Shown: piece after piece, positions 1 to 64,000 of the stretch | Layout: each line of letters begins with the position of its first letter | Numbering within the stretch: the stretch's first letter is position 1 | Assembly (NCBI GenBank): GCA_902590775.1 | Contig: CACIYC010000001.1 | Span: 1-64,000 of the forward strand | Source of the DNA: an uncultured Prochlorococcus sp. | GTDB taxonomy: Bacteria > Cyanobacteriota > Cyanobacteriia > PCC-6307 > Cyanobiaceae | Length of the DNA: 64,000 nt | Direction: 5' to 3' | Notes under the pieces: generated by a model | Database searches by the model: none | What the model was told of the DNA's origin: nothing | Seen by the model: the letters and a program-made list of their open reading frames with translations, nothing else | Program-made: the position numbers and the translations under genes

Positions 1-1
1 C

Positions 2-1285
2 GCTATTCGTAAGGCAGATAAGGCTGTAGTTGTTGAAGGTTATTTTGATGTAATAGCTCTTCATGCCTCAGGCATTAATAATTCAGTTGCATCTTTAGGT
101 ACTGCTCTTAGCAATCAACAGATTAAACAACTATGTCGGTGTAGTGATAGTAAAAAGATAATACTTAATTTTGATGCTGATAATGCAGGTATTCGTGCTG
201 CTAATAGAGCGATTGGGGAAGTAGAGCACCTCGCTATGCAAGGTCAATTGGAGTTAAGAGTTTTAGAGTTGCCTTCTGGTAAGGATCCAGATGAATACCT
301 TAGTCTTCACTCTGCCTTAGACTATAAGAATCTTGTAGAAAAATCTTCGCTTTGGATTGATTGGCAAATAGATCAAGTGCTTAAAGATACTGATTTAAGC
401 AAGGCAGATCAGTTCCAGAAAGCTGTTAGTAGTTTAGTCCAATTATTGGGAAAAATTCCGCAGTCGGCATTACGCTCTCATTATCTACAAAAAGTTTCTG
501 AGTTGCTAAGTGGTGGACAAGCTCGCTTAGCTTTGCAGTTAGAAGATGACCTTCGCAAGCAAATTAAAGGCCATAGATGGCATGGTCGTTCTAGTCGCTT
601 TGTACTTCCTAGTGAGACTAGCTTGAGAGAGCGTCTAGAAGCTCAGATCCTTCGTTTATATCTTCACTGTCCTAAATGTCGAGCTTCTATTCGTAGTGAG
701 TTAAGACAGAGGGAACTTGAGGATTTTGCATTGCATCATCATAGATTACTTTGGATTGCGATTAGTGATTTGGAAGAGAAAACAATTGGTGCTCAACTTT
801 TAGAATCTATAAATAGAGGTCTTGCTGCTTCTAATGAGTTTGAGATAATTGATCTTTCTAAATTATTGCTAGATAAATTCTTGAGTGAAAACAATGCGGC
901 ACTTAGTTCTCTCCTTACAAAACTTTTAGAGCCTGACGAGTTTCAACTGGCTTTAATTGAACAGCCCCTTCTTCAGTTGAGAGGAACTCTTGCTGTTTTA
1001 GAACGTCAGAAATCACTTAAGCGTTGTAGGCATTTAATTGAGGCCTGGAGTGGTCAGAGATTAGAAACGCTCGAAACTTGTATCTCTTCGCTTATTGAGC
1101 AAGAACAAAAATATCCAAATGAAAAATATGATATGGAAAAGAAAATAGAAGAAATGTTTGATAATCTTAATACTGAAGCATTGAATTTTCAGGAATTATA
1201 TTATGCAGAACGTAAACATATTTCTTTTTTGGATCAACAACGTTGTGCTTTGAAAAACCAAGATAAGGAAACAGTGAGCGCTTGA
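2..1285 (+). CDS. dnaG: DNA primase DnaG, C-terminal part (5' truncated by window edge)
   Basis: Frame is open from base 2 (AIRKADKAVVVEGYFDVIALHASGINNSVASLGTALS...NFDADNAG), a Toprim domain, continuing into the 236..1285 ORF (LPSGKDPDEYL). Confidence 0.95.
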   Translation, partial: AIRKADKAVVVEGYFDVIALHASGINNSVASLGTALSNQQIKQLCRCSDSKKIILNFDADNAGIRAANRAIGEVEHLAMQGQLELRVLELPSGKDPDEYLSLHSALDYKNLVEKSSLWIDWQIDQVLKDTDLSKADQFQKAVSSLVQLLGKIPQSALRSHYLQKVSELLSGGQARLALQLEDDLRKQIKGHRWHGRSSRFVLPSETSLRERLEAQILRLYLHCPKCRASIRSELRQRELEDFALHHHRLLWIAISDLEEKTIGAQLLESINRGLAASNEFEIIDLSKLLLDKFLSENNAALSSLLTKLLEPDEFQLALIEQPLLQLRGTLAVLERQKSLKRCRHLIEAWSGQRLETLETCISSLIEQEQKYPNEKYDMEKKIEEMFDNLNTEALNFQELYYAERKHISFLDQQRCALKNQDKETVSA

Positions 1286-1347
1286 TACCAAGTGTAAGGA
1301 TTTTCAATATAATTTTAATTGGTTACTTTGATATATTAACTAATTAG

Positions 1348-1815
1348 TTAAAAGCAAAATTCTTTAAGCAATGATATAATTTTTCTTGGCCTATCTTCCA
1401 GGGTATAAGCTTCATATTCACCTTCATAATCTCCAGTTAGACTAGTAGAACCCTTTAGAGCCTTTAACTTGTGAGGACTTATTTTTATATTTTCTTTTTT
1501 CACTATATTCATTGCTTCCCCATTATTACATTCTTGTGCTATATGAACAGCTTCGTGTCTTAAGGCTCTTCTTATCATAAGACCTGTTTGAAAAGCGCTC
1601 CCTGATTTAGGACTGTTTGCAAAATTATATCCACCATATTTCTTTGCATTTTCTGTACATATAACTACTCTTTTCTGTGGTTTTTTTAGAAAACCAAAGA
1701 ATTCATCTCCTATTAGACATAGGGGTGTGTTTTCTTCTACTTCATAATTTGCCTGTTTGATCAATTCTAAGATCTTTTTTTCATGTACATTGAGAAATAC
1801 GAGGAATTCCAGCAT
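1348..1815 (-). CDS. Conserved hypothetical protein with HEAVH zinc-metalloprotease-like motif
   Basis: 155-aa ORF; motif RRALRHEAVHIAQ resembles HExxH. Confidence 0.7.
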   Translation of the reverse strand: MLEFLVFLNVHEKKILELIKQANYEVEENTPLCLIGDEFFGFLKKPQKRVVICTENAKKYGGYNFANSPKSGSAFQTGLMIRRALRHEAVHIAQECNNGEAMNIVKKENIKISPHKLKALKGSTSLTGDYEGEYEAYTLEDRPRKIISLLKEFCF

Positions 1816-1897
1816 GATTATTTTGAAATCCTAGATTTCATTTTTATTTAGTGATTTATTATAAGTTTTTCCGGGTTTGTTTTTTTGTTATAGACAC

Positions 1898-3163
1898 TCA
1901 AGCGATAACAATAGGAATATCTTTGAGGCATGTGGTTGCTGAAGAATTTGAATATTTTTGGAGGTTTTGATGGGCATAATTGAGGCCACATAAACCCCAT
2001 TGCACTGTATTGCGACCATAGTGTTTGTTTAACTGATCGATAGTCTCCATTAAACGCTCTTGTTTCGTTATTTCTTTAGGTTGTCTCTTTGAAAATAAAT
2101 GAAGTTGTAAGTATTCTTCGCTAAGAAGATTCTGCATGATTACACCTGCTTTCATTAGTAAATAATTGGGATGGAATATTTGATCGGTTAATCTTAAAGT
2201 CTCTGATAACAGGATCTTACTATTATTGGTGGGAATATTTAGATAATGTGTTGCTGATTGACTATAAAAAGTTGATGTGTAGAGACTCGTCCGAGTAAAT
2301 ATAGTGATTTTGGCAGCATATTGCTTTTGACTTCGGAGTTTTTCACTTGCACAAATGACATGAATTGCTATCGCATGACGTAATTCTTCTATACGAGTGA
2401 TAGGACGACTAAAGCTTCTGCTAACACATGTTTCTTTCTTAGGCTTGGACGTAATCGACAGAATGAAGCATTCTTTGCCTTGTAATTCTCTTTGTAAACG
2501 TATTCCTTCAATACCGGCTTTTTTTTTAAGTATATTGCTGGGCGTGTCTCGTAATTGCCGGGCATTTCGGATTCCTTGTAGCCGACACCAATAGGCTAAC
2601 TTTTTGCCAATGCCCCATACCTTCTCTATAGCAACTTTTTCAAGCCACTTATCTTGTTCCGATATATTGCATATATTAAATATCCCTGCGTGACATGCGG
2701 TCGTTTTTGCTAAGTGATTTGCTAATTTGGATTGGCTTTTAGTTGTTCCAATTCCGATGGCAATAGGTAGACCTAAGCTTTGGTAAATGGTTTCGCGTAG
2801 TTGACGTGCCCAATGATTGAGATTGCAAGAATTAGAACTTACTTTTACAAAGGCTTCATCAATTGAATAGATTTCTATTGCTTCGCAGTTTTCTTTAATA
2901 AGACTCATTAAACGTTGACTCATATCAGCATAGAGCGCATAATTTGAACTTCGTACTTCTATGTCAAGCTTGTTTAGTTTGTTGCGGGCGATGAAATATG
3001 GTAGTCCCATTGAAATGCCAAGAGCTTTAGCTTCTGCATTGCGAGCTATAATGCATCCATCGTTATTAGAAAGTATGACTAAAGGACGATTAATTATTGA
3101 AGGATCTATACTTTGCTCGCATGCGGCATAAAAGTTGTTGCTGTCAATGAGTGCTATAGGCAT
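1898..3163 (-). CDS. umuC: Translesion DNA polymerase V catalytic subunit UmuC (Y-family)
   Basis: MPIALIDSNNFYAACEQSIDP... and YSIDEAFVKV are typical Y-family motifs; adjacent to umuD. Confidence 0.95.
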   Translation of the reverse strand: MPIALIDSNNFYAACEQSIDPSIINRPLVILSNNDGCIIARNAEAKALGISMGLPYFIARNKLNKLDIEVRSSNYALYADMSQRLMSLIKENCEAIEIYSIDEAFVKVSSNSCNLNHWARQLRETIYQSLGLPIAIGIGTTKSQSKLANHLAKTTACHAGIFNICNISEQDKWLEKVAIEKVWGIGKKLAYWCRLQGIRNARQLRDTPSNILKKKAGIEGIRLQRELQGKECFILSITSKPKKETCVSRSFSRPITRIEELRHAIAIHVICASEKLRSQKQYAAKITIFTRTSLYTSTFYSQSATHYLNIPTNNSKILLSETLRLTDQIFHPNYLLMKAGVIMQNLLSEEYLQLHLFSKRQPKEITKQERLMETIDQLNKHYGRNTVQWGLCGLNYAHQNLQKYSNSSATTCLKDIPIVIA

Positions 3164-3179
3164 TTATTTCTATTGCTTC

Positions 3180-3584
3180 TTAGCGATTGAGACTGTGAAT
3201 GGAATATATAGCTACACCCCAGATTTGAACATTTTCGTATTGACGTAGATCAATTGGTGGGTATTTTGGATGTTCTGCTTCTAAATAAGGGATGTTTTTG
3301 GAAAAAGTTAATTTCTTTAAAGTGAAGGCTCCATCAAGTACAGCTATTACGATGTGACCTGGCTGTGGATCTAAACTGCGATCGACAATTAACAGGTCTC
3401 CATCTAGCACTCCTGCATTACTCATTGACTCCCCTTTTACTCGTAAAAAAAAAGTGCTTGCTGGATGGCGTATTAATTCTTCGTTTAGGTCAATACTTGT
3501 ATCGATATAATTCTCCGCGGGTGAAGGAAACCCTGCGGGAACATGCCCACTAACTAACGGTAGCAACACTCGCGGTTTTACCAT
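3180..3584 (-). CDS. umuD: UmuD-like S24 autoprotease; start placed at the internal Met (MVKPRVLL...), 10 aa shorter than the ORF track
   Basis: GFPSPAENYIDTSIDLNEELIRHPASTFFLRVKGESMSNAGVLDGDLLIVDRS...; Ser/Lys dyad region and Ala-Gly autocleavage site. ORF track start (3614) overlaps a LexA-type operator. Confidence 0.92.
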   Translation of the reverse strand: MVKPRVLLPLVSGHVPAGFPSPAENYIDTSIDLNEELIRHPASTFFLRVKGESMSNAGVLDGDLLIVDRSLDPQPGHIVIAVLDGAFTLKKLTFSKNIPYLEAEHPKYPPIDLRQYENVQIWGVAIYSIHSLNR

Positions 3585-3604
3585 GTGTAACCCAGGCTCC
3601 CTGC

Positions 3605-3624
3605 TATAGTACAAATATACTATA
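3605..3624 (-). promoter_or_regulatory. Putative LexA/SOS box upstream of umuDC
   Basis: TATAGTA-caaata-TACTATA perfect 7-bp inverted repeat; AGTACAAATATACT matches the cyanobacterial LexA consensus RGTACNNNDGTWCB at 13/14 positions. Confidence 0.65.
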
Positions 3625-3664
3625 ACAGGGAATCCCCGGGCTGCACTATGGGGCTTTTATAGCT

Positions 3665-4102
3665 TTACCGTCGATGATAAGGGCTTCCTTTCGCGATAGT
3701 AGTTGCTCTGTATAATTGTTCAAGAAGTAAAAGCCTAGCTAATTCATGCGGGAAGGTGAGAGGTGAAAGACTAAGGCGAAAACGAGCAATATTTTTTATT
3801 TCAGAGGATAGTCCATTTGGCCCTCCAATGATAAAAACAAGTCGTTCGGATTCGATTTTTTGCAAGCGATGGTAAAAGCTCATAGAAGTTAGGCTTTCAC
3901 CTTTTTCGCATAAAGCTATTAGTACTTCGCCAGTTTTGATGGATGATTTAATTGTGTTAGTTTCTTTTTGGATATTGCTATCACGTATTTCTGTAATAGA
4001 AAGATCTGGAAGTCGCTTTTTGTATACTCTTAGGCCCGTTTGTATCCATGCCTTACGGACTTTTCCTATAGCAATTATACGGCATTTGGATGGGTTAAAC
4101 AC
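3665..4102 (-). CDS. rlmH: 23S rRNA (pseudouridine1915-N3)-methyltransferase RlmH
   Basis: IIAIGKVRKAWIQTG...FIIGGPNGLSSEI...LSPLTFPHELARLLLLEQLYRATTI...YHR C-terminus. Confidence 0.95.
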   Translation of the reverse strand: MFNPSKCRIIAIGKVRKAWIQTGLRVYKKRLPDLSITEIRDSNIQKETNTIKSSIKTGEVLIALCEKGESLTSMSFYHRLQKIESERLVFIIGGPNGLSSEIKNIARFRLSLSPLTFPHELARLLLLEQLYRATTIAKGSPYHRR

Positions 4103-4116
4103 TTGATGATACTTTC

Positions 4117-4515
4117 TTATGAGGTCGACTCTTCCTCTTCTTCTAGAAGCAATTGCTTGAATGAGATATAAAGATTTTCTTTTTGTTTCTTAGGTTTCAT
4201 ATTATTTTCATAGGGAGAAATGGCCTTTGAGTGGGATTTAATATTATTATTTTTATGAACGTTTTCTTCTACTTCAAGGAGCTCAATTTCTTTTAATCGG
4301 TCAATTAAGTGAGAAGGTATATTCCCATCTGGGCTTGCATTCATCAATTCTTTAAAAAGTTTTTGAGGGTTTTGTTCAGTTTCAATTGGATGAAGGTGGG
4401 ATTCCTTGGATTTAGTTTGCTGGGGCTTGCTCTTAGAATTATCTTTAGGTAGTGATTGAGGTAGTTTACGACCTAATTCGCGTAGGCGTTCAAGACTGTG
4501 TGAATCTAAGCTCAT
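4117..4515 (-). CDS. Hypothetical protein (low complexity, charged)
   Basis: 132-aa ORF in a gene-tight region, downstream of which lies rlmH. Confidence 0.65.
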   Translation of the reverse strand: MSLDSHSLERLRELGRKLPQSLPKDNSKSKPQQTKSKESHLHPIETEQNPQKLFKELMNASPDGNIPSHLIDRLKEIELLEVEENVHKNNNIKSHSKAISPYENNMKPKKQKENLYISFKQLLLEEEEESTS

Positions 4516-4654
4516 TTTTTTATAAAGATATCCTTGAGGTTGGATTAAATATAAATTAGGTATATTCTATAGAGATTTTTATTGTATGAGTTGCACTTTT
4601 GCGATTTGATAGATGTGTTGAGTTCTTAGAGATTTAGAAAAGGAGAATATGTAA

Positions 4655-5497
4655 TTGTCGTTTTCAGGGCATATTCCACGCAAGCGTTTTGGTCAGCATT
4701 GGCTTAGAGATGACTCTGTATTGGAAAAGATTTTATCTGCAGCCGACCTTGAAAGTAGTGATCGTATCCTGGAAATTGGTCCTGGACGAGGTGTCCTTAC
4801 TGCAAAGCTGCTTCAGTCAAGAGCGGCACTAGTTCATGGAATTGAATTAGATTTTGATTTAATACCTGGATTGCGAAAACGATTTTCTGATCAAACTAGA
4901 TTTTCTTTAGAAGAAGGTGACGCACTTTCACTTTCATTAATGCTTCCTGATGGATTTCCAGCAAATAAGGTTGTAGCAAATATCCCTTACAATATAACTG
5001 GACCACTTCTTGAGAAATTGATTGGGCGACTGGGAGTGCCTGCAGAGAATGAATACAAGCGTTTAGTACTTCTTTTGCAAAAAGAAGTTGCAAGAAGAAT
5101 TTTGTCTGAACCTGGTCAGAGTAGTTTTAGTGCATTGAGTGTAAGACTGCAATTGCTGGCGAAATGTCGTAGCGTGTGTGAAGTGCTACCTGGGTCATTT
5201 AGTCCTCCTCCAAAGGTGAATTCTGAGGTAATAGTTTTAGATCCAATCTCTTCTAAGGAACGTTTGGACTTTAAAATTGAAAGGAGAGTTGAAGCTTTAG
5301 TTCGAAAAGCATTTTTATCTAGGAGAAAGAAGTTACGTAATACGTTGGTAGGGTTTTGCCCTTTAGATAAATTAGAAGCTTTATTTAATCAGCAAGGTAT
5401 TAGTCTTGATCAAAGACCTCAAGAGGTGTCTCCAATGATTTGGGTAGAATTAGCAAAGGGGATTGAAAAATTGGAATATTTAAAAATCAATGAGTAA
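4655..5497 (+). CDS. rsmA: 16S rRNA dimethyladenosine transferase RsmA/KsgA
   Basis: RKRFGQHWLRDDSVLEKI...ILEIGPGRGVLT...VVANIPYNITGPLL...; start is TTG. Confidence 0.95.
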   Translation: MSFSGHIPRKRFGQHWLRDDSVLEKILSAADLESSDRILEIGPGRGVLTAKLLQSRAALVHGIELDFDLIPGLRKRFSDQTRFSLEEGDALSLSLMLPDGFPANKVVANIPYNITGPLLEKLIGRLGVPAENEYKRLVLLLQKEVARRILSEPGQSSFSALSVRLQLLAKCRSVCEVLPGSFSPPPKVNSEVIVLDPISSKERLDFKIERRVEALVRKAFLSRRKKLRNTLVGFCPLDKLEALFNQQGISLDQRPQEVSPMIWVELAKGIEKLEYLKINE

Positions 5498-6443
5498 TAA
5501 AATGACTTTTACTAAAACAGGTGAATCTTTAAGAGTTAGCGCACCTGCAAAAATTAATTTGCATTTAGAAGTCCTTGGTCTTCGTAAAGATGGCTTTCAT
5601 GAACTAGCAATGCTTATGCAAAGCATTGATTTATTTGATGAAATAGATCTAACAAAAACCAATAATGGAAAAATCCAGCTTATTACTGATAATAAGGAAT
5701 TAAGTACCGATGATGAGAACTTAATCGTTAGAGCAGCAAAACTTTTGCTTGAGACTTCAATGGTTGAAAACTCAGGATTATTAATTCATTTGAAAAAGAA
5801 TATCCCTATAGGAGCAGGCTTGGCTGGTGGATCTAGTGATGCAGCCGCCACATTGTTTGGACTTAATGCTTTATGGGGAATAGGTTACTCAAACAAGCAA
5901 TTGGAAGAGCTTGGTTCAGAACTTGGCTCGGACGTCCCATTCTGCTTTGCTGGTGGGACACAATTTTGCTTTGGCCGAGGAGAGTCTTTAGAGCCATACA
6001 AGTGCAAAAGTGATATGGCTGTTGTACTTGTAAAAGATCCATTAGCAGAAGTTTCAACCCCAGTGGCATATTCGATTTATAAAGAGAAAAATAAGGACCG
6101 TTATTTGAAGGCTGAGGAGGATTTCGAAAAAAGACGTCGATTAGTTAAGAATGCAAGTTGGCTTAATCCATTAAGTACATCAAATCCACCTCCTTTAAGA
6201 AATGATTTGCAGGAAGTAATAGAGCCGATTACACCTGCTGTAAGAAATGCATTGGAGTTTCTTTCTACTCTTGAAGGTGTTCTTTCCTTCTCTATGAGTG
6301 GTTCTGGACCAAGTTGCTTTGGCCTTTTCGCTGATATTGGAACAGCCAAACAATCAATAGCAGAAAATCAGGCAAAGCTTGAATTGTTAGGGTTGGAGTG
6401 TTGGTGTTGTGGTTTTAGATCTAGAGGTGTCTCCTTTTTCTAA
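5490..6443 (+). CDS. ispE: 4-diphosphocytidyl-2-C-methyl-D-erythritol kinase
   Basis: APAKINLHLEVLGLRKDGFHEL...PIGAGLAGGSSDAAATL...MSGSGPSCFG GHMP kinase motifs. Confidence 0.95.
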   Translation: MSNKMTFTKTGESLRVSAPAKINLHLEVLGLRKDGFHELAMLMQSIDLFDEIDLTKTNNGKIQLITDNKELSTDDENLIVRAAKLLLETSMVENSGLLIHLKKNIPIGAGLAGGSSDAAATLFGLNALWGIGYSNKQLEELGSELGSDVPFCFAGGTQFCFGRGESLEPYKCKSDMAVVLVKDPLAEVSTPVAYSIYKEKNKDRYLKAEEDFEKRRRLVKNASWLNPLSTSNPPPLRNDLQEVIEPITPAVRNALEFLSTLEGVLSFSMSGSGPSCFGLFADIGTAKQSIAENQAKLELLGLECWCCGFRSRGVSFF

Positions 6444-6446
6444 ATA

Positions 6447-6800
6447 ATGGAAGCTAAAAAAAAGATTTCTCAATCAAAAAAAGAAGAGAATTCAAACAAA
6501 ACTGATCAAAATACTGATGCCCCAGTGAAGAAAGGCCCACTTAGTTTTTTGTCAGGAGCCCTGTCAAGCCTTTTTTTTTCGTGGCTCTGTTTTCTTTTGA
6601 GCAGAAAAGTAGTTTTATATTTCACAATGCATTCTTCGAATTACACTTCTCCAATTGCTCAAAGCATTGCTTCGGCAATGAAAACATTAGCCATTGGAAT
6701 CTGTTTTTTAGCTACCTTTACATTTGCCTTTATAGGTCTAGGATTGACAATTGTATTTATTCGAAGTTTGTTTAATGTCAATACCTTTGAAGAGGATTAG
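6447..6800 (+). CDS. Conserved membrane protein (DUF3082-like)
   Basis: 117 aa, two hydrophobic segments; immediately follows ispE. Confidence 0.75.
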   Translation: MEAKKKISQSKKEENSNKTDQNTDAPVKKGPLSFLSGALSSLFFSWLCFLLSRKVVLYFTMHSSNYTSPIAQSIASAMKTLAIGICFLATFTFAFIGLGLTIVFIRSLFNVNTFEED

Positions 6801-6846
6801 TCTTTTATTACCTATTTGGTCTTTTTCTTAGTTAAGGGGTGATTCC

Positions 6847-6942
6847 ATGACTCTTCATGACCTTGGTTTGCTGGTTATTTTGCTATGTCCGGGAATGTTG
6901 CTTTCAGTTTTGATTCTTTCTACTTTTGCAGCAGGCGGATAA
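6847..6942 (+). CDS. 31-aa single-TM membrane microprotein ([31 protein letters not shown])
   Basis: Direct translation; hydrophobic peptide with small polar N-terminus, between the ispE cluster and pdhB; absent from the ORF track because of its size. Confidence 0.55.
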
Positions 6943-7006
6943 ATACGGCACACTTTGTTATAGCTTGGCTAAGTTAAGCCGGCTTAGCCGAAACCCCAGA
7001 AAAACT

Positions 7007-7990
7007 GTGGCAGGGACTCTTCTTTTTAACGCTCTTCGCGAAGCCATAGATGAAGAAATGGCAAATGATCCTCATGTTTGTGTGATGGGTGAGGATGTTG
7101 GGCAATATGGAGGCTCTTATAAGGTCACTAAGGATTTGTATGAGAAATATGGGGAATTACGTGTTTTAGATACTCCTATTGCTGAGAATAGTTTTACTGG
7201 CATGGCTGTTGGAGCAGCTATGACCGGCCTTAGGCCAATAGTTGAAGGAATGAATATGGGTTTTTTACTTTTGGCTTTTAATCAGATCTCTAACAATATG
7301 GGAATGTTGCGCTATACCAGTGGCGGTAATTTTATTATTCCTACAGTTGTTCGTGGCCCAGGTGGAGTGGGAAGGCAGTTAGGAGCTGAACATAGCCAAA
7401 GATTAGAAGCTTACTTTCATGCTGTGCCTGGTATTAAAATAGTTGCTTGTAGTACTCCTACTAATGCAAAGGGTTTAATGAAAGCTGCGATAAGAGATAA
7501 TAATCCAGTTTTATTTTTTGAGCATGTACTACTTTATAACCTGACTGAAGAATTACCTGAGGGCGATTATATTTGTGCTCTTGACCAAGCTGATTTAGTT
7601 AGAGAGGGCAAAGATATAACAATACTTACTTATTCACGCATGCGTCATCATTGTATGAAGGCTATTGAGCAATTGGAGAAAAAGAATATTGATGTTGAAT
7701 TGATTGACCTTATTAGTCTTAAACCATTTGATATGGAAACAATTTCTCGTTCAATACAAAAAACCCATCGAGTGATTATAGTGGAAGAATGTATGAAAAC
7801 AGGCGGTATAGGCGCTGAGTTGATTGCATTGATTAGTGAAACTTGTTTTGATTATCTTGATTGCCGTCCTATAAGGCTTTCTAGTCAGGATATACCTACT
7901 CCATATAATGGAAAACTGGAGAACCTAACAATTATTCAACCGCATCAGATTATTGAAACAGCAGAAAAGATGATTAATTCAGAGGTTTAA
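7007..7990 (+). CDS. pdhB: Pyruvate dehydrogenase E1 component beta subunit (GTG start, 327 aa)
   Basis: [44 protein letters not shown]...; homology-like region begins at GTG 7007, while the ORF-track start at 6926 overlaps the preceding small ORF. Confidence 0.95.
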
Positions 7991-7993
7991 TTA

Positions 7994-9478
7994 ATGGCAC
8001 GTCAACAAGGGTGGATTGCCCTTTTACTTGCATTAGTAATTACTTCTTTTTTACTTTGTATTAATTTACCTTTTCAATTAGGCTTGGATCTTAGAGGCGG
8101 TAGCCAATTAACTCTTGAAGTTCAACCAGTCACATCTACCGATAATGTCAAGTCAGAGCAACTTGAGGCAGTGCTATCAGTTTTAGATAGGAGAGTGAAT
8201 GGGTTAGGTGTAGCAGAATCTTCTCTGAGAACTATTGGGACTAATCAACTTATTTTGGAGTTGCCTGGAGAACAAGAACCATCTAAGGCGGCAAGAGTCC
8301 TAGGAAAAACAGCATTGCTTGAGTTTCGAGCACAAAAGGCTGGAACAAAAGTAGAAATGCAAAAATATCAACGACTTAGAAACCAGTTTAAAAATATTAT
8401 TTTGATTGATGAAGTATCTGGAAAAAGAAATGAAGGTTTTAGTGAGGTTGAATCTAGAGAGAAAAATATTCAGGATTTAAAGACTGCTTTAAATATAAAG
8501 GAGACTTCATTAAATAAAGAAGAGGAATTGGAACAAATTAGACAGAAAATTAATAATGAGATTTTGAGACTTTTTGACACTTCTTATTTGACTGGTAGTG
8601 ACCTAATTAGTGCAGGGAGGCGTCAAGAACAAAATTTATCTTCTTGGGAAGTTACTCTTACTTTTAATAAAGAGGGAGGAGATAAGTTTTCAAAATTAAC
8701 AAAATCTATAGCTGGTTCAGATAGATTACTTGGAATTATTTTAGATGGAGAGCCTATTAGTGAAGCAAGTGTTGGGGAACAGTTCAAATTAGCAGGAATA
8801 ACAGGCGGAGCCGCAACAATTAGTGGCAACTTTACTGCTGATTCGGCAAGGGAATTAGAGGTTCAGCTAAGAGGGGGATCGTTACCTTTGCCTGTAGAGA
8901 TTATTCAAATTAGAACAATAGGACCAACATTAGGTGCAGAGAATATAAAAAGAAGCTTGATAGCGGCTCTTTCAGGATTGGCACTAGTTGCAGTTTTTAT
9001 GATTACTTTTTATAGAATCGCTGGTTTTGTTGCCATTCTTGCGCTCTCTTTTTATTCGATGTTTAACTTTGCTATTTATGCACTTGTTCCTGTTACTCTT
9101 ACACTTCCAGGAATTGCTGGCTTTATATTAAGTATTGGTATGGCAGTTGATGCAAATGTTCTTATATTTGAAAGAGTTAAGGATGAACTTAGAAGAGGAA
9201 ATACTTTAATTAGATCTATAGAAAAGGGTTTTTCTCAGGCTTTCTCTTCAATTATTGATGGACATATAACCACTTTGATTAGTTGCATCTCACTATTTTA
9301 TTTGGGTACAGGTTTTGTAAAGGGTTTTGCCGCAACACTTGGACTTGGTGTTGTAATTAGTTTATTTACAGCTTTAAGTTGTACTAGAGTCCTGTTGAGA
9401 TTCCTTATGAGCTATAAATCTTTAAGACGACCTTCGAACTTTCTATCTTTAAATCAACTTCCCAAACAATCAACATAA
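7994..9478 (+). CDS. secD: Protein translocase subunit SecD
   Basis: GLDLRGGSQLTLEVQP...LSIGMAVDANVLIFERVKDELRRG. Confidence 0.96.
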   Translation: MARQQGWIALLLALVITSFLLCINLPFQLGLDLRGGSQLTLEVQPVTSTDNVKSEQLEAVLSVLDRRVNGLGVAESSLRTIGTNQLILELPGEQEPSKAARVLGKTALLEFRAQKAGTKVEMQKYQRLRNQFKNIILIDEVSGKRNEGFSEVESREKNIQDLKTALNIKETSLNKEEELEQIRQKINNEILRLFDTSYLTGSDLISAGRRQEQNLSSWEVTLTFNKEGGDKFSKLTKSIAGSDRLLGIILDGEPISEASVGEQFKLAGITGGAATISGNFTADSARELEVQLRGGSLPLPVEIIQIRTIGPTLGAENIKRSLIAALSGLALVAVFMITFYRIAGFVAILALSFYSMFNFAIYALVPVTLTLPGIAGFILSIGMAVDANVLIFERVKDELRRGNTLIRSIEKGFSQAFSSIIDGHITTLISCISLFYLGTGFVKGFAATLGLGVVISLFTALSCTRVLLRFLMSYKSLRRPSNFLSLNQLPKQST

Positions 9479-9487
9479 AACAAGCTC

Positions 9488-10459
9488 GTGACATTTGCTT
9501 CTAAGATCTCTAATGGGAAAACAACTATAAGTTTGTCCCGTCACCGTAATCAGGTTTGGTTAGTTTCAAGTCTGGGAATTCTTCTTAGTCTTATTGGTTT
9601 TATTTTTTCTTGGTTAAACCCATCAATAGGCTTTCCATTACGTCCTGGGCTTGATTTTACTGGTGGAACTCAAATAAAACTTGAACGAAATTGTGATAAT
9701 CAATGTACAAATATAAGCTCTATAAAAGTTGATGAAGCTCTAAATAAAATTAATTTTTCCGAAAAAGAGGCTAAACAAAAAAATATTTCTGCAAGAGTTC
9801 AATTTTTAGATGGATATAAATCACTTCTTATTAGGATGCCATCATTATCAGCGTCTGAGAGTAAAAAGGTTGTTGATTCGATGGTGAATATTGCAGGTCC
9901 GTTTGAGGAAGGAGGCCAATCTATAGAAACAATAGGACCAACATTAGGAGCTAAATTACTAAAAACAACATTGATATCGCTTTTAGTAGCTTTTTCATGT
10001 GTTGCTATATATATATCAATAAGGTTTGATAGAAGGTTTTCATTCTTTGCCCTTTTAGCTCTTTTTCATGATGTCTTTATAGTCGCTGGAGTATTTTCCT
10101 GGCTTGGCATTTTTTGGGATATTGAAGTTAACAGCCTATTTGCAGTTGCATTGTTAACTATTGCAGGATATTCAGTCAATGACACTGTTGTAGTCTATGA
10201 CAGAATTCGAGAGATTGATAATCAAGATAGTTCATTACCTTACAAGCAAAAGATCGATCTTGCAGTTTCTGCAACTCTTACAAGAACTCTTTATACAAGT
10301 GGTACAACATTGTTGCCATTACTTGCATTGATTTTCTTTGGTGGAACATCTCTTTATTGGTTCTCTATAGCTTTGGCAATAGGTGTTGTTGTAGGGAGTT
10401 GGTCAAGTATTGCATTAGTTCCTTCTTTCCTTTCTGTTAGGGGAGACATTAGATCTTGA
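9488..10459 (+). CDS. secF: Protein translocase subunit SecF
   Basis: RPGLDFTGGTQIKLE...IAGYSVNDTVVVYDRIRE; directly downstream of secD. Confidence 0.96.
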   Translation: MTFASKISNGKTTISLSRHRNQVWLVSSLGILLSLIGFIFSWLNPSIGFPLRPGLDFTGGTQIKLERNCDNQCTNISSIKVDEALNKINFSEKEAKQKNISARVQFLDGYKSLLIRMPSLSASESKKVVDSMVNIAGPFEEGGQSIETIGPTLGAKLLKTTLISLLVAFSCVAIYISIRFDRRFSFFALLALFHDVFIVAGVFSWLGIFWDIEVNSLFAVALLTIAGYSVNDTVVVYDRIREIDNQDSSLPYKQKIDLAVSATLTRTLYTSGTTLLPLLALIFFGGTSLYWFSIALAIGVVVGSWSSIALVPSFLSVRGDIRS

Positions 10460-10471
10460 AGTTAAGAAGAA

Positions 10472-10699
10472 ATGTTCTTTTTAAAGAAAAATAATATTAA
10501 AGAAATATTTATATTTTTAAATAGATTCTGGATTCAAATATTTCTTATTATTTTGGCTTTATGGGATCTTCGTTATGAGATGAGATTACTATTTGAGCAT
10601 TTTACATTTATATCACTCTTCTTTACAGTTTATAAGCACCCACTTGCAATTGCTGTTTTACTATTAGCACCTGGTTTCAGAATAAGAATATTTAAGTAA
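10472..10699 (+). CDS. Hypothetical small membrane protein
   Basis: 75-aa hydrophobic ORF following secF. Confidence 0.6.
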   Translation: MFFLKKNNIKEIFIFLNRFWIQIFLIILALWDLRYEMRLLFEHFTFISLFFTVYKHPLAIAVLLLAPGFRIRIFK

Positions 10700-11762
10700 T
10701 ATTTTTTATTTGTTTATCTAGGAAATCATGCACAACAGCTTCTTTTACTATGACTTGTATTACTACAGCTAAAGGAAGTGAGACTAGTAATCCAATTGGA
10801 CCAAAAATTATTGTAAAAATAAATTGTGCAGTTAGAGTAATTCCTGGCAATAATTTAACTTGGTGGTGCATTACTGAAGGTGTTATTATATAGCTTTCTA
10901 TATTTTGGATTGTTATATAAGATAGGAGAATTACAATCGTTTTCCAAGGGGCATCTAATAAAGCAACTGATATAGGGAAGATGATACTTAATGTGGGCCC
11001 AATATTTGGAATAATATTCAATACGCCAGCAATTAAAGCATTTGCTATTACAAGCTTTATTCCTATAAAATAAAGTGTTAGGCCAGCTAATAATGCTACA
11101 AAAGTAGAGCTAATTATTACACCAGTCATCCAATTACTTAGTGCCTCGCCGCACTCTAAAAGTATTAGCCTTGATCTTCTTCTGTAAAATGAGGGTATTA
11201 ATTTAATAAATGCTTCTCTATAAGCTTCAGGCTGAACTGATACCATTAGACTAATTGAAAGCACAAAAATTATTTGTATTATTCCTATTCCCAGATTTCC
11301 TGCAATATTAAGAAGTCTCTTTATACTATCTGAAATTCCATTTGCTAAAATAACTCCGTCAGGCAGAGGGTTGAATTCTTTAAAGACAAGGCCATTATTT
11401 ATTAAGTTAGAATCTTCTCCAAAAAATAAACTAATAATCTTTTCTATCCCTACTGATATTATTTCCCAAAGTGCATTGGCTGATGAAGGAAGCTGAATTA
11501 TTAACTGTTGAAGTTCCTTAGTGAATTGCGGAATTACTATTATCATAAAAATAGATAATAATAAGAAAACACTTGCAAGAGCTATTGTTAAACAAAATTG
11601 TCTAGGTATGTGTAGAAAATTATTTATTTTCCCTGTAAGAGTGCATAAGGCCATTGCAAGTATTAAACCTGCAAAAATTAATATGATTATTTCTTTCAGA
11701 CTCCAAATTAAAAGAATAGCAATTACTAGAAATGCCAATGCAAAAGAATTAGAAAGTTTCAA
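10692..11762 (-). CDS. AI-2E family transporter (PerM-like)
   Basis: Multi-TM, GVLNIIPNIGPTLSIIFP and GPIGLLVSLPLAVVIQVIVKE motifs. Confidence 0.88.
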   Translation of the reverse strand: MKLSNSFALAFLVIAILLIWSLKEIIILIFAGLILAMALCTLTGKINNFLHIPRQFCLTIALASVFLLLSIFMIIVIPQFTKELQQLIIQLPSSANALWEIISVGIEKIISLFFGEDSNLINNGLVFKEFNPLPDGVILANGISDSIKRLLNIAGNLGIGIIQIIFVLSISLMVSVQPEAYREAFIKLIPSFYRRRSRLILLECGEALSNWMTGVIISSTFVALLAGLTLYFIGIKLVIANALIAGVLNIIPNIGPTLSIIFPISVALLDAPWKTIVILLSYITIQNIESYIITPSVMHHQVKLLPGITLTAQFIFTIIFGPIGLLVSLPLAVVIQVIVKEAVVHDFLDKQIKNIT

Positions 11763-11767
11763 CGTAT

Positions 11768-12121
11768 TTATTTTTCTGAATAGCCCATTCCATGGCTGGA
11801 TGCATAGCGCTTTGCAAAGCGCATAAAGCGTTCGAAATCAGTTTGACTTTTCCAAACATAAGTAGCTTCTATAGCACTTGGCGTTCCATTTAAGAAACGA
11901 GCCTTGACTTCTCTTGTTGAAAGAACACCTTCTTCGTCAATCATTTTCATGCCTTTTATCGAACCATCTTTGACAGCAGATAATGCTTGAGGATCTTCGA
12001 AAGTAAAAAAAGCTTGGCCTGTTCTCCCATCTCGACTTCTTGTTAAACGTATCTCTGGAATAGAAGGTTCCTCTATCCCATCTAAAAAACTAATCGCCGC
12101 AATTTTCTTTGTTTCAGCCAT
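11768..12121 (-). CDS. psb28: Photosystem II assembly protein Psb28
   Basis: [38 protein letters not shown]... with [18 protein letters not shown]. Confidence 0.95.
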
Positions 12122-12184
12122 GGTCTTTAGCGACTCACAATAGATAGTACTGAAAAGACTAATGAAAACGCTAGAAAAAACTTT

Positions 12185-13228
12185 TTAATAAACATGTCCT
12201 TTTTCTATTAAAAGCTCTGCAGAGTTCTTAGGATTTAGTCCTGATAGGTTAACTGTCTGTTTTTTGGAAATTTTTTCAAGTTCAAATTGATAGCACTTAT
12301 CATAATATTCAAGTATTTCTAAACAAGCTTCTTCCCATAAACCATGTTGGATCGACTGCAATGCTTTTTTTGTTCTTTGTGGTCCTAAACGTTTGCTGAT
12401 TCTTAGTGTTGCTTCTTTAAGATCTATCTTTTTATTTTGACTGTATTCATTGACTAGAATTTTCACTCTTTCATCTTTACTTCTTTTGATTTCTAGTAAA
12501 GGTGCGTCTTTCATTTGAGCAAATAATTTATTTGGAATTCTACATTTTCCAAGATTTGCACTTTCCGCTTCTAGCCAAATTCCTTTTGGATTGATTTTTT
12601 CAGTCTTATGAAGATCTTCTGCCAATATATTTTCAAATTGTTCGCAGGTAGGTTGAGGTGGCAATCCAAGACCTCCAAAGCTGCTCCCTTTATGCTTAGC
12701 AATACCTTCTAAATCAATAATTGATTTCCCCATTTTAGAAAGTTCTTTGAGTAGAGAAGTTTTTCCAGTTCCTGTCTTGCCACCTATTAGTCGCAATGAC
12801 CATTCTTTCTCAAATTGTGTTAATGCCCATTTTCGATAGGATTTATAACCCCCATTTAATACAACAGGTTTCAGTCCTATTACTTTCGCTAACCATCCTA
12901 AGCTTGTGGAACGCATTCCACCTCTCCAACAGTAGATTTTTAGATAAGGTTTTACTGATTTTGAGTTTTCTAGTTCTAATTCTTTTATTAAGCTCTTTAG
13001 TTTAGGAGAAGTAATTTTTAGACCTAACAAAATTGCTTTTTCTCTACCTTCGTTTTTATAGGTGATACCAATTAATTCTCTTTCTTCATTATTAAATAAA
13101 GGAATGTTCTTGGCACCAGGCCAATGCCCTTGCATGTATTCTTTTGGACTGCGAACATCTATTAACGGTCCTTCTAGATTTCTGAAAGTATTTAGAGAAT
13201 ATGAAGATGGTATGCCGATTTCTGACAT
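12185..13228 (-). CDS. mnmH: tRNA 2-selenouridine synthase (rhodanese + P-loop)
   Basis: DVRSPKEYMQGHWPGAKNIPLFNNEER; IYCWRGGMRS rhodanese site; LIGGKTGTGKTSLL Walker A. Start chosen at MSEIGIPS (13228); the longer ORF overlaps the divergent GUN4 gene. Confidence 0.92.
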   Translation of the reverse strand: MSEIGIPSSYSLNTFRNLEGPLIDVRSPKEYMQGHWPGAKNIPLFNNEERELIGITYKNEGREKAILLGLKITSPKLKSLIKELELENSKSVKPYLKIYCWRGGMRSTSLGWLAKVIGLKPVVLNGGYKSYRKWALTQFEKEWSLRLIGGKTGTGKTSLLKELSKMGKSIIDLEGIAKHKGSSFGGLGLPPQPTCEQFENILAEDLHKTEKINPKGIWLEAESANLGKCRIPNKLFAQMKDAPLLEIKRSKDERVKILVNEYSQNKKIDLKEATLRISKRLGPQRTKKALQSIQHGLWEEACLEILEYYDKCYQFELEKISKKQTVNLSGLNPKNSAELLIEKGHVY

Positions 13229-13266
13229 AGTGTAATTAAGTTGAAAATGAAGTTGGTTGTTAGTTA

Positions 13267-13997
13267 TGCCATCTGACACATCTGAATCAACCATCGTTCC
13301 TATTGAAGAGCTGCTTGAAAAGTTTTCAAGTGGGTCTACAAGACAGCGACGTCGTCTCGTTAATGAGATTGAGTCAAGATCTAAGGAATTGACTAGGCTT
13401 GGCCATGAATTATTTGATGATTTTGATAGAGAATCAGATAATTGGTCTAATGGTTGGATTCTTCAAGTCCTCAATAGACACGAAAAAGACTTCCTTGGTG
13501 AATTTTTAAAAAACGAAAAAGTACCTTTTTTTCTTACTCGATCTTCTTTAGGAATAGATTATGCCCCTTTACAGCAAAGTCTCTTAGAAGAGCGTTTTGA
13601 AGAAGCAGACCGAATTACAAGTTCAACTTTAAGAGAGTTGGTTGGCCCAAGTGCTTTGGATCGTGGATATGTATATTTCAGTGAGGTTGAAGCAATTAAT
13701 AGTCTTGATCTGATAAGCATAGATCGCTTGTGGACAGCATATTCTTTAGGTAGATTTGGTTTTTCTGCTCAAGCTCGTATCTTGAATTCTTTAGGTGGTT
13801 CTTATGAAAAGCTTTGGCCAAGGATTGGATGGAAAAATGAAGGTGTCTGGACAAGATATCCAAAAGCATTTACATGGACAATTAAGGCACCTGAAGGGCA
13901 TATGCCTTTAGTTAATCAATTGAGAGGTGTTCGATTAATGGATGCTTATTTGAAGCATCCTTTCTTGCAATCACGTTTGAAATCAAACTTAGATTAA
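13267..13997 (+). CDS. GUN4 domain protein
   Basis: EERFEEADRITSSTLRELVG...RFGFSAQARILNSLGGSYEKLWPRIGWK matches the GUN4 fold; MPSDTSES is a plausible start. Confidence 0.85.
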
Positions 13998-14069
13998 ATC
14001 TGATATTTATTTAAAAGTTTTTTTGCTTGAAAAATTTCTTCCCTAAAAACCGTTAGCTTTTTTATTCTG

Positions 14070-14468
14070 TTGCATTTATCTCACTGGAGTCAATTTACTG
14101 TTCCTTCAACTCTTCAATTAAAATTTTATGTGATGCTCTTGCTAGAACCAGTTGAGAATATGGAAAAGAGAGAACTCATTCAGCTGGGATTGCATGAAGC
14201 ACTAGTAAATGCAGTAGTTCATGGGAATTTAAGTAACCCTTCTAAGCATGTAAGAGTAAGGAGAATTATCACACCTAATTGGTTCGTTTGGCAGATTCAA
14301 GATAAAGGTAATGGACTAAAGGAAGCTCAAAGAAGATTCTGTTTGCCTGCTGAAGTTGAAGCTGAAAGAGGAAGAGGTCTATTCTTAATTCACAAGTGTT
14401 TTGATGATGTTCGTTGGAGTAAGAAAGGTAATCGTGTTCAAGTTGCTTCCAGACGCGAGAAAATATAA
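14070..14468 (+). CDS. ATP-binding protein, anti-sigma-factor/HATPase_c_2 type (RsbW-like)
   Basis: LGLHEALVNAVVHGN...WQIQDKGNGL...ERGRGLFLIHKCFDDV GHKL motifs. Confidence 0.85.
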   Translation: MHLSHWSQFTVPSTLQLKFYVMLLLEPVENMEKRELIQLGLHEALVNAVVHGNLSNPSKHVRVRRIITPNWFVWQIQDKGNGLKEAQRRFCLPAEVEAERGRGLFLIHKCFDDVRWSKKGNRVQVASRREKI

Positions 14469-14470
14469 GT

Positions 14471-14725
14471 TTAATGAGAAGGACAACCTGGGTCTTTTAT
14501 TTCACCTTTTATCCAAAGCAATGATTGTTCTATAAGAGCTTCAATATCATCTTTTGAACCATTCTTGATGATTTGAGATAGAGCACTAATTAAAAGTTCC
14601 GCAGCTCTTCTTGAGTTATTTGTTTTAAGTTCATGCCAATTATTATTATTTAATGCTAATTCTGAATGAAGAGAAGAAACAAGCTTTTCTGTACTATCAG
14701 TCCAGATGGATTTCTTTCTATTCAT
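14471..14725 (-). CDS. Conserved hypothetical protein
   Basis: 84-aa ORF, tightly packed with neighbours. Confidence 0.65.
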   Translation of the reverse strand: MNRKKSIWTDSTEKLVSSLHSELALNNNNWHELKTNNSRRAAELLISALSQIIKNGSKDDIEALIEQSLLWIKGEIKDPGCPSH

Positions 14726-14729
14726 CTCT

Positions 14730-15461
14730 TTACTCTGAAGCGAATGAATATATTGTATCTATTAAGAGTTTAAAATTATTATTTCTATCATCATAATTTG
14801 ACATTTCGTCTAATAATACTTCTCTTATATTTGGAGTAGCAGGAGTTAGATGGTTCCCCTTTAGTTCAATTACCTTTGTTTCGTCTTTACTTCTTGATTG
14901 TAGATGCTCTAGTAGTAAGTGAGTTTGATCAATTTTATCATTCGAAAATTTTATCAAGAGATTTTTGGGCTGTATATATTGATTGCCAATAATTCTCATT
15001 GTTTCTATTGGGCTAGGGCTAAATTCAGTTTCAATATTAAATTTCTTTTTTAGTTTACCAAGGATAGGTATTGACTTATCTGCGTTATAGTTATTAAAAC
15101 TTAATCCAATAAATGATTTGCATTTTCTACCACAATCTGGAGCAATTAAGTGTAATTTACAACCTAAGCTATGTCCTAATCTTATTGGGTTAAAGTCACT
15201 ACTTCCCATCCTTTCCTGAAGTTTTAGTCTGCACTTTCTTAAGCCTTTCCATGCCTCATTTGCTTGAGCTTGATGGTCAAGACTAGGTATATAACTCCAT
15301 GCATGTATTGCAATATTTTTTTTCCTAAGAGCATTTAGAAGTCTTTTATAGCTAATGTTAGGTGATGCAGCTAAATAGCTTCCACCGATCATTTCAATTA
15401 AAGCTGTAGGTTTAGATGGCCAGCTACACCAAGTTTGATCTAATCTCAACCATTTTGCCAT
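14730..15461 (-). CDS. DUF1350-like (alpha/beta-hydrolase-like) protein
   Basis: SWPSKPTALIEMIGGSYLAASPNISYKRLL...LGHSLGCKLHLI (GHSxG). Confidence 0.75.
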   Translation of the reverse strand: MAKWLRLDQTWCSWPSKPTALIEMIGGSYLAASPNISYKRLLNALRKKNIAIHAWSYIPSLDHQAQANEAWKGLRKCRLKLQERMGSSDFNPIRLGHSLGCKLHLIAPDCGRKCKSFIGLSFNNYNADKSIPILGKLKKKFNIETEFSPSPIETMRIIGNQYIQPKNLLIKFSNDKIDQTHLLLEHLQSRSKDETKVIELKGNHLTPATPNIREVLLDEMSNYDDRNNNFKLLIDTIYSFASE

Positions 15462-15604
15462 TTCGACGCCTTCTTGATAAAGAAAATAATTGATATTTTT
15501 CTATAATTTGTTAATAAAATCAATATGATGATATAAATGAGTATTATTTTTTTTGGTTATTAATTTTGAAATTTAGCTATAATTTAGTGTTGATTTAGAT
15601 AAAG

Positions 15605-16342
15605 ATGCAGAAGGAACTAGAGTTTTTTGGTGGTCAAGGATTTGACGATAAGTCCTTCTTCCCTGAGATGCTTTTGATTCTTGATACTGAAACAACTGGA
15701 CTTGAACCATCGGATTCTCAATGTATTGAACTTGGATCAATTTTGTTTCATGTCAAAAGTCGATCTATACTCGCGCAGAATTCTTTTTTAATTCCAGCAG
15801 AAAGTAATGCTGCAGAATTAATTAATAAGATTCCATCTGAAATTTCAAGAATTTCTCAACCTTGGGAAGAAGGCTTAAAATATTTTGAGGCATTACTTGA
15901 AAAGTCAGATGCAATTTTGGCTCATAATGCAGCTTTTGATAGTAAATGGTTTGGGATTCCTCCCCTCCCAGATATTTCCAAGCCATGGATTTGTTCCATG
16001 GAAGACATTTCTTGGCCATGTGAGCTAAATCTTAAAGGCAGGCCTTCAGTAAGGGATCTTGCCTTAGCTTATGAAGTACCTGTTTGGTCAGCCCATCGAG
16101 CTTTGACTGATTGCATTTATCTTGTTGAGGTCCTTCGTCGTTGTTCGAACTTAGAGACTCTTTTAAAACAAGGATTAGAACCTAGAAGGATAATGAGGGC
16201 ACTTGTTTCATATGACCAAAGACATTTAGCAAAAAATGCTGGATTTCGTTGGAATGATCCAATCCCTGGAGCTTGGACCCGTAGATTAAGTGATAGAGAA
16301 ATTAGAGAGCTTCCTTTTGAAGTTTCTGGGGTTGAACTATAA
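15605..16342 (+). CDS. DEDDh 3'-5' exonuclease (DnaQ-like)
   Basis: ILDTETTGLEPSDSQCIELGSI...ILAHNAAFDSKWF...AHRALTDCIYLVEVL. Confidence 0.9.
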   Translation: MQKELEFFGGQGFDDKSFFPEMLLILDTETTGLEPSDSQCIELGSILFHVKSRSILAQNSFLIPAESNAAELINKIPSEISRISQPWEEGLKYFEALLEKSDAILAHNAAFDSKWFGIPPLPDISKPWICSMEDISWPCELNLKGRPSVRDLALAYEVPVWSAHRALTDCIYLVEVLRRCSNLETLLKQGLEPRRIMRALVSYDQRHLAKNAGFRWNDPIPGAWTRRLSDREIRELPFEVSGVEL

Positions 16343-16475
16343 TTAGGAAATAAGAAACTTCCTTGTTTAAAACAATTCCTTTAGATCTTTGAAGTGACTA
16401 TGGTGATTTTTTGAAAACCATAATTTTTGTGCCAACCTAAAATTAAATTATGTTCTATTTGAGTAGAAAAATCAT

Positions 16476-16706
16476 ATGCAAGTTAATAGACAAAAAATAA
16501 GAAGAAGTTTGCAAAATTGGCAGCAAGTAAGAAGTTGGGCGAGATTAATTAGAGAGGCTGAGATACTTTGGAAGGTTGATCAAAAGGAATTAAAGAGGCT
16601 TGGTGCGTTGGAATTATCTCAGTTAATGAAAGAAATACCGCCAGCTTATAGAAGGCGGATAAATCTTTGGCTTGTTAAATTTTCATTGAGGACAAGATTT
16701 TATTGA
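16476..16706 (+). CDS. Hypothetical basic protein
   Basis: 76-aa ORF. Confidence 0.55.
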   Translation: MQVNRQKIRRSLQNWQQVRSWARLIREAEILWKVDQKELKRLGALELSQLMKEIPPAYRRRINLWLVKFSLRTRFY

Positions 16707-16902
16707 ACACAATCAGAAGATTCGTCATCATTTTTTTTTAAATTTATTTCTCATGACTATATTCTTTGTTTTATGGCCTTTTTCGATTCGGACTATTTAT
16801 GGCATTTTCTCTAAGCAATTGTTTTTTTCTAAAACTCGTGGTAAAGGATAAACAATTATAATTTTAGTTATTTGTTTTAACTATGATCATGGAGTCTTTA
16901 TA

Positions 16903-18177
16903 TTGACTGATTTTCAAACACTGCGAGGAATGGTTGATATTTTGCCATCTGAAACGGAGCGATGGCAAAGAATTGAGACTTTGGCAAGAAATCATTTTTC
17001 TCTCGCAGGAATTGATGAGATTAGGACTCCGCTTTTAGAAGGAACCGAACTTTTCAAAAGAGGGATTGGGGAAGGTACTGATGTTGTGGGAAAGGAAATG
17101 TATTGTTTTGTTGATCGAGGAGATAGGTCTTGTACCCTGAGACCAGAAGGCACTGCTTCAGTTGTTAGATCAGTAATTCAAAATGGACTTTTAAGTCAGG
17201 GACCACAGCGTCTTTGGTATGGAGGACCAATGTTTAGATATGAAAGACCGCAAGCTGGAAGGCAAAGACAGTTCCATCAGTTAGGTGTTGAATTTTTTGG
17301 ATTATCTTCTGCAAGAAGTGATGCAGAACTTATAAGTGTTGCATGGGATTTTTTAAAAGATATTGGACTTAATGGTTTAACACTTCAATTGAATAGTTTG
17401 GGGACATTAGAAGATAGAATTCACTATCGTATTAAGTTAGTCTCTTTTCTTGAGGAATTTACAGAATTATTAGATGAAAATTCCAAGAAACAATTAATAA
17501 AGAATCCTCTAAGAATTTTAGATAGCAAAAATAATGATGTCCAAAAGCTACTTGATAAGGCACCTACGATAGGAGATTCCTTAAGCAAAGAAAGCAAAGA
17601 AAGGTTTTGCCAATTACAACAAATTCTGAAGAGATTGGAAATTCCTTTTGTTATTAATCAGAAACTTGTAAGAGGTTTAGATTATTATTGTCAAACGGCA
17701 TTTGAAATTACTAGTGATCAATTAGGCGCTCAAGCGACTGTATGTGGCGGTGGTAGATATGATGACCTTGTTGAACAACTTGGGGGACCTCCTACTCCTT
17801 CAATAGGCTTTGCTATTGGTATGGAAAGGTTGATAATTCTTTTATCTGAAAAAACTTTTGATTCAAATATACCTAATGTTTATCTAGTAAACAAAGGCAA
17901 GGAAGCTGAGTTGGAAGCACTTTTTCTTGCAAGGAATTTAAGAGCTGCAAATATAAAAGTTGAATTAGATAACTCAGGGTCTTCATTTGGGAAACAATTC
18001 AAAAGAGCAAACAAATCAAAGGCTTCTTGGGCAATTGTAATAGGAGATGAGGAGATAATTAATGGTGAGATTAAAATAAAATCTCTTGACAAGTTATCAA
18101 ATAAGAAAGATGAACTTGTCTTTAATATGTCAGATATGCAGAATATTATTCAGTTTGTTAAACCATTTGATCATTAA
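16903..18177 (+). CDS. hisS: Histidyl-tRNA synthetase
   Basis: [16 protein letters not shown]...[11 protein letters not shown]...[14 protein letters not shown]...[14 protein letters not shown]. Confidence 0.96.
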
Positions 18178-18198
18178 GCCTTAAATACTTGATTTATT

Positions 18199-18438
18199 AT
18201 GAAACCTTCTCTTCTAATTGTTTTTGTTATAATTATTATGCTATCTATTCTTTATATTTTTAATGTAAAGAAAAAAAGAAAATCTAAATTATCAATATAT
18301 AGTTGGATGAAAATGACTAAAAGCAGTCGAAAAATTTATGATCAGGAAGAGATATTAGCAACCTTAGAAAGGAAAAAACGACTAATTAATCTAACAAGAA
18401 AAGAATATATAAATTATAAGAAATCTAAGAATAATTAG
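18199..18438 (+). CDS. Hypothetical membrane protein
   Basis: 79 aa, N-terminal TM followed by a very basic tail. Confidence 0.6.
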   Translation: MKPSLLIVFVIIIMLSILYIFNVKKKRKSKLSIYSWMKMTKSSRKIYDQEEILATLERKKRLINLTRKEYINYKKSKNN

Positions 18439-18449
18439 TTATAGATTAA

Positions 18450-18803
18450 ATGCTAAATTGGCCACCTATTAAAGCCTGGACTAGTGTCAATCTTATCAAG
18501 GATTCTAGATATTTTGTGGCAATTAATTATGGTAAATATAAGGAAAGATTTTGGGTCAATATGGTTTCTGTATTGGATGGTAATATCTCTTTCTCTATTG
18601 ATTTTGAAGAACTAAATAATAGTAAAAACTGGATCCCAGGATGGATTGAATTTGAAAACGAAAACATAAAAAATGTCCGCAATATAGAATCCTTAAAGGC
18701 TGTAGATGGATTCCTTGGAAATGCTTGTCTGCATCCTTCCGATGACTCTGGTTTTTCTTTGGACTCAAAAGTAGATATAAACAGGCCTTGGTTCCCTTGC
18801 TGA
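18450..18803 (+). CDS. Conserved hypothetical protein
   Basis: 117-aa ORF downstream of the hisS cluster. Confidence 0.65.
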   Translation: MLNWPPIKAWTSVNLIKDSRYFVAINYGKYKERFWVNMVSVLDGNISFSIDFEELNNSKNWIPGWIEFENENIKNVRNIESLKAVDGFLGNACLHPSDDSGFSLDSKVDINRPWFPC

Positions 18804-18914
18804 AATAGACTCTTGATTTGACATACATGTATTTCTACCTATTTTTACAGGTTGCCCCTTACTTGATTCTGAAAATTGCGCTAAGAAAGATTTGTTGAAC
18901 ATGCTTTTTTTTTA

Positions 18915-19154
18915 ATGTCTTCTAATCAGTGGTTATTAGAGGAAGAGGCTTCTAGAAAACTTGGAGTTAGTTCAAAAACCTTGCAGCATTGGAGAGAAAT
19001 AGGTTATTTGAAACCAGGGACTCACTGGAGAAGCGCACCTGGCCAGACTTCTATGCCATGGAAGCCAGATGTTATATATCATTTAAGTTGGTGCAAAGAA
19101 ATAATAGAATATTGGCGAAATAGAGATGCACCTTTGTCTGAAATGGCTGCATGA
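18915..19154 (+). CDS. Small helix-turn-helix (MerR/excisionase-like) DNA-binding protein
   Basis: WLLEEEASRKLGVSSKTLQHWREIGYLKPGTHWR resembles the HTH of MerR/AlpA/Xis proteins. Confidence 0.65.
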   Translation: MSSNQWLLEEEASRKLGVSSKTLQHWREIGYLKPGTHWRSAPGQTSMPWKPDVIYHLSWCKEIIEYWRNRDAPLSEMAA

Positions 19155-19378
19155 TATATGAGCCATTTGTATAGCTTGTAAATCATTATAATCTTTAAGA
19201 TATAGTACCTTCCATATAAAATTTTCTTATAAAAACCTTTTAGAATGAATAAGAGTTAAAAAATCTTTTACTTATTTTATTTATTCGAGAAAAACTTTTT
19301 CCTGAAAATGTTTTAAAATATATTTGCTAATAGCAATTAAAAATACAAGTCTTTAATTAATAAATTATGGATAATTTA

Positions 19379-19534
19379 TTATCCAGGAAAGCTCTCTGGT
19401 AGATCTGGTATAAATTTTTTAAAGAAGCCTATTAAAATCCATAGGATTACCAGATTTCCAAGCATAGCAAGAGCAAACCTAAGCCTCATATCTTTAACTA
19501 AAGGGAGAATGACTTCCCATAATTTAAGAAACAT
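19379..19534 (-). CDS. 51-aa membrane microprotein (MFLKLWEVILPLVKDMRLRFALAMLGNLVILWILIGFFKKFIPDLPESFPG)
   Basis: Direct translation of the minus strand; single TM with charged flanks; not in the ORF track. Confidence 0.5.
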   Translation of the reverse strand: MFLKLWEVILPLVKDMRLRFALAMLGNLVILWILIGFFKKFIPDLPESFPG

Positions 19535-19812
19535 TCTTCTTTACTCGTGCATGACTTGATAAATACATTAAAGCATTTGGATCTTTTAAGCCTCGTTTTT
19601 TATAGAAGCTTTACCAATTCCTTTGCTAATGGGGTTGTTTTTTTTATATAGTTAAATGCCCGAAACGCAGCCAATTTCCTTGTGGTTAGAGGATTTTATA
19701 ACTATTTTGATAGCTTGAAAGACTTACACTATGTAAAAGGTATTGGTTTTACCCCCATTCTATTCTCGTTTTTAGATAGGGTTTCAGCGCTTTCCCACCT
19801 TCGTGCAATCTA

Positions 19813-20868
19813 ATGCAGACCTATGGAAATACAGACGTCACCTACGGGTGGTGGGCTGGTAATTCAGGGGTCACCAATCGTTCAGGAAAATTTATAGCAG
19901 CTCACGCCGCTCATACCGGTTTGATTGCTTTCTGGGCTGGTGCCTTCACACTTTTTGAATTAGCTCGTTTTGATCCTTCTGTCCCTATGGGACATCAGCC
20001 GCTAATTGCTCTACCTCATTTGGCTACTCTTGGTATTGGCTTTGATGAAACTGGAGCATTTGTCGGAGGAACAGCAGTTACATCAATAGCAATTGTTCAC
20101 TTGATCCTTTCCATGGTTTATGGAGCGGGTGGTCTTTTACACTCACTCTTTTTCCCTGGAGATATGCAGGACTCAGAGTTACCTCAAGCAAGAAAATTCA
20201 AGCTCGAATGGGACAACCCTGATAACCAAACTTTTATTTTGGGTCATCACCTTATATTCCTAGGTGTTGCCAATATTCAGTTTGTTGAATGGGCAAGAAT
20301 ACATGGTATATGGGATGCAGCAGCAGGCTCCATCCGTCAGGTTGAGTACAACCTAAACCTTTCTTCTATTTGGAATCACCAATTTGATTTTCTTTCAATT
20401 AATAGCTTGGAAGATGTAATGGGAGGCCATGCATTCTTGGCTTTCTTTATGATTACAGGTGGCGCATTCCATATTGCTACTAAGCAAGTTGGCGAATACA
20501 CCAAATTCAAAGGATCTGGATTGTTATCTGCAGAAGCTGTACTTTCCTGGTCTCTTGCTGGAATTGGTTGGATGGCAATTGTTGCAGCTTTCTGGTGTGC
20601 GACAAATACAACCGTTTATCCAGTTGACTTTTTTGGAGAGACTTTGGACCTTAAATTTGGAATTGCTCCTTATTGGGTAGATACAGCTGACTTAGATCTT
20701 GGAGTACATACTTCAAGGGCTTGGTTAACTAATGTCCATTATTACCTTGGCTTCTTTTATATCCAAGGTCATCTTTGGCATGCATTGCGTGCAATGGGCT
20801 TTGACTTCAAGAGAGTAGGTAACGCTATTACTAACATTGATAGTGCAACAGTCTCCTTGAATGATTGA
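19813..20868 (+). CDS. pcb: Chlorophyll a2/b2-binding antenna protein Pcb (IsiA/CP43 family)
   Basis: MQTYGNTDVTYGWWAGNSGVTNRSGKFIAAHAAHTGLIAFWAGAFTLFELARFDP...; 351 aa, CP43-like six-TM pattern. Confidence 0.96.
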   Translation: MQTYGNTDVTYGWWAGNSGVTNRSGKFIAAHAAHTGLIAFWAGAFTLFELARFDPSVPMGHQPLIALPHLATLGIGFDETGAFVGGTAVTSIAIVHLILSMVYGAGGLLHSLFFPGDMQDSELPQARKFKLEWDNPDNQTFILGHHLIFLGVANIQFVEWARIHGIWDAAAGSIRQVEYNLNLSSIWNHQFDFLSINSLEDVMGGHAFLAFFMITGGAFHIATKQVGEYTKFKGSGLLSAEAVLSWSLAGIGWMAIVAAFWCATNTTVYPVDFFGETLDLKFGIAPYWVDTADLDLGVHTSRAWLTNVHYYLGFFYIQGHLWHALRAMGFDFKRVGNAITNIDSATVSLND

Positions 20869-20920
20869 TAGTTGTTCTATTTTCTCTAAACTAACTTTTG
20901 TATAGAGAAATAGATTAAAT

Positions 20921-20960
20921 ATAAAAAAGGCTCACCTTTTTAGGTGAGCCTTTTTTATAT
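20921..20960 (+). terminator. Rho-independent terminator of pcb
   Basis: AAAAAAGGCTCACC-TTTTTA-GGTGAGCCTTTTTT; strong stem with flanking A/T tracts. Confidence 0.92.
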
Positions 20961-21028
20961 TTAGTATTATTAGAAAAAATTTAGAAAATCTTCCTTATTT
21001 CTAAGTTGAAAATTTGTGAATTAGCAAT

Positions 21029-22411
21029 ATGAAAACCCTACAGAATACTTTTGAAAATATAATCTTTTTTGATTCACCTTCTAAGTTATTTATTGCTTTT
21101 GGATTTCTTGGAGTTTTAGCGATACTCTTAGTAGTTGGGAGAAGATTTGATTCTGCATTACGGCTTGAGAGATTAGGTATTCCTATCTCTATCCTTTTTG
21201 GGACATTTGCTCTTTTGATAGGACCTCATGGATCAATTCATATTTTGCCAGAAACAATTACTGATATTTGGCTAGGATTTCCTACTCCTTTGCTGACTAT
21301 AGTTTTTGCAACTTTGATGATTGGGAGGCCAATTCCAAGAGGTAATGGTTTATGGGGTTTAGTTGCTTCTCAAAGCTTATTGGGACTTCTCTTGGGTTTT
21401 GGTCAGTATTTAGTAGGAGGCTTAGCTGTATTACTTGTTCTTATCCCTTTCTTTAATGTTGATCCTTTGATGGGGTGCCTTATAGAAGTTGGCTTTGAAG
21501 GTGGCCATGGAGCAGCCTCTGTAATGGGAAAGAGTTTTGACCATATAGGTTTCTCTGAGGGATTAGACCTTGGCTTGGCTATGGCAACAGTAGGACTTTT
21601 GGCTTCGACTTTGTTAGGTAGTCTTTTAGTTATTATTGGTAGGATTTTTGGATGGATAACTCCTGATGAAAGTAAGACTGAGCAAGAAGTCTTTATAGAT
21701 AATCAGATTTCGATAATTGAACAATTCAAGCTATTGATGATAAATCTTGGCTTTGTTGGTTTAGCAGTTCTTTTTGGTGTCACAACGCTTTATTTCTTAA
21801 GAGTCTTAGTAAGTTTTATAGGAGGTATTCCTTCTGAAGTACTATCTGTTTTCCCTGTTTTTCCACTAGCGTTACTAGGATCACTTCTTATTAGACTCTT
21901 ATTAGAAAGACTTGATAAAACAGAATTCGTTTCTGAGATTTTGCAGCGTGAAATTGGAATCTTATCCACTGATCTTCTTATTGTAACTGCAATGGCTGGT
22001 CTTGATTTACCTATTTTGCTTAAAGATTGGGCAGCTCTTTCAATTCTTGCTTTAGGTGGATTGTTTTGGAACCTTTTTGGCATGTTCCTATTTGCAAAAA
22101 TTTTATTTAGAAAACATTGGTTTGAGAGATCAATTATTGAATTTGGAAATGCAACTGGAGTTGCGGCAAGTGGAATATTGCTTTTAAGACTTGCTGATCC
22201 AAGAGATCAAACAAATACATTGCCAATTTTTTCTATTAAACAGTTGTTTTTGCAGCCTTTCCTTTCAGGTGGCTTGATAACAGTTATTGCTCCACTGTCT
22301 ATAGTCAACTTTGGATTGGTTGGATGGACTGAAATATGTGGTGTCTTAACTGTTTTATTTATTCTTCTTGCAGTATTTATGCAATTTAAAGTTGCTGATG
22401 ATGTTCTTTAA
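21029..22411 (+). CDS. gltS: Sodium/glutamate symporter (GltS-like)
   Basis: Multi-TM; IEVGFEGGHGAASVMG motif and C-terminal GNATGVAASGILLLRLADP. Confidence 0.88.
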   Translation: MKTLQNTFENIIFFDSPSKLFIAFGFLGVLAILLVVGRRFDSALRLERLGIPISILFGTFALLIGPHGSIHILPETITDIWLGFPTPLLTIVFATLMIGRPIPRGNGLWGLVASQSLLGLLLGFGQYLVGGLAVLLVLIPFFNVDPLMGCLIEVGFEGGHGAASVMGKSFDHIGFSEGLDLGLAMATVGLLASTLLGSLLVIIGRIFGWITPDESKTEQEVFIDNQISIIEQFKLLMINLGFVGLAVLFGVTTLYFLRVLVSFIGGIPSEVLSVFPVFPLALLGSLLIRLLLERLDKTEFVSEILQREIGILSTDLLIVTAMAGLDLPILLKDWAALSILALGGLFWNLFGMFLFAKILFRKHWFERSIIEFGNATGVAASGILLLRLADPRDQTNTLPIFSIKQLFLQPFLSGGLITVIAPLSIVNFGLVGWTEICGVLTVLFILLAVFMQFKVADDVL

Positions 22412-22472
22412 GCGGTTATGTTCTGCAGCTAATATAATAATAGCCTTTGATTGTAATTAAGGTATTGCTATT

Positions 22473-22730
22473 ATGAGATCTTCAGATTTTAAGGATATTC
22501 CACCTCAAGAGTCCAGAGAAAAATGGTTTAAGAGTCATCTTTTATCGAGGGAAGTAGAACTTAAAGAGTTATATGAGATGCCGCAACAAGATTTAGACTT
22601 ATTGATGGCTGAAACTGCTGAATTAAGAAGTGACTTGGGGAATAGAGAAAGAAATATTGGTAAATTTTGCACAGCTGGTTATTTCTTGGAATTAGCTAGA
22701 ATTATTGATAAAAGAAGAATAGAGAGTTGA
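22473..22730 (+). CDS. Conserved hypothetical protein
   Basis: 85-aa ORF. Confidence 0.6.
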   Translation: MRSSDFKDIPPQESREKWFKSHLLSREVELKELYEMPQQDLDLLMAETAELRSDLGNRERNIGKFCTAGYFLELARIIDKRRIES

Positions 22731-22735
22731 TAAAA

Positions 22736-23410
22736 TTATGGGAAGAATATATCTTTTGAATCGTCTGATTTCCAAAAGTTATTTTTTTTCATTAATTTAG
22801 TAAATAGATTATGATTTAAATAATAATCTAACCATTTCTTTATATAGAAAAAATCTGAATCATTATCAAATCTAATAGGATCGATAGAACGATATTGACG
22901 AACAAAAGGCCATATACTCCAATCTGCAATTGTTTCATTATTTGAAAAAAGCCAATATTTATATTTATCTTTTTCTGAGTTATCTTTTATTAATTGATTC
23001 CATCCTATTAAAATATCCCTAGATTCTTTCTTATGTTCTTCAATATTAATCCCATCATATCTATTCGGATACTTGCATCTATCTAAATGATACTTGAAAT
23101 GATTGTCATTTTGAATTATTAGGTTTTTAATAAATATTTTTTGTTTTTTATTTAATAAATTTAATTTACCTGTTGAATTTTTATGATTAATAGCCCAATA
23201 GATGATATCTAAACTTTCATCAATGATTTCACCGTTTGGTTTTATTAAAATAGGCACTGTATTCTTAGAAGATGCTTGTTTAAGTTCTATAGGTTTATTC
23301 TTGAGGTCTACTTCTCTTAAAATAACTTTTAAGCCACAATTCAATATTGCCCATCTTGCTCTTATCGCATATGGACACCTTCTGAAAGAGAAAAGAACAC
23401 ACAGATCCAT
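22736..23410 (-). CDS. Glutathione S-transferase-like protein
   Basis: LFSFRRCPYAIRARWAILNCGLKVILREVDLKNKP, thioredoxin-like GST N-domain, CPY motif. Confidence 0.88.
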   Translation of the reverse strand: MDLCVLFSFRRCPYAIRARWAILNCGLKVILREVDLKNKPIELKQASSKNTVPILIKPNGEIIDESLDIIYWAINHKNSTGKLNLLNKKQKIFIKNLIIQNDNHFKYHLDRCKYPNRYDGINIEEHKKESRDILIGWNQLIKDNSEKDKYKYWLFSNNETIADWSIWPFVRQYRSIDPIRFDNDSDFFYIKKWLDYYLNHNLFTKLMKKNNFWKSDDSKDIFFP

Positions 23411-23530
23411 CCTAACTGTTCATTTAAATTCATATTATTTCAATTGACTTACTTGTTTGGCCAATTATAATTAATATATATTTTAAAATCTTGAAAGCCT
23501 TATCAAGGCAAACCTTTACATTTACCTATC

Positions 23531-24079
23531 ATGACAGGGAATGTTTTTTTTGTTAAGAAGGATGGATTATACCTAATTGGAAGAGCTAGGAATATACAAA
23601 AACAAATGAGAAAGGTTAAGCCTGATGAAATAATAGCTATATTAGAAACAGATTATCCTTTAGCTTTTGAAGCAAGACTTTTGAGAAGATATAGAAATCA
23701 TAGATTACCTGAATCTTGCTATTTTAAATTCACTGAAAAAGAGGCATTGTTATGCAAAAATGAATTCGGAATTAAAGGTAATCTTCCTAGAACTTTGGGA
23801 GAAGAGTTCTTTATAGCTCTTACAGCTTCTGTGATTATACTTTTTTCATCAACTGCTATTTTGTTTAAATTAAGTTTTTTACCGTCATTTGTTATCTGCC
23901 TAAGTTTATTTTTTTCTTCATTCCCAATGTTGCTATTATTTTTTCTTGGAGATTTCGGCGGTTATAATTGCAGTGACTTAAACCTCTTCTATTCATGGTT
24001 TAATAGAATAAGAGCATTGATTGTAGCAATCCTTCTTTTATCTTTATCTTTTTTTATCTGGAAAAGCTATCTTTTCTGA
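23531..24079 (+). CDS. Degenerate GIY-YIG/T5orf172-like domain fused to C-terminal TM helices
   Basis: GNVFFVKKDGLYLIGRARNIQKQMRKVKPDEIIAILETDYPLAFEARLLRRYRNHRLPESCYFKF followed by hydrophobic segments. Confidence 0.6.
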   Translation: MTGNVFFVKKDGLYLIGRARNIQKQMRKVKPDEIIAILETDYPLAFEARLLRRYRNHRLPESCYFKFTEKEALLCKNEFGIKGNLPRTLGEEFFIALTASVIILFSSTAILFKLSFLPSFVICLSLFFSSFPMLLLFFLGDFGGYNCSDLNLFYSWFNRIRALIVAILLLSLSFFIWKSYLF

Positions 24080-24177
24080 TATTAATGTAAATTATTAATA
24101 CTAACGATTAATTTTATATTGCTTGTTATTTATTTGCACAGATGATAGGAATACATTGAATTTATTATTTTTTAGCT

Positions 24178-24435
24178 ATGAATTATACTCCTTATCTAAA
24201 GTTATTTGAACCTCTAAAAGATCAGCTTTCTGGGGTCTACTCAACAGCTACACTTATTATTTCTATAATACTTATACTCTGGGTTTTGAATTTTGTTGTT
24301 GGGTTGATATCAAGAATTTTCTCTATTGGTAAATCTGTTGGCACATTTTATAGGAGTTTTGTGCATAGGTACCTTCGTATCTTTATTTATAGTTTCCTTA
24401 ATTTATTTTCTCGTAAGAATAACATTAAGACTTGA
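24178..24435 (+). CDS. Hypothetical membrane protein
   Basis: 85-aa ORF with one strong TM. Confidence 0.55.
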   Translation: MNYTPYLKLFEPLKDQLSGVYSTATLIISIILILWVLNFVVGLISRIFSIGKSVGTFYRSFVHRYLRIFIYSFLNLFSRKNNIKT

Positions 24436-24448
24436 TGTAACCTATAAA

Positions 24449-25168
24449 TTAACTCTCTAGATTACAGTTAATTGGGATATCAAATGGTATGCAGCTATTA
24501 GGTAGTTCTAAAACCTTTGATACAATTTGAGCTATATCTTCTGGTTGAGTCATATCTTTTTTCTTCAAGCTATTTATTGAGCTTGCCATATCAGTGTTAA
24601 CCCAGCTTGGTGAAATAGTTGTCACTCTTATACCTTCATCCCATCCTTCATTCCTAATGGTTTGACTTAATCCCATTAAAGCAAATTTTGTTGCACTGTA
24701 ACCAGCAAGTTTACCTTTGGACCTTTTTCCGCTCATAGAAACAAGCATTATAATCCTTGAATTTTTACTTTTGCACAAGTATTTCCATGAAGCCCTTGTA
24801 AGCATCCAAGGTCCTAAAACATTAACTTTCCATAATTCATCAATATCTTTTTCTTCGCCTTCTTTAAAATTTAAACCTGTTCTTTTGAATATACCTGCGC
24901 AGTGGATTAATGTATTGATTTCTCCAAAATATTTATATGTATTCTCAACCCATTTTTTTGCATCAAGATGGCTTTTAGCATCATATTTATTTATTAATAT
25001 ATTCTCATTACTTTTTATTTTTAAATCAAATGCAGATTTTTTAAATTTCTCTTTATCTCTTAATCCAATGCTAATATTATGTCCATCTTTTAAAATCTGC
25101 TTTGCAATACATTTTCCTATACCTCTAGATGCACCACTAATTAAAACTGTTCGATCTTGGTTATACAT
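24449..25168 (-). CDS. Short-chain dehydrogenase/reductase
   Basis: TVLISGASRGIGKCIAKQIL (TGxxxGxG), YSATKFALMG (YxxxK). Confidence 0.92.
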   Translation of the reverse strand: MYNQDRTVLISGASRGIGKCIAKQILKDGHNISIGLRDKEKFKKSAFDLKIKSNENILINKYDAKSHLDAKKWVENTYKYFGEINTLIHCAGIFKRTGLNFKEGEEKDIDELWKVNVLGPWMLTRASWKYLCKSKNSRIIMLVSMSGKRSKGKLAGYSATKFALMGLSQTIRNEGWDEGIRVTTISPSWVNTDMASSINSLKKKDMTQPEDIAQIVSKVLELPNSCIPFDIPINCNLES

Positions 25169-26447
25169 TTGGCTTTATAAAATTCCATAGTAAGTTTATT
25201 TCTCTTCCTTTCATTTCCATTAATCCCCATTTTACTTTCAAGGGAGCTTTTTTAAACATAGTCCACATTGCATTTACTAGTTCATTTGTTGTAAGTGTAT
25301 TTGTTAGAAATCTGTACCATTGTTCATTAGATAGGCTGAAGAAACTTATAAAGAATTCTCTTAATTGCACTTCTTTAAACCTCATTAATTTTTCCAGTCC
25401 AAATTGATAAAGAGCTTGCTTTCTTCTTAGTTCTTTGGGCCATAAATTTTCCCATCCTCTTTTCGCAATTTCAGATGGTGAGTTCGATTTTTCCTTTATT
25501 GCTAAGGCAATTTCTTTCGCTAACGATGGAGCTCGTCTAAGTAGACCTCCTACTAAATAACCTGATGCTGGATGAACCATACCAGCAGATCCTCCAAATC
25601 CTAGGATTGGTTGATTTAAGTCTGGTATTGGTAAGTTCATTGGTAAGTAAACCCCATTCTCTTCATTATCTATATTTAAAACTTCTATATTTTTGTTTTT
25701 AAGTCTTGAATATAGTCTTGATTTAAGTGTCTTTATATCAACAGGGGGTGCTAATCCTAACGAAGTTTCTTCTAGAAAATATTTACCATTACCCATGTCC
25801 ATTGCATATAAAAAAGTTGGGGGTTCTTTCTTCTCACGTTCACTTAAATGATTACTTCTATAATCCATTAGAACAAATTGATTTTCTTCGATAGGTGGGC
25901 GACTAAACTCCGCAACTATTCCATAACAAGTTTGAACAGCTACTTCACCATTATTTGGAACATTTAAGAATACTGGATCATAACCTGATGCATCTATAAT
26001 TAATTTTGAAATTATCTTTTTACCAGAAGAAGTTTCAACAATACTATTGAATTCATTTACTTCAAGCTTGGTTGCCTTACCTCTATACCATTGGACTGAA
26101 GCTTGATTACATTTATTGATCCAGTGCTCTTGAAGCTTTTTCTTATCAAAAAGTCCGTAGTCACGATTATGCAAAGTTGCATTATTTTTAGGGGATATGT
26201 TCTCTTTTGCACCTTCTCCTAAGTAGCTCACTGTCTTTGACCATCGGTGGTTAAGTAAGTTTTCAAAACCTAATTCATCAACTTCTTCTCCCCAGATACC
26301 GTATGTATAAGGCCATGGTTCGGAGGGGTCGTTTGCTGAAAGAACAGCTACATTAAGATTCTCTTGCCCAAGAGCGGAAGCAATTGCTAAACCTCCAGGA
26401 CCTGTACCAATTACTAATACGTCCATAGGAGTATCAGTATTAGCCAT
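25161..26447 (-). CDS. crtL: Lycopene cyclase (CrtL, beta-type likely)
   Basis: VLVIGTGPGGLAIASALGQ...WPYTYGIWGEEVDELG...FVLMDYRSNHLS...PPTFLYAMDMGNGKYFLEETSLG...WYRFLTNTL. Confidence 0.92.
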   Translation of the reverse strand: MANTDTPMDVLVIGTGPGGLAIASALGQENLNVAVLSANDPSEPWPYTYGIWGEEVDELGFENLLNHRWSKTVSYLGEGAKENISPKNNATLHNRDYGLFDKKKLQEHWINKCNQASVQWYRGKATKLEVNEFNSIVETSSGKKIISKLIIDASGYDPVFLNVPNNGEVAVQTCYGIVAEFSRPPIEENQFVLMDYRSNHLSEREKKEPPTFLYAMDMGNGKYFLEETSLGLAPPVDIKTLKSRLYSRLKNKNIEVLNIDNEENGVYLPMNLPIPDLNQPILGFGGSAGMVHPASGYLVGGLLRRAPSLAKEIALAIKEKSNSPSEIAKRGWENLWPKELRRKQALYQFGLEKLMRFKEVQLREFFISFFSLSNEQWYRFLTNTLTTNELVNAMWTMFKKAPLKVKWGLMEMKGREINLLWNFIKPNV

Positions 26448-26757
26448 TTCGATTTAAGCCTCTTTTAGTAAATGAGACCAAGACACCTAAGTAATTATTC
26501 CTTTCAATCTTCACGTAATGCCTCCTTGCCTTTTCTCCTATGACAATAACCTGATCAGGTGTATCAAATTAGACTTTAAAAGCTTTTATTTACTAGATGT
26601 AGCTATTACTATAATTACAATAATAATATTTATCTTGTTGATCATTGTAGTTATTGAGGAATTAATGTTTCAGTATTAACAATCTAATATTTTTTTCTAT
26701 AATAAATTAAATTTTTTAATATATTAGATTATTATCCCTTGCTTTATATTTAATTAG

Positions 26758-27777
26758 ATGAACGTTTTTGTAAAACCTAAAACTATATTAATTACTGGTG
26801 CGACTTCAGGTATTGGATACGAGGCTGTTCTTCAACTTTTAAGATTGAAGAATAGACTTTTAATTACATGCAGAAATCAATCTAGAGTAGAATCATTGAT
26901 AAATTCACTTCTAAACGATAGATTTGATCTTTCAGATATCAATTCTTTAGTTTCTTTTCCTATTGTGGATCTATCTAATTTAGATAGTATTAATAAATTT
27001 GTTGAAGAACTTTTAAAAAAAGAATGTACGTTAGATACTTTAGTTTTAAATGCAGGTCTTCAATACACAGGAGCACAAACCGTCAGGAGATCAGTTCAGA
27101 AAATAGAATTAACTTTTGCTGTTAATCATCTTAGTCATCATTACTTAGCTCAGAAACTATTACCTTTATTGTTAAAATCCAAGTCTCCTAGAATTGTTAT
27201 TACATCTTCTGAAGTTCACAACCCTAAATCACCGGGAGGTAAAATAGGTAAGAAGGCAAGTCTTGGTAAACTCGAAGGATTAAAAAATTCCCCAACTTTT
27301 TTGATGATTGATGGCAATACTTTTTTTAGTGCAGATAAGGCCTATAAAGATACCAAATTATGTAATATTCTTCTAGGAAAAGAATTGTCTAGAAGATTAT
27401 CTTTAAAAAATATTCATATGCCTGTTATATGTTGGGCCCCTGGATTAGTTATACCTCGTTCAAAGGAAGGCTTCTTTAGATATAGTCGTAAATATAATGA
27501 AATTGGACAGATTTTATTTTCATTTTTTGCTAGAGACTTGTTTAAAATAACAGAGTCTCCTAAGAAAGCAGGATATATACTAATGTCTATTTCGACATCA
27601 GATAAATATAATGAGAAAAGATTTAGATATATTTCAAATAAGATTGAAAGACCTGGAAAGATGGTTCTAGAGGATGAAAGTATTAGTGAAGAAGCAAATG
27701 ATGAATGTAAAGCGAAACAGCTTTGGGATTTATCTAACAAGACTATTGATCGATTTCTTACCAGAAAATTATTTTAG
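26758..27777 (+). CDS. SDR family protein, protochlorophyllide-reductase-like
   Basis: ILITGATSGIGYEAVLQLL...LVLNAGLQYTGAQ...SADKAYKDTKLCNI (YxxxK). Confidence 0.85.
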   Translation: MNVFVKPKTILITGATSGIGYEAVLQLLRLKNRLLITCRNQSRVESLINSLLNDRFDLSDINSLVSFPIVDLSNLDSINKFVEELLKKECTLDTLVLNAGLQYTGAQTVRRSVQKIELTFAVNHLSHHYLAQKLLPLLLKSKSPRIVITSSEVHNPKSPGGKIGKKASLGKLEGLKNSPTFLMIDGNTFFSADKAYKDTKLCNILLGKELSRRLSLKNIHMPVICWAPGLVIPRSKEGFFRYSRKYNEIGQILFSFFARDLFKITESPKKAGYILMSISTSDKYNEKRFRYISNKIERPGKMVLEDESISEEANDECKAKQLWDLSNKTIDRFLTRKLF

Positions 27778-27800
27778 ATAAATAGCAAGTAAGCCTGATA

Positions 27801-28817
27801 TCAATTGTTAATATTTATTGTTTGAGTGGGGAAGGCAAATTCTATTCCATTCTCTTCAAATTCTCTCATGATTTCAAGATTTATTTGTTGTTGAGCATTC
27901 ATTGCTAATAAATAATCATTTGTTGGTATATAGTAAACCAATTCAAAGTCAAGACTACTCTCTCCAAAACCAATAAAATGACATCTATCAAAGATTGCAT
28001 TATTTGTTCTTTCAATTATTGACTTAATTAATTCAGGTATTATTTTCATTTGAGAATGCTTAGTATCATATATAACACCTATTTTATGAACTAATCTTCT
28101 GGTTTCCATCTCAGCATAGTTAGAAATAACCCCATTTGTAAGATTGCTATTACTCATTACAATAATCTCCCCGTTAATACTTCTCATCCTGGTTGATCTG
28201 ACACCAACTCTTTCCACTTTTGCCCATACACCATCTATGTGAATAAATTGTCCATTTTGGAAAGGCTTGTCTAATAAAATTGTTATATATTCAAAAAATT
28301 CTTGCACAGGTTCTTTTAATGCAAGACCAGCTCCTATTCCACCAGCACTAAGAAGAGCCCATAATGCTGCCATCTGAACACCCATATTATTTAAGTAAAA
28401 CACAACTCCTATTGACCAAATTGCTGCTCTAACCATTGGGCTCAATGATTTAATCATTGTGCTTACAGCAGGATCATTTATTTTCAGGGACCAACTATGA
28501 ATTAGTTTAAGTAATATTCTATTAATTAATCTGACTATTAGAATGAGTAATATGAACTTAAATAATCCAAGTATTGCCTCATTAATTCTTAGGAAATTAG
28601 TTTGAATTGATAGTATCTCCCAGGCTGTATAAGCACTTATCGCTATACCAAGTGGCCTTATTGTATCTATTAATACATTGAAAATATAATCATCAGTGTT
28701 GTTTTTAGTTTTACTTGAAATCTTAAGAAATATACTTTTTAGAACCTTTGAACTTACAATTGTTATTATGTAACCTATGAAAAAAGTTGCTACTGAGATA
28801 ATTATTTTAGAATACAT
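27801..28817 (-). CDS. MscS-type mechanosensitive ion channel
   Basis: ALLSAGGIGAGLALKEPVQEFFEYITILLDKPFQNGQFIHIDGVWAKVERVGVRSTRMRSINGEIIVMSNSNL. Confidence 0.92.
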   Translation of the reverse strand: MYSKIIISVATFFIGYIITIVSSKVLKSIFLKISSKTKNNTDDYIFNVLIDTIRPLGIAISAYTAWEILSIQTNFLRINEAILGLFKFILLILIVRLINRILLKLIHSWSLKINDPAVSTMIKSLSPMVRAAIWSIGVVFYLNNMGVQMAALWALLSAGGIGAGLALKEPVQEFFEYITILLDKPFQNGQFIHIDGVWAKVERVGVRSTRMRSINGEIIVMSNSNLTNGVISNYAEMETRRLVHKIGVIYDTKHSQMKIIPELIKSIIERTNNAIFDRCHFIGFGESSLDFELVYYIPTNDYLLAMNAQQQINLEIMREFEENGIEFAFPTQTININN

Positions 28818-28940
28818 TTAGAATTTTATTTGAGATTGATTTGTTTCAGTATGACATCAATCTATGTTTTTGCTATAACTTGCTTGTAATTCAATATATG
28901 AATTAATTTTTTACCGAAACTTACGAATCTTTAAGATCAT

Positions 28941-29576
28941 TTAATTACTATAAAATGATCTTTTTACTATGCTGCTTATCTCTTTAAAATTTTGATTATT
29001 TGAAGTTTTACATAACTCAAATATAGCTGTTTCACAAGTTGTAATTATTGCCCCGGCTTCTCTTGCTCTGGATAAGGCAACTTGATGATCATTATTATTT
29101 CTACTTTTAGTTGCATCGGCAATTATTTGAATATTAAAGCCTTGTCTAATTAGATCTAGAGAACTTTGTAATACGCATACATGTGTTTCTATTCCACAGA
29201 TCAATAAAGTTTTTATATTTCTTTTGTGAAGTTCCTTAGTTAGATTTATACATTCTATACATGAAAAGCTCATCTTACTATATTTATGGTGAGTATAGTT
29301 ACCTATCAATGTCTCTTCGGTCTTGCCTAGTTTTAATGGATTCTGTTCAGTTACAAAGATACTCAAATCAAAAATTTTTGCAGCGTCGGTGATTTTTTTG
29401 ATATTAAATAATAGATTCGCTTTGTCTGGAATAACATTGATCAATTTTTCTTGAATATCTATTAAAAGTAGAGCTGTTTTTCTCCTATCAATTAATTTAT
29501 CTGCAGGTTTGATTGGATTGAGGTATTTAAGTATTGGATTATTTATTGAATTAATAATCTTTGCCTGGACGTCCAC
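28941..29576 (-). CDS. Isochorismatase-family hydrolase
   Basis: KTALLLIDIQEKLINVIP...LLICGIETHVCVLQSSLDLIRQGF. Confidence 0.92.
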   Translation of the reverse strand: MDVQAKIINSINNPILKYLNPIKPADKLIDRRKTALLLIDIQEKLINVIPDKANLLFNIKKITDAAKIFDLSIFVTEQNPLKLGKTEETLIGNYTHHKYSKMSFSCIECINLTKELHKRNIKTLLICGIETHVCVLQSSLDLIRQGFNIQIIADATKSRNNNDHQVALSRAREAGAIITTCETAIFELCKTSNNQNFKEISSIVKRSFYSN

Positions 29577-29706
29577 TTTTCTTTAATTCATATAAGTTTT
29601 TATACCTTAAACCAACTTTTGTACAATATTTAGTTAAAATTACTTATATGATGTATTTGCTCATATCTCATTAGCTATTACTATTGAGAATATCATAAGA
29701 TTAAAT

Positions 29707-30159
29707 TTGAACCTAAAATCTGGGTATACATCTTTATCTTCTCCTTTTGAATTGGGACTTCACAAAAGTGGAAGAAGATTGACTCCTCAAAGAAAGAAAG
29801 TTCTTGACCTTTTCCAGAGTATAGGGAGCGGAAACCATTTGAGTGCAGAAGAGGTTCATGGGCATTTGATTCAGGCTAATTCGCGTGTTTCTTTAGCAAC
29901 TATTTATAGAACGCTTAGGTTACTAGTAAGAATGGGTTTCCTTCATGAGCTAGAACTAAGTGAAGGAGGCCATAGATTTGAATTATTAAGCAAGGATAAT
30001 CCGGATCATCATCATTTGGTATGCATTAACTGTGGCAGGACAGAAGAATTTGAAAGTGAAGAGGTGGTTTTAGCTGGTAAGAAAGCAGCAGAAAATAAAG
30101 GCTTTAAATTAATTGAATCTACTTTGAATGTAAGAGCAATATGTCCTGGTTGTATATAA
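29707..30159 (+). CDS. Fur-family metalloregulator (TTG start)
   Basis: RRLTPQRKKVLDLFQ...VSLATIYRTLRLLVRMGFLHEL...HHHLVCINCGRTEEF...ICPGC. Confidence 0.92.
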   Translation: MNLKSGYTSLSSPFELGLHKSGRRLTPQRKKVLDLFQSIGSGNHLSAEEVHGHLIQANSRVSLATIYRTLRLLVRMGFLHELELSEGGHRFELLSKDNPDHHHLVCINCGRTEEFESEEVVLAGKKAAENKGFKLIESTLNVRAICPGCI

Positions 30160-30171
30160 GCTTTATGTAGC

Positions 30172-31104
30172 TTATTTGGTAATAGCACCTCCACAGCTTG
30201 ATCCGTTTCCAGCTGTACATCCAAAACAATGTTCATCCACACAAATTTTAAGACCTTCAAAAATCACTTTGTCCTCAGCTAAGTCTTTTAATGTTTTAGG
30301 AAACAAAATACTTTTCATACCTAATTGTTGATTAAAATCACAATCAAAAATATTACCTTGCCAATCTACACTTATGGTATTTCTGCACATTACTGATTTT
30401 AAATTAGATGAATTGTGATTTTTCTTTAAAAGTGATTTATATTCCACTAGCTCATTTTTACTCTCTAGATAATTTGAAAATCTGTTAATAGGCATATTAG
30501 CTAGAACTAAAAGGTTATTGAATTGGATATTAAATCTACTTATTAATTCATGTTTATATTCTTTTTCTAATATGCTTTGAGATGGAGGTAAGTTAGGCCC
30601 TATAGGGTTATAAACCAGATCTAGTTTTAATTGACTAGAATTTTTTCCATATCCTAGTGCATTGAGTTGTTTTAGTACACGAATGCTTTTTTTGAAAACA
30701 TCCTTACCTCTTTGACTATCAACATTTTTCTCTTCATAACAAGGCAGTGAAGCAATAATATTTACCTTATGTTTCGCAAGATAATGTGCAAGATTCTCAT
30801 AACCAGGTTCAGTTAATATGGTTAGATTGCATCTATCAATAATATTTACTTTTAATTTTGAGACTTTTGCTATTAAGTCTGTAAACAGAGGATGCATCTC
30901 TGGAGCACCTCCTGTTAGATCAAGAGTTTTGATACCATAACGTTTGATAATCTTTGGTATAAGTTTCAAATTAGATTTATCCATCATTTCTGTTCTGATT
31001 GGACTAGCATCTACATGGCAATGTATGCAGGCTTGATTGCACTTGTATCCTAAATTCACTTGAAGAGTCGTAAGGCTCTCTCTATAAATTTCCGGAAAAT
31101 CCAT
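30172..31104 (-). CDS. arsS: Radical SAM protein, arsenosugar biosynthesis ArsS-like
   Basis: LQVNLGYKCNQACIHCHVDASPIRTEMM (CxxxCxxC), DLTGGAPEMHP, C-terminal GCTAGNGSSCGGAI. Confidence 0.88.
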   Translation of the reverse strand: MDFPEIYRESLTTLQVNLGYKCNQACIHCHVDASPIRTEMMDKSNLKLIPKIIKRYGIKTLDLTGGAPEMHPLFTDLIAKVSKLKVNIIDRCNLTILTEPGYENLAHYLAKHKVNIIASLPCYEEKNVDSQRGKDVFKKSIRVLKQLNALGYGKNSSQLKLDLVYNPIGPNLPPSQSILEKEYKHELISRFNIQFNNLLVLANMPINRFSNYLESKNELVEYKSLLKKNHNSSNLKSVMCRNTISVDWQGNIFDCDFNQQLGMKSILFPKTLKDLAEDKVIFEGLKICVDEHCFGCTAGNGSSCGGAITK

Positions 31105-31153
31105 ATTTGAGATATTTTTTATAATTTTAGCGAGATTAATAAGATTTTCCTTA

Positions 31154-32371
31154 TTATTTGATTTCTGACCTCATTCTGGATAGTTTCATTATCCATTGCA
31201 TATATTCTTGTGGACCGTTTTCCATAATTAAGTCAAAAGAAAGTGAATCTTCTATATCAGATATTCCCTCTAGACCGTCTTTCTTAAAGGAAGGCCTATA
31301 AACTTCGCCAAAACTACTATCTACAAATATTATTAGGTTATCTTTTTTATATATTTTCCCAAGTTGTTGTATTAGTGTTAGAAATCCTCTATCACTTCCA
31401 CCTCGAGACCATTTATTTGTTTGTATATTTTTACTTGAAGTAACTGTGTCACCCACTCCAATTAATAAAGGCATTTCTTCATTTGAAATATTTCTTTTGC
31501 ATAAAGATATTAGTTCTTTTATTGATTTAGGAGCATTTCTTACATTGAAATCCTCCCCTAAGGGACTTTTGCCATTTTTCTTTGAAATGTACTTATTTAT
31601 AAGAACTAATAATCCAGCTTCTTTTAGAGCTCCATTTATAATTAATTGAATATCAGTCGAGCCTATATCTTTTTCTGTAGAAAGTTTAAGCAACTCTAGT
31701 CCATTCTCTTTGCCAATATTTGGGGAAATATGTAAGTAAAATGAGTTTGTTAATCCATTTTTTTTAGCATCGTTCATTACCTTTTGCATTACTTCTAGCA
31801 TTTTTAACTGAAGTGTTCTTCTCTTACTAATATCATTTTGAGATTTTAGAAAAAGGTTATTTAGGTTTATGGCTGGAGAAAATCTTGTATCGCAGATTGC
31901 TTTTTCTAGTTGGCTATTTAGTTCAAAATCTGTTAAATCAGGAAATATTGACTCTATCTCTTTTTTTAATAGTCTTTTCATCCTATTTGGGGCCTCTTTA
32001 AGAAAGTTAACTTCTTCTTGAGTTACACCTAAAATTTCAGTATTACCAAATTTATCTTGATATTCAACCCCACAGGCGGCTAGGCCTGGTAGGAAATAGC
32101 CTTGATCCTTTGGGATGCTTTTTGAATGAAGAGCTTTCTCTATTATTCTATTAACCCCTCTCCTTCCCTCATGTTCTCCACATGTTAAAACAGAAAATTC
32201 ATCATTAAATTTCGACACGGATATTGCATACTCTTTATTAATTGTTCGTTTTAGTGGATCTTTAACTAGAGGAATGCATACACCATCAATATCTTGAACA
32301 ATTAGAAAGTCTTTAGAACTATTTATTTTTTTTAAATACTTTTCTAACTTATTGTGATTTAAATTTGCCAT
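31154..32371 (-). CDS. stpA: Glucosylglycerol-phosphate phosphatase StpA
   Basis: DFLIVQDIDGVCIPLVKDPL...LTCGEHEGRRGVNRIIEKA...; DxDGVC phosphatase motif and family-specific EGRRGVN stretch. Confidence 0.82.
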   Translation of the reverse strand: MANLNHNKLEKYLKKINSSKDFLIVQDIDGVCIPLVKDPLKRTINKEYAISVSKFNDEFSVLTCGEHEGRRGVNRIIEKALHSKSIPKDQGYFLPGLAACGVEYQDKFGNTEILGVTQEEVNFLKEAPNRMKRLLKKEIESIFPDLTDFELNSQLEKAICDTRFSPAINLNNLFLKSQNDISKRRTLQLKMLEVMQKVMNDAKKNGLTNSFYLHISPNIGKENGLELLKLSTEKDIGSTDIQLIINGALKEAGLLVLINKYISKKNGKSPLGEDFNVRNAPKSIKELISLCKRNISNEEMPLLIGVGDTVTSSKNIQTNKWSRGGSDRGFLTLIQQLGKIYKKDNLIIFVDSSFGEVYRPSFKKDGLEGISDIEDSLSFDLIMENGPQEYMQWIMKLSRMRSEIK

Positions 32372-32389
32372 GTTTGTTTATTTATATTT

Positions 32390-32415
32390 AAGCTTGCCAA
32401 AATGGCAGGCTTTTT
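32390..32415 (+). other. Terminator-like hairpin in the divergent stpA / 32481 intergenic
   Basis: AAGCTTGCCA-AAA-TGGCAGGCTT followed by TTT; 10-bp stem with one G.T pair. In the minus sense it is in the stpA 5' UTR. Confidence 0.6.
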
Positions 32416-32480
32416 ATATTATATAACAATTAGATGATAATAAATGTATTTTGCCTTTAAAGCTAATTTGTTATTAAAAA

Positions 32481-34004
32481 ATGGAAAATAATTTCTTTTC
32501 TCAGGTCTTTGATAAAGCTTCAATAGCCAGAAGATTGAAGGAGTTAGACAATGGGAAGGTTGGTTTCTATAGTGTTGGTTTGTATCCAGCTTCTTTAGCT
32601 TATAATTGCGCATTACATACTAAACATAATAATTTACTTTTAGCACCACGCCAAGGAAGAGATCTTTTAGGTGCATTTTCAGAAGATTTGCTGTCAGATC
32701 TAGACCCTGATTGTCTTGAAAAGATGAGAAATATGTCTTGTTTTGCCTATGAAGGAGAAAAAATTAATTATACATTGTCGGATTTGATAAAAATTTGCGA
32801 GGTAGTTGTTTTAAGTTCTAATAGCAATCATATAGAAGGAGACTTGGAGGAAGCTTTGCGCTTACGTTCTATTCTAAAAAGAGATAATGTTTTATTTGCA
32901 TGTTTAGTTGGTTCATTTACTTATGATAAATGCTCTGAAGAACCATTACTTTTATGCCAGAAATTTTCAAATTTGGCTTTTTTTTCAGGTTTTCATAGAC
33001 ATGGAGCTTTAAGAAATCCTTTAGATAGTTTTACAGCTAATTTTTGTCATCCAGATCCTCTTAATGCATTATTGGGTTCTCGTTTGCTTGATAAACTTTC
33101 TCCAAATATTCAAGTCTCAGCAGGCGTTCATAATTTGGAAGGCCAGTATATTAAAGCTGCCAAAAATGTTTCTTCAATATTTGCAGGTTTTGCTCATACT
33201 TTTCATCGTGATAATCCTGGATTATTGCCAACACTTTTGACCTTATTATTTAATCAATGCTTGGATCAAGCAGCAATTGTATCAATGTCTAGAGCTCAGG
33301 AAAACTATAATTCTTCTAATGCTTCTCTTCCACTTACTGAAATTGGTTACGGTGTTCAGAGAATTGAAGCAGCACTTTCAAAAGATGGAGCTTTGCATAA
33401 AGTAAGAGATCATACTTTTACTCAATTAACTGCAATGGTTGCAGATGTAAAAGGAAGTATGATGTTACCAGTTAGTGGACAGCCTACGCGTAATTTTCAA
33501 GTTGGACAAATACTTGCGAAAAAAATCTCAATTTTAGGAAGGTGCCCTTGCAATTTAGGAGAATTAATTAGTTGGAGTAGTAGTGAAGGTTTATCTCAAG
33601 GTGCTTTAGAAGGTATAAACTCTTTAAAATATTGGCCAGATATTGTTAGAAAGTATTGCATTACTTATCAAGATTCATCGATGATCAATTTGCTATATAT
33701 GTCTATATTTGCTAATAGTGAAATTAAAAAAGATGTTTATAAAACTCTTACAGATAGTCGTAAACTCACAAGATTTTGTCAAGAGTCTGTTAGACCGGAC
33801 TCCTCCTTTCATATGAGGGAATTATTAAATAATATTGATAATAATGAGATCATTAATTATCTTTCAGAATCTATTTATAATAGTTCTTTTGATTTACAGA
33901 AACTTGAAAATACCATTTATTCTAAAAATAATACTCTTGAAGTTAATGCTAGTTCTGATTATGATGGACTAAAGAAGATATTTTACGATCATTTTGTAAG
34001 TTAA
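32481..34004 (+). CDS. Hypothetical protein with dehydrogenase-like (6PGDH/GpsA-type) features
   Basis: 507 aa; VGLYPASLAYNCALHTKHNNLLLAPRQGRDLLGAF, EVVVLSSNSNHIEGDLEEAL suggest a nucleotide-binding N-domain; helical C-domain. Assignment is weak. Confidence 0.6.
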   Translation: MENNFFSQVFDKASIARRLKELDNGKVGFYSVGLYPASLAYNCALHTKHNNLLLAPRQGRDLLGAFSEDLLSDLDPDCLEKMRNMSCFAYEGEKINYTLSDLIKICEVVVLSSNSNHIEGDLEEALRLRSILKRDNVLFACLVGSFTYDKCSEEPLLLCQKFSNLAFFSGFHRHGALRNPLDSFTANFCHPDPLNALLGSRLLDKLSPNIQVSAGVHNLEGQYIKAAKNVSSIFAGFAHTFHRDNPGLLPTLLTLLFNQCLDQAAIVSMSRAQENYNSSNASLPLTEIGYGVQRIEAALSKDGALHKVRDHTFTQLTAMVADVKGSMMLPVSGQPTRNFQVGQILAKKISILGRCPCNLGELISWSSSEGLSQGALEGINSLKYWPDIVRKYCITYQDSSMINLLYMSIFANSEIKKDVYKTLTDSRKLTRFCQESVRPDSSFHMRELLNNIDNNEIINYLSESIYNSSFDLQKLENTIYSKNNTLEVNASSDYDGLKKIFYDHFVS

Positions 34005-34025
34005 TCTTTAATAAAAATTATAAGT

Positions 34026-35153
34026 ATGTATAATGTGACTTATCTTACAAATATTGCTTCGGCATTTGTTAAAGATGCAACTTATTTTAAGATAGAACAA
34101 TTGAATAAAGGTTTTATTAATAAAACCTTTATTGTTAGGCCAAGTAAAATCCAAGATCTAAATCCATTTATTTTACAGCGTATAAATCCTGTAATCTTTG
34201 CTAAACCTATAGCGTTATTTAATAATTATCAGTTAATTCATGAATCAATAAATAATAAGGTAATATCTTCTTCCTTAGATACATATCGTGATTTCTTTTT
34301 ACCAAGTCTTTTGCCTAATATCTATACTAAAAAGCCTTTTATTGTAATCGAAGATTACTATTGGAGGGCTCTTCAATATGTTCCATCTTCGATTAACTAT
34401 GATATTATTAAAGAGCCTGATCAGGTAAATAAGCTTCTTAAGCACTTAGCAACATTCCACCTTTTAACTTCTCAAGTAGATTTAGATAAATTTTCTGTGC
34501 CAATTAATAATTTTCATAATACTCCTTTTTATTTAAAAGAGTATTATAGTTTTATTAATTGTAATTTATTAGAAAATATTGACTTTAGTGATTATCAATC
34601 AAATCTTAATTATATTTTTAATTATATAGATAATAATAAAAGTGAAGCCCATCTATTGGATGATCCAATTCGCAAAAACTCCTTATTATTAGGAGTTATC
34701 CATGGAGATCCTAAAGCAAGTAATTTCTTATTTGATAGCACAGGAAATAATGTTTTATCGCTTATAGATTTTGATACTTGTTCTTCTGGAATAATTTTAT
34801 ATGACATTGCAGACTGTATTAGATCTACTTGTAATCCTTTAGGGGAAGAACCAGATGAAATAAATGATGTATATTTTAGTCTTGAATTTTATGAAGAAGC
34901 TCTTAAGGGCTATTTCTCTGTTTCAAATTGTATTTTATCGGAAATTGATGTTACTTACTTACCCTTATGTCTAAGAAGCGTTACTTTTGAATTGGCAATA
35001 AGATTTTTTACTGATTTTTTAAAAGGTAATCTTTATTTTAGCGTAAATCATGATTTACAGAATCTCTATAGGGCTAGAGTTCAATTAAGATTACTTGAAA
35101 GTATAAAATCACAATGGAATGATATTATTTCATTAACCAATAAAATAATGTAG
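34026..35153 (+). CDS. APH-family phosphotransferase (small-molecule kinase)
   Basis: GFINKTFIVRP, HGDPKASNFLFD, SLIDFDTCSSGIILYDIADCIR motifs. Confidence 0.88.
   Translation: MYNVTYLTNIASAFVKDATYFKIEQLNKGFINKTFIVRPSKIQDLNPFILQRINPVIFAKPIALFNNYQLIHESINNKVISSSLDTYRDFFLPSLLPNIYTKKPFIVIEDYYWRALQYVPSSINYDIIKEPDQVNKLLKHLATFHLLTSQVDLDKFSVPINNFHNTPFYLKEYYSFINCNLLENIDFSDYQSNLNYIFNYIDNNKSEAHLLDDPIRKNSLLLGVIHGDPKASNFLFDSTGNNVLSLIDFDTCSSGIILYDIADCIRSTCNPLGEEPDEINDVYFSLEFYEEALKGYFSVSNCILSEIDVTYLPLCLRSVTFELAIRFFTDFLKGNLYFSVNHDLQNLYRARVQLRLLESIKSQWNDIISLTNKIM
34104..34133. repeat. Perfect 30-bp palindrome inside a CDS
   Basis: AATAAAGGTTTTATTAATAAAACCTTTATT; all 15 base pairs checked position by position, no spacer. 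Confidence 0.95.
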
Positions 35154-35267
35154 ATTTTAATTTTACAATTATTATTATTCTGGAATTTTGTTGAACCATA
35201 CTTCAAATATATGCAAAATCGTTTTTTTCCATTACCTTTATTATGAATAATATTTAGATTTTCGCAG

Positions 35268-35966
35268 GTGGCAAAGGAATTAACGCATCGAGGAGATGAA
35301 TTAAAGGACCTTGGCTGGTCTAGTCATGATGAAGTTCGATATATCGAATTATGGGATTATAGGCAGCGTTGGGGAGCAATTAATTTAGAGAGAGAGGACC
35401 GCCTTTTTTTGCGAAAAGTTGAAGCATCTCTCCCTGAGGTCAAGTCTTCTAAGACCAGTATAAAAAAACCACTTAAAGAAAAATCATATTACTGCAGAAT
35501 TTTGTTTTTCTTGCAAGAAATGTTAGAAGCAGAAAAATCTTTTTCAGCTTCTCCTAATTCAAAGGGAATATGGTCTATTTTGCTAGAGGAGGAGTTGAGA
35601 ACACTAGATTATTTTCAACCGGTTTTAGGTTTGCCTGATACCTTGAAATCCAAATTATTAATTCCTTTTAGAGAGAATATAATTAATTCTTTGAAAAAAA
35701 AATTTAATAATAATATAAAAATATTTGATTTTGATTTTGATAAGTCCCTTTCAACTTGCGATTCAATTCAAAGTAGAAATTGGAAACCTCTCAGAGACGG
35801 TATATCAGAAGAAGCAAAAGATTATCCAGTATTAGATTCTGAAATTGTAGAAGAGTGTCGTTCTTTAATTCGCAAAGAAATTGTTCCTTTGATTAGAAAC
35901 TCTTTCCCCTCTTTATCTGATCTTGAAAAAGACAACCCTCCTGACGATTGGATTCCAGATTCCTAA
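35268..35966 (+). CDS. Conserved hypothetical protein (GTG start)
   Basis: 232-aa ORF preceding metY. Confidence 0.75.
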   Translation: MAKELTHRGDELKDLGWSSHDEVRYIELWDYRQRWGAINLEREDRLFLRKVEASLPEVKSSKTSIKKPLKEKSYYCRILFFLQEMLEAEKSFSASPNSKGIWSILLEEELRTLDYFQPVLGLPDTLKSKLLIPFRENIINSLKKKFNNNIKIFDFDFDKSLSTCDSIQSRNWKPLRDGISEEAKDYPVLDSEIVEECRSLIRKEIVPLIRNSFPSLSDLEKDNPPDDWIPDS

Positions 35967-36001
35967 TCTTGAGCTAGAAATATAAGTAGACAATTCATTA
36001 A

Positions 36002-37333
<1,332 letters not shown>

Positions 37334-37350
37334 CTAATAGGAGAAGTTTT

Positions 37351-38247
37351 ATGGCTCTAATCCTTCCGCGTGGTTATCACAAGATCTCTGCAGTGGAGAG
37401 AAATCATATTTCTTGGATTGAGCCTGAACTTGCCAAGAGACAGGATATAAGACCTTTGAGAATTGGCATATTAAATATTATGCCTTTAGGAAAACAATAT
37501 GAATTTAATCTTCTTCATCCACTTGGGCTTTCACCACTACAAATTGAACCAATTTGGATTAGATTAAGTTCACATAGCTATAAAACATGGGATTTAGATC
37601 ACTTGTCTAAGCATTATGTTGGCTGGGAAGAAGCTATGTCCCCAATGCCTTTGGATGGCCTAATTATAACGGGAGCTCCTGTTGAACATTTACCTTTTGA
37701 AGAAGTTAATTATTGGAATGAATTGGTTAAATTAGTAAATGAAGCAAGAACAAGTTGTGCTAGCACTTTGGGCCTTTGTTGGGCTGGTTTTGCCCTGGCA
37801 TATTTAGCAGGCGTCAAAAAAACCTTATTCAAAAAAAAGTTGTTTGGGGTATACCCAATGAAGAGTCTTGTTCCTGCTCATCCAATAATGGGTACCCAAG
37901 ATGACATATTTTATTGCCCGCAGAGTAGACATGCAGGATTACCTGATGAATCAATGGAAGAAGCACAAAGACAAGGAATTATTAGGTTGTTATCATATGG
38001 GGAAAAAGTTGGATATACAATTTTTGAGACTACTGATCAGCGACAACTTATGCATTTAGGCCACCCTGAATATAATGTTGCAAGAATAGTTTCTGAAATG
38101 GAAAGAGATAAGGCTAGAGGTGATGTAATGCCTCCAGAAAATTTTAAATATCAAAACCCTGAAACAGCATGGAGATCACATCGTAATTTAATGTTTCAAC
38201 AATGGCTTTGGTTTTGTTATCAAAGAGTAAGTTTGAAAAATAATTAA
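37351..38247 (+). CDS. metA: Homoserine O-acyltransferase MetA
   Basis: RPLRIGILNIMPLGKQYEFNLLHPLG...GLIITGAPVEHLPFEEVNYW...LGLCWAGFA. Confidence 0.94.
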   Translation: MALILPRGYHKISAVERNHISWIEPELAKRQDIRPLRIGILNIMPLGKQYEFNLLHPLGLSPLQIEPIWIRLSSHSYKTWDLDHLSKHYVGWEEAMSPMPLDGLIITGAPVEHLPFEEVNYWNELVKLVNEARTSCASTLGLCWAGFALAYLAGVKKTLFKKKLFGVYPMKSLVPAHPIMGTQDDIFYCPQSRHAGLPDESMEEAQRQGIIRLLSYGEKVGYTIFETTDQRQLMHLGHPEYNVARIVSEMERDKARGDVMPPENFKYQNPETAWRSHRNLMFQQWLWFCYQRVSLKNN

Positions 38248-38266
38248 AAAATAAATATTAGATTAA

Positions 38267-38827
38267 TTGGAAAATAACCCATTTATCTTAATACCTGGAT
38301 GGGTAGAAAAAACAAAAGCAATTCAATTATCTAATCAATTATTATCAGAGGTAAATTGGGAGCAACCTAAGGTGAAAATATTTGGCAAGTCATACTTAGT
38401 TCCTCGATTAACAGCATTTTTAGCAAGTAAAGAAATTAATTATAGTTATAGTGGAGTCAAACATATTGGTAAAGGTTGGCCAGATTGGTTTATACCATTA
38501 TTAGAGAAAGTTAAACATTTTTGTAAAACAGACTATAACGGATGCTTATTAAACTTGTATAGAAATGGGAATGATTGTATGGGATGGCATGCAGACAATG
38601 AGAAAGAATTAGATCTAGAAAAAAAGATTGCTTCATTATCATTAGGAGCTACAAGAGATTTTTATTTTAGGAATATAGTTAACTTAAAAAAAGAGTGTTT
38701 TTCTATTTCTAATGGTGATCTTTTGATTATGGAACCAGGATGTCAAGAAACCTGGGTTCACTCTCTACCTAGAAGGAAAATGGTTAATGAATTGAGGATA
38801 AATTTAACTTTCCGACGATATATATAA
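38267..38827 (+). CDS. alkB: AlkB-like 2-oxoglutarate/Fe(II) dioxygenase
   Basis: NLYRNGNDCMGWHADNEKEL...SLGATRDFYFR...LLIMEPGCQETWVHSLPRR. Confidence 0.92.
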   Translation: MENNPFILIPGWVEKTKAIQLSNQLLSEVNWEQPKVKIFGKSYLVPRLTAFLASKEINYSYSGVKHIGKGWPDWFIPLLEKVKHFCKTDYNGCLLNLYRNGNDCMGWHADNEKELDLEKKIASLSLGATRDFYFRNIVNLKKECFSISNGDLLIMEPGCQETWVHSLPRRKMVNELRINLTFRRYI

Positions 38828-38858
38828 GTAAATTAAACTAACAAAGAGAATTCATATT

Positions 38859-39128
38859 CTAACTACCTTCTAATGAATCGTTAGAAGGCTTTTCTGCTGC
38901 AGCTGCATCTGCTGCTGCCTTAGCTTTAGCTGCTGCTTCTTCTTCAGCAGCTTTGGTAGCTGCAAGTGCCTGAGCTTTAGCTGCTGCTGCTGCTGCTTTC
39001 TTTTTGTCGGCTGCAGCCTTTGAATTGTGGAGCTTAAGGGTTTTGCTGTCTAAAAACTTTAATGCAGTTATTAGAATTGGAACGTGAGCAATTCCCCCGG
39101 CAAGAACTACTGCTTGACTGTATGCCAT
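38859..39128 (-). CDS. Small Ala/Lys/Glu-rich protein with N-terminal hydrophobic segment
   Basis: MAYSQAVVLAGGIAHVPILITALKF... then AAADKKKAAAAAAKAQALAATKAAEEEAAAKAKAAADAAAAEK. Confidence 0.65.
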   Translation of the reverse strand: MAYSQAVVLAGGIAHVPILITALKFLDSKTLKLHNSKAAADKKKAAAAAAKAQALAATKAAEEEAAAKAKAAADAAAAEKPSNDSLEGS

Positions 39129-39274
39129 TTGGTTACATATAGCTGTATCCTATTTTTACATTTTTACGTCTCCATTTGAATAGTTGGTTATGTATTGTCT
39201 TATTCATTCTGAATGTAATTAATATAAAGCTGTTCTTTATACTTATGAATCTCCTTCCAAGTTGATCAATTTGA

Positions 39275-40837
39275 TTAGCCATGTGATGGCTCTTGGCCTC
39301 CAAGTCTATCAAAAAGATCTAGGCTTTCCTTATTCAAACCAATCACGTCAACCTTTGAGCCTCCATTACTAAGTTTTCTTATTATTTGATCTAGAGCTGC
39401 AACTCCACTTTGATCCCATATATGGGCTTTAGACATGTCTATAGTTATTTTATTAGGATGATTATGAATATCAAACCCTTGTAGAAAATATATTTTGCTT
39501 ACGAAAAATAATTGTCCAGTGACCTCATATCTTATTTCTTCATTAGTTATATTTATAGCTTGAACTTTTATAACCTTTGCTACTTTTCTGCTAAATAATA
39601 TTCCTGCTAATGCAACTCCTGCAATAACCCCTAGGGCAAGATTATGCGGTGTAGTTAACATTGTGACAAAGAAAGTCATTAGCATCACTGCAGTATCACT
39701 CCTTGGAATTTTGGATATATTTTTTAATCCCTTGATATCTGCTGTGCTAATTGCTATGGAAATCATTACTGCAATTAAAGCAGCCATTGGAATTTGTTCT
39801 AACCATTTTTTACCTAATAGAACTATTATTAAAAGGCTTATTCCAGAGGAAAAAGTAGAAAGTCTTGTTTTGCCTCCATTTTCTGTATTCATAACTGATT
39901 GCCCAACTAAAGCGCATCCTGCCATCCCACCAAATAATGAAGAAACTATATTTGAAATACCTTGACCCCTTGCTTCTTTATTCTTATTTGAATTTGTATC
40001 TGTTATATCATCAAGTATATCTTGAGTAAGGAATGTTTCCATTAGGCCAACTAAAGATATTGCCAAGGCTGTTGGTAGGACAATTCCGAAAGTTTCTAAG
40101 TTGAAAGGTACTTTGCCATCAGTTATAGAACCGAAAGGAAGTGTTAAGGTAGGTAAACCTTCTGGTAAGCCGCCACTTACACTTAATTCTTTTACTGTAG
40201 GTATATCAAAATTAAGCCAAATAGATATTATTGTGATGACTAAAATTGCTACTAATTGTGATGGAATAAGACGAGTTATTCTTGGTAGCCCATAGATGAT
40301 AAATAAACCCAATATTATTAATAACCAAACGATTGGATATTGAATTCCTTTTAAGATAGTTTCTTCACCATAATGAAAATTTATTCCCATTTGTGGTAGT
40401 TGTGCTTGGAAAATCAATAAAGCTAAAGCATTCACAAAACCACTTAATACTCCGGTTGGCACAAATCTCATTTGATATGCCAGACGTAAATAACCCCAAA
40501 TAATTTGAAAAACTCCTGTTAATAGGCCAGCAGCAATTAGGTATGAAACTCCAAGCCCTTCCCCCTGAGAATTCCCAGTTGCGACAAGCCCAGTCATCAA
40601 AAGAGCAGTTGAGCCTGTAGCAGAGGTGATCATTCCCATTCTTCCTCCTACCAGTGCAATTGTTATGGAGAGACAGAATGCACCGTACAAGCCAACCTGA
40701 GGATCTACGCCTGCTATACCTGAGAAAGCAATAGCCTCAGGTATCATTGCAAATGCAACAACTAGACCAGATAAAATGTCATTTCTGGGATTAGCAAACC
40801 ATTCCTGAAAAAAAGATGATTGAGTTTTGCTAAGCAT
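39275..40837 (-). CDS. SulP-family anion transporter with C-terminal STAS domain
   Basis: [36 protein letters not shown]...; STAS ([26 protein letters not shown]). Confidence 0.92.
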
Positions 40838-40868
40838 CGATTAATAAACTTCCTTCGGAGACCGTATA

Positions 40869-42149
40869 TCAAAGAGGAGGCAAAATTCCTTTTGGATCAT
40901 AATTTGATTTCAATCTCTTGAGCTCAGGAAGCCAAGTTTTAAAAGCAGCTTTTATTTCTTTTTTATGCCAAGTTAAGTGAGGATGCATTTGTGCTAAATG
41001 AACCCCAGGGAAATAATCCTCAAGTTCTTCCCATGTTTCTCTCATCCAATTGAGATTTTCCTCTCTTCCTTTAATGTCTCCTTCATTCCAAGCCCCAGTT
41101 ATCCATGGTTTCCAACTTGAATCTCTGTGAACAAATGAACTGGAATCGTTGTCTTTGTTCTTAGTTTCTCCACCAAGTTGTTGTGCAGATATATATGAAT
41201 TTTCTGAGGGTCTGTTATTAATTAGTTTTTCAATCTCTTTTATGATTTTCGAAGCATTAGCATTCATATCAGGACCAAGAAGCCCCAGGACCTCAGAATG
41301 TTGTTTCTTAAATAGTTTATTATTTTTGATTGGTATAGTTACTTCTTTAAGTTGATTTATATTAGAAATTTTGTATGAGCAGAAATCATTGGACTTTGGG
41401 ATTTTATCTATTATATAACTAAAATCATCATAATCTTTTTTTGTTTCTAATTCAATTAGACCATAAGATTTAATTTTATTTCCCCAGAACCAATACATGC
41501 TAGATGAATCAGGCCATTCTTCTGCCATCTCAATAGTAGTTGCAAGTTGCATTGGTGATATAGATGTTTCCCATGCATAAATTGCATTTTGTTTATGTGT
41601 CTTAAGTCTTATCTTAGTAATAATTGCTAGAAAAGGTGCTGCTCCACAAAGTGCCTTCCATTTTAAATGATCTTCTTTATTGGAACATGAATCCGGCTTA
41701 TGCAAAGTAAACTTTTCACCATTTCCCCAGAAGCCACTTATCTCTTCTACATGATCTATTGCTAATCCATATTTCCTACTTAATGGACTAATACCTCCAG
41801 TTAAAATATATCCAATACCAGTAAAACCTGAAATCCCTATAGGAAAAGAACGGTTAAACTCTGAAATTGTTTTGGTAAGTGTGTGCATATTTACACCAGC
41901 TTCTATCAAGACTTCATTTTTTGTTTTGTCAAATTGTATTTCTTGAAAATTTTTTCTTAGATCAAGTGTCCAATGGTCTTTACTAGCACATCTGCTTGAA
42001 GTCCCTCCTCCACATATCAGAAGAGGTTTTGGACTTAAAGCATCATTTTTAATTAGATTAACAAGATAATTATCTATGTCTTCATAGATACCAGCTATTT
42101 TTTGATCATTGGCTTGACTATTTGGAAAAATTGATTTTATTTCATTCAT
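40869..42149 (-). CDS. FAD-binding oxidoreductase (VAO/BBE-type)
   Basis: PLLICGGGTSSRCASKDHWTLDLRKN..., VLIEAGVNMHTLTKTI, GFTGIGYILTGGISPLSRKYG; C-terminal KSNYDPKGIL. Confidence 0.85.
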   Translation of the reverse strand: MNEIKSIFPNSQANDQKIAGIYEDIDNYLVNLIKNDALSPKPLLICGGGTSSRCASKDHWTLDLRKNFQEIQFDKTKNEVLIEAGVNMHTLTKTISEFNRSFPIGISGFTGIGYILTGGISPLSRKYGLAIDHVEEISGFWGNGEKFTLHKPDSCSNKEDHLKWKALCGAAPFLAIITKIRLKTHKQNAIYAWETSISPMQLATTIEMAEEWPDSSSMYWFWGNKIKSYGLIELETKKDYDDFSYIIDKIPKSNDFCSYKISNINQLKEVTIPIKNNKLFKKQHSEVLGLLGPDMNANASKIIKEIEKLINNRPSENSYISAQQLGGETKNKDNDSSSFVHRDSSWKPWITGAWNEGDIKGREENLNWMRETWEELEDYFPGVHLAQMHPHLTWHKKEIKAAFKTWLPELKRLKSNYDPKGILPPL

Positions 42150-42238
42150 ACTTATTGTGGTTAAATTAGATTAATTAGCTGTTCAATTAGATTTTGAACC
42201 CTGATTCACGATATGGTTAAATAAAGTGCCATAAAGTT

Positions 42239-43267
42239 TTGAGTTCAAGGTTCTTAGATCAACTTCATTCCAATATAGGAATTTTAATCATTGGGCATGG
42301 AAGTAGAAATATCCATGCAACAAATGAATTTGCAAAATTAGCTTGTTCAATAAAGTCTTTAATACCTTCAATCCCAGTTGAATTTGGTTATCTTGAATTT
42401 TCAAAGCCAATTATTTCTGAAGCTTTAGATAAACTTAGGAAAAGATCAGTTAAAAAGGTCATAGCAATTCCTGCAATGTTATTTGCTGCCGGCCACGCAA
42501 AAAATGATATTCCTGCTGTACTGAATGACTATGCTGCAAAGTCGGGAATTGAAATAGTTTATGGAAGAGAGCTTGGAATTGACAATTTGATGATAAATGC
42601 AGCTGGTGAAAGGATAAAGGAATCAATTAGTTCTTTTAGTGAAGTCCCTTTAAATCAAACACTATTAGTCGTAGTTGGGAGAGGATCCTCAGATCCAGAT
42701 GCTAATTCAAATGTATCAAAAATCACGAGAATGCTTGTAGAAGCTATTGGATTTGCATGGGGAGAAACAGTTTATTCTGGAGTTACTTTTCCTCTTGTTG
42801 AGCCTGGCTTAAGACATTTAATAAAATTAGGTTTTCGAAGAATAGTGATTTTTCCTTATTTCCTATTCTCAGGAGTCCTTGTAAGCAGAATTTGGAAATA
42901 TGTTCATTTAGTTGCAGATGATCATCCTGAAATTGAATTTGTTAATGCAGGATACTTGGGAAATCATCAAAAAGTTAGGGAAGCTTTCTTAGAAAGGATT
43001 GATGAAGCTTTGAATGGAGATAATGCAATGAATTGTGCACTTTGCAAATATAGATCTAATTTATTGGGCTTTGAAGAAGAGGTTGGGTTCCCTCAAGTAA
43101 GTCATCATAGTCATGTAGAAGGTATAGACCAAGGATGCCTTTTGTGTGATAAGGAATGTACAGGAGAATGCGAAACAATTAGAAGTTCTTCTAATGAGCA
43201 TGAGCATGAGCATGCTCATTATCCCCATTCTCAGCATCCTTTTGGTCCTGTTACGCTCCGCAATTAA
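42239..43267 (+). CDS. CbiX/SirB-type sirohydrochlorin chelatase with Cys- and His-rich C-terminus
   Basis: GILIIGHGSRN...AIPAMLFAAGHAKNDIPAVL...GRGSSDPDANSNVSKITRML...IFPYFLFSGVL; C-terminal CALC, CLLCDKECTGEC, HEHEHEHAH. Confidence 0.9.
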   Translation: MSSRFLDQLHSNIGILIIGHGSRNIHATNEFAKLACSIKSLIPSIPVEFGYLEFSKPIISEALDKLRKRSVKKVIAIPAMLFAAGHAKNDIPAVLNDYAAKSGIEIVYGRELGIDNLMINAAGERIKESISSFSEVPLNQTLLVVVGRGSSDPDANSNVSKITRMLVEAIGFAWGETVYSGVTFPLVEPGLRHLIKLGFRRIVIFPYFLFSGVLVSRIWKYVHLVADDHPEIEFVNAGYLGNHQKVREAFLERIDEALNGDNAMNCALCKYRSNLLGFEEEVGFPQVSHHSHVEGIDQGCLLCDKECTGECETIRSSSNEHEHEHAHYPHSQHPFGPVTLRN

Positions 43268-43668
43268 AAAAGACAAAATATAAAAAAAATACTTTTAGAA
43301 TGTTGACTCACCAGTCTCTTTCTCAATGGGACTCAATAGACTCTTTATTGATAAGTAGGTCTTATGGATAGTTCTTTAATGTTTTTCCCCAGCCTGTTTC
43401 CACAGATAGATAAGGCTTTTCCACTGAAATCTTATTTAAATGGATTAAATACTTCTTTTTGTGGCTCTTTTTGAAAAGAAGGAGCTATTAGTTCTTTTTT
43501 TTATAGCCAGGATTTTTCTTAAGGTTATTTTTGTATTCATTCAATATGTTCATGCAGTAATGAGTCTCAGCTTGTCTCACGAGTTGGTATAAAATCTTAT
43601 ACTGCTTTGACGATTTCTCAATTTTTATAGATATTGGTTCTGTTAAATAAAGCGGACTTGAACTAGTA

Positions 43669-43974
43669 ATGGATTTAACCCAATTAAATGTAAGTGAGGA
43701 AGAAATTTCTTTACTTCCCAGCTCTAAAGATTTCTCTAACTCTTTAATCAGGGATAAAGCAGAATTGGGAATAGATAATAGCGTAAGCCTTGAGGCTGAA
43801 ATTCCTGAGGATCTTTATAATGGTATTAACGAATTTATCTGTTCAAACCCAAAATGGGATCTGTATAGATTAATGAGCTCAGCTTTGGCAAGTTTCCTTT
43901 ATACAAATGGAAGTGAAGATAGAGTTGTAATAGAGCAATATCTTAATGATTTATTTGCGTTGAATGGTTCTTAA
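43669..43974 (+). CDS. DUF2811-like protein
   Basis: VSLEAEIPEDLYNGINEFICSNPKWDLYRLMSSALASFL. Confidence 0.75.
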   Translation: MDLTQLNVSEEEISLLPSSKDFSNSLIRDKAELGIDNSVSLEAEIPEDLYNGINEFICSNPKWDLYRLMSSALASFLYTNGSEDRVVIEQYLNDLFALNGS

Positions 43975-45598
43975 TTGCTTCTATGCAAGCTCGTCTTGTT
44001 ATAGCCATCATTGTAAGAGTTGGACTTTGCCAAGCTGAAGTAGGCCAACAAGCGCCATCTACCACTAAAACATTCTTACATTGCCATAATCTATTCCATT
44101 TATCTAATACACTATTTTCTTGTTTTGTTCCCATTGGAGCTCCTCCTACTTCATGAATGTAATAACCTGGTGGAGGTGGAGAATTCTTAAGAGCATATGA
44201 ATTTCCTGCAATCTGCTTTAAGAAAGGAACTTTGAAAAGTTCATCAAATTTATGTATTTCACCTCCAGATATTTTGATACATTTTTCAATTGTTTTATTC
44301 ATATGCGTAACCATCTTAAGTTCATTTTCATTCCATTTACAGTCAATAATAGGGATAGGTATTCCCCATTGATCTAAATTCTTAGAAAGAGTGATTTTAT
44401 TTTCTTCATAAGGTAATACTTCACCATGTCCAATTAGAAAGCCAGTCTTAGTGTTAGGTTTTGTTTTAAGAAAATCTGGAGGATCAAACCTGTCAATAGC
44501 ACCCCATATTCCATATCCTCGAATAAAATCTATATTTGTATTTTTATCTAGATTTTTACCAAAAGGAATAAAGAAACTTCCAGCACCAGTTAATTTCTGA
44601 TTATTATTTTTACTATTACTATTAGTGCTTGGAAGAGAGAAGAAACGACATGTCGAGATATGATCCATTAGACAGGAACCAAGTTTTCCAGATGGTTCAA
44701 TTAATCCTTTAGACCTGATATTTTCGCTTGAATTTAAAAGAATCTTTATGCTTTGAATTGTAGATGCACAGATTATAATTAACTTTGCTCTAATTTCCTT
44801 TCGATTTTTATTTATTCGATTTATAGCTATTAATCCTTTGGCTGAATTTTGTTCGTCATTTATTATTAATCTTTCAACAATATGGTTGGACATAATCTCA
44901 ACTTTGCCTGTCTTTAAAGCTTTTCCAAGAGAGCTTCCTTGACTACTAGATTTAGGCCATTCCTCATATTCTGTTTTAATATCAGGGCCAAAACCTCTTG
45001 AATGGATTACGGGAAATCCAAGCTCAGATTCAACTTTATTTTTGAAAAATATTTCTGAACTTGTGAATGGGATTGATTCTGTGTACTTACCATCAGGTAA
45101 TTGATCTAATTGATCTTTGTTACCTTTAATTTTTAAAAAATTTTCAATTAAATCATAATGCTTTTCAAGGTCAGAATAATTTATTGGCCATTCTGGACCA
45201 TAATTATCTATTGATGAAGTATTAAAGTCTGAATCGGAAAGTCTTAAAGTGATCCCTCCCCATGTAAGGCTCCTTCCGCCAACTTGCCTTCCTTGAGTCC
45301 ATAGAAAAGGCTTATCTTCAGGAGTTATATATTTATTCTTCTTTTCATTTATATATAAGGATGGATTTGCTTTCCAAAATCCTGGGTGCTGTGATTGGAT
45401 TTGATTCTCTCCAGAGACAACCCTTTTTATTCTTTTTAAGAAGTTACAAGGCTCTGATCCAATTGCTTCTGATGATGTTAACTCTGGACCAGCTTCAATT
45501 ACTAGAACTCTTACTCCATGCTCAGAAAGTGTTTTAGCTGCCATCCCTCCAGTTGCACCTGAGCCAATTACAATTGCTTCAAATTGATGCTGGATCAC
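43943..45598 (-). CDS. GMC-family oxidoreductase
   Basis: AIVIGSGATGGMAAKTLSEHGVRVLVIEAGPE...VGGRSLTWGG...HEVGGAPMGT...VVDGACWPTSAWQSPTLTMMAI. Confidence 0.9.
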   Translation of the reverse strand: MIQHQFEAIVIGSGATGGMAAKTLSEHGVRVLVIEAGPELTSSEAIGSEPCNFLKRIKRVVSGENQIQSQHPGFWKANPSLYINEKKNKYITPEDKPFLWTQGRQVGGRSLTWGGITLRLSDSDFNTSSIDNYGPEWPINYSDLEKHYDLIENFLKIKGNKDQLDQLPDGKYTESIPFTSSEIFFKNKVESELGFPVIHSRGFGPDIKTEYEEWPKSSSQGSSLGKALKTGKVEIMSNHIVERLIINDEQNSAKGLIAINRINKNRKEIRAKLIIICASTIQSIKILLNSSENIRSKGLIEPSGKLGSCLMDHISTCRFFSLPSTNSNSKNNNQKLTGAGSFFIPFGKNLDKNTNIDFIRGYGIWGAIDRFDPPDFLKTKPNTKTGFLIGHGEVLPYEENKITLSKNLDQWGIPIPIIDCKWNENELKMVTHMNKTIEKCIKISGGEIHKFDELFKVPFLKQIAGNSYALKNSPPPPGYYIHEVGGAPMGTKQENSVLDKWNRLWQCKNVLVVDGACWPTSAWQSPTLTMMAITRRACIEAIKNHSTQINH

Positions 45599-45761
45599 CT
45601 GTAATTATTGATTAAAAGTCTATTCTTACATTAATTATATTATTTGAAATACAATAAAAATATAGATTTTTGATAAATAGGAATAAATATTTATTTAGGG
45701 TTTGAGTTTTTTTCTTTGAATAAGTTAATTAAATCTTTAATTAAATAGCTTTTAGAACTCC

Positions 45762-46064
45762 TTAGCTCCTTGCTACCCAAGAGGGTGCTCCTAAGAACCA
45801 GTTGCCTAGGTCTTCGGGATTTGAATTTACATAATCATCTGGCTCAGCGGAACCTAGATCTAGTTCGTTGATTAATTGATCTAGGGAATCTTTTAACTTA
45901 TGATTTTTTTGAACTCTCTTTGCTTTTGTTAGCCAAGCCGTAACTCGTTGATCTTTGTCAGCAGCATTTTTTATAAATACTCTTTCAGCTAGGGTGACTT
46001 TCTCGCCTTTAGATAGTCGAGAAAGAATATCCTTTATTTGTTCAATGGCTAAAGAAGAAAACAT
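45762..46064 (-). CDS. Conserved hypothetical protein
   Basis: 100-aa ORF. Confidence 0.65.
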   Translation of the reverse strand: MFSSLAIEQIKDILSRLSKGEKVTLAERVFIKNAADKDQRVTAWLTKAKRVQKNHKLKDSLDQLINELDLGSAEPDDYVNSNPEDLGNWFLGAPSWVARS

Positions 46065-46227
46065 TTTATGAGTATTATTATTTACTTTTTAGCTTGCTTT
46101 TCCATAAAGAACTATTTTATTTTACAAAAAAATTTTAATTTCTTTAGATTAAGTAAATTTTACTATTAATGAAATCAAAATCATTTTTGTTACTCCTTCT
46201 ATAATTATGCTTTACGCTTTTAAATAG

Positions 46228-46716
46228 TTGAATATTTCTATGCTTAATAAATTAAGTTCCTTCTTCTTGACTTTGTTAGTCTTTTTCTTCTCACTTTTAC
46301 CCGTTAATGCTTCTATTGATTATGGTAAGCAAACTCTAATAGGAGAAGACTTCTCAGAATTAGATTTAAAAGGCTCAACTTTTTATTTGACTAACTTGCA
46401 AGACGCGGATCTTTCAGGAAGTGATTTAGAAGGTGCAAGTTTGTTTGGAGCTAAGTTGTTAAATACAAATTTATCAAATGCAAATCTGACAAATGCAACT
46501 TTAGATTCTGCAGTTTTCGAGGGTACTAATTTGAGAAATGCTGTTTTAGAAGATGCTTTTGCATTCAATGCAAGATTTAAGGATGTAAATATTAAAGGTA
46601 GCGACTTTACTAATGTAATAATACGTGGAGAAGATTTAAACTATCTATGTTCAATCGCAGAGGGTGTTAACCCTACAACTAAAAGAAATACTCTTGACTC
46701 ATTAGACTGTAATTGA
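46228..46716 (+). CDS. Secreted/lumenal pentapeptide-repeat protein
   Basis: N-terminal signal-like segment then A(D/N)LxxxxL repeats (DLEGASLFGAKLLNTNLSNANLTNATLDSAVFEGTNL). Confidence 0.88.
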   Translation: MNISMLNKLSSFFLTLLVFFFSLLPVNASIDYGKQTLIGEDFSELDLKGSTFYLTNLQDADLSGSDLEGASLFGAKLLNTNLSNANLTNATLDSAVFEGTNLRNAVLEDAFAFNARFKDVNIKGSDFTNVIIRGEDLNYLCSIAEGVNPTTKRNTLDSLDCN

Positions 46717-46739
46717 GATATCTATATAAGAAGAGCGCA

Positions 46740-47123
46740 CTATATTCCTTTTAGATTTTTAATTGATTTATTTATTTTTCTAATATGATCATTATTTTTA
46801 TACCCTAGAGCATTTACATGTGATTTTAAGTCGCATAAGTAAGTATTTTTTTTACTTATACTTTCAAAATAGTTTCTAGAGAATTCTTTCAATACAATTT
46901 TCAATAGATTAACTTCTCTTTTTACACCTAGTTTCTTACCTATTAATAAAAATCCATTATTTATATATAAATTGCTATCTAAATCCATTGATACCTCAAC
47001 TTTTTCATCTGACCTTCTAAAAAATATGCAAACGAAGTTTTCATATTTCGTTTGCATATTTAATCTTATTGAATTTAACCTAAAGGAGGTGTAAATCTTT
47101 TTCTTGTATTGTTTAGGTGGCAT
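46740..47123 (-). CDS. Hypothetical protein
   Basis: 127-aa ORF downstream of the RHH-like gene; true start may be internal Met (MQTKYENFVCIFF). Confidence 0.5.
   Translation of the reverse strand: MPPKQYKKKIYTSFRLNSIRLNMQTKYENFVCIFFRRSDEKVEVSMDLDSNLYINNGFLLIGKKLGVKREVNLLKIVLKEFSRNYFESISKKNTYLCDLKSHVNALGYKNNDHIRKINKSIKNLKGI
47022..47061. repeat. 15-bp perfect inverted repeat with 10-nt loop
   Basis: AAATATGCAAACGAA-gttttcatat-TTCGTTTGCATATTT. Confidence 0.9.
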
Positions 47124-47129
47124 TTTAGT

Positions 47130-47639
47130 TTATAAGCTTGTTTTAAGGTTGGATGTTTCATACCTTTCCCAGACATTGTTTACTTCAGCAAGAGCTATCC
47201 TCTTTTTGCAAGCCAAGTCATAACGTTCTATTGCAGCAGAAGGAATAGAGCCTTTGCTTTTCATTGATCTTAATCCTGTTTCCAGGCATTGAAATGCAAC
47301 GCTTGATAAGTCTCTACCTTCTGCAGCTGCCCATGCTTTCATCAAGTAATGGAGGCTGGATGGAACAGATACTTGAAGCTTTGAGGAGTTTGATGTATTT
47401 AGAGATAAATCATCAAGACTATTTTCTTTTTCAATAATTGTATTTTTAATTGTCTTTTTGAGTTCTTTTATCTTTTGAGTAATTTCTTCGGAAGCTAATC
47501 CGTTTGAAGAAATGCTTTCGATTGCAAAAATAGCTTTTTCATTTTTGTTTAGTGAATCAATAGCCCATAGTGATGTCTCTTCAGCAATGGAAGTTTTGCT
47601 GATCCACTCATCTCTGGACTGACTCCAGTTCCCTTTCAT
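47130..47639 (-). CDS. Putative ribbon-helix-helix-like DNA-binding protein
   Basis: KLQVSVPSSLHYLMKAWAAAEGRDLSSVAFQCLETGLRSMKSKG: beta-strand, helix, turn, helix pattern of CopG/Arc folds. Confidence 0.55.
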   Translation of the reverse strand: MKGNWSQSRDEWISKTSIAEETSLWAIDSLNKNEKAIFAIESISSNGLASEEITQKIKELKKTIKNTIIEKENSLDDLSLNTSNSSKLQVSVPSSLHYLMKAWAAAEGRDLSSVAFQCLETGLRSMKSKGSIPSAAIERYDLACKKRIALAEVNNVWERYETSNLKTSL

Positions 47640-47662
47640 ATTTTATCCCGAATAATTTTACT

Positions 47663-47706
47663 ATAGAACACTCTATATAGATTGGCTATAGAATCTATAT
47701 AGATTG
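47663..47706. promoter_or_regulatory. Tandem direct-repeat operator candidate upstream of the RHH-like gene
   Basis: CTATAGAAcacTCTATATAGATTGgCTATAGAATCTATATAGATTG; two copies of TCTATATAGATTG at 47672-47684 and 47694-47706 (22 bp apart), each containing the palindrome TCTATATAGA. Confidence 0.6.
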
Positions 47707-47943
47707 TTTTTAGACATTTTAATCACAATAAAGGACGATGGGCTTTCTTTTGCGCGCTACACTTGCTCAAAGGCTGCTCGGATCTAATCTTTAAAAAGGA
47801 ATTAAAGTTCTATCTACAGGGTCTCTACGAACTTTTTCAATCTGAAAATATACTTTCGTTATTCTTTATAAGGATTTAAGACATAAAAGAGAAAAAGCTA
47901 GTTTAAATGTATGTATTGACTCTTATTCTTTTGATCTTTTACC

Positions 47944-48300
47944 GTGACCAAAGATAAAATTAATTTTAGTGACCTATCCAAGATTGAATTGGATGAGCTT
48001 AAAGATTTGTATGTTAGTAGTCGATTGGATTTGATGTCTGAAAATGATCTTAAACTATTTGTAAAAATATCACTTGAAGATCAGATTAAAGGGACAGTCG
48101 GGAATGAGGAAGAGAGAGAGGCATGGAAGGAAATGGAGGGACACTTTAAAGAAGACTTTGTGGAAAAGATTTTTGAAATCCAACAAAAGAGAAAAGATAA
48201 TTCCGATATGCCAATAGAAAAATCAGAAGTAGAGAAAAGAATGAAATTATTGGAGCAAAGAAAAAAGGAGAAGGAAAAGGAAGTTGAAGATATGTGGTAA
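47944..48300 (+). CDS. Hypothetical charged, probably coiled-coil protein
   Basis: 118-aa ORF starting with GTG; K/E-rich C-terminus. Confidence 0.6.
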   Translation: MTKDKINFSDLSKIELDELKDLYVSSRLDLMSENDLKLFVKISLEDQIKGTVGNEEEREAWKEMEGHFKEDFVEKIFEIQQKRKDNSDMPIEKSEVEKRMKLLEQRKKEKEKEVEDMW

Positions 48301-48660
48301 TTTTTATTGTTATTAACTTTTAAAATAATTTTTACCTATAAGAAGTAAAAATAATTATTTATTTAGTATTTCTTTTTATCACATCTTATATGTTTATTTA
48401 TTCTTCTTATTAACTAACTATTTATAACTTATTTAATAGTAGGATAGACTTGATATAAATATTGCAACGCCTAGAGCTTTTAAGATAGTCTAGTTATTTC
48501 ACTTACATAAGCTTCTTTATAATAGCCATGGAATTCTTTACAAAACAAGCCAATCTAAAAAATAAAAATAGATATAGATAATATTCTATATATGTGCTTA
48601 TTTAATATCAATTGAAAGTATCAATAATCTTAAATTACAATACTCACTCTCCAATAGAAC

Positions 48661-48746
48661 GGAGAGTGGGGGATTCGAACCCCCGAAGGAGTTGCCCCCT
48701 TGCTAGTTTTCAAGACTAGAGCCATAAACCGCTCGACCAACTCTCC
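48661..48746 (-). tRNA. tRNA-Ser (anticodon UGA)
   Basis: Reverse complement GGAGAGTTGGTCGAGCGGTTTATGGCTCTAGTCTTGAAAACTAGCAAGGGGGCAACTCCTTCGGGGGTTCGAATCCCCCACTCTCC; full cloverleaf with a long variable arm, anticodon TGA. Confidence 0.96.
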
Positions 48747-49218
48747 ACTTTCAATTATACATTTTAAAAAACACAAAACCTGATTGATCTCAGCAATTTT
48801 CTCTTCTTGAAAACTTTATGCAAGTTATGGTTCGCCATTTTAAAAAAAGTAAGCTATGGAAAGTTGGGCAGGATTCTAAAGTTGCAGAACTAGATTCCAA
48901 ACTATCTTTAGCAATTTCCTCTCAATGGTAATTTATAGCCTTTGATTGATTTTATGTAAGGGCTTTGAGTCTAGGATCAAAGTTGATACAGAGCTTTAAG
49001 CAGTATTTCAAGGCAAACAGCTTAAAAAAAATATGTGCTTGCAAATGTTCGATGCAAGAGACCATCTAGTATATGCTCTTAGTAGATAATGCTTAAATCA
49101 CAAAATCTCTTGGATCAAAATAACAAAAGGTTGATTTCCTAGAAATACTGGTTTTGCTGAGGATTTTTTATAAAGCCTTTAAGATATAATTTTATAGTAA
49201 TTTTTAAAATATGAAAAA

Positions 49219-50028
49219 TTGCTCGTGGAATTCTTTCTTATAATTATAGGATTATGCTTTGGTAGTTTTCTAAATGTCTTAATAGTAAGAATACCATTAA
49301 AAAAATCAATCTTTTTTCCTTCTAGTCATTGCCCAATTTGCAAAGATAAAATTCTTTGGTATGACAATATTCCTCTATTATCATGGATATTACTAAAGGG
49401 TAAATGTCGTAATTGTTCTGGAAGAATATCTTTTATTTACCCAACTATTGAAATTTTGTTGGCAATTCTTTTGCTTATTGATTATTTTTATAATAAAAGA
49501 CTATATGATTCTAATTATATATTTAATTTTATATCAAGCTTAACTTTTTGTTCCATATTAATAGTTGTAAGCTTTATAGATATGAAAACATTTAGAATAC
49601 CAAACTCAGCCAATATATTTGCATTTTTAGCTGGATTAACTTATTGTTTTGTTCTTTCATTAATTTTTAGTGGAACTATTAATTTTAATTATTTTCTTTT
49701 AATTAGATTAGCGGAGGCATTAATCCTATATATTATTTTTGAAATATTTAGATATTTTATTAGGATGTTAATAGGGAAAAATGCATTTGGAGGTGGAGAT
49801 TCAAAATTAATATCTGCTTTGACAATTTGGCTTGGCCTAAAAAGCTCTGCTATTACATTGTTAATTTCCTTTTATCTCGCTGGCATCTTTATTTTTGTAG
49901 CTTACTTATTTAAAAATGCTAGTAGAGGAGATAAGATAGCTTTTGGTCCTTTCCTTTCTTCCTCAGCTTATTTGCTATGGGTTTTTGGAGCTGACAAAAT
50001 TATCCCAGTTATATTTCCTTATAGTTAG
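49219..50028 (+). CDS. pilD: Type IV prepilin peptidase (PilD/GspO; TTG or nearby GTG start)
   Basis: GLCFGSFLNVLIVRIPL, CPICKDKILWYDNIPLLSWILLKGKCRNC (two CxxC), FGGGDSKLISALTIWLG. Confidence 0.93.
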   Translation: MLVEFFLIIIGLCFGSFLNVLIVRIPLKKSIFFPSSHCPICKDKILWYDNIPLLSWILLKGKCRNCSGRISFIYPTIEILLAILLLIDYFYNKRLYDSNYIFNFISSLTFCSILIVVSFIDMKTFRIPNSANIFAFLAGLTYCFVLSLIFSGTINFNYFLLIRLAEALILYIIFEIFRYFIRMLIGKNAFGGGDSKLISALTIWLGLKSSAITLLISFYLAGIFIFVAYLFKNASRGDKIAFGPFLSSSAYLLWVFGADKIIPVIFPYS

Positions 50029-50059
50029 TTTATATGTATACTATATATATAGTCTTTAA

Positions 50060-50521
50060 GTGATTATGAATTTAATTTTTTTTAAGGCGTTTTTATTCGT
50101 TGGATTTTTAGTCTCTAACCTTCCATCTTTTTCAGAGGAAATTAGTAATAAATATGAAGAATGCAATCAAGATACAGCATATAATGTCAACCCAATAAAA
50201 AAGCTTAATTGCTTAGATGCTAGTGATGCATTCCTTAACTCATTCTATTCTGACCATACTCCTCGTTCTTATCAATATCCTAACGATCGATTCTTTAAGC
50301 AAACATCATCAGCAAAATTATTGGGAGAATGGTTAGGATTTTATTCAACTAATAATTCACCAAAATTTGGTTTTCCAGATCAACGTATGAAGTATGATTC
50401 AAATAGTCTATCGGTTGAATTTAGTAGGCAAATATCTAAGATAACTAGAGATCCAATTTATACTGAAGATCTTTTTAATGGATTTAATTCAAGCATTTAT
50501 GAAGAGGAAACTTCTAGATGA
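50060..50521 (+). CDS. Hypothetical secreted protein in pilus locus
   Basis: Signal-peptide-like N-terminus (MNLIFFKAFLFVGFLVSNLPSFSEE) and soluble remainder; no family recognised. Confidence 0.7.
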   Translation: MIMNLIFFKAFLFVGFLVSNLPSFSEEISNKYEECNQDTAYNVNPIKKLNCLDASDAFLNSFYSDHTPRSYQYPNDRFFKQTSSAKLLGEWLGFYSTNNSPKFGFPDQRMKYDSNSLSVEFSRQISKITRDPIYTEDLFNGFNSSIYEEETSR

Positions 50522-51293
50522 GTCTAAACAGAAAAAATGCTTGACTTATAGCTTTAGCAATATTTAAGTTAAACTTTCTTTTGTTTTTAGTTTCTTTGAA
50601 TATTCTCTCTTTGAAGTCTAATATTTTATCTGCATTCTCTTCTTCCCCAATATCTATATATAATTTTGCGGCAATTTCTAAATCATACATACTTCTTTTT
50701 ATATTGCCTAACTCATAATTTATTATAGCTTTTGATAAAATAGCTTTTGGTTGTTTGGGTTCTTTTTTAATTGCTATTTTAAATATCTTTATAGCTTCTA
50801 AATATTTCTTATTTATGTAATAGGTTGCACCTAAGTTATTAAGCTTATCAATACTTACAGTTTCTTTTGTTATTCCAACTGCTTCAGATATATTGCTATT
50901 ATTAAGAGCTTCGTAGTCTATTATTGCTCCAGTCAGATCAGCTCCTCTAAAATCTGTATTATTTATTTTTGCTTCTTTCATATTTGATGCTCTAAGCGAA
51001 GTATTGACTAGTATTGTTTGGTTTAAGTTACTTCCTCGTAGGATCACTTCATCAAGTATGCTGCCACTTAAGTCACTATGACTTAGATCTGATTGAGATA
51101 AGTCTACTCCTCTTAAATCTAAATTAGTCATATTTATATTACTTAAATTGCATTGAATACATTTCTTGTCTTTTAGCACTTTGTTTATAGTAATATAAGG
51201 ATCTGCTAATATTTTGTAAGCTAATGTTCCACTAAAATCTGTTAGTAGAGTTATTATTAAGAGGCTCACTTTAAGAAAAGTATTCCTGCTCAT
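50514..51293 (-). CDS. Secreted pentapeptide-repeat plus TPR-like protein
   Basis: NLDLRGVDLSQSDLSHSDLSGSILDEVILRGSNLNQ... then LNNLGATYYINKKYLEAIKIFKIAIKKEPKQPKA TPR. Confidence 0.82.
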   Translation of the reverse strand: MSRNTFLKVSLLIITLLTDFSGTLAYKILADPYITINKVLKDKKCIQCNLSNINMTNLDLRGVDLSQSDLSHSDLSGSILDEVILRGSNLNQTILVNTSLRASNMKEAKINNTDFRGADLTGAIIDYEALNNSNISEAVGITKETVSIDKLNNLGATYYINKKYLEAIKIFKIAIKKEPKQPKAILSKAIINYELGNIKRSMYDLEIAAKLYIDIGEEENADKILDFKERIFKETKNKRKFNLNIAKAISQAFFLFRLI

Positions 51294-51382
51294 ATTAATT
51301 ATTTTTTATTTATAGAGTAATAATGTATAAATATACTCAAAATTTTCTCTGTAGTACTATCAATATATTATAAATTTGTCTA

Positions 51383-51991
51383 ATGTTATTTTTTAAGTTG
51401 CAAAAAAGAAATCTTGTCCGTGCTTTTGAGAATGATACCGAGGGTTTTACTATGCCTGAATTATTGGTTGTAATAGTACTTATTGCTTTGCTTGCTTCTT
51501 TTTCAGTCCCATCCTTATCTAGATGGATTAATAATGAGAGAAAAAATACTTATATAAATGAACTTAGGGATTTTATCCCACTTTTGCTTAGGGAATCGAG
51601 GAGGTGGGGAGGCAGTTGTTCAGTAAATATTAATAGATATATACCTTCAGGGGTAGAGGCTTCAGGCTTAAAGGTTAATTGCATAGGTATAGGTAAGGCG
51701 AGTCGAAATAATATTAAAAATGGTCCGAATATATCTAAGTTTATCTTTCAAGAAGCTAGTAGTGATTTTACAGTGACTCCTAAAGGCCAAATTTATACTT
51801 CAAACAATTCTCCAATAGTTTTTATTGTAGGAATGAGAGACGGGACAGGAAGAAATCAGCCAAAATGTATCGTATTTGAATTACCGGTTGGATCATCACG
51901 AACAGGACTATATACTCAAGCATCCTCTTTTTCCAGGTCAAGAAGTGGAAGTAGCATAAACCCTAGACTTAAGACTTCAAGTTGTAAATAA
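51383..51991 (+). CDS. Type IV pilin-like protein (GspH/FimT type)
   Basis: DTEGFTMPELLVVIVLIALLASFSVPSLSRW: class III signal (G|FTMPE). Confidence 0.9.
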   Translation: MLFFKLQKRNLVRAFENDTEGFTMPELLVVIVLIALLASFSVPSLSRWINNERKNTYINELRDFIPLLLRESRRWGGSCSVNINRYIPSGVEASGLKVNCIGIGKASRNNIKNGPNISKFIFQEASSDFTVTPKGQIYTSNNSPIVFIVGMRDGTGRNQPKCIVFELPVGSSRTGLYTQASSFSRSRSGSSINPRLKTSSCK

Positions 51992-52128
51992 TTTATAATT
52001 AAGAATGAACCATCTCTCACTTACTGATGTTTCATTGCTGAGGCTATGAGTATTTAAAAATTCAAAATTAAGTATTTTTTTCTTTTTTTTCACTCTTTGA
52101 CCTATAATTTTAAAAAATCTTTAAGTTT

Positions 52129-52680
52129 ATGTCGCTTACAACCTTAAAAGCAAGATTAATTCAGAGACTTCTTGAAAAGGATGAAGACAAGCAGTCTGGT
52201 TTTACACTTGTTGAACTAATTGTTGTTGTTGTTATTATTGGGATTTTATCCTCTATTGCTATTCCTAGTTTCCAGAATGCTAGTGACAAAGCAAAACAAA
52301 AAGAAGCTTCAGCAATTGTTGCTTCTTGGGTTAAAGCTGCCCAAGCTTTTTATACTGAAAATAGTGATTATCCAAGGAATGTAAGAGATTTAGGAGGGTA
52401 TGTAACTATCTCAGGATGTAGAACAACTGGGAAATGGTGCAAAACAGGAACCATGACTGACTATACAAATTCAACTCGAACATGGATTTATAGTCCAAGC
52501 GGAAACTTTCAGGTTTATATGGGTCGAAGAGGTAATCGCCTTGACATAAGAGCTAGACCTACAGGAACTTATTCCTCCTCTGGCTATGGAGTGACTGGTT
52601 GCTATAATTGGCAGTCAGGTGCAACAAAAGTAATAGATCAAACCAATAAAGGACCTAGTGTTCCTACTACTAATTGTTAA
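52129..52680 (+). CDS. pilA: Type IV major pilin-like protein (PilA)
   Basis: KQSGFTLVELIVVVVIIGILSSIAIPSFQNASDKAKQKEA. Confidence 0.93.
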   Translation: MSLTTLKARLIQRLLEKDEDKQSGFTLVELIVVVVIIGILSSIAIPSFQNASDKAKQKEASAIVASWVKAAQAFYTENSDYPRNVRDLGGYVTISGCRTTGKWCKTGTMTDYTNSTRTWIYSPSGNFQVYMGRRGNRLDIRARPTGTYSSSGYGVTGCYNWQSGATKVIDQTNKGPSVPTTNC

Positions 52681-52697
52681 AATACAAAAAATAAGCT

Positions 52698-54881
52698 TTG
52701 TTTGTCGTGAAGAGTTTCTTCATTAGAAAGAGTAATAATTTATTTAATGATCAAAGCGGTTTTGCTTTAACTCAAGTCCTAATAATATCTATTGGTTTGG
52801 CTATAGGTATTACCTCTCTTATATCATCTTCTATCCTAAGATTATCAACTTCTAAAACTAAAACATTAGAAAATAATTCAAGAAATTCAGCTTATGCAGC
52901 GATTGCAAATATACGTTCATTATTTAATAATACAAAGGGCCCATTTAACTATTATTGGCTTTCTAAGGTTTGCTCTTCCAATGTAAAAAATACTAATTCA
53001 GAATGCCCTTCATTTAATTCTTTTAGTGATAGAAATAATTGGCCTGGAATGCTTTCCCTTGGTAAGTTCCCAGATTTATCTAATCTTTTTTGGGTAGATA
53101 GTTACGATAAGTGGTGTCAAAAAAAGAATAATTCAAAAAACTCTAGATGTTTTGGGAGGCAGGTTGCACCAAAATGTACATATGCTGGGAAACTTAGATC
53201 AGCTCCTATTGACTGGATGAATTTAACAAATAAAATTAATTTTATTTTAGATTCATCAGAAGAGAAAGTTGGGAGAATTATACCAAAAGCATTTCAAGAG
53301 AATAAACAAAGTTATTTAATAAATTCAATAAATTATGTTGGTAAAGAGCATGGCGGAGAAAATACTATTTTTGTAGAGGGCTTTACTAGATCTAATTCAA
53401 ATAATCAGAAAAATATTACTTCTACTAATAAAATTAGAGTCACTATGGCTGTAAATAAAATTGTTCCAGACTCAGGATTTGCTTTTATTAGTGCTGGTGA
53501 AAATGAGAATGATAGAGATAATTCTTTGTTTTTAGGAAATCTTTCTGTAAATGGAAAAGGATCAATTCTTTGGAGGAGAAATGTTTATAAGAATTCTGAT
53601 TGTACTCAGATCCTTTCGAAAGTTAATGTGCAGCGACAAAATCAACTTCCAGATAATACTAAAAGCGAGGGAGGACTTTGGGTTCAGCCATTAGAATTTC
53701 CTTCTGAGCCTGAACATAAAATTGCTAGTAAAGCAAAAACACATAAATTGGATTCAGTATTTTGCTCTCCTTCAAATTGGACTGATAGGAGTTCAAAATG
53801 TACAGATCTAGATAATTTTTCAAGAGGAGGAACAAATAATGGAAAAGTAGAAATTGACAATCTTTTTGTTCAAGGAGACGGGGCAGTTTTCTCGGTTACT
53901 ACAAATGAAAACAATAGGGTTACTTTGGTTTTTAATGGAGATGTGGAAATTAGCAATAATGGTAAATTTTGCCATAGGCATAATCGCGGAGGAGCTTGTG
54001 GAAGTGGAAAACCTGAAAATCTAACAATTATGTTTAAACAACCTAATTCTGCTAAACAAGAAATATTTTGTGAGACTAAAGGAGGAGGGATGACTTTGGC
54101 TAATGGTTTTAATTCAGGGAATCATACTTTTGTCCTTAGCAGTACAGGTAAAAAAAGTTCAGAAAAATTTAGTGGTTTTATTTATGGACCTACTACGACA
54201 TTAACAACTGCAAAAGTTGATAATGATTATTATCAACTACCTAATTCATATACTAGGCAAATTGTTATTTCCAGAGGAGCCTATGGAATTGTTACTAATC
54301 CCCATGGATCCACTTCATCTGAAAAGAGTCCAAAATCTATTAGATATAATGGAAGAAAAATTGCTTTTAGTAATCAGCGAATACCTGCTGGTTCTGTTCA
54401 TTTATTAGGCTGGAAAATTATAGCTGCTGGGAATAGACAAGGTGGATATCAGATTCCTCCTAACAATCCTATGGATACTATGATTCTTCTTTGGTATCCG
54501 CATTATAATTATTATAGGCTTTATGGGCTAAATGATAGCCATTCAAGCCATGCTGACTTGATAGTTCAGGCTCCTGGGAAGACAGCTATGATCAATATAG
54601 GTACAAACTTAAATAAAAAGAATCCTTATGGAGTTAGATGGTTAGATTATTATGGAATAAAATTAAATAAATCAAATAACACTAATCCCGTAAAGATAAA
54701 TGGAGTAGCTTGGATGAAGAATTTATGTTTAGATAAGGGACCAGTCATATGGGATTTTGATAAGAAAACTCCTAAAGAGCTTGAGAAAAGATATACACAG
54801 GAAATTAAATTTGGAGTTCCTTATTATCGTTCTAAAGTGATAACAGCATGGGATACATTAAGAGATTTTGACAGTCCTTAA
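52698..54881 (+). CDS. Giant pilin-like protein lacking Glu5 (PilX/GspK-like position)
   Basis: NDQSGFALTQVLIISIGLAIGITSLISSSILRL N-terminus with Gln in place of Glu5; 727 aa. ORF-track start is a non-ATG codon. Confidence 0.75.
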   Translation: MFVVKSFFIRKSNNLFNDQSGFALTQVLIISIGLAIGITSLISSSILRLSTSKTKTLENNSRNSAYAAIANIRSLFNNTKGPFNYYWLSKVCSSNVKNTNSECPSFNSFSDRNNWPGMLSLGKFPDLSNLFWVDSYDKWCQKKNNSKNSRCFGRQVAPKCTYAGKLRSAPIDWMNLTNKINFILDSSEEKVGRIIPKAFQENKQSYLINSINYVGKEHGGENTIFVEGFTRSNSNNQKNITSTNKIRVTMAVNKIVPDSGFAFISAGENENDRDNSLFLGNLSVNGKGSILWRRNVYKNSDCTQILSKVNVQRQNQLPDNTKSEGGLWVQPLEFPSEPEHKIASKAKTHKLDSVFCSPSNWTDRSSKCTDLDNFSRGGTNNGKVEIDNLFVQGDGAVFSVTTNENNRVTLVFNGDVEISNNGKFCHRHNRGGACGSGKPENLTIMFKQPNSAKQEIFCETKGGGMTLANGFNSGNHTFVLSSTGKKSSEKFSGFIYGPTTTLTTAKVDNDYYQLPNSYTRQIVISRGAYGIVTNPHGSTSSEKSPKSIRYNGRKIAFSNQRIPAGSVHLLGWKIIAAGNRQGGYQIPPNNPMDTMILLWYPHYNYYRLYGLNDSHSSHADLIVQAPGKTAMINIGTNLNKKNPYGVRWLDYYGIKLNKSNNTNPVKINGVAWMKNLCLDKGPVIWDFDKKTPKELEKRYTQEIKFGVPYYRSKVITAWDTLRDFDSP

Positions 54882-55482
54882 AATGCAAAATATGAGAAAA
54901 AGCATAGTTAAATTTGCCAATAAACATGATGATGCTTTTGGTCTTACAGAATCTATAATAAGCATTTTGTTATTATCACTTGTAGTCTCATATGCCACTG
55001 TATTTATTTCAAAAAGGTTGCAAATAATCCATAATGCAAATCTTATTAGTGCAATTAATGACGAAATTTATAGAGATACTCAAAAATTAAAATTTGAGTT
55101 GTGGAGGGAACATCTTGTAATATCTAAAAATTCTGCATTAGTATCATCTTTTTATGATGTTAATACTCCAGCAAACCGAAAGTATTGTTCGGATATAGGA
55201 AATACTTTACCTTTACTTCCTAGCTGGAATCCTACCAAGTGGACACCTAATGAAGACAATAATACTGTCTCAGGTCAATTAAGAAACTCAATTTTTAAAG
55301 GGAAGCCTATTACTATAACCAGAAAGTTAGAGACTTCTAGTCCTTTTGATTTGAATTATACTCATTTAGATAAAAGTCTTGCAAAATTAGTATATATAGT
55401 TGATTTTAAAGGAATTTCTAAGGTATGGAGTAGTATTGACTTAGTAAGTGATGCCCATAGTTGGTGCGATGCAAATGGTTAG
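54868..55482 (+). CDS. Minor pilin-like protein (Ala at -1)
   Basis: HDDAFGLTESIISILLLSLVVSYATVFISKRL: A|FGLTE followed by hydrophobic helix; overlaps the genes on both sides. Start may be the ATG of MQNMRK. Confidence 0.75.
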   Translation: MTVLKMQNMRKSIVKFANKHDDAFGLTESIISILLLSLVVSYATVFISKRLQIIHNANLISAINDEIYRDTQKLKFELWREHLVISKNSALVSSFYDVNTPANRKYCSDIGNTLPLLPSWNPTKWTPNEDNNTVSGQLRNSIFKGKPITITRKLETSSPFDLNYTHLDKSLAKLVYIVDFKGISKVWSSIDLVSDAHSWCDANG

Positions 55483-56851
55483 TTCCTTGAATGTTATTTT
55501 AAAAAGATATTGTAGATTAATTACTAATAATTTTTTATCTGATGAAGGTTTTACATTATCTGAACTCTTAGTTTCTTCAACTATTTCAATTATAGTCATT
55601 GCTTCGGGATATGCACTAAGTATGGTTGCTATTAATGCTAATTCTACAGACAAGGCTAGGATTGCTTTAAATAATAAAATTGATAATAGTTTAAATTATC
55701 TTCTTGATGAGATACAAAGTGGTAGAAGTCTAATTAAAGATAAAAGCAAGTTGCCTGATTCATGTAAGAATTTTGAAGGTAATCATTTTGTTTTGGGCGT
55801 TTATCTTCCGAAGCAGGCAATAAAAAGAGGCGATTATTCTAATACGGTTAATTCATGGCAATCAGTTAATTGTCCAATCATATATTCTCTGAAACAGGAG
55901 ATCCAAAAGAAAACTGGGCAGCCTATTACATATAAACTGTTAAGGAAAGGTCCTTCAATTGATAAAAAAGGTTTTTATACTAGCGCTAACCCTTCAACAA
56001 CAGTAATAACAGATTCTATTGATAAATCTCCTATGGATGATTTACTTTGCAGCCCTAAATGGGACAAAAAAATCATTAAAGGTTTAATTATTTGTTTTGA
56101 TCCAGATTTGAAATCTGCTGAAATAGCAATTTCTGCTAGAAATACAATAACGCCTGTGAGAAATGTTGTTAACAGGCAAACATCTGGTTCTTTCTCAAGG
56201 ATTTTTGAACGAGAAATAATGGGTAATATTCCAGTTGAGGGCGGAGGTTCTCAATGTAATACTGGCTGTTCATGTAATTATTATGGAACCCAAATTAGAA
56301 GTGATAGGGTTAATTTTACTATTGATACTTCTGGATCGATGGGATGGTATCGCATTAATGGAAAGTCTTTGATGGAGCATGCTAAGACTGAAACAATAAG
56401 ATTAATTGAATGCTTGAAGGATGGAACAAAGTTGTCAATAAATGGTTTTGATCACCGACAAAATTATTGCTTTAAAAGACCTATTACAATTAATAGTTAT
56501 TGGAAGAATAAAGCTATTAATTGTGTTTCTAAAATGTATGCTTATGGAGGAACAAATCCTTGGTCAGGTTTAAATAAAGATATTCAAGATCAAGATGTTG
56601 GACAAATTATTATTTTGTCAGATGGGCAAACTTATCCACCACCCTATGGGAGATGTTTTTATGATGGCAGAGTTGGTTGGCATGCAGATTGTTATGCAAG
56701 ATATAACGAACAAGTCCGAGATAATACTCCAGGAGGCAAGGTAACGTTTGATACTATATCACTTTGGAATAATTTTTGTGGCACTCAAGATTATCAATGG
56801 CTAGGCAGGTTGGCCGCAAAAAATGATGGTGAATGTAGCTTAATAAAATAA
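55475..56851 (+). CDS. Modular minor pilin with C-terminal von Willebrand factor A domain
   Basis: SDEGFTLSELLVSSTISIIVIASGYALSMVAI prepilin signal; FTIDTSGSMGW (DxSxS), YAYGGTNPWSG (Thr), IILSDGQTY (Asp) complete MIDAS. Start ATG (MVSSLNV) overlaps the previous stop codon. Confidence 0.88.
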   Translation: MVSSLNVILKRYCRLITNNFLSDEGFTLSELLVSSTISIIVIASGYALSMVAINANSTDKARIALNNKIDNSLNYLLDEIQSGRSLIKDKSKLPDSCKNFEGNHFVLGVYLPKQAIKRGDYSNTVNSWQSVNCPIIYSLKQEIQKKTGQPITYKLLRKGPSIDKKGFYTSANPSTTVITDSIDKSPMDDLLCSPKWDKKIIKGLIICFDPDLKSAEIAISARNTITPVRNVVNRQTSGSFSRIFEREIMGNIPVEGGGSQCNTGCSCNYYGTQIRSDRVNFTIDTSGSMGWYRINGKSLMEHAKTETIRLIECLKDGTKLSINGFDHRQNYCFKRPITINSYWKNKAINCVSKMYAYGGTNPWSGLNKDIQDQDVGQIIILSDGQTYPPPYGRCFYDGRVGWHADCYARYNEQVRDNTPGGKVTFDTISLWNNFCGTQDYQWLGRLAAKNDGECSLIK

Positions 56852-56865
56852 TTATTTTCTACTAG

Positions 56866-59142
56866 TTATTCCTCATTTCCATATATTAATTGTTTAGCAT
56901 CTTTAGTGCTTGGTTGGTACTTAGATGAAGTCTTAGTTAAAGAGCTTTGACTATCTTTAAGTATTTGCGGAGTTACTAAGATAACTAACTCTCTTTTTGT
57001 TTGTCCAGAGACTGAGTTTCTAAAGAATTGACCAATTAAAGGAATATCTCCAAAGAAGGGAAATTTTGTTATTGTTTCTTTGTCTTCTGTATTTAAAACA
57101 CCAGTAAGAATTAATGTATGGCCATCTCTAACTCTTATTGATCCAGTATCTAATCTTCTGACTGAAAGTAAATCAATATCTCCACATCCAGAAATAGTTC
57201 TTTTCTCAGATGTTGCAGAAACTGCAGGAGATAATGCGAAGGTTACAAATCCATTATCATCAACTCTAACTATTCTTGCTCCAAATGTAAGACCTGCAAG
57301 GCCATATTCAAATGAAGGAATTGAAGATTCTCCTTCAGAAGAACAGTTTACTGGAACTTGAGTACCTACTATTACAAATCCCTCATTGCCGTATGTTCTA
57401 CCAATAGATCCAGTTTTTAGAATAGAATCTAAATCACTTAGTACTACTTCCTGACCACCAGTTTTACCTGGAAATTCGTTTAAAATTAAAGTTGGACTAG
57501 CTAAAATCTTAGTGTTTGCTGATACTATTTCTGAGGTAAGAAAATCTACAAAGTTTTCATCTGGCATTAAACCAATTGGATTATTTCTAGTTCTTCTGTT
57601 ATATACATAGCCATCTGTTGTAGGAGTAGAAGTTGTATCAGTTGTAAATTGCTGTACTGTTTGAGCATCACTAAAGTCGGTACTATTGGCAGGTAGATAT
57701 TTACCAAAGGCACCTAATAGTTTTCCTTGATCATTTACTATGAAATTATTATTTTGTCTTAAGGCCCAACTATTTTTTAGTTCATTGTTATCGCTTAAAT
57801 TAACATCTAAAACTTTTATAGAAATAGCTACTTGACGTTGCCTTAAGTCTAGTTTTTTTAGGAATCCTTCGGCTACATTAACTAAATCTTTGGAACCAAT
57901 CATAGTTATAGTTTGAAGTCTGTCGTCTGTTGTAGCAATTAAGCCAACTAGTGGACCTATCTCAGACCCATAAACTTGAACGGTTGTTTTTGAACCACTT
58001 GTAGTAGTAGAAGAAGATGCACCTCCACTAACAGTTTCAGATTGAGTAGAGCCTTGAGTTATAGCTGTAGTAATAGTTGAAGTACGCGTTACTTTCGCAC
58101 CTAAATTAGCCAAATAAGAGGCAGCAGCATTTGCTGTTGTTTGATTTAATCTGTAGATTTTAGATATTCTTTCCGTGAAAGCAGTTTCTCTAACATTAGG
58201 ACCTACATAAACTATATCCTTGTCAGTTCTTGCTTGAAGTCCGCTTGCAATTAATAAAGAATTAAATGCTACTGAAAATGGTTTATTATCTATTGTAAGA
58301 GTAATTAATCTTGGGCTATCTGCATTTGATTCATCATCATCATCTGATGATGTCTGTTGATCTGGCGAACCAATACCACTAGATAAGGAAGTGCTTTGAT
58401 TAGATGTACTTAATGAATTAGATATTGTTGATTTTGAGATATAAGATGGATCACTTTTAACCCAAACATAACTATAAGTGGATTTAGAAAGTAAAAATTC
58501 GATTGCTTTTTTTGCTGGTGTTTGTTTGAAAACTAAACTTACTGTTGGTCCTTTTAAATTTAGAAGATTTGGGTTTTCTATGATTGTAGTGCCAATTGCC
58601 ATATCTCCAAGAGGAGGAGCTGTAGCTCTATTTATAGACTTTTTAAAGAATGTTTTTATTGGTGTGATTTTAAAAATATTATTTTTATTAAATGATAATT
58701 GTGATAAAGGTAATTTGAATTTTAGATTTAAACGATCATCTATATTTTCAATTCTTAATGTTGTTAGATCAATCGTTTCTGTAAATTGTACTGTAATTAA
58801 CAACTTGTCGTTAAAACTCTTCATGGAGGCATTTTCGACTCCTAATGAAGGCTTGGATATACTTTGAGGTGGCTGTTTATAAGGTTCTTCAAAATAAAGT
58901 GATAATATATTTCCTTCTAATACTTTGGAATATTTATTATTTGAAGAAATATTGCTAATTTGAAGTGATGTAAAATTATTTTTGCTTTGTAAATAGAAAT
59001 TTGGCTTAATTGAAACTAATTCCTCAGAGATAGGAGTTAGATTGGCTATATCTAGTTTATATCTATTATTTAAATTATCTGGAGAAGCTGGGCTATTCCA
59101 GAACATAAGCATAAATAAACAAAATGATGTTCTTTTATGCAT
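56866..59142 (-). CDS. pilQ: Type IV pilus secretin PilQ
   Basis: AMIN-like N-domain, secretin core VRDGHTLILTGVLNTEDKETITKFPFFGDIPLIGQFFRNSVSGQTKRELVILVTPQIL. Confidence 0.95.
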   Translation of the reverse strand: MHKRTSFCLFMLMFWNSPASPDNLNNRYKLDIANLTPISEELVSIKPNFYLQSKNNFTSLQISNISSNNKYSKVLEGNILSLYFEEPYKQPPQSISKPSLGVENASMKSFNDKLLITVQFTETIDLTTLRIENIDDRLNLKFKLPLSQLSFNKNNIFKITPIKTFFKKSINRATAPPLGDMAIGTTIIENPNLLNLKGPTVSLVFKQTPAKKAIEFLLSKSTYSYVWVKSDPSYISKSTISNSLSTSNQSTSLSSGIGSPDQQTSSDDDDESNADSPRLITLTIDNKPFSVAFNSLLIASGLQARTDKDIVYVGPNVRETAFTERISKIYRLNQTTANAAASYLANLGAKVTRTSTITTAITQGSTQSETVSGGASSSTTTSGSKTTVQVYGSEIGPLVGLIATTDDRLQTITMIGSKDLVNVAEGFLKKLDLRQRQVAISIKVLDVNLSDNNELKNSWALRQNNNFIVNDQGKLLGAFGKYLPANSTDFSDAQTVQQFTTDTTSTPTTDGYVYNRRTRNNPIGLMPDENFVDFLTSEIVSANTKILASPTLILNEFPGKTGGQEVVLSDLDSILKTGSIGRTYGNEGFVIVGTQVPVNCSSEGESSIPSFEYGLAGLTFGARIVRVDDNGFVTFALSPAVSATSEKRTISGCGDIDLLSVRRLDTGSIRVRDGHTLILTGVLNTEDKETITKFPFFGDIPLIGQFFRNSVSGQTKRELVILVTPQILKDSQSSLTKTSSKYQPSTKDAKQLIYGNEE

Positions 59143-59209
59143 TTAAAAATTTTTAATTAGAAAACTATTCATAATTTAGCAGAAATATTCAAATAGTCCA
59201 AAAGTATTT

Positions 59210-60193
59210 TTAATTGGAAATTTCATTAGTAGTAAAATTTTGGTAATTGGTATCTAGATTAAGAGTTGGAATATTGATTAGAATTCTTGCTTCTACTAAA
59301 CCAGGTGATTGTGTTGTCTGGTTTAGAGAAGAGGCTGATCCACTAGCAGGTGTTTTTGGTTCAAAACAAACTGGAAGTGCAATCATCTTATATTCTTGTA
59401 TTGTTCTTAGGAAGTTTAAAAGATTTATATAGTCTGCTTTAACAAGGATTTTAAAATAATTCATATTATATTTGTTTTCATTTATATTATCTTTAACAAG
59501 TTTTGTTGTATCGATTCTAAGTTTATTTATTAATTCATCATTATTAACTATATAGTCTAATTTCTTTTGTAACTCTATCTCTTCAAATTTACCTTCTATT
59601 GAGGTTTGGTCTAGGAAATCATCCATATTTTCGTTGAAATCATCGTTTAGGCTATCATCGAAATTATTCATATCTAAATTCATATTGTCTTCAAATTCAA
59701 ACTCTGAATCATTTGATGAAGCTGTACATGAAGATAATTCATCTTTAGTTATAGGAGCAAATTCTTGTATTTCTATTAAGCTTCTTCTGGCAGCATCTGT
59801 TAGCAATGCCGATAGATTTACTATTTCTGAATTATCTGGTATTAATGACATTATATTCTTATAATAGGGCAATAATTTAGTTTTAATTGATAAGCTCTTA
59901 TCTATTTGTTCTTTTATTATTGGTAGATGATTCGATTCTCTTGAATATCTATTTGAAAGAGATTGGAGTTTTCTCAGATTTTTAAACTGTGGTATTAATA
60001 TAGTAAAGATTAGAATTATAGAAATAGAAATCCCTGAAATAGGAGCAAGATATTTTGATTTACGTATATCTGACCAGGATATCTTCCTTAGATCATTAAT
60101 ACTGAAACTTTTAGTACTTTCAAATACCTGGCTTACATTTATTTCTTTAAGCTTCTCTATAAGTTGAAAAATACTTTTATTATTATTATCCAT
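59210..60193 (-). CDS. pilO: PilO-like pilus alignment protein
   Basis: Single N-terminal TM, coiled coil, position between pilQ and pilN-like genes. Confidence 0.75.
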   Translation of the reverse strand: MDNNNKSIFQLIEKLKEINVSQVFESTKSFSINDLRKISWSDIRKSKYLAPISGISISIILIFTILIPQFKNLRKLQSLSNRYSRESNHLPIIKEQIDKSLSIKTKLLPYYKNIMSLIPDNSEIVNLSALLTDAARRSLIEIQEFAPITKDELSSCTASSNDSEFEFEDNMNLDMNNFDDSLNDDFNENMDDFLDQTSIEGKFEEIELQKKLDYIVNNDELINKLRIDTTKLVKDNINENKYNMNYFKILVKADYINLLNFLRTIQEYKMIALPVCFEPKTPASGSASSLNQTTQSPGLVEARILINIPTLNLDTNYQNFTTNEISN

Positions 60194-60196
60194 AAC

Positions 60197-60946
60197 TTAT
60201 AATTCAAATGATTTAATGGCTTTTAAATAAATATCAAGCTTATTTATTTTACCAAAATTGTATGTATCTTTATACATACTTAATTTTTTTTCTAAGTTAA
60301 TGTGGTTTAATTCACCCGAAATCTCTAAGAAGCTAGTATGAGGATTGTTAATATTTGATTGTTGAAATGTATTTGTTTTGCTTTGTTTAATTAGTCTCTT
60401 AACCTTTAATGAACCTTCTTTTACTAGTAATGATTTATTTAATAATGAAATAAAATCATTTAGTGAATTAATATCATTAGAACTTGCATTTATTACAAAA
60501 GCCTTTGCATCAAGTGCATAGTTTGATAGTCTCACATCAATTGGAACAGTTTGTTGAAGATAATGAGCAAATAAAACTGAAGGAGAATCTATTGATTCAA
60601 ATGGTAATAAACTCTTTAATTCATTAGAATATAACATAAGTTCATTATTTAAACTCTCTAGTTCTTGGTATTTCAAATTAAAACTATCATGATTTTCCCT
60701 TAAAGAGGATATTCTCATCCTTGGAATTAGAGTTATACTAGTAATAAGTAAGGTTATAGAAAATATAACTAAAGGAGGAATATAAAGAGATTTTTGCTTG
60801 CTTATTAAATTGAATATTAATTTATAATTTATATTAAGTAATAAATTCCTATCTGAATCAAATTGATCGTTTGAATCTTTTTTTGAAATATGTTTTTCCC
60901 ATCTTTTTAGTGTGGGGAAGTTATCAGCAAAATTAAATGTTGTCAT
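60197..60946 (-). CDS. pilN: PilN-like pilus alignment protein
   Basis: Single TM plus coiled coil plus FVINASSNDINSLNDFISLLNKS; overlaps the PilM-like gene by 4 bp. Confidence 0.75.
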   Translation of the reverse strand: MTTFNFADNFPTLKRWEKHISKKDSNDQFDSDRNLLLNINYKLIFNLISKQKSLYIPPLVIFSITLLITSITLIPRMRISSLRENHDSFNLKYQELESLNNELMLYSNELKSLLPFESIDSPSVLFAHYLQQTVPIDVRLSNYALDAKAFVINASSNDINSLNDFISLLNKSLLVKEGSLKVKRLIKQSKTNTFQQSNINNPHTSFLEISGELNHINLEKKLSMYKDTYNFGKINKLDIYLKAIKSFEL

Positions 60947-62262
60947 TTTACTAATTCCTCACAATGATTCGAAAAGATAGATAGCAATGAATTATATTTT
61001 TTTCCAAGTGCTGGATCCAGTTGGTCATCTAATTTGTATTTATTGAATAATGAAGATGGAACTTTATAGAAGTTTTCTGTTAATTTCTTTCCATCTAAAA
61101 CCATATTGTCAAAGCCAGTACCAAAAACATATACTTTATATTGATAATTGTAGGAATTATTTTCGACTATTTGCTTAATTGAATTTGAAAGCCTATAAAA
61201 ATACATATCAGATAATTCATTATCATCAGACGTATATAAGGAAGAGCCAAAAGGTAATCTTGTACTAAATAGTTCTCGCTTTTTAATTTGTAGAAAAATA
61301 GAAGTTGTGGATTTTTCTATATCAGCAACAATGACCATCTCTTCTTTAACTTCTTCGGAAATTGCTTGTATTACTTGAAATGCTGCTGTAGAAATTGAAG
61401 CAATAGGTAAATCTATTTCTTGAAGGACATTTTTCCATGAATTAAGGGATTCTTTTTCTGCGTACACGACCCTATAAAAGGAATTAAAATCTTTTGCTAA
61501 TGTCTTTGAGTAGGAAATAATTGTGTTTTTCGGAAGAAATGGACTTTTGGCAAGTACATCTGGAGAATTAACTGAGAAAACACCAATTTCGTTTTCCTTG
61601 AAACTTCTTGCAGTAAAGCCTGAAGAAGATAGTAAAAGAATTAATGAAGAATTTCTTAGGTTTAGTACTGAAATTACATTTTCAATTATGTTGCTAAGTT
61701 CAATTATATTTTCAACTTTAGAATCTCCTACTACTTCAGTTGGAATATCTATTTTGATTAACTTGGTGAAAATAGTTATATGATTTGAATACTTCATTGG
61801 AATTATAAACAACTCGTGCTCACCATAATATAATCCAATAAATTGCTCGTATGAATCATTTGTATTTACTTTTTTGTTAGTTCTAATTGTTTTCTTTGAG
61901 ATGATATCAAGTCTTTCTATTACTTTTATCTTTGTTGAATTTAATATATCTCGCACATTAGAAAGACTATTAACAATAGGAAGGTTTATATTTGAAAATG
62001 TTAATAATCTTCTTAGCTTTATTTTGACCTTGTTGCCTGCATTTATACCTATTCCTTTATATTTGAAAATGAAATTATTATCACTTGTACTGTTTTTAAA
62101 ATAAGGTTTTATTTTTTTAAACTTTGATTTTATTCGTACATTTATTTTTTCATAGTTATTTTTAATGCCTGATCCTATTTCTTTATAGTAAATCTTAATA
62201 TTTTTTCTTGCTTTTATTAATCTACTTAATAATGAAGCATATTTATTTTTAATAATCTTCAT
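60943..62262 (-). CDS. pilM: PilM-like actin-fold protein
   Basis: Position upstream of pilN; VIVADIEKSTTSIFLQIKKRELFSTRLPFGSSLY resembles the PilM/FtsA-like nucleotide-binding region. Confidence 0.7.
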   Translation of the reverse strand: MKIIKNKYASLLSRLIKARKNIKIYYKEIGSGIKNNYEKINVRIKSKFKKIKPYFKNSTSDNNFIFKYKGIGINAGNKVKIKLRRLLTFSNINLPIVNSLSNVRDILNSTKIKVIERLDIISKKTIRTNKKVNTNDSYEQFIGLYYGEHELFIIPMKYSNHITIFTKLIKIDIPTEVVGDSKVENIIELSNIIENVISVLNLRNSSLILLLSSSGFTARSFKENEIGVFSVNSPDVLAKSPFLPKNTIISYSKTLAKDFNSFYRVVYAEKESLNSWKNVLQEIDLPIASISTAAFQVIQAISEEVKEEMVIVADIEKSTTSIFLQIKKRELFSTRLPFGSSLYTSDDNELSDMYFYRLSNSIKQIVENNSYNYQYKVYVFGTGFDNMVLDGKKLTENFYKVPSSLFNKYKLDDQLDPALGKKYNSLLSIFSNHCEELVK

Positions 62263-62813
62263 CTCTCTTCAAGGATAAATGTCTTTTCTAATTTTCCATT
62301 TGATAAGATGACTTTTACTGGATTAGATGTTATGTCCTTTAATATATATCCGTCTTCAATCTCCTCTCCTTTCTTATAGTAGTCACTCCCTTTGCTTGTT
62401 CTTATAAGGGCAGATCTTTCATTGCCAATAAATATTGCTGCAGATACATCTGTTTTTTGTAGGAAAGAGGAGGTTAGGCTCTCTCCTCCTGAAGTGGTAT
62501 TAGAGAATGGATTCCTCCCAAAATTTAATCTATCCGCTTCCATCCCATCACTTTTATTTGGTATATCTCTAAGTTCAAATGAAATAAGTATTTTGCTTGT
62601 TGTTGTATTGCTTGCCTTAAGCTGAGGAATAACTTCCTCATCAATTGATTTAGCAAAAGAACTATTAAGCGTTAATATAAAAATGTTTGATGCAAAAAAT
62701 GATAGTGCTATTCTTGTATAAATTGGCTTCCCTCTATGGCCTTTAATGACTTCCTTTAGTGTCATGATTAAATTCTTACTTTCCAAAGTATCATCAGAAT
62801 AATTTTTTTGCAA
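62259..62813 (-). CDS. PilP/GspC-like pilus protein
   Basis: AAIFIGNERSALIRTSKGSDYYKKGEEIEDGYILKDITSNPVKVILSNGKLEKTFIL resembles the HR domain of GspC/PilP; first gene of the minus-strand operon. Confidence 0.65.
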   Translation of the reverse strand: MQKNYSDDTLESKNLIMTLKEVIKGHRGKPIYTRIALSFFASNIFILTLNSSFAKSIDEEVIPQLKASNTTTSKILISFELRDIPNKSDGMEADRLNFGRNPFSNTTSGGESLTSSFLQKTDVSAAIFIGNERSALIRTSKGSDYYKKGEEIEDGYILKDITSNPVKVILSNGKLEKTFILEER

Positions 62814-62866
62814 CTAGGCTTTCATTAAGCTTCTATCTTATCCTATTTATGTTTTGATTTTTAGAA

Positions 62867-64000
62867 ATGAATTCAAATCCAGAGACTAGTCCAAAGGAAA
62901 TATCGAATATTTCTAATTTATCGATTGACAACCTTATAGATTCAAATTTGTGTGAGTCAGCAGGTGTCATACCTTTATCAATAGATGGTAATACAATAAA
63001 GCTTGGAGCTATGAATCCTCTTTATATCGAGGTTACTGAGATTTCCGAGAAATTAAAATTAGAATATGGAGCAAATGTTTTTGTAGATCAGATTTCAATA
63101 GAGGAATGGGAAAAGTGGTTTGAGAATTCTGAGTCTCAGAATCTAGAAAGTATATCAATGGCTAGTCAACAAGAAATACATACTTCTTTGGATGTTGTTG
63201 AAAAAACTGAATCTGAAGAAAATGAATATCAAAATGTCTTAGAAAGTAGCGATTCTGATAATAATTCCAATGAACTAATGGAATCCCTTAAGGATAAAAC
63301 AAATATTCTCACTCCTACTGAACCAACAAGTGCAGATCATGAGATTAATAATTTATTTGATATGATTGATTTTGACGAAGAAGAAGACGAAGAAGAAGAA
63401 GAGATTGAAGCTATTGAGGATTCTGAATTCTCAAATTCCAAAGATCCTGTAATCAAGGCAGTGGGATCTATCCTTTTGCTCTCCCAACAAGTAGGAGCTT
63501 CAGATATTCATGCTGAACCTCTAGAAGATAGAATGAGAATTCGCTATCGGGTAGATGGAGTTCTTAAGGAATATTTTACTTTGCCTAAAAAGAAATCAAA
63601 GGCAATAATTAATAGATTAAAGGTTATGAGTAAGTTAGATATAGCAGAAAAACGCTTGCCCCAAGATGGGAGAATCAGATGTAAATTAAATACCGTAGTA
63701 TTAGATTTTCGGGTTAGTACTTTGCCAGGAAAATGGGGAGAAAAGATAGTTTTAAGGTTGCTAAGTTCTGATTCTTCAATGTTAAAACTAGATAAGTTAA
63801 TTACTACTTCGAGTGAACTTGATCTGGTTAGGGAGATGGGAGGTTCCCCTTATGGGATATTAATTGTTGTTGGTCCAACAGGAAGTGGTAAATCTACAAC
63901 TTTATATTCAATATTAAATGAAAGAAATACACCTGATGTTAATATAAGTACAGTTGAAGATCCCGTAGAATATACTCTACCCGGTATTCATCAAGTGCAG
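62867..64000 (+). CDS. pilB: Type IV pilus assembly ATPase PilB, N-terminal part (3' truncated by window edge)
   Basis: MNSNPETSPKEISN..., MshEN-like N-domain, ADIHAEP, RYRVDGVLKEYF, VVGPTGSGKSTTLYSIL Walker A, TVEDPVEYTLPGIHQVQ; absent from the ORF track because it runs off the end. Confidence 0.95.
   Translation, partial: MNSNPETSPKEISNISNLSIDNLIDSNLCESAGVIPLSIDGNTIKLGAMNPLYIEVTEISEKLKLEYGANVFVDQISIEEWEKWFENSESQNLESISMASQQEIHTSLDVVEKTESEENEYQNVLESSDSDNNSNELMESLKDKTNILTPTEPTSADHEINNLFDMIDFDEEEDEEEEEIEAIEDSEFSNSKDPVIKAVGSILLLSQQVGASDIHAEPLEDRMRIRYRVDGVLKEYFTLPKKKSKAIINRLKVMSKLDIAEKRLPQDGRIRCKLNTVVLDFRVSTLPGKWGEKIVLRLLSSDSSMLKLDKLITTSSELDLVREMGGSPYGILIVVGPTGSGKSTTLYSILNERNTPDVNISTVEDPVEYTLPGIHQVQ

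Follow-up and report, generated by a model that had tools for sequence, protein, structure and literature searches.

A modular minor pilin with a vWA domain in the type IVa pilus locus of a Prochlorococcus-like genome

vWA domains in known pilus tip proteins

PilB, PilY1 and CpaL are vWA tip proteins that are already known. PilB of S. sanguinis (PDB 7B7P; D319A mutant, 7BA2) is encoded in a minor-pilin operon and consists of a class III prepilin signal and a pilin module, followed by a vWA domain with a complete MIDAS. Metal binding by PilB (Mg2+ Kd about 70 µM) is dispensable for folding and piliation and is needed for twitching; the D319A mutant is piliated and does not twitch (PMC8179133). 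PilB belongs to the monoderm PilABC set, the counterpart of HIJK, in which the K subunit lacks Glu5 and caps the tip (PMC9934059). In the type IVa pili of diderms, a vWA effector presumed to sit at the tip beside the minor pilins is supplied by PilY1/PilC1, a separate non-pilin protein with a C-terminal beta-propeller (PF05567). CpaL/TadG of the Caulobacter Tad pili combines a pilin-like N-terminus with a MIDAS-bearing vWA domain that is split by beta-rich insertions (PMC12607857).

In published work, picocyanobacterial pili have been linked to buoyancy and to resistance against grazing rather than to attachment (PMC7994388), and natural competence is thought to have been lost in picocyanobacterial lineages (PMC12288463). 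In the literature searched (mainly open-access papers), no paper was found that names the tip of Prochlorococcus or marine Synechococcus pili, links a vWA domain to a cyanobacterial or picocyanobacterial pilin, ties picocyanobacterial attachment to a vWA pilin gene, or reports an experiment on the protein described here or its orthologues.

The pilus locus and its modular pilin

The window, i.e. the whole stretch of 64,000 nucleotides that was analysed, belongs to a genome of Prochlorococcus type, 1.24 Mb in size and 67% complete. It contains most of a type IVa pilus locus, whose genes and protein modules are as follows.

49219..50028, plus strand: prepilin peptidase PilD (A24_N_bact 3e-32, Peptidase_A24 8.2e-16)
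51383..51991, plus strand: H/FimU-like minor pilin, 202 aa (weak gspH match, 1.5e-3)
52129..52680, plus strand: PilA-like major pilin, 183 aa
52698..54881, plus strand: large K/PilX-like prepilin, 727 aa, G↓FALTQ
54868..55482, plus strand: I/PilV-like minor pilin, 204 aa, A↓FGLTE (classed by size and order, no HMM match)
55475..56851, plus strand: vWA modular minor pilin (J-like), 458 aa
55475..55549, plus strand: class III prepilin leader of the vWA pilin, residues 1-25, ending at G25 (predicted cleavage site)
55550..56260, plus strand: pilin module, residues 26-262, long N-terminal helix and beta-rich head (AF2 secondary structure)
56306..56848, plus strand: vWA domain, residues 278-458
56324..56338, plus strand: MIDAS DTSGS, residues 284-288
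56546..56554, plus strand: MIDAS GGT, with T360
56621..56623, plus strand: MIDAS D383, within LSDG
56866..59142, minus strand: secretin PilQ, convergent with the vWA pilin gene (Secretin 7.7e-25)
59210-60193, minus strand: PilO-like (order and conservation)
60197-60946, minus strand: PilN-like (order and conservation)
60943-62262, minus strand: PilM-like (weak HMM matches)
62259-62813, minus strand: PilP-like (order and conservation)
63470..64000, plus strand: pilB, the part within the window
64651-65667 of the contig, beyond the window: pilT, followed by a pilC-like gene

The vWA pilin gene is thus the last of a run that comprises pilD and the H-like, PilA-like, K-like and I-like genes, and faces pilQ-O-N-M-P. 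Between pilD and the H-like gene lie a 153-aa ORF and, on the opposite strand, a gene for a pentapeptide-repeat/TPR protein (50514-51293), which is kept inside the pilin gene run in two further loci (L031 and L032). The order pilD-H-PilA-K-I-J facing pilQ is retained in the named Prochlorococcus loci of the window type. Another Prochlorococcus locus type, represented by three loci, has the order PilA-K-I-H-J, and a Synechococcus-like genome (L122) possesses in tandem two complete minor-pilin sets of this K-I-H-J kind, both closed by a vWA pilin.

The ORF of the vWA pilin starts with an ATG at 55475 and ends with a TAA at 56851; its first 8 nt lie within the pilin gene before it. Coordinates, strand and frame agree exactly with those given in the first-pass annotation, as does the G↓FTLSE prepilin signal. 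This signal reads G25↓F26-T-L-S-E30 and is followed by a hydrophobic helix, which is the class III pattern (a Gly, then Phe or Met, three residues and a Glu). The N_methyl model reached 21.2 bits in the whole-genome search, which equals the curated cut-off, and 17.0 bits (4e-3), slightly under the Pfam cut-off, when the protein was searched as such. The available genome gave three N_methyl matches, all of them within the pilus locus.

The vWA pilin is encoded together with an H-like, an I-like and a Glu5-less K-like protein, as is a J subunit; the labels H, I, J and K were assigned from gene order, size and residue 5. The K-like prepilin contains a Gln instead of a Glu at position +5 in 15/15 aligned orthologues and has a large beta-rich body. 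A family-model search with it gave no match and a fold search no significant one, the top entry being the Thermus competence pilin ComZ (E 6e-3, prob 0.14). Among 25 vWA pilin orthologues, HMM searches yielded weak HpsC matches for 8 and gspJ matches for 2 (best E 3e-4); the window protein had no gspJ match. In pilin module length and operon position, it resembles GspJ/PilW, cyanobacterial HpsC and S. elongatus PilW, which are all devoid of a grafted vWA domain.

All five MIDAS residues are present in the window protein (D284, S286, S288, T360 and D383). When residues 101-458 were shuffled, a loose version of the MIDAS pattern appeared in 25% of the cases; the letters by themselves therefore prove little, and the motif was rejected as stand-alone evidence. 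Family models gave a mixed result. A vWA-containing NCBIfam model matched the window protein at 4.5e-7, whereas VWA_3 scored 20.9 bits (4e-4) and remained under the Pfam cut-off of 27 bits; VWA_3 matches to orthologues reached 1.2e-9. Taken alone, the window protein hence stays under the vWA thresholds of Pfam. A PHROGs search gave no match.

A structure was predicted with AlphaFold2 from the window protein and 16 orthologues of named genomes. The mean pLDDT of the model is 79.6; all blocks of the vWA domain exceed 80 and most exceed 90. The pilin module shows the long N-terminal alpha helix (residues 28-82, the first part with moderate confidence) and the beta head (strands 104-242) that are typical of type IV pilins. 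The vWA domain comprises beta1 278-284, helix 299-313, beta 319-325 and 329-331, helices 341-352 and 363-371, beta 377-382, helix 403-413, beta 424-430, helix 442-449 and beta 454-457. This is the strand and helix order of the Rossmann-like vWA fold, and the MIDAS residues lie at three sites, namely in the loop that follows beta1, ahead of helix 363-371 and where beta 377-382 ends. With a pTM of 0.47, the placement of the two modules relative to each other appears to be loose in the model.

The top three Foldseek matches in the PDB are chains of S. sanguinis PilB (two of 7BA2, one of 7B7P). The alignments have E-values of 2.6e-9 to 1.2e-8, span about 470 columns at 13-14% identity and cover both modules in the same order; a sequence search of the PDB did not list PilB among its matches. 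The whole-chain TM to PilB is about 0.3, which fits the uncertain module orientation in the model, and single-domain vWA chains reached a TMt of up to 0.76. The protein is consequently a modular pilin of the PilB type, as had been claimed: a pilin module followed by a grafted vWA domain. Given the VWA_3 matches of the orthologues (1.2e-9), the conservation of the MIDAS outside Prochlorococcus (45/45, see below) and the confident topology with PilB as top match, the assignment of the vWA domain is above chance.

PilB shares with the window protein the class III signal, the module order, the complete MIDAS and the location in a minor-pilin operon, and is its best match of solved structure. In contrast to the monoderm PilABC set, the locus described here is of diderm type, with PilQ and a set of H/I/J/K-like proteins; sequence identity in the structural alignment is 14%, and many orthologues of the window protein lack the MIDAS. 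Compared to PilY1, the window protein carries a prepilin signal and has no PF05567 match. Compared to CpaL, its vWA domain (278-458) is contiguous, and the locus is a type IVa locus with PilQ/M/N/O/B/T.

Distribution of the vWA pilin and erosion of its MIDAS

Full-length orthologues were found in 68 of 400 Cyanobiaceae genomes, 24 of them in Prochlorococcus-like genera, which were recognised by their genome size and their named relatives. The nearest named relative is from Prochlorococcus sp. AG-436-C13 (70% identical). Of the Prochlorococcus-like genomes that encode the PilT of this locus (E <1e-135), 24 of 25 possess the vWA pilin, and the remaining genome is 57% complete. The protein is therefore no oddity of a single oligotroph; nearly all piliated Prochlorococcus sampled have it as their usual minor pilin in the J position, as do many other Cyanobiaceae genomes. 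Some Prochlorococcus-like genomes without a vWA pilin (G219, G167, G220 and others) encode just one PilT-like ATPase, which matches less well (E ~1e-125 to 1e-129) and may be a paralogue from outside the pilus locus. In one 82% complete genome (G151, locus L073), the vWA pilin gene is broken by two stop codons and PilT was not found.

In a phylum-wide sample, full-length matches were confined to the Cyanobiaceae; in other cyanobacterial families, mostly just the pilin module was matched, and the few weak vWA matches stood by themselves in large proteins that are unrelated. On this distribution, the vWA domain was probably grafted within the Cyanobiaceae onto a pilin that is widespread in cyanobacteria. 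A Prochlorococcus-type pilus locus was also seen in a MAG named Crocinitomicaceae (L040, PBXW01000005.1), which is probably mis-binned. P. marinus MIT 9302 has two vWA pilin copies, with a vWA omega of 0.40 between them. The second copy (L038:9983-11353 and L036:5806-7164) is an inverted orphan about 13 kb from the operon copy and is not accompanied by H, I or K genes.

The state of the MIDAS was determined for 78 distinct orthologues that cover the site, 45 from outside Prochlorococcus and 33 from Prochlorococcus. All five residues are intact in each of the 45. Within Prochlorococcus, 17 of 33 are intact (L037 and L041 among them by letters only around T360), one retains four of the five residues, and 15 have lost two to five. 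These 15 are L009-L012, L014, L016-L020, L057, L058, L061, L007 and L008. In the main eroded group, the Thr is replaced by Ile or Val and the last Asp by Ala; in L007 and L008, both Asp residues and the Thr are gone. Intact and MIDAS-less states occur side by side in the genus groups g1 and g17. The search of named genomes was made with an alignment of MIDAS-intact sequences, and named MIDAS-less genomes are few for this reason.

Between the window gene and its nearest relative, omega is 0.15 for the pilin module and 0.13 for the vWA domain, and values of 0.10-0.22 for the vWA domain in MIDAS-less lineages likewise indicate purifying selection. All eight conserved cysteines are kept. PilT is present in 15/15 MIDAS-less genomes with full-length vWA pilin genes; a joint loss of the MIDAS and the retraction motor was rejected on this count. 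In the pilin-module tree, MIDAS-less genes fall into two or three groups, and three state changes are needed on a quick tree, two on a careful tree. An AU test did not reject a single MIDAS-less clade (p 0.16). Several independent losses were therefore not retained as a firm claim, and one to three losses are suggested by the trees.

The MIDAS has thus been removed in nature at least once while the vWA domain was kept. From its loss in 15 of 33 Prochlorococcus orthologues it follows that the core job of the tip subunit needs no metal site. The MIDAS-less vWA domain must still have some job, whether it uses a different surface or bears force or has a structural role, and this raises the question what these pili hold on to.

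A candidate J-type tip subunit

With some reserve, we favour the reading that the vWA pilin serves as J subunit in a tip complex of the HIJK type and brings along its own, probably metal-loaded, vWA ligand-binding effector for an adhesion on which PilT could pull. PilD would cleave the precursor before F26. The mature protein would then take the GspJ/PilW position in the H-I-J-K complex that initiates the type IVa pilus and forms its cap, its N-terminal helix packing under the K-like subunit, which would be placed on top because it lacks Glu5. At the tip, the C-terminal vWA domain would stand out as a ligand-binding effector and fill the role that PilY1 has in other diderms. Seawater contains about 50 mM Mg2+. 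As this is far above the Kd of 70 µM of PilB, an intact MIDAS would be loaded all the time, and could bind an acidic group of the ligand and so create an adhesion that PilT can pull on.

The arrangement suggests that a cyanobacterial tip effector can be joined to the J pilin rather than exist as a separate PilY1. A search for the PilY1 domain gave no match in 246 cyanobacterial genomes; the control genomes were likewise silent, and the absence of PilY1 was rejected as proof. The term metal-dependent tip adhesin, which the first-pass annotation had proposed, is plausible for the window protein. Judging from the aligned residues, it cannot hold for the whole orthologous family, given the eroded MIDAS in Prochlorococcus.

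A less probable but serious reading is that the vWA domain chiefly caps the tip in a structural or mechanical sense and acts in initiation, in K/I/J packing or as a force sensor, ligand binding by the MIDAS being secondary or a relic. The constraint on the MIDAS-less domains, with their cysteines and PilT retained, is what would be expected of such a cap, and a mechanosensor role has been argued for the vWA-bearing CpaL (PMC12607857), as a force sensor has also been proposed for PilY1. However, a purely structural role would not need a MIDAS that is perfect in all orthologues outside Prochlorococcus and in about half of those within.

Some eukaryotic vWA domains bind by a surface other than the MIDAS. 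It is conceivable, but we consider it unlikely, that the protein is an adhesin for proteins or glycans, be it on particles, on chitin, on other cells or on protists, the ligand varying by pilus type and the MIDAS-less forms using such another surface. The strong divergence of the vWA loops between orthologues and the alternative pilus-locus types inside one genus are in line with this reading, as is the known attachment of some picocyanobacteria to chitin (PMC12329445); the literature mentioned above does not connect attachment with the gene. Finally, it is highly improbable that the protein is a vWA protein anchored in the membrane whose GFTLSE motif is due to chance: the window protein alone is under some curated cut-offs, but its gene is in an operon with pilD and four other prepilins and co-occurs with pilT, its orthologues share the signal and its fold matches PilB.

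If the J-type assignment is combined with the two MIDAS states, marine picocyanobacteria might have two kinds of type IVa tips. In one, a metal-loaded vWA J pilin would grip and pull; in the other, a MIDAS-less one, still accompanied by PilT, would no longer grip through the MIDAS and would serve drag, defence against grazing or another ligand. Both kinds would be found within single genera. We regard this extension as tentative and rather doubtful. If true, Prochlorococcus would be a natural experiment on the purpose of the vWA domain at a pilus tip. In any case, the most abundant photosynthetic group has in the vWA pilin a conserved candidate tip that carries a ligand-binding domain, and it offers a direct test of whether open-ocean cells use their pili for attachment.

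Two further observations concern the setting of these genes. In L046 (9299-12265) and L121, which are without recognisable H, I and K genes, a fully MIDAS-less vWA pilin is located between two PilA-like genes. A tRNA-Ser(TGA) gene (48659-48747) adjoins the pilus locus of the window and another one is found near the locus in L042 (1240-1330); this tRNA site is a possible integration hotspot.
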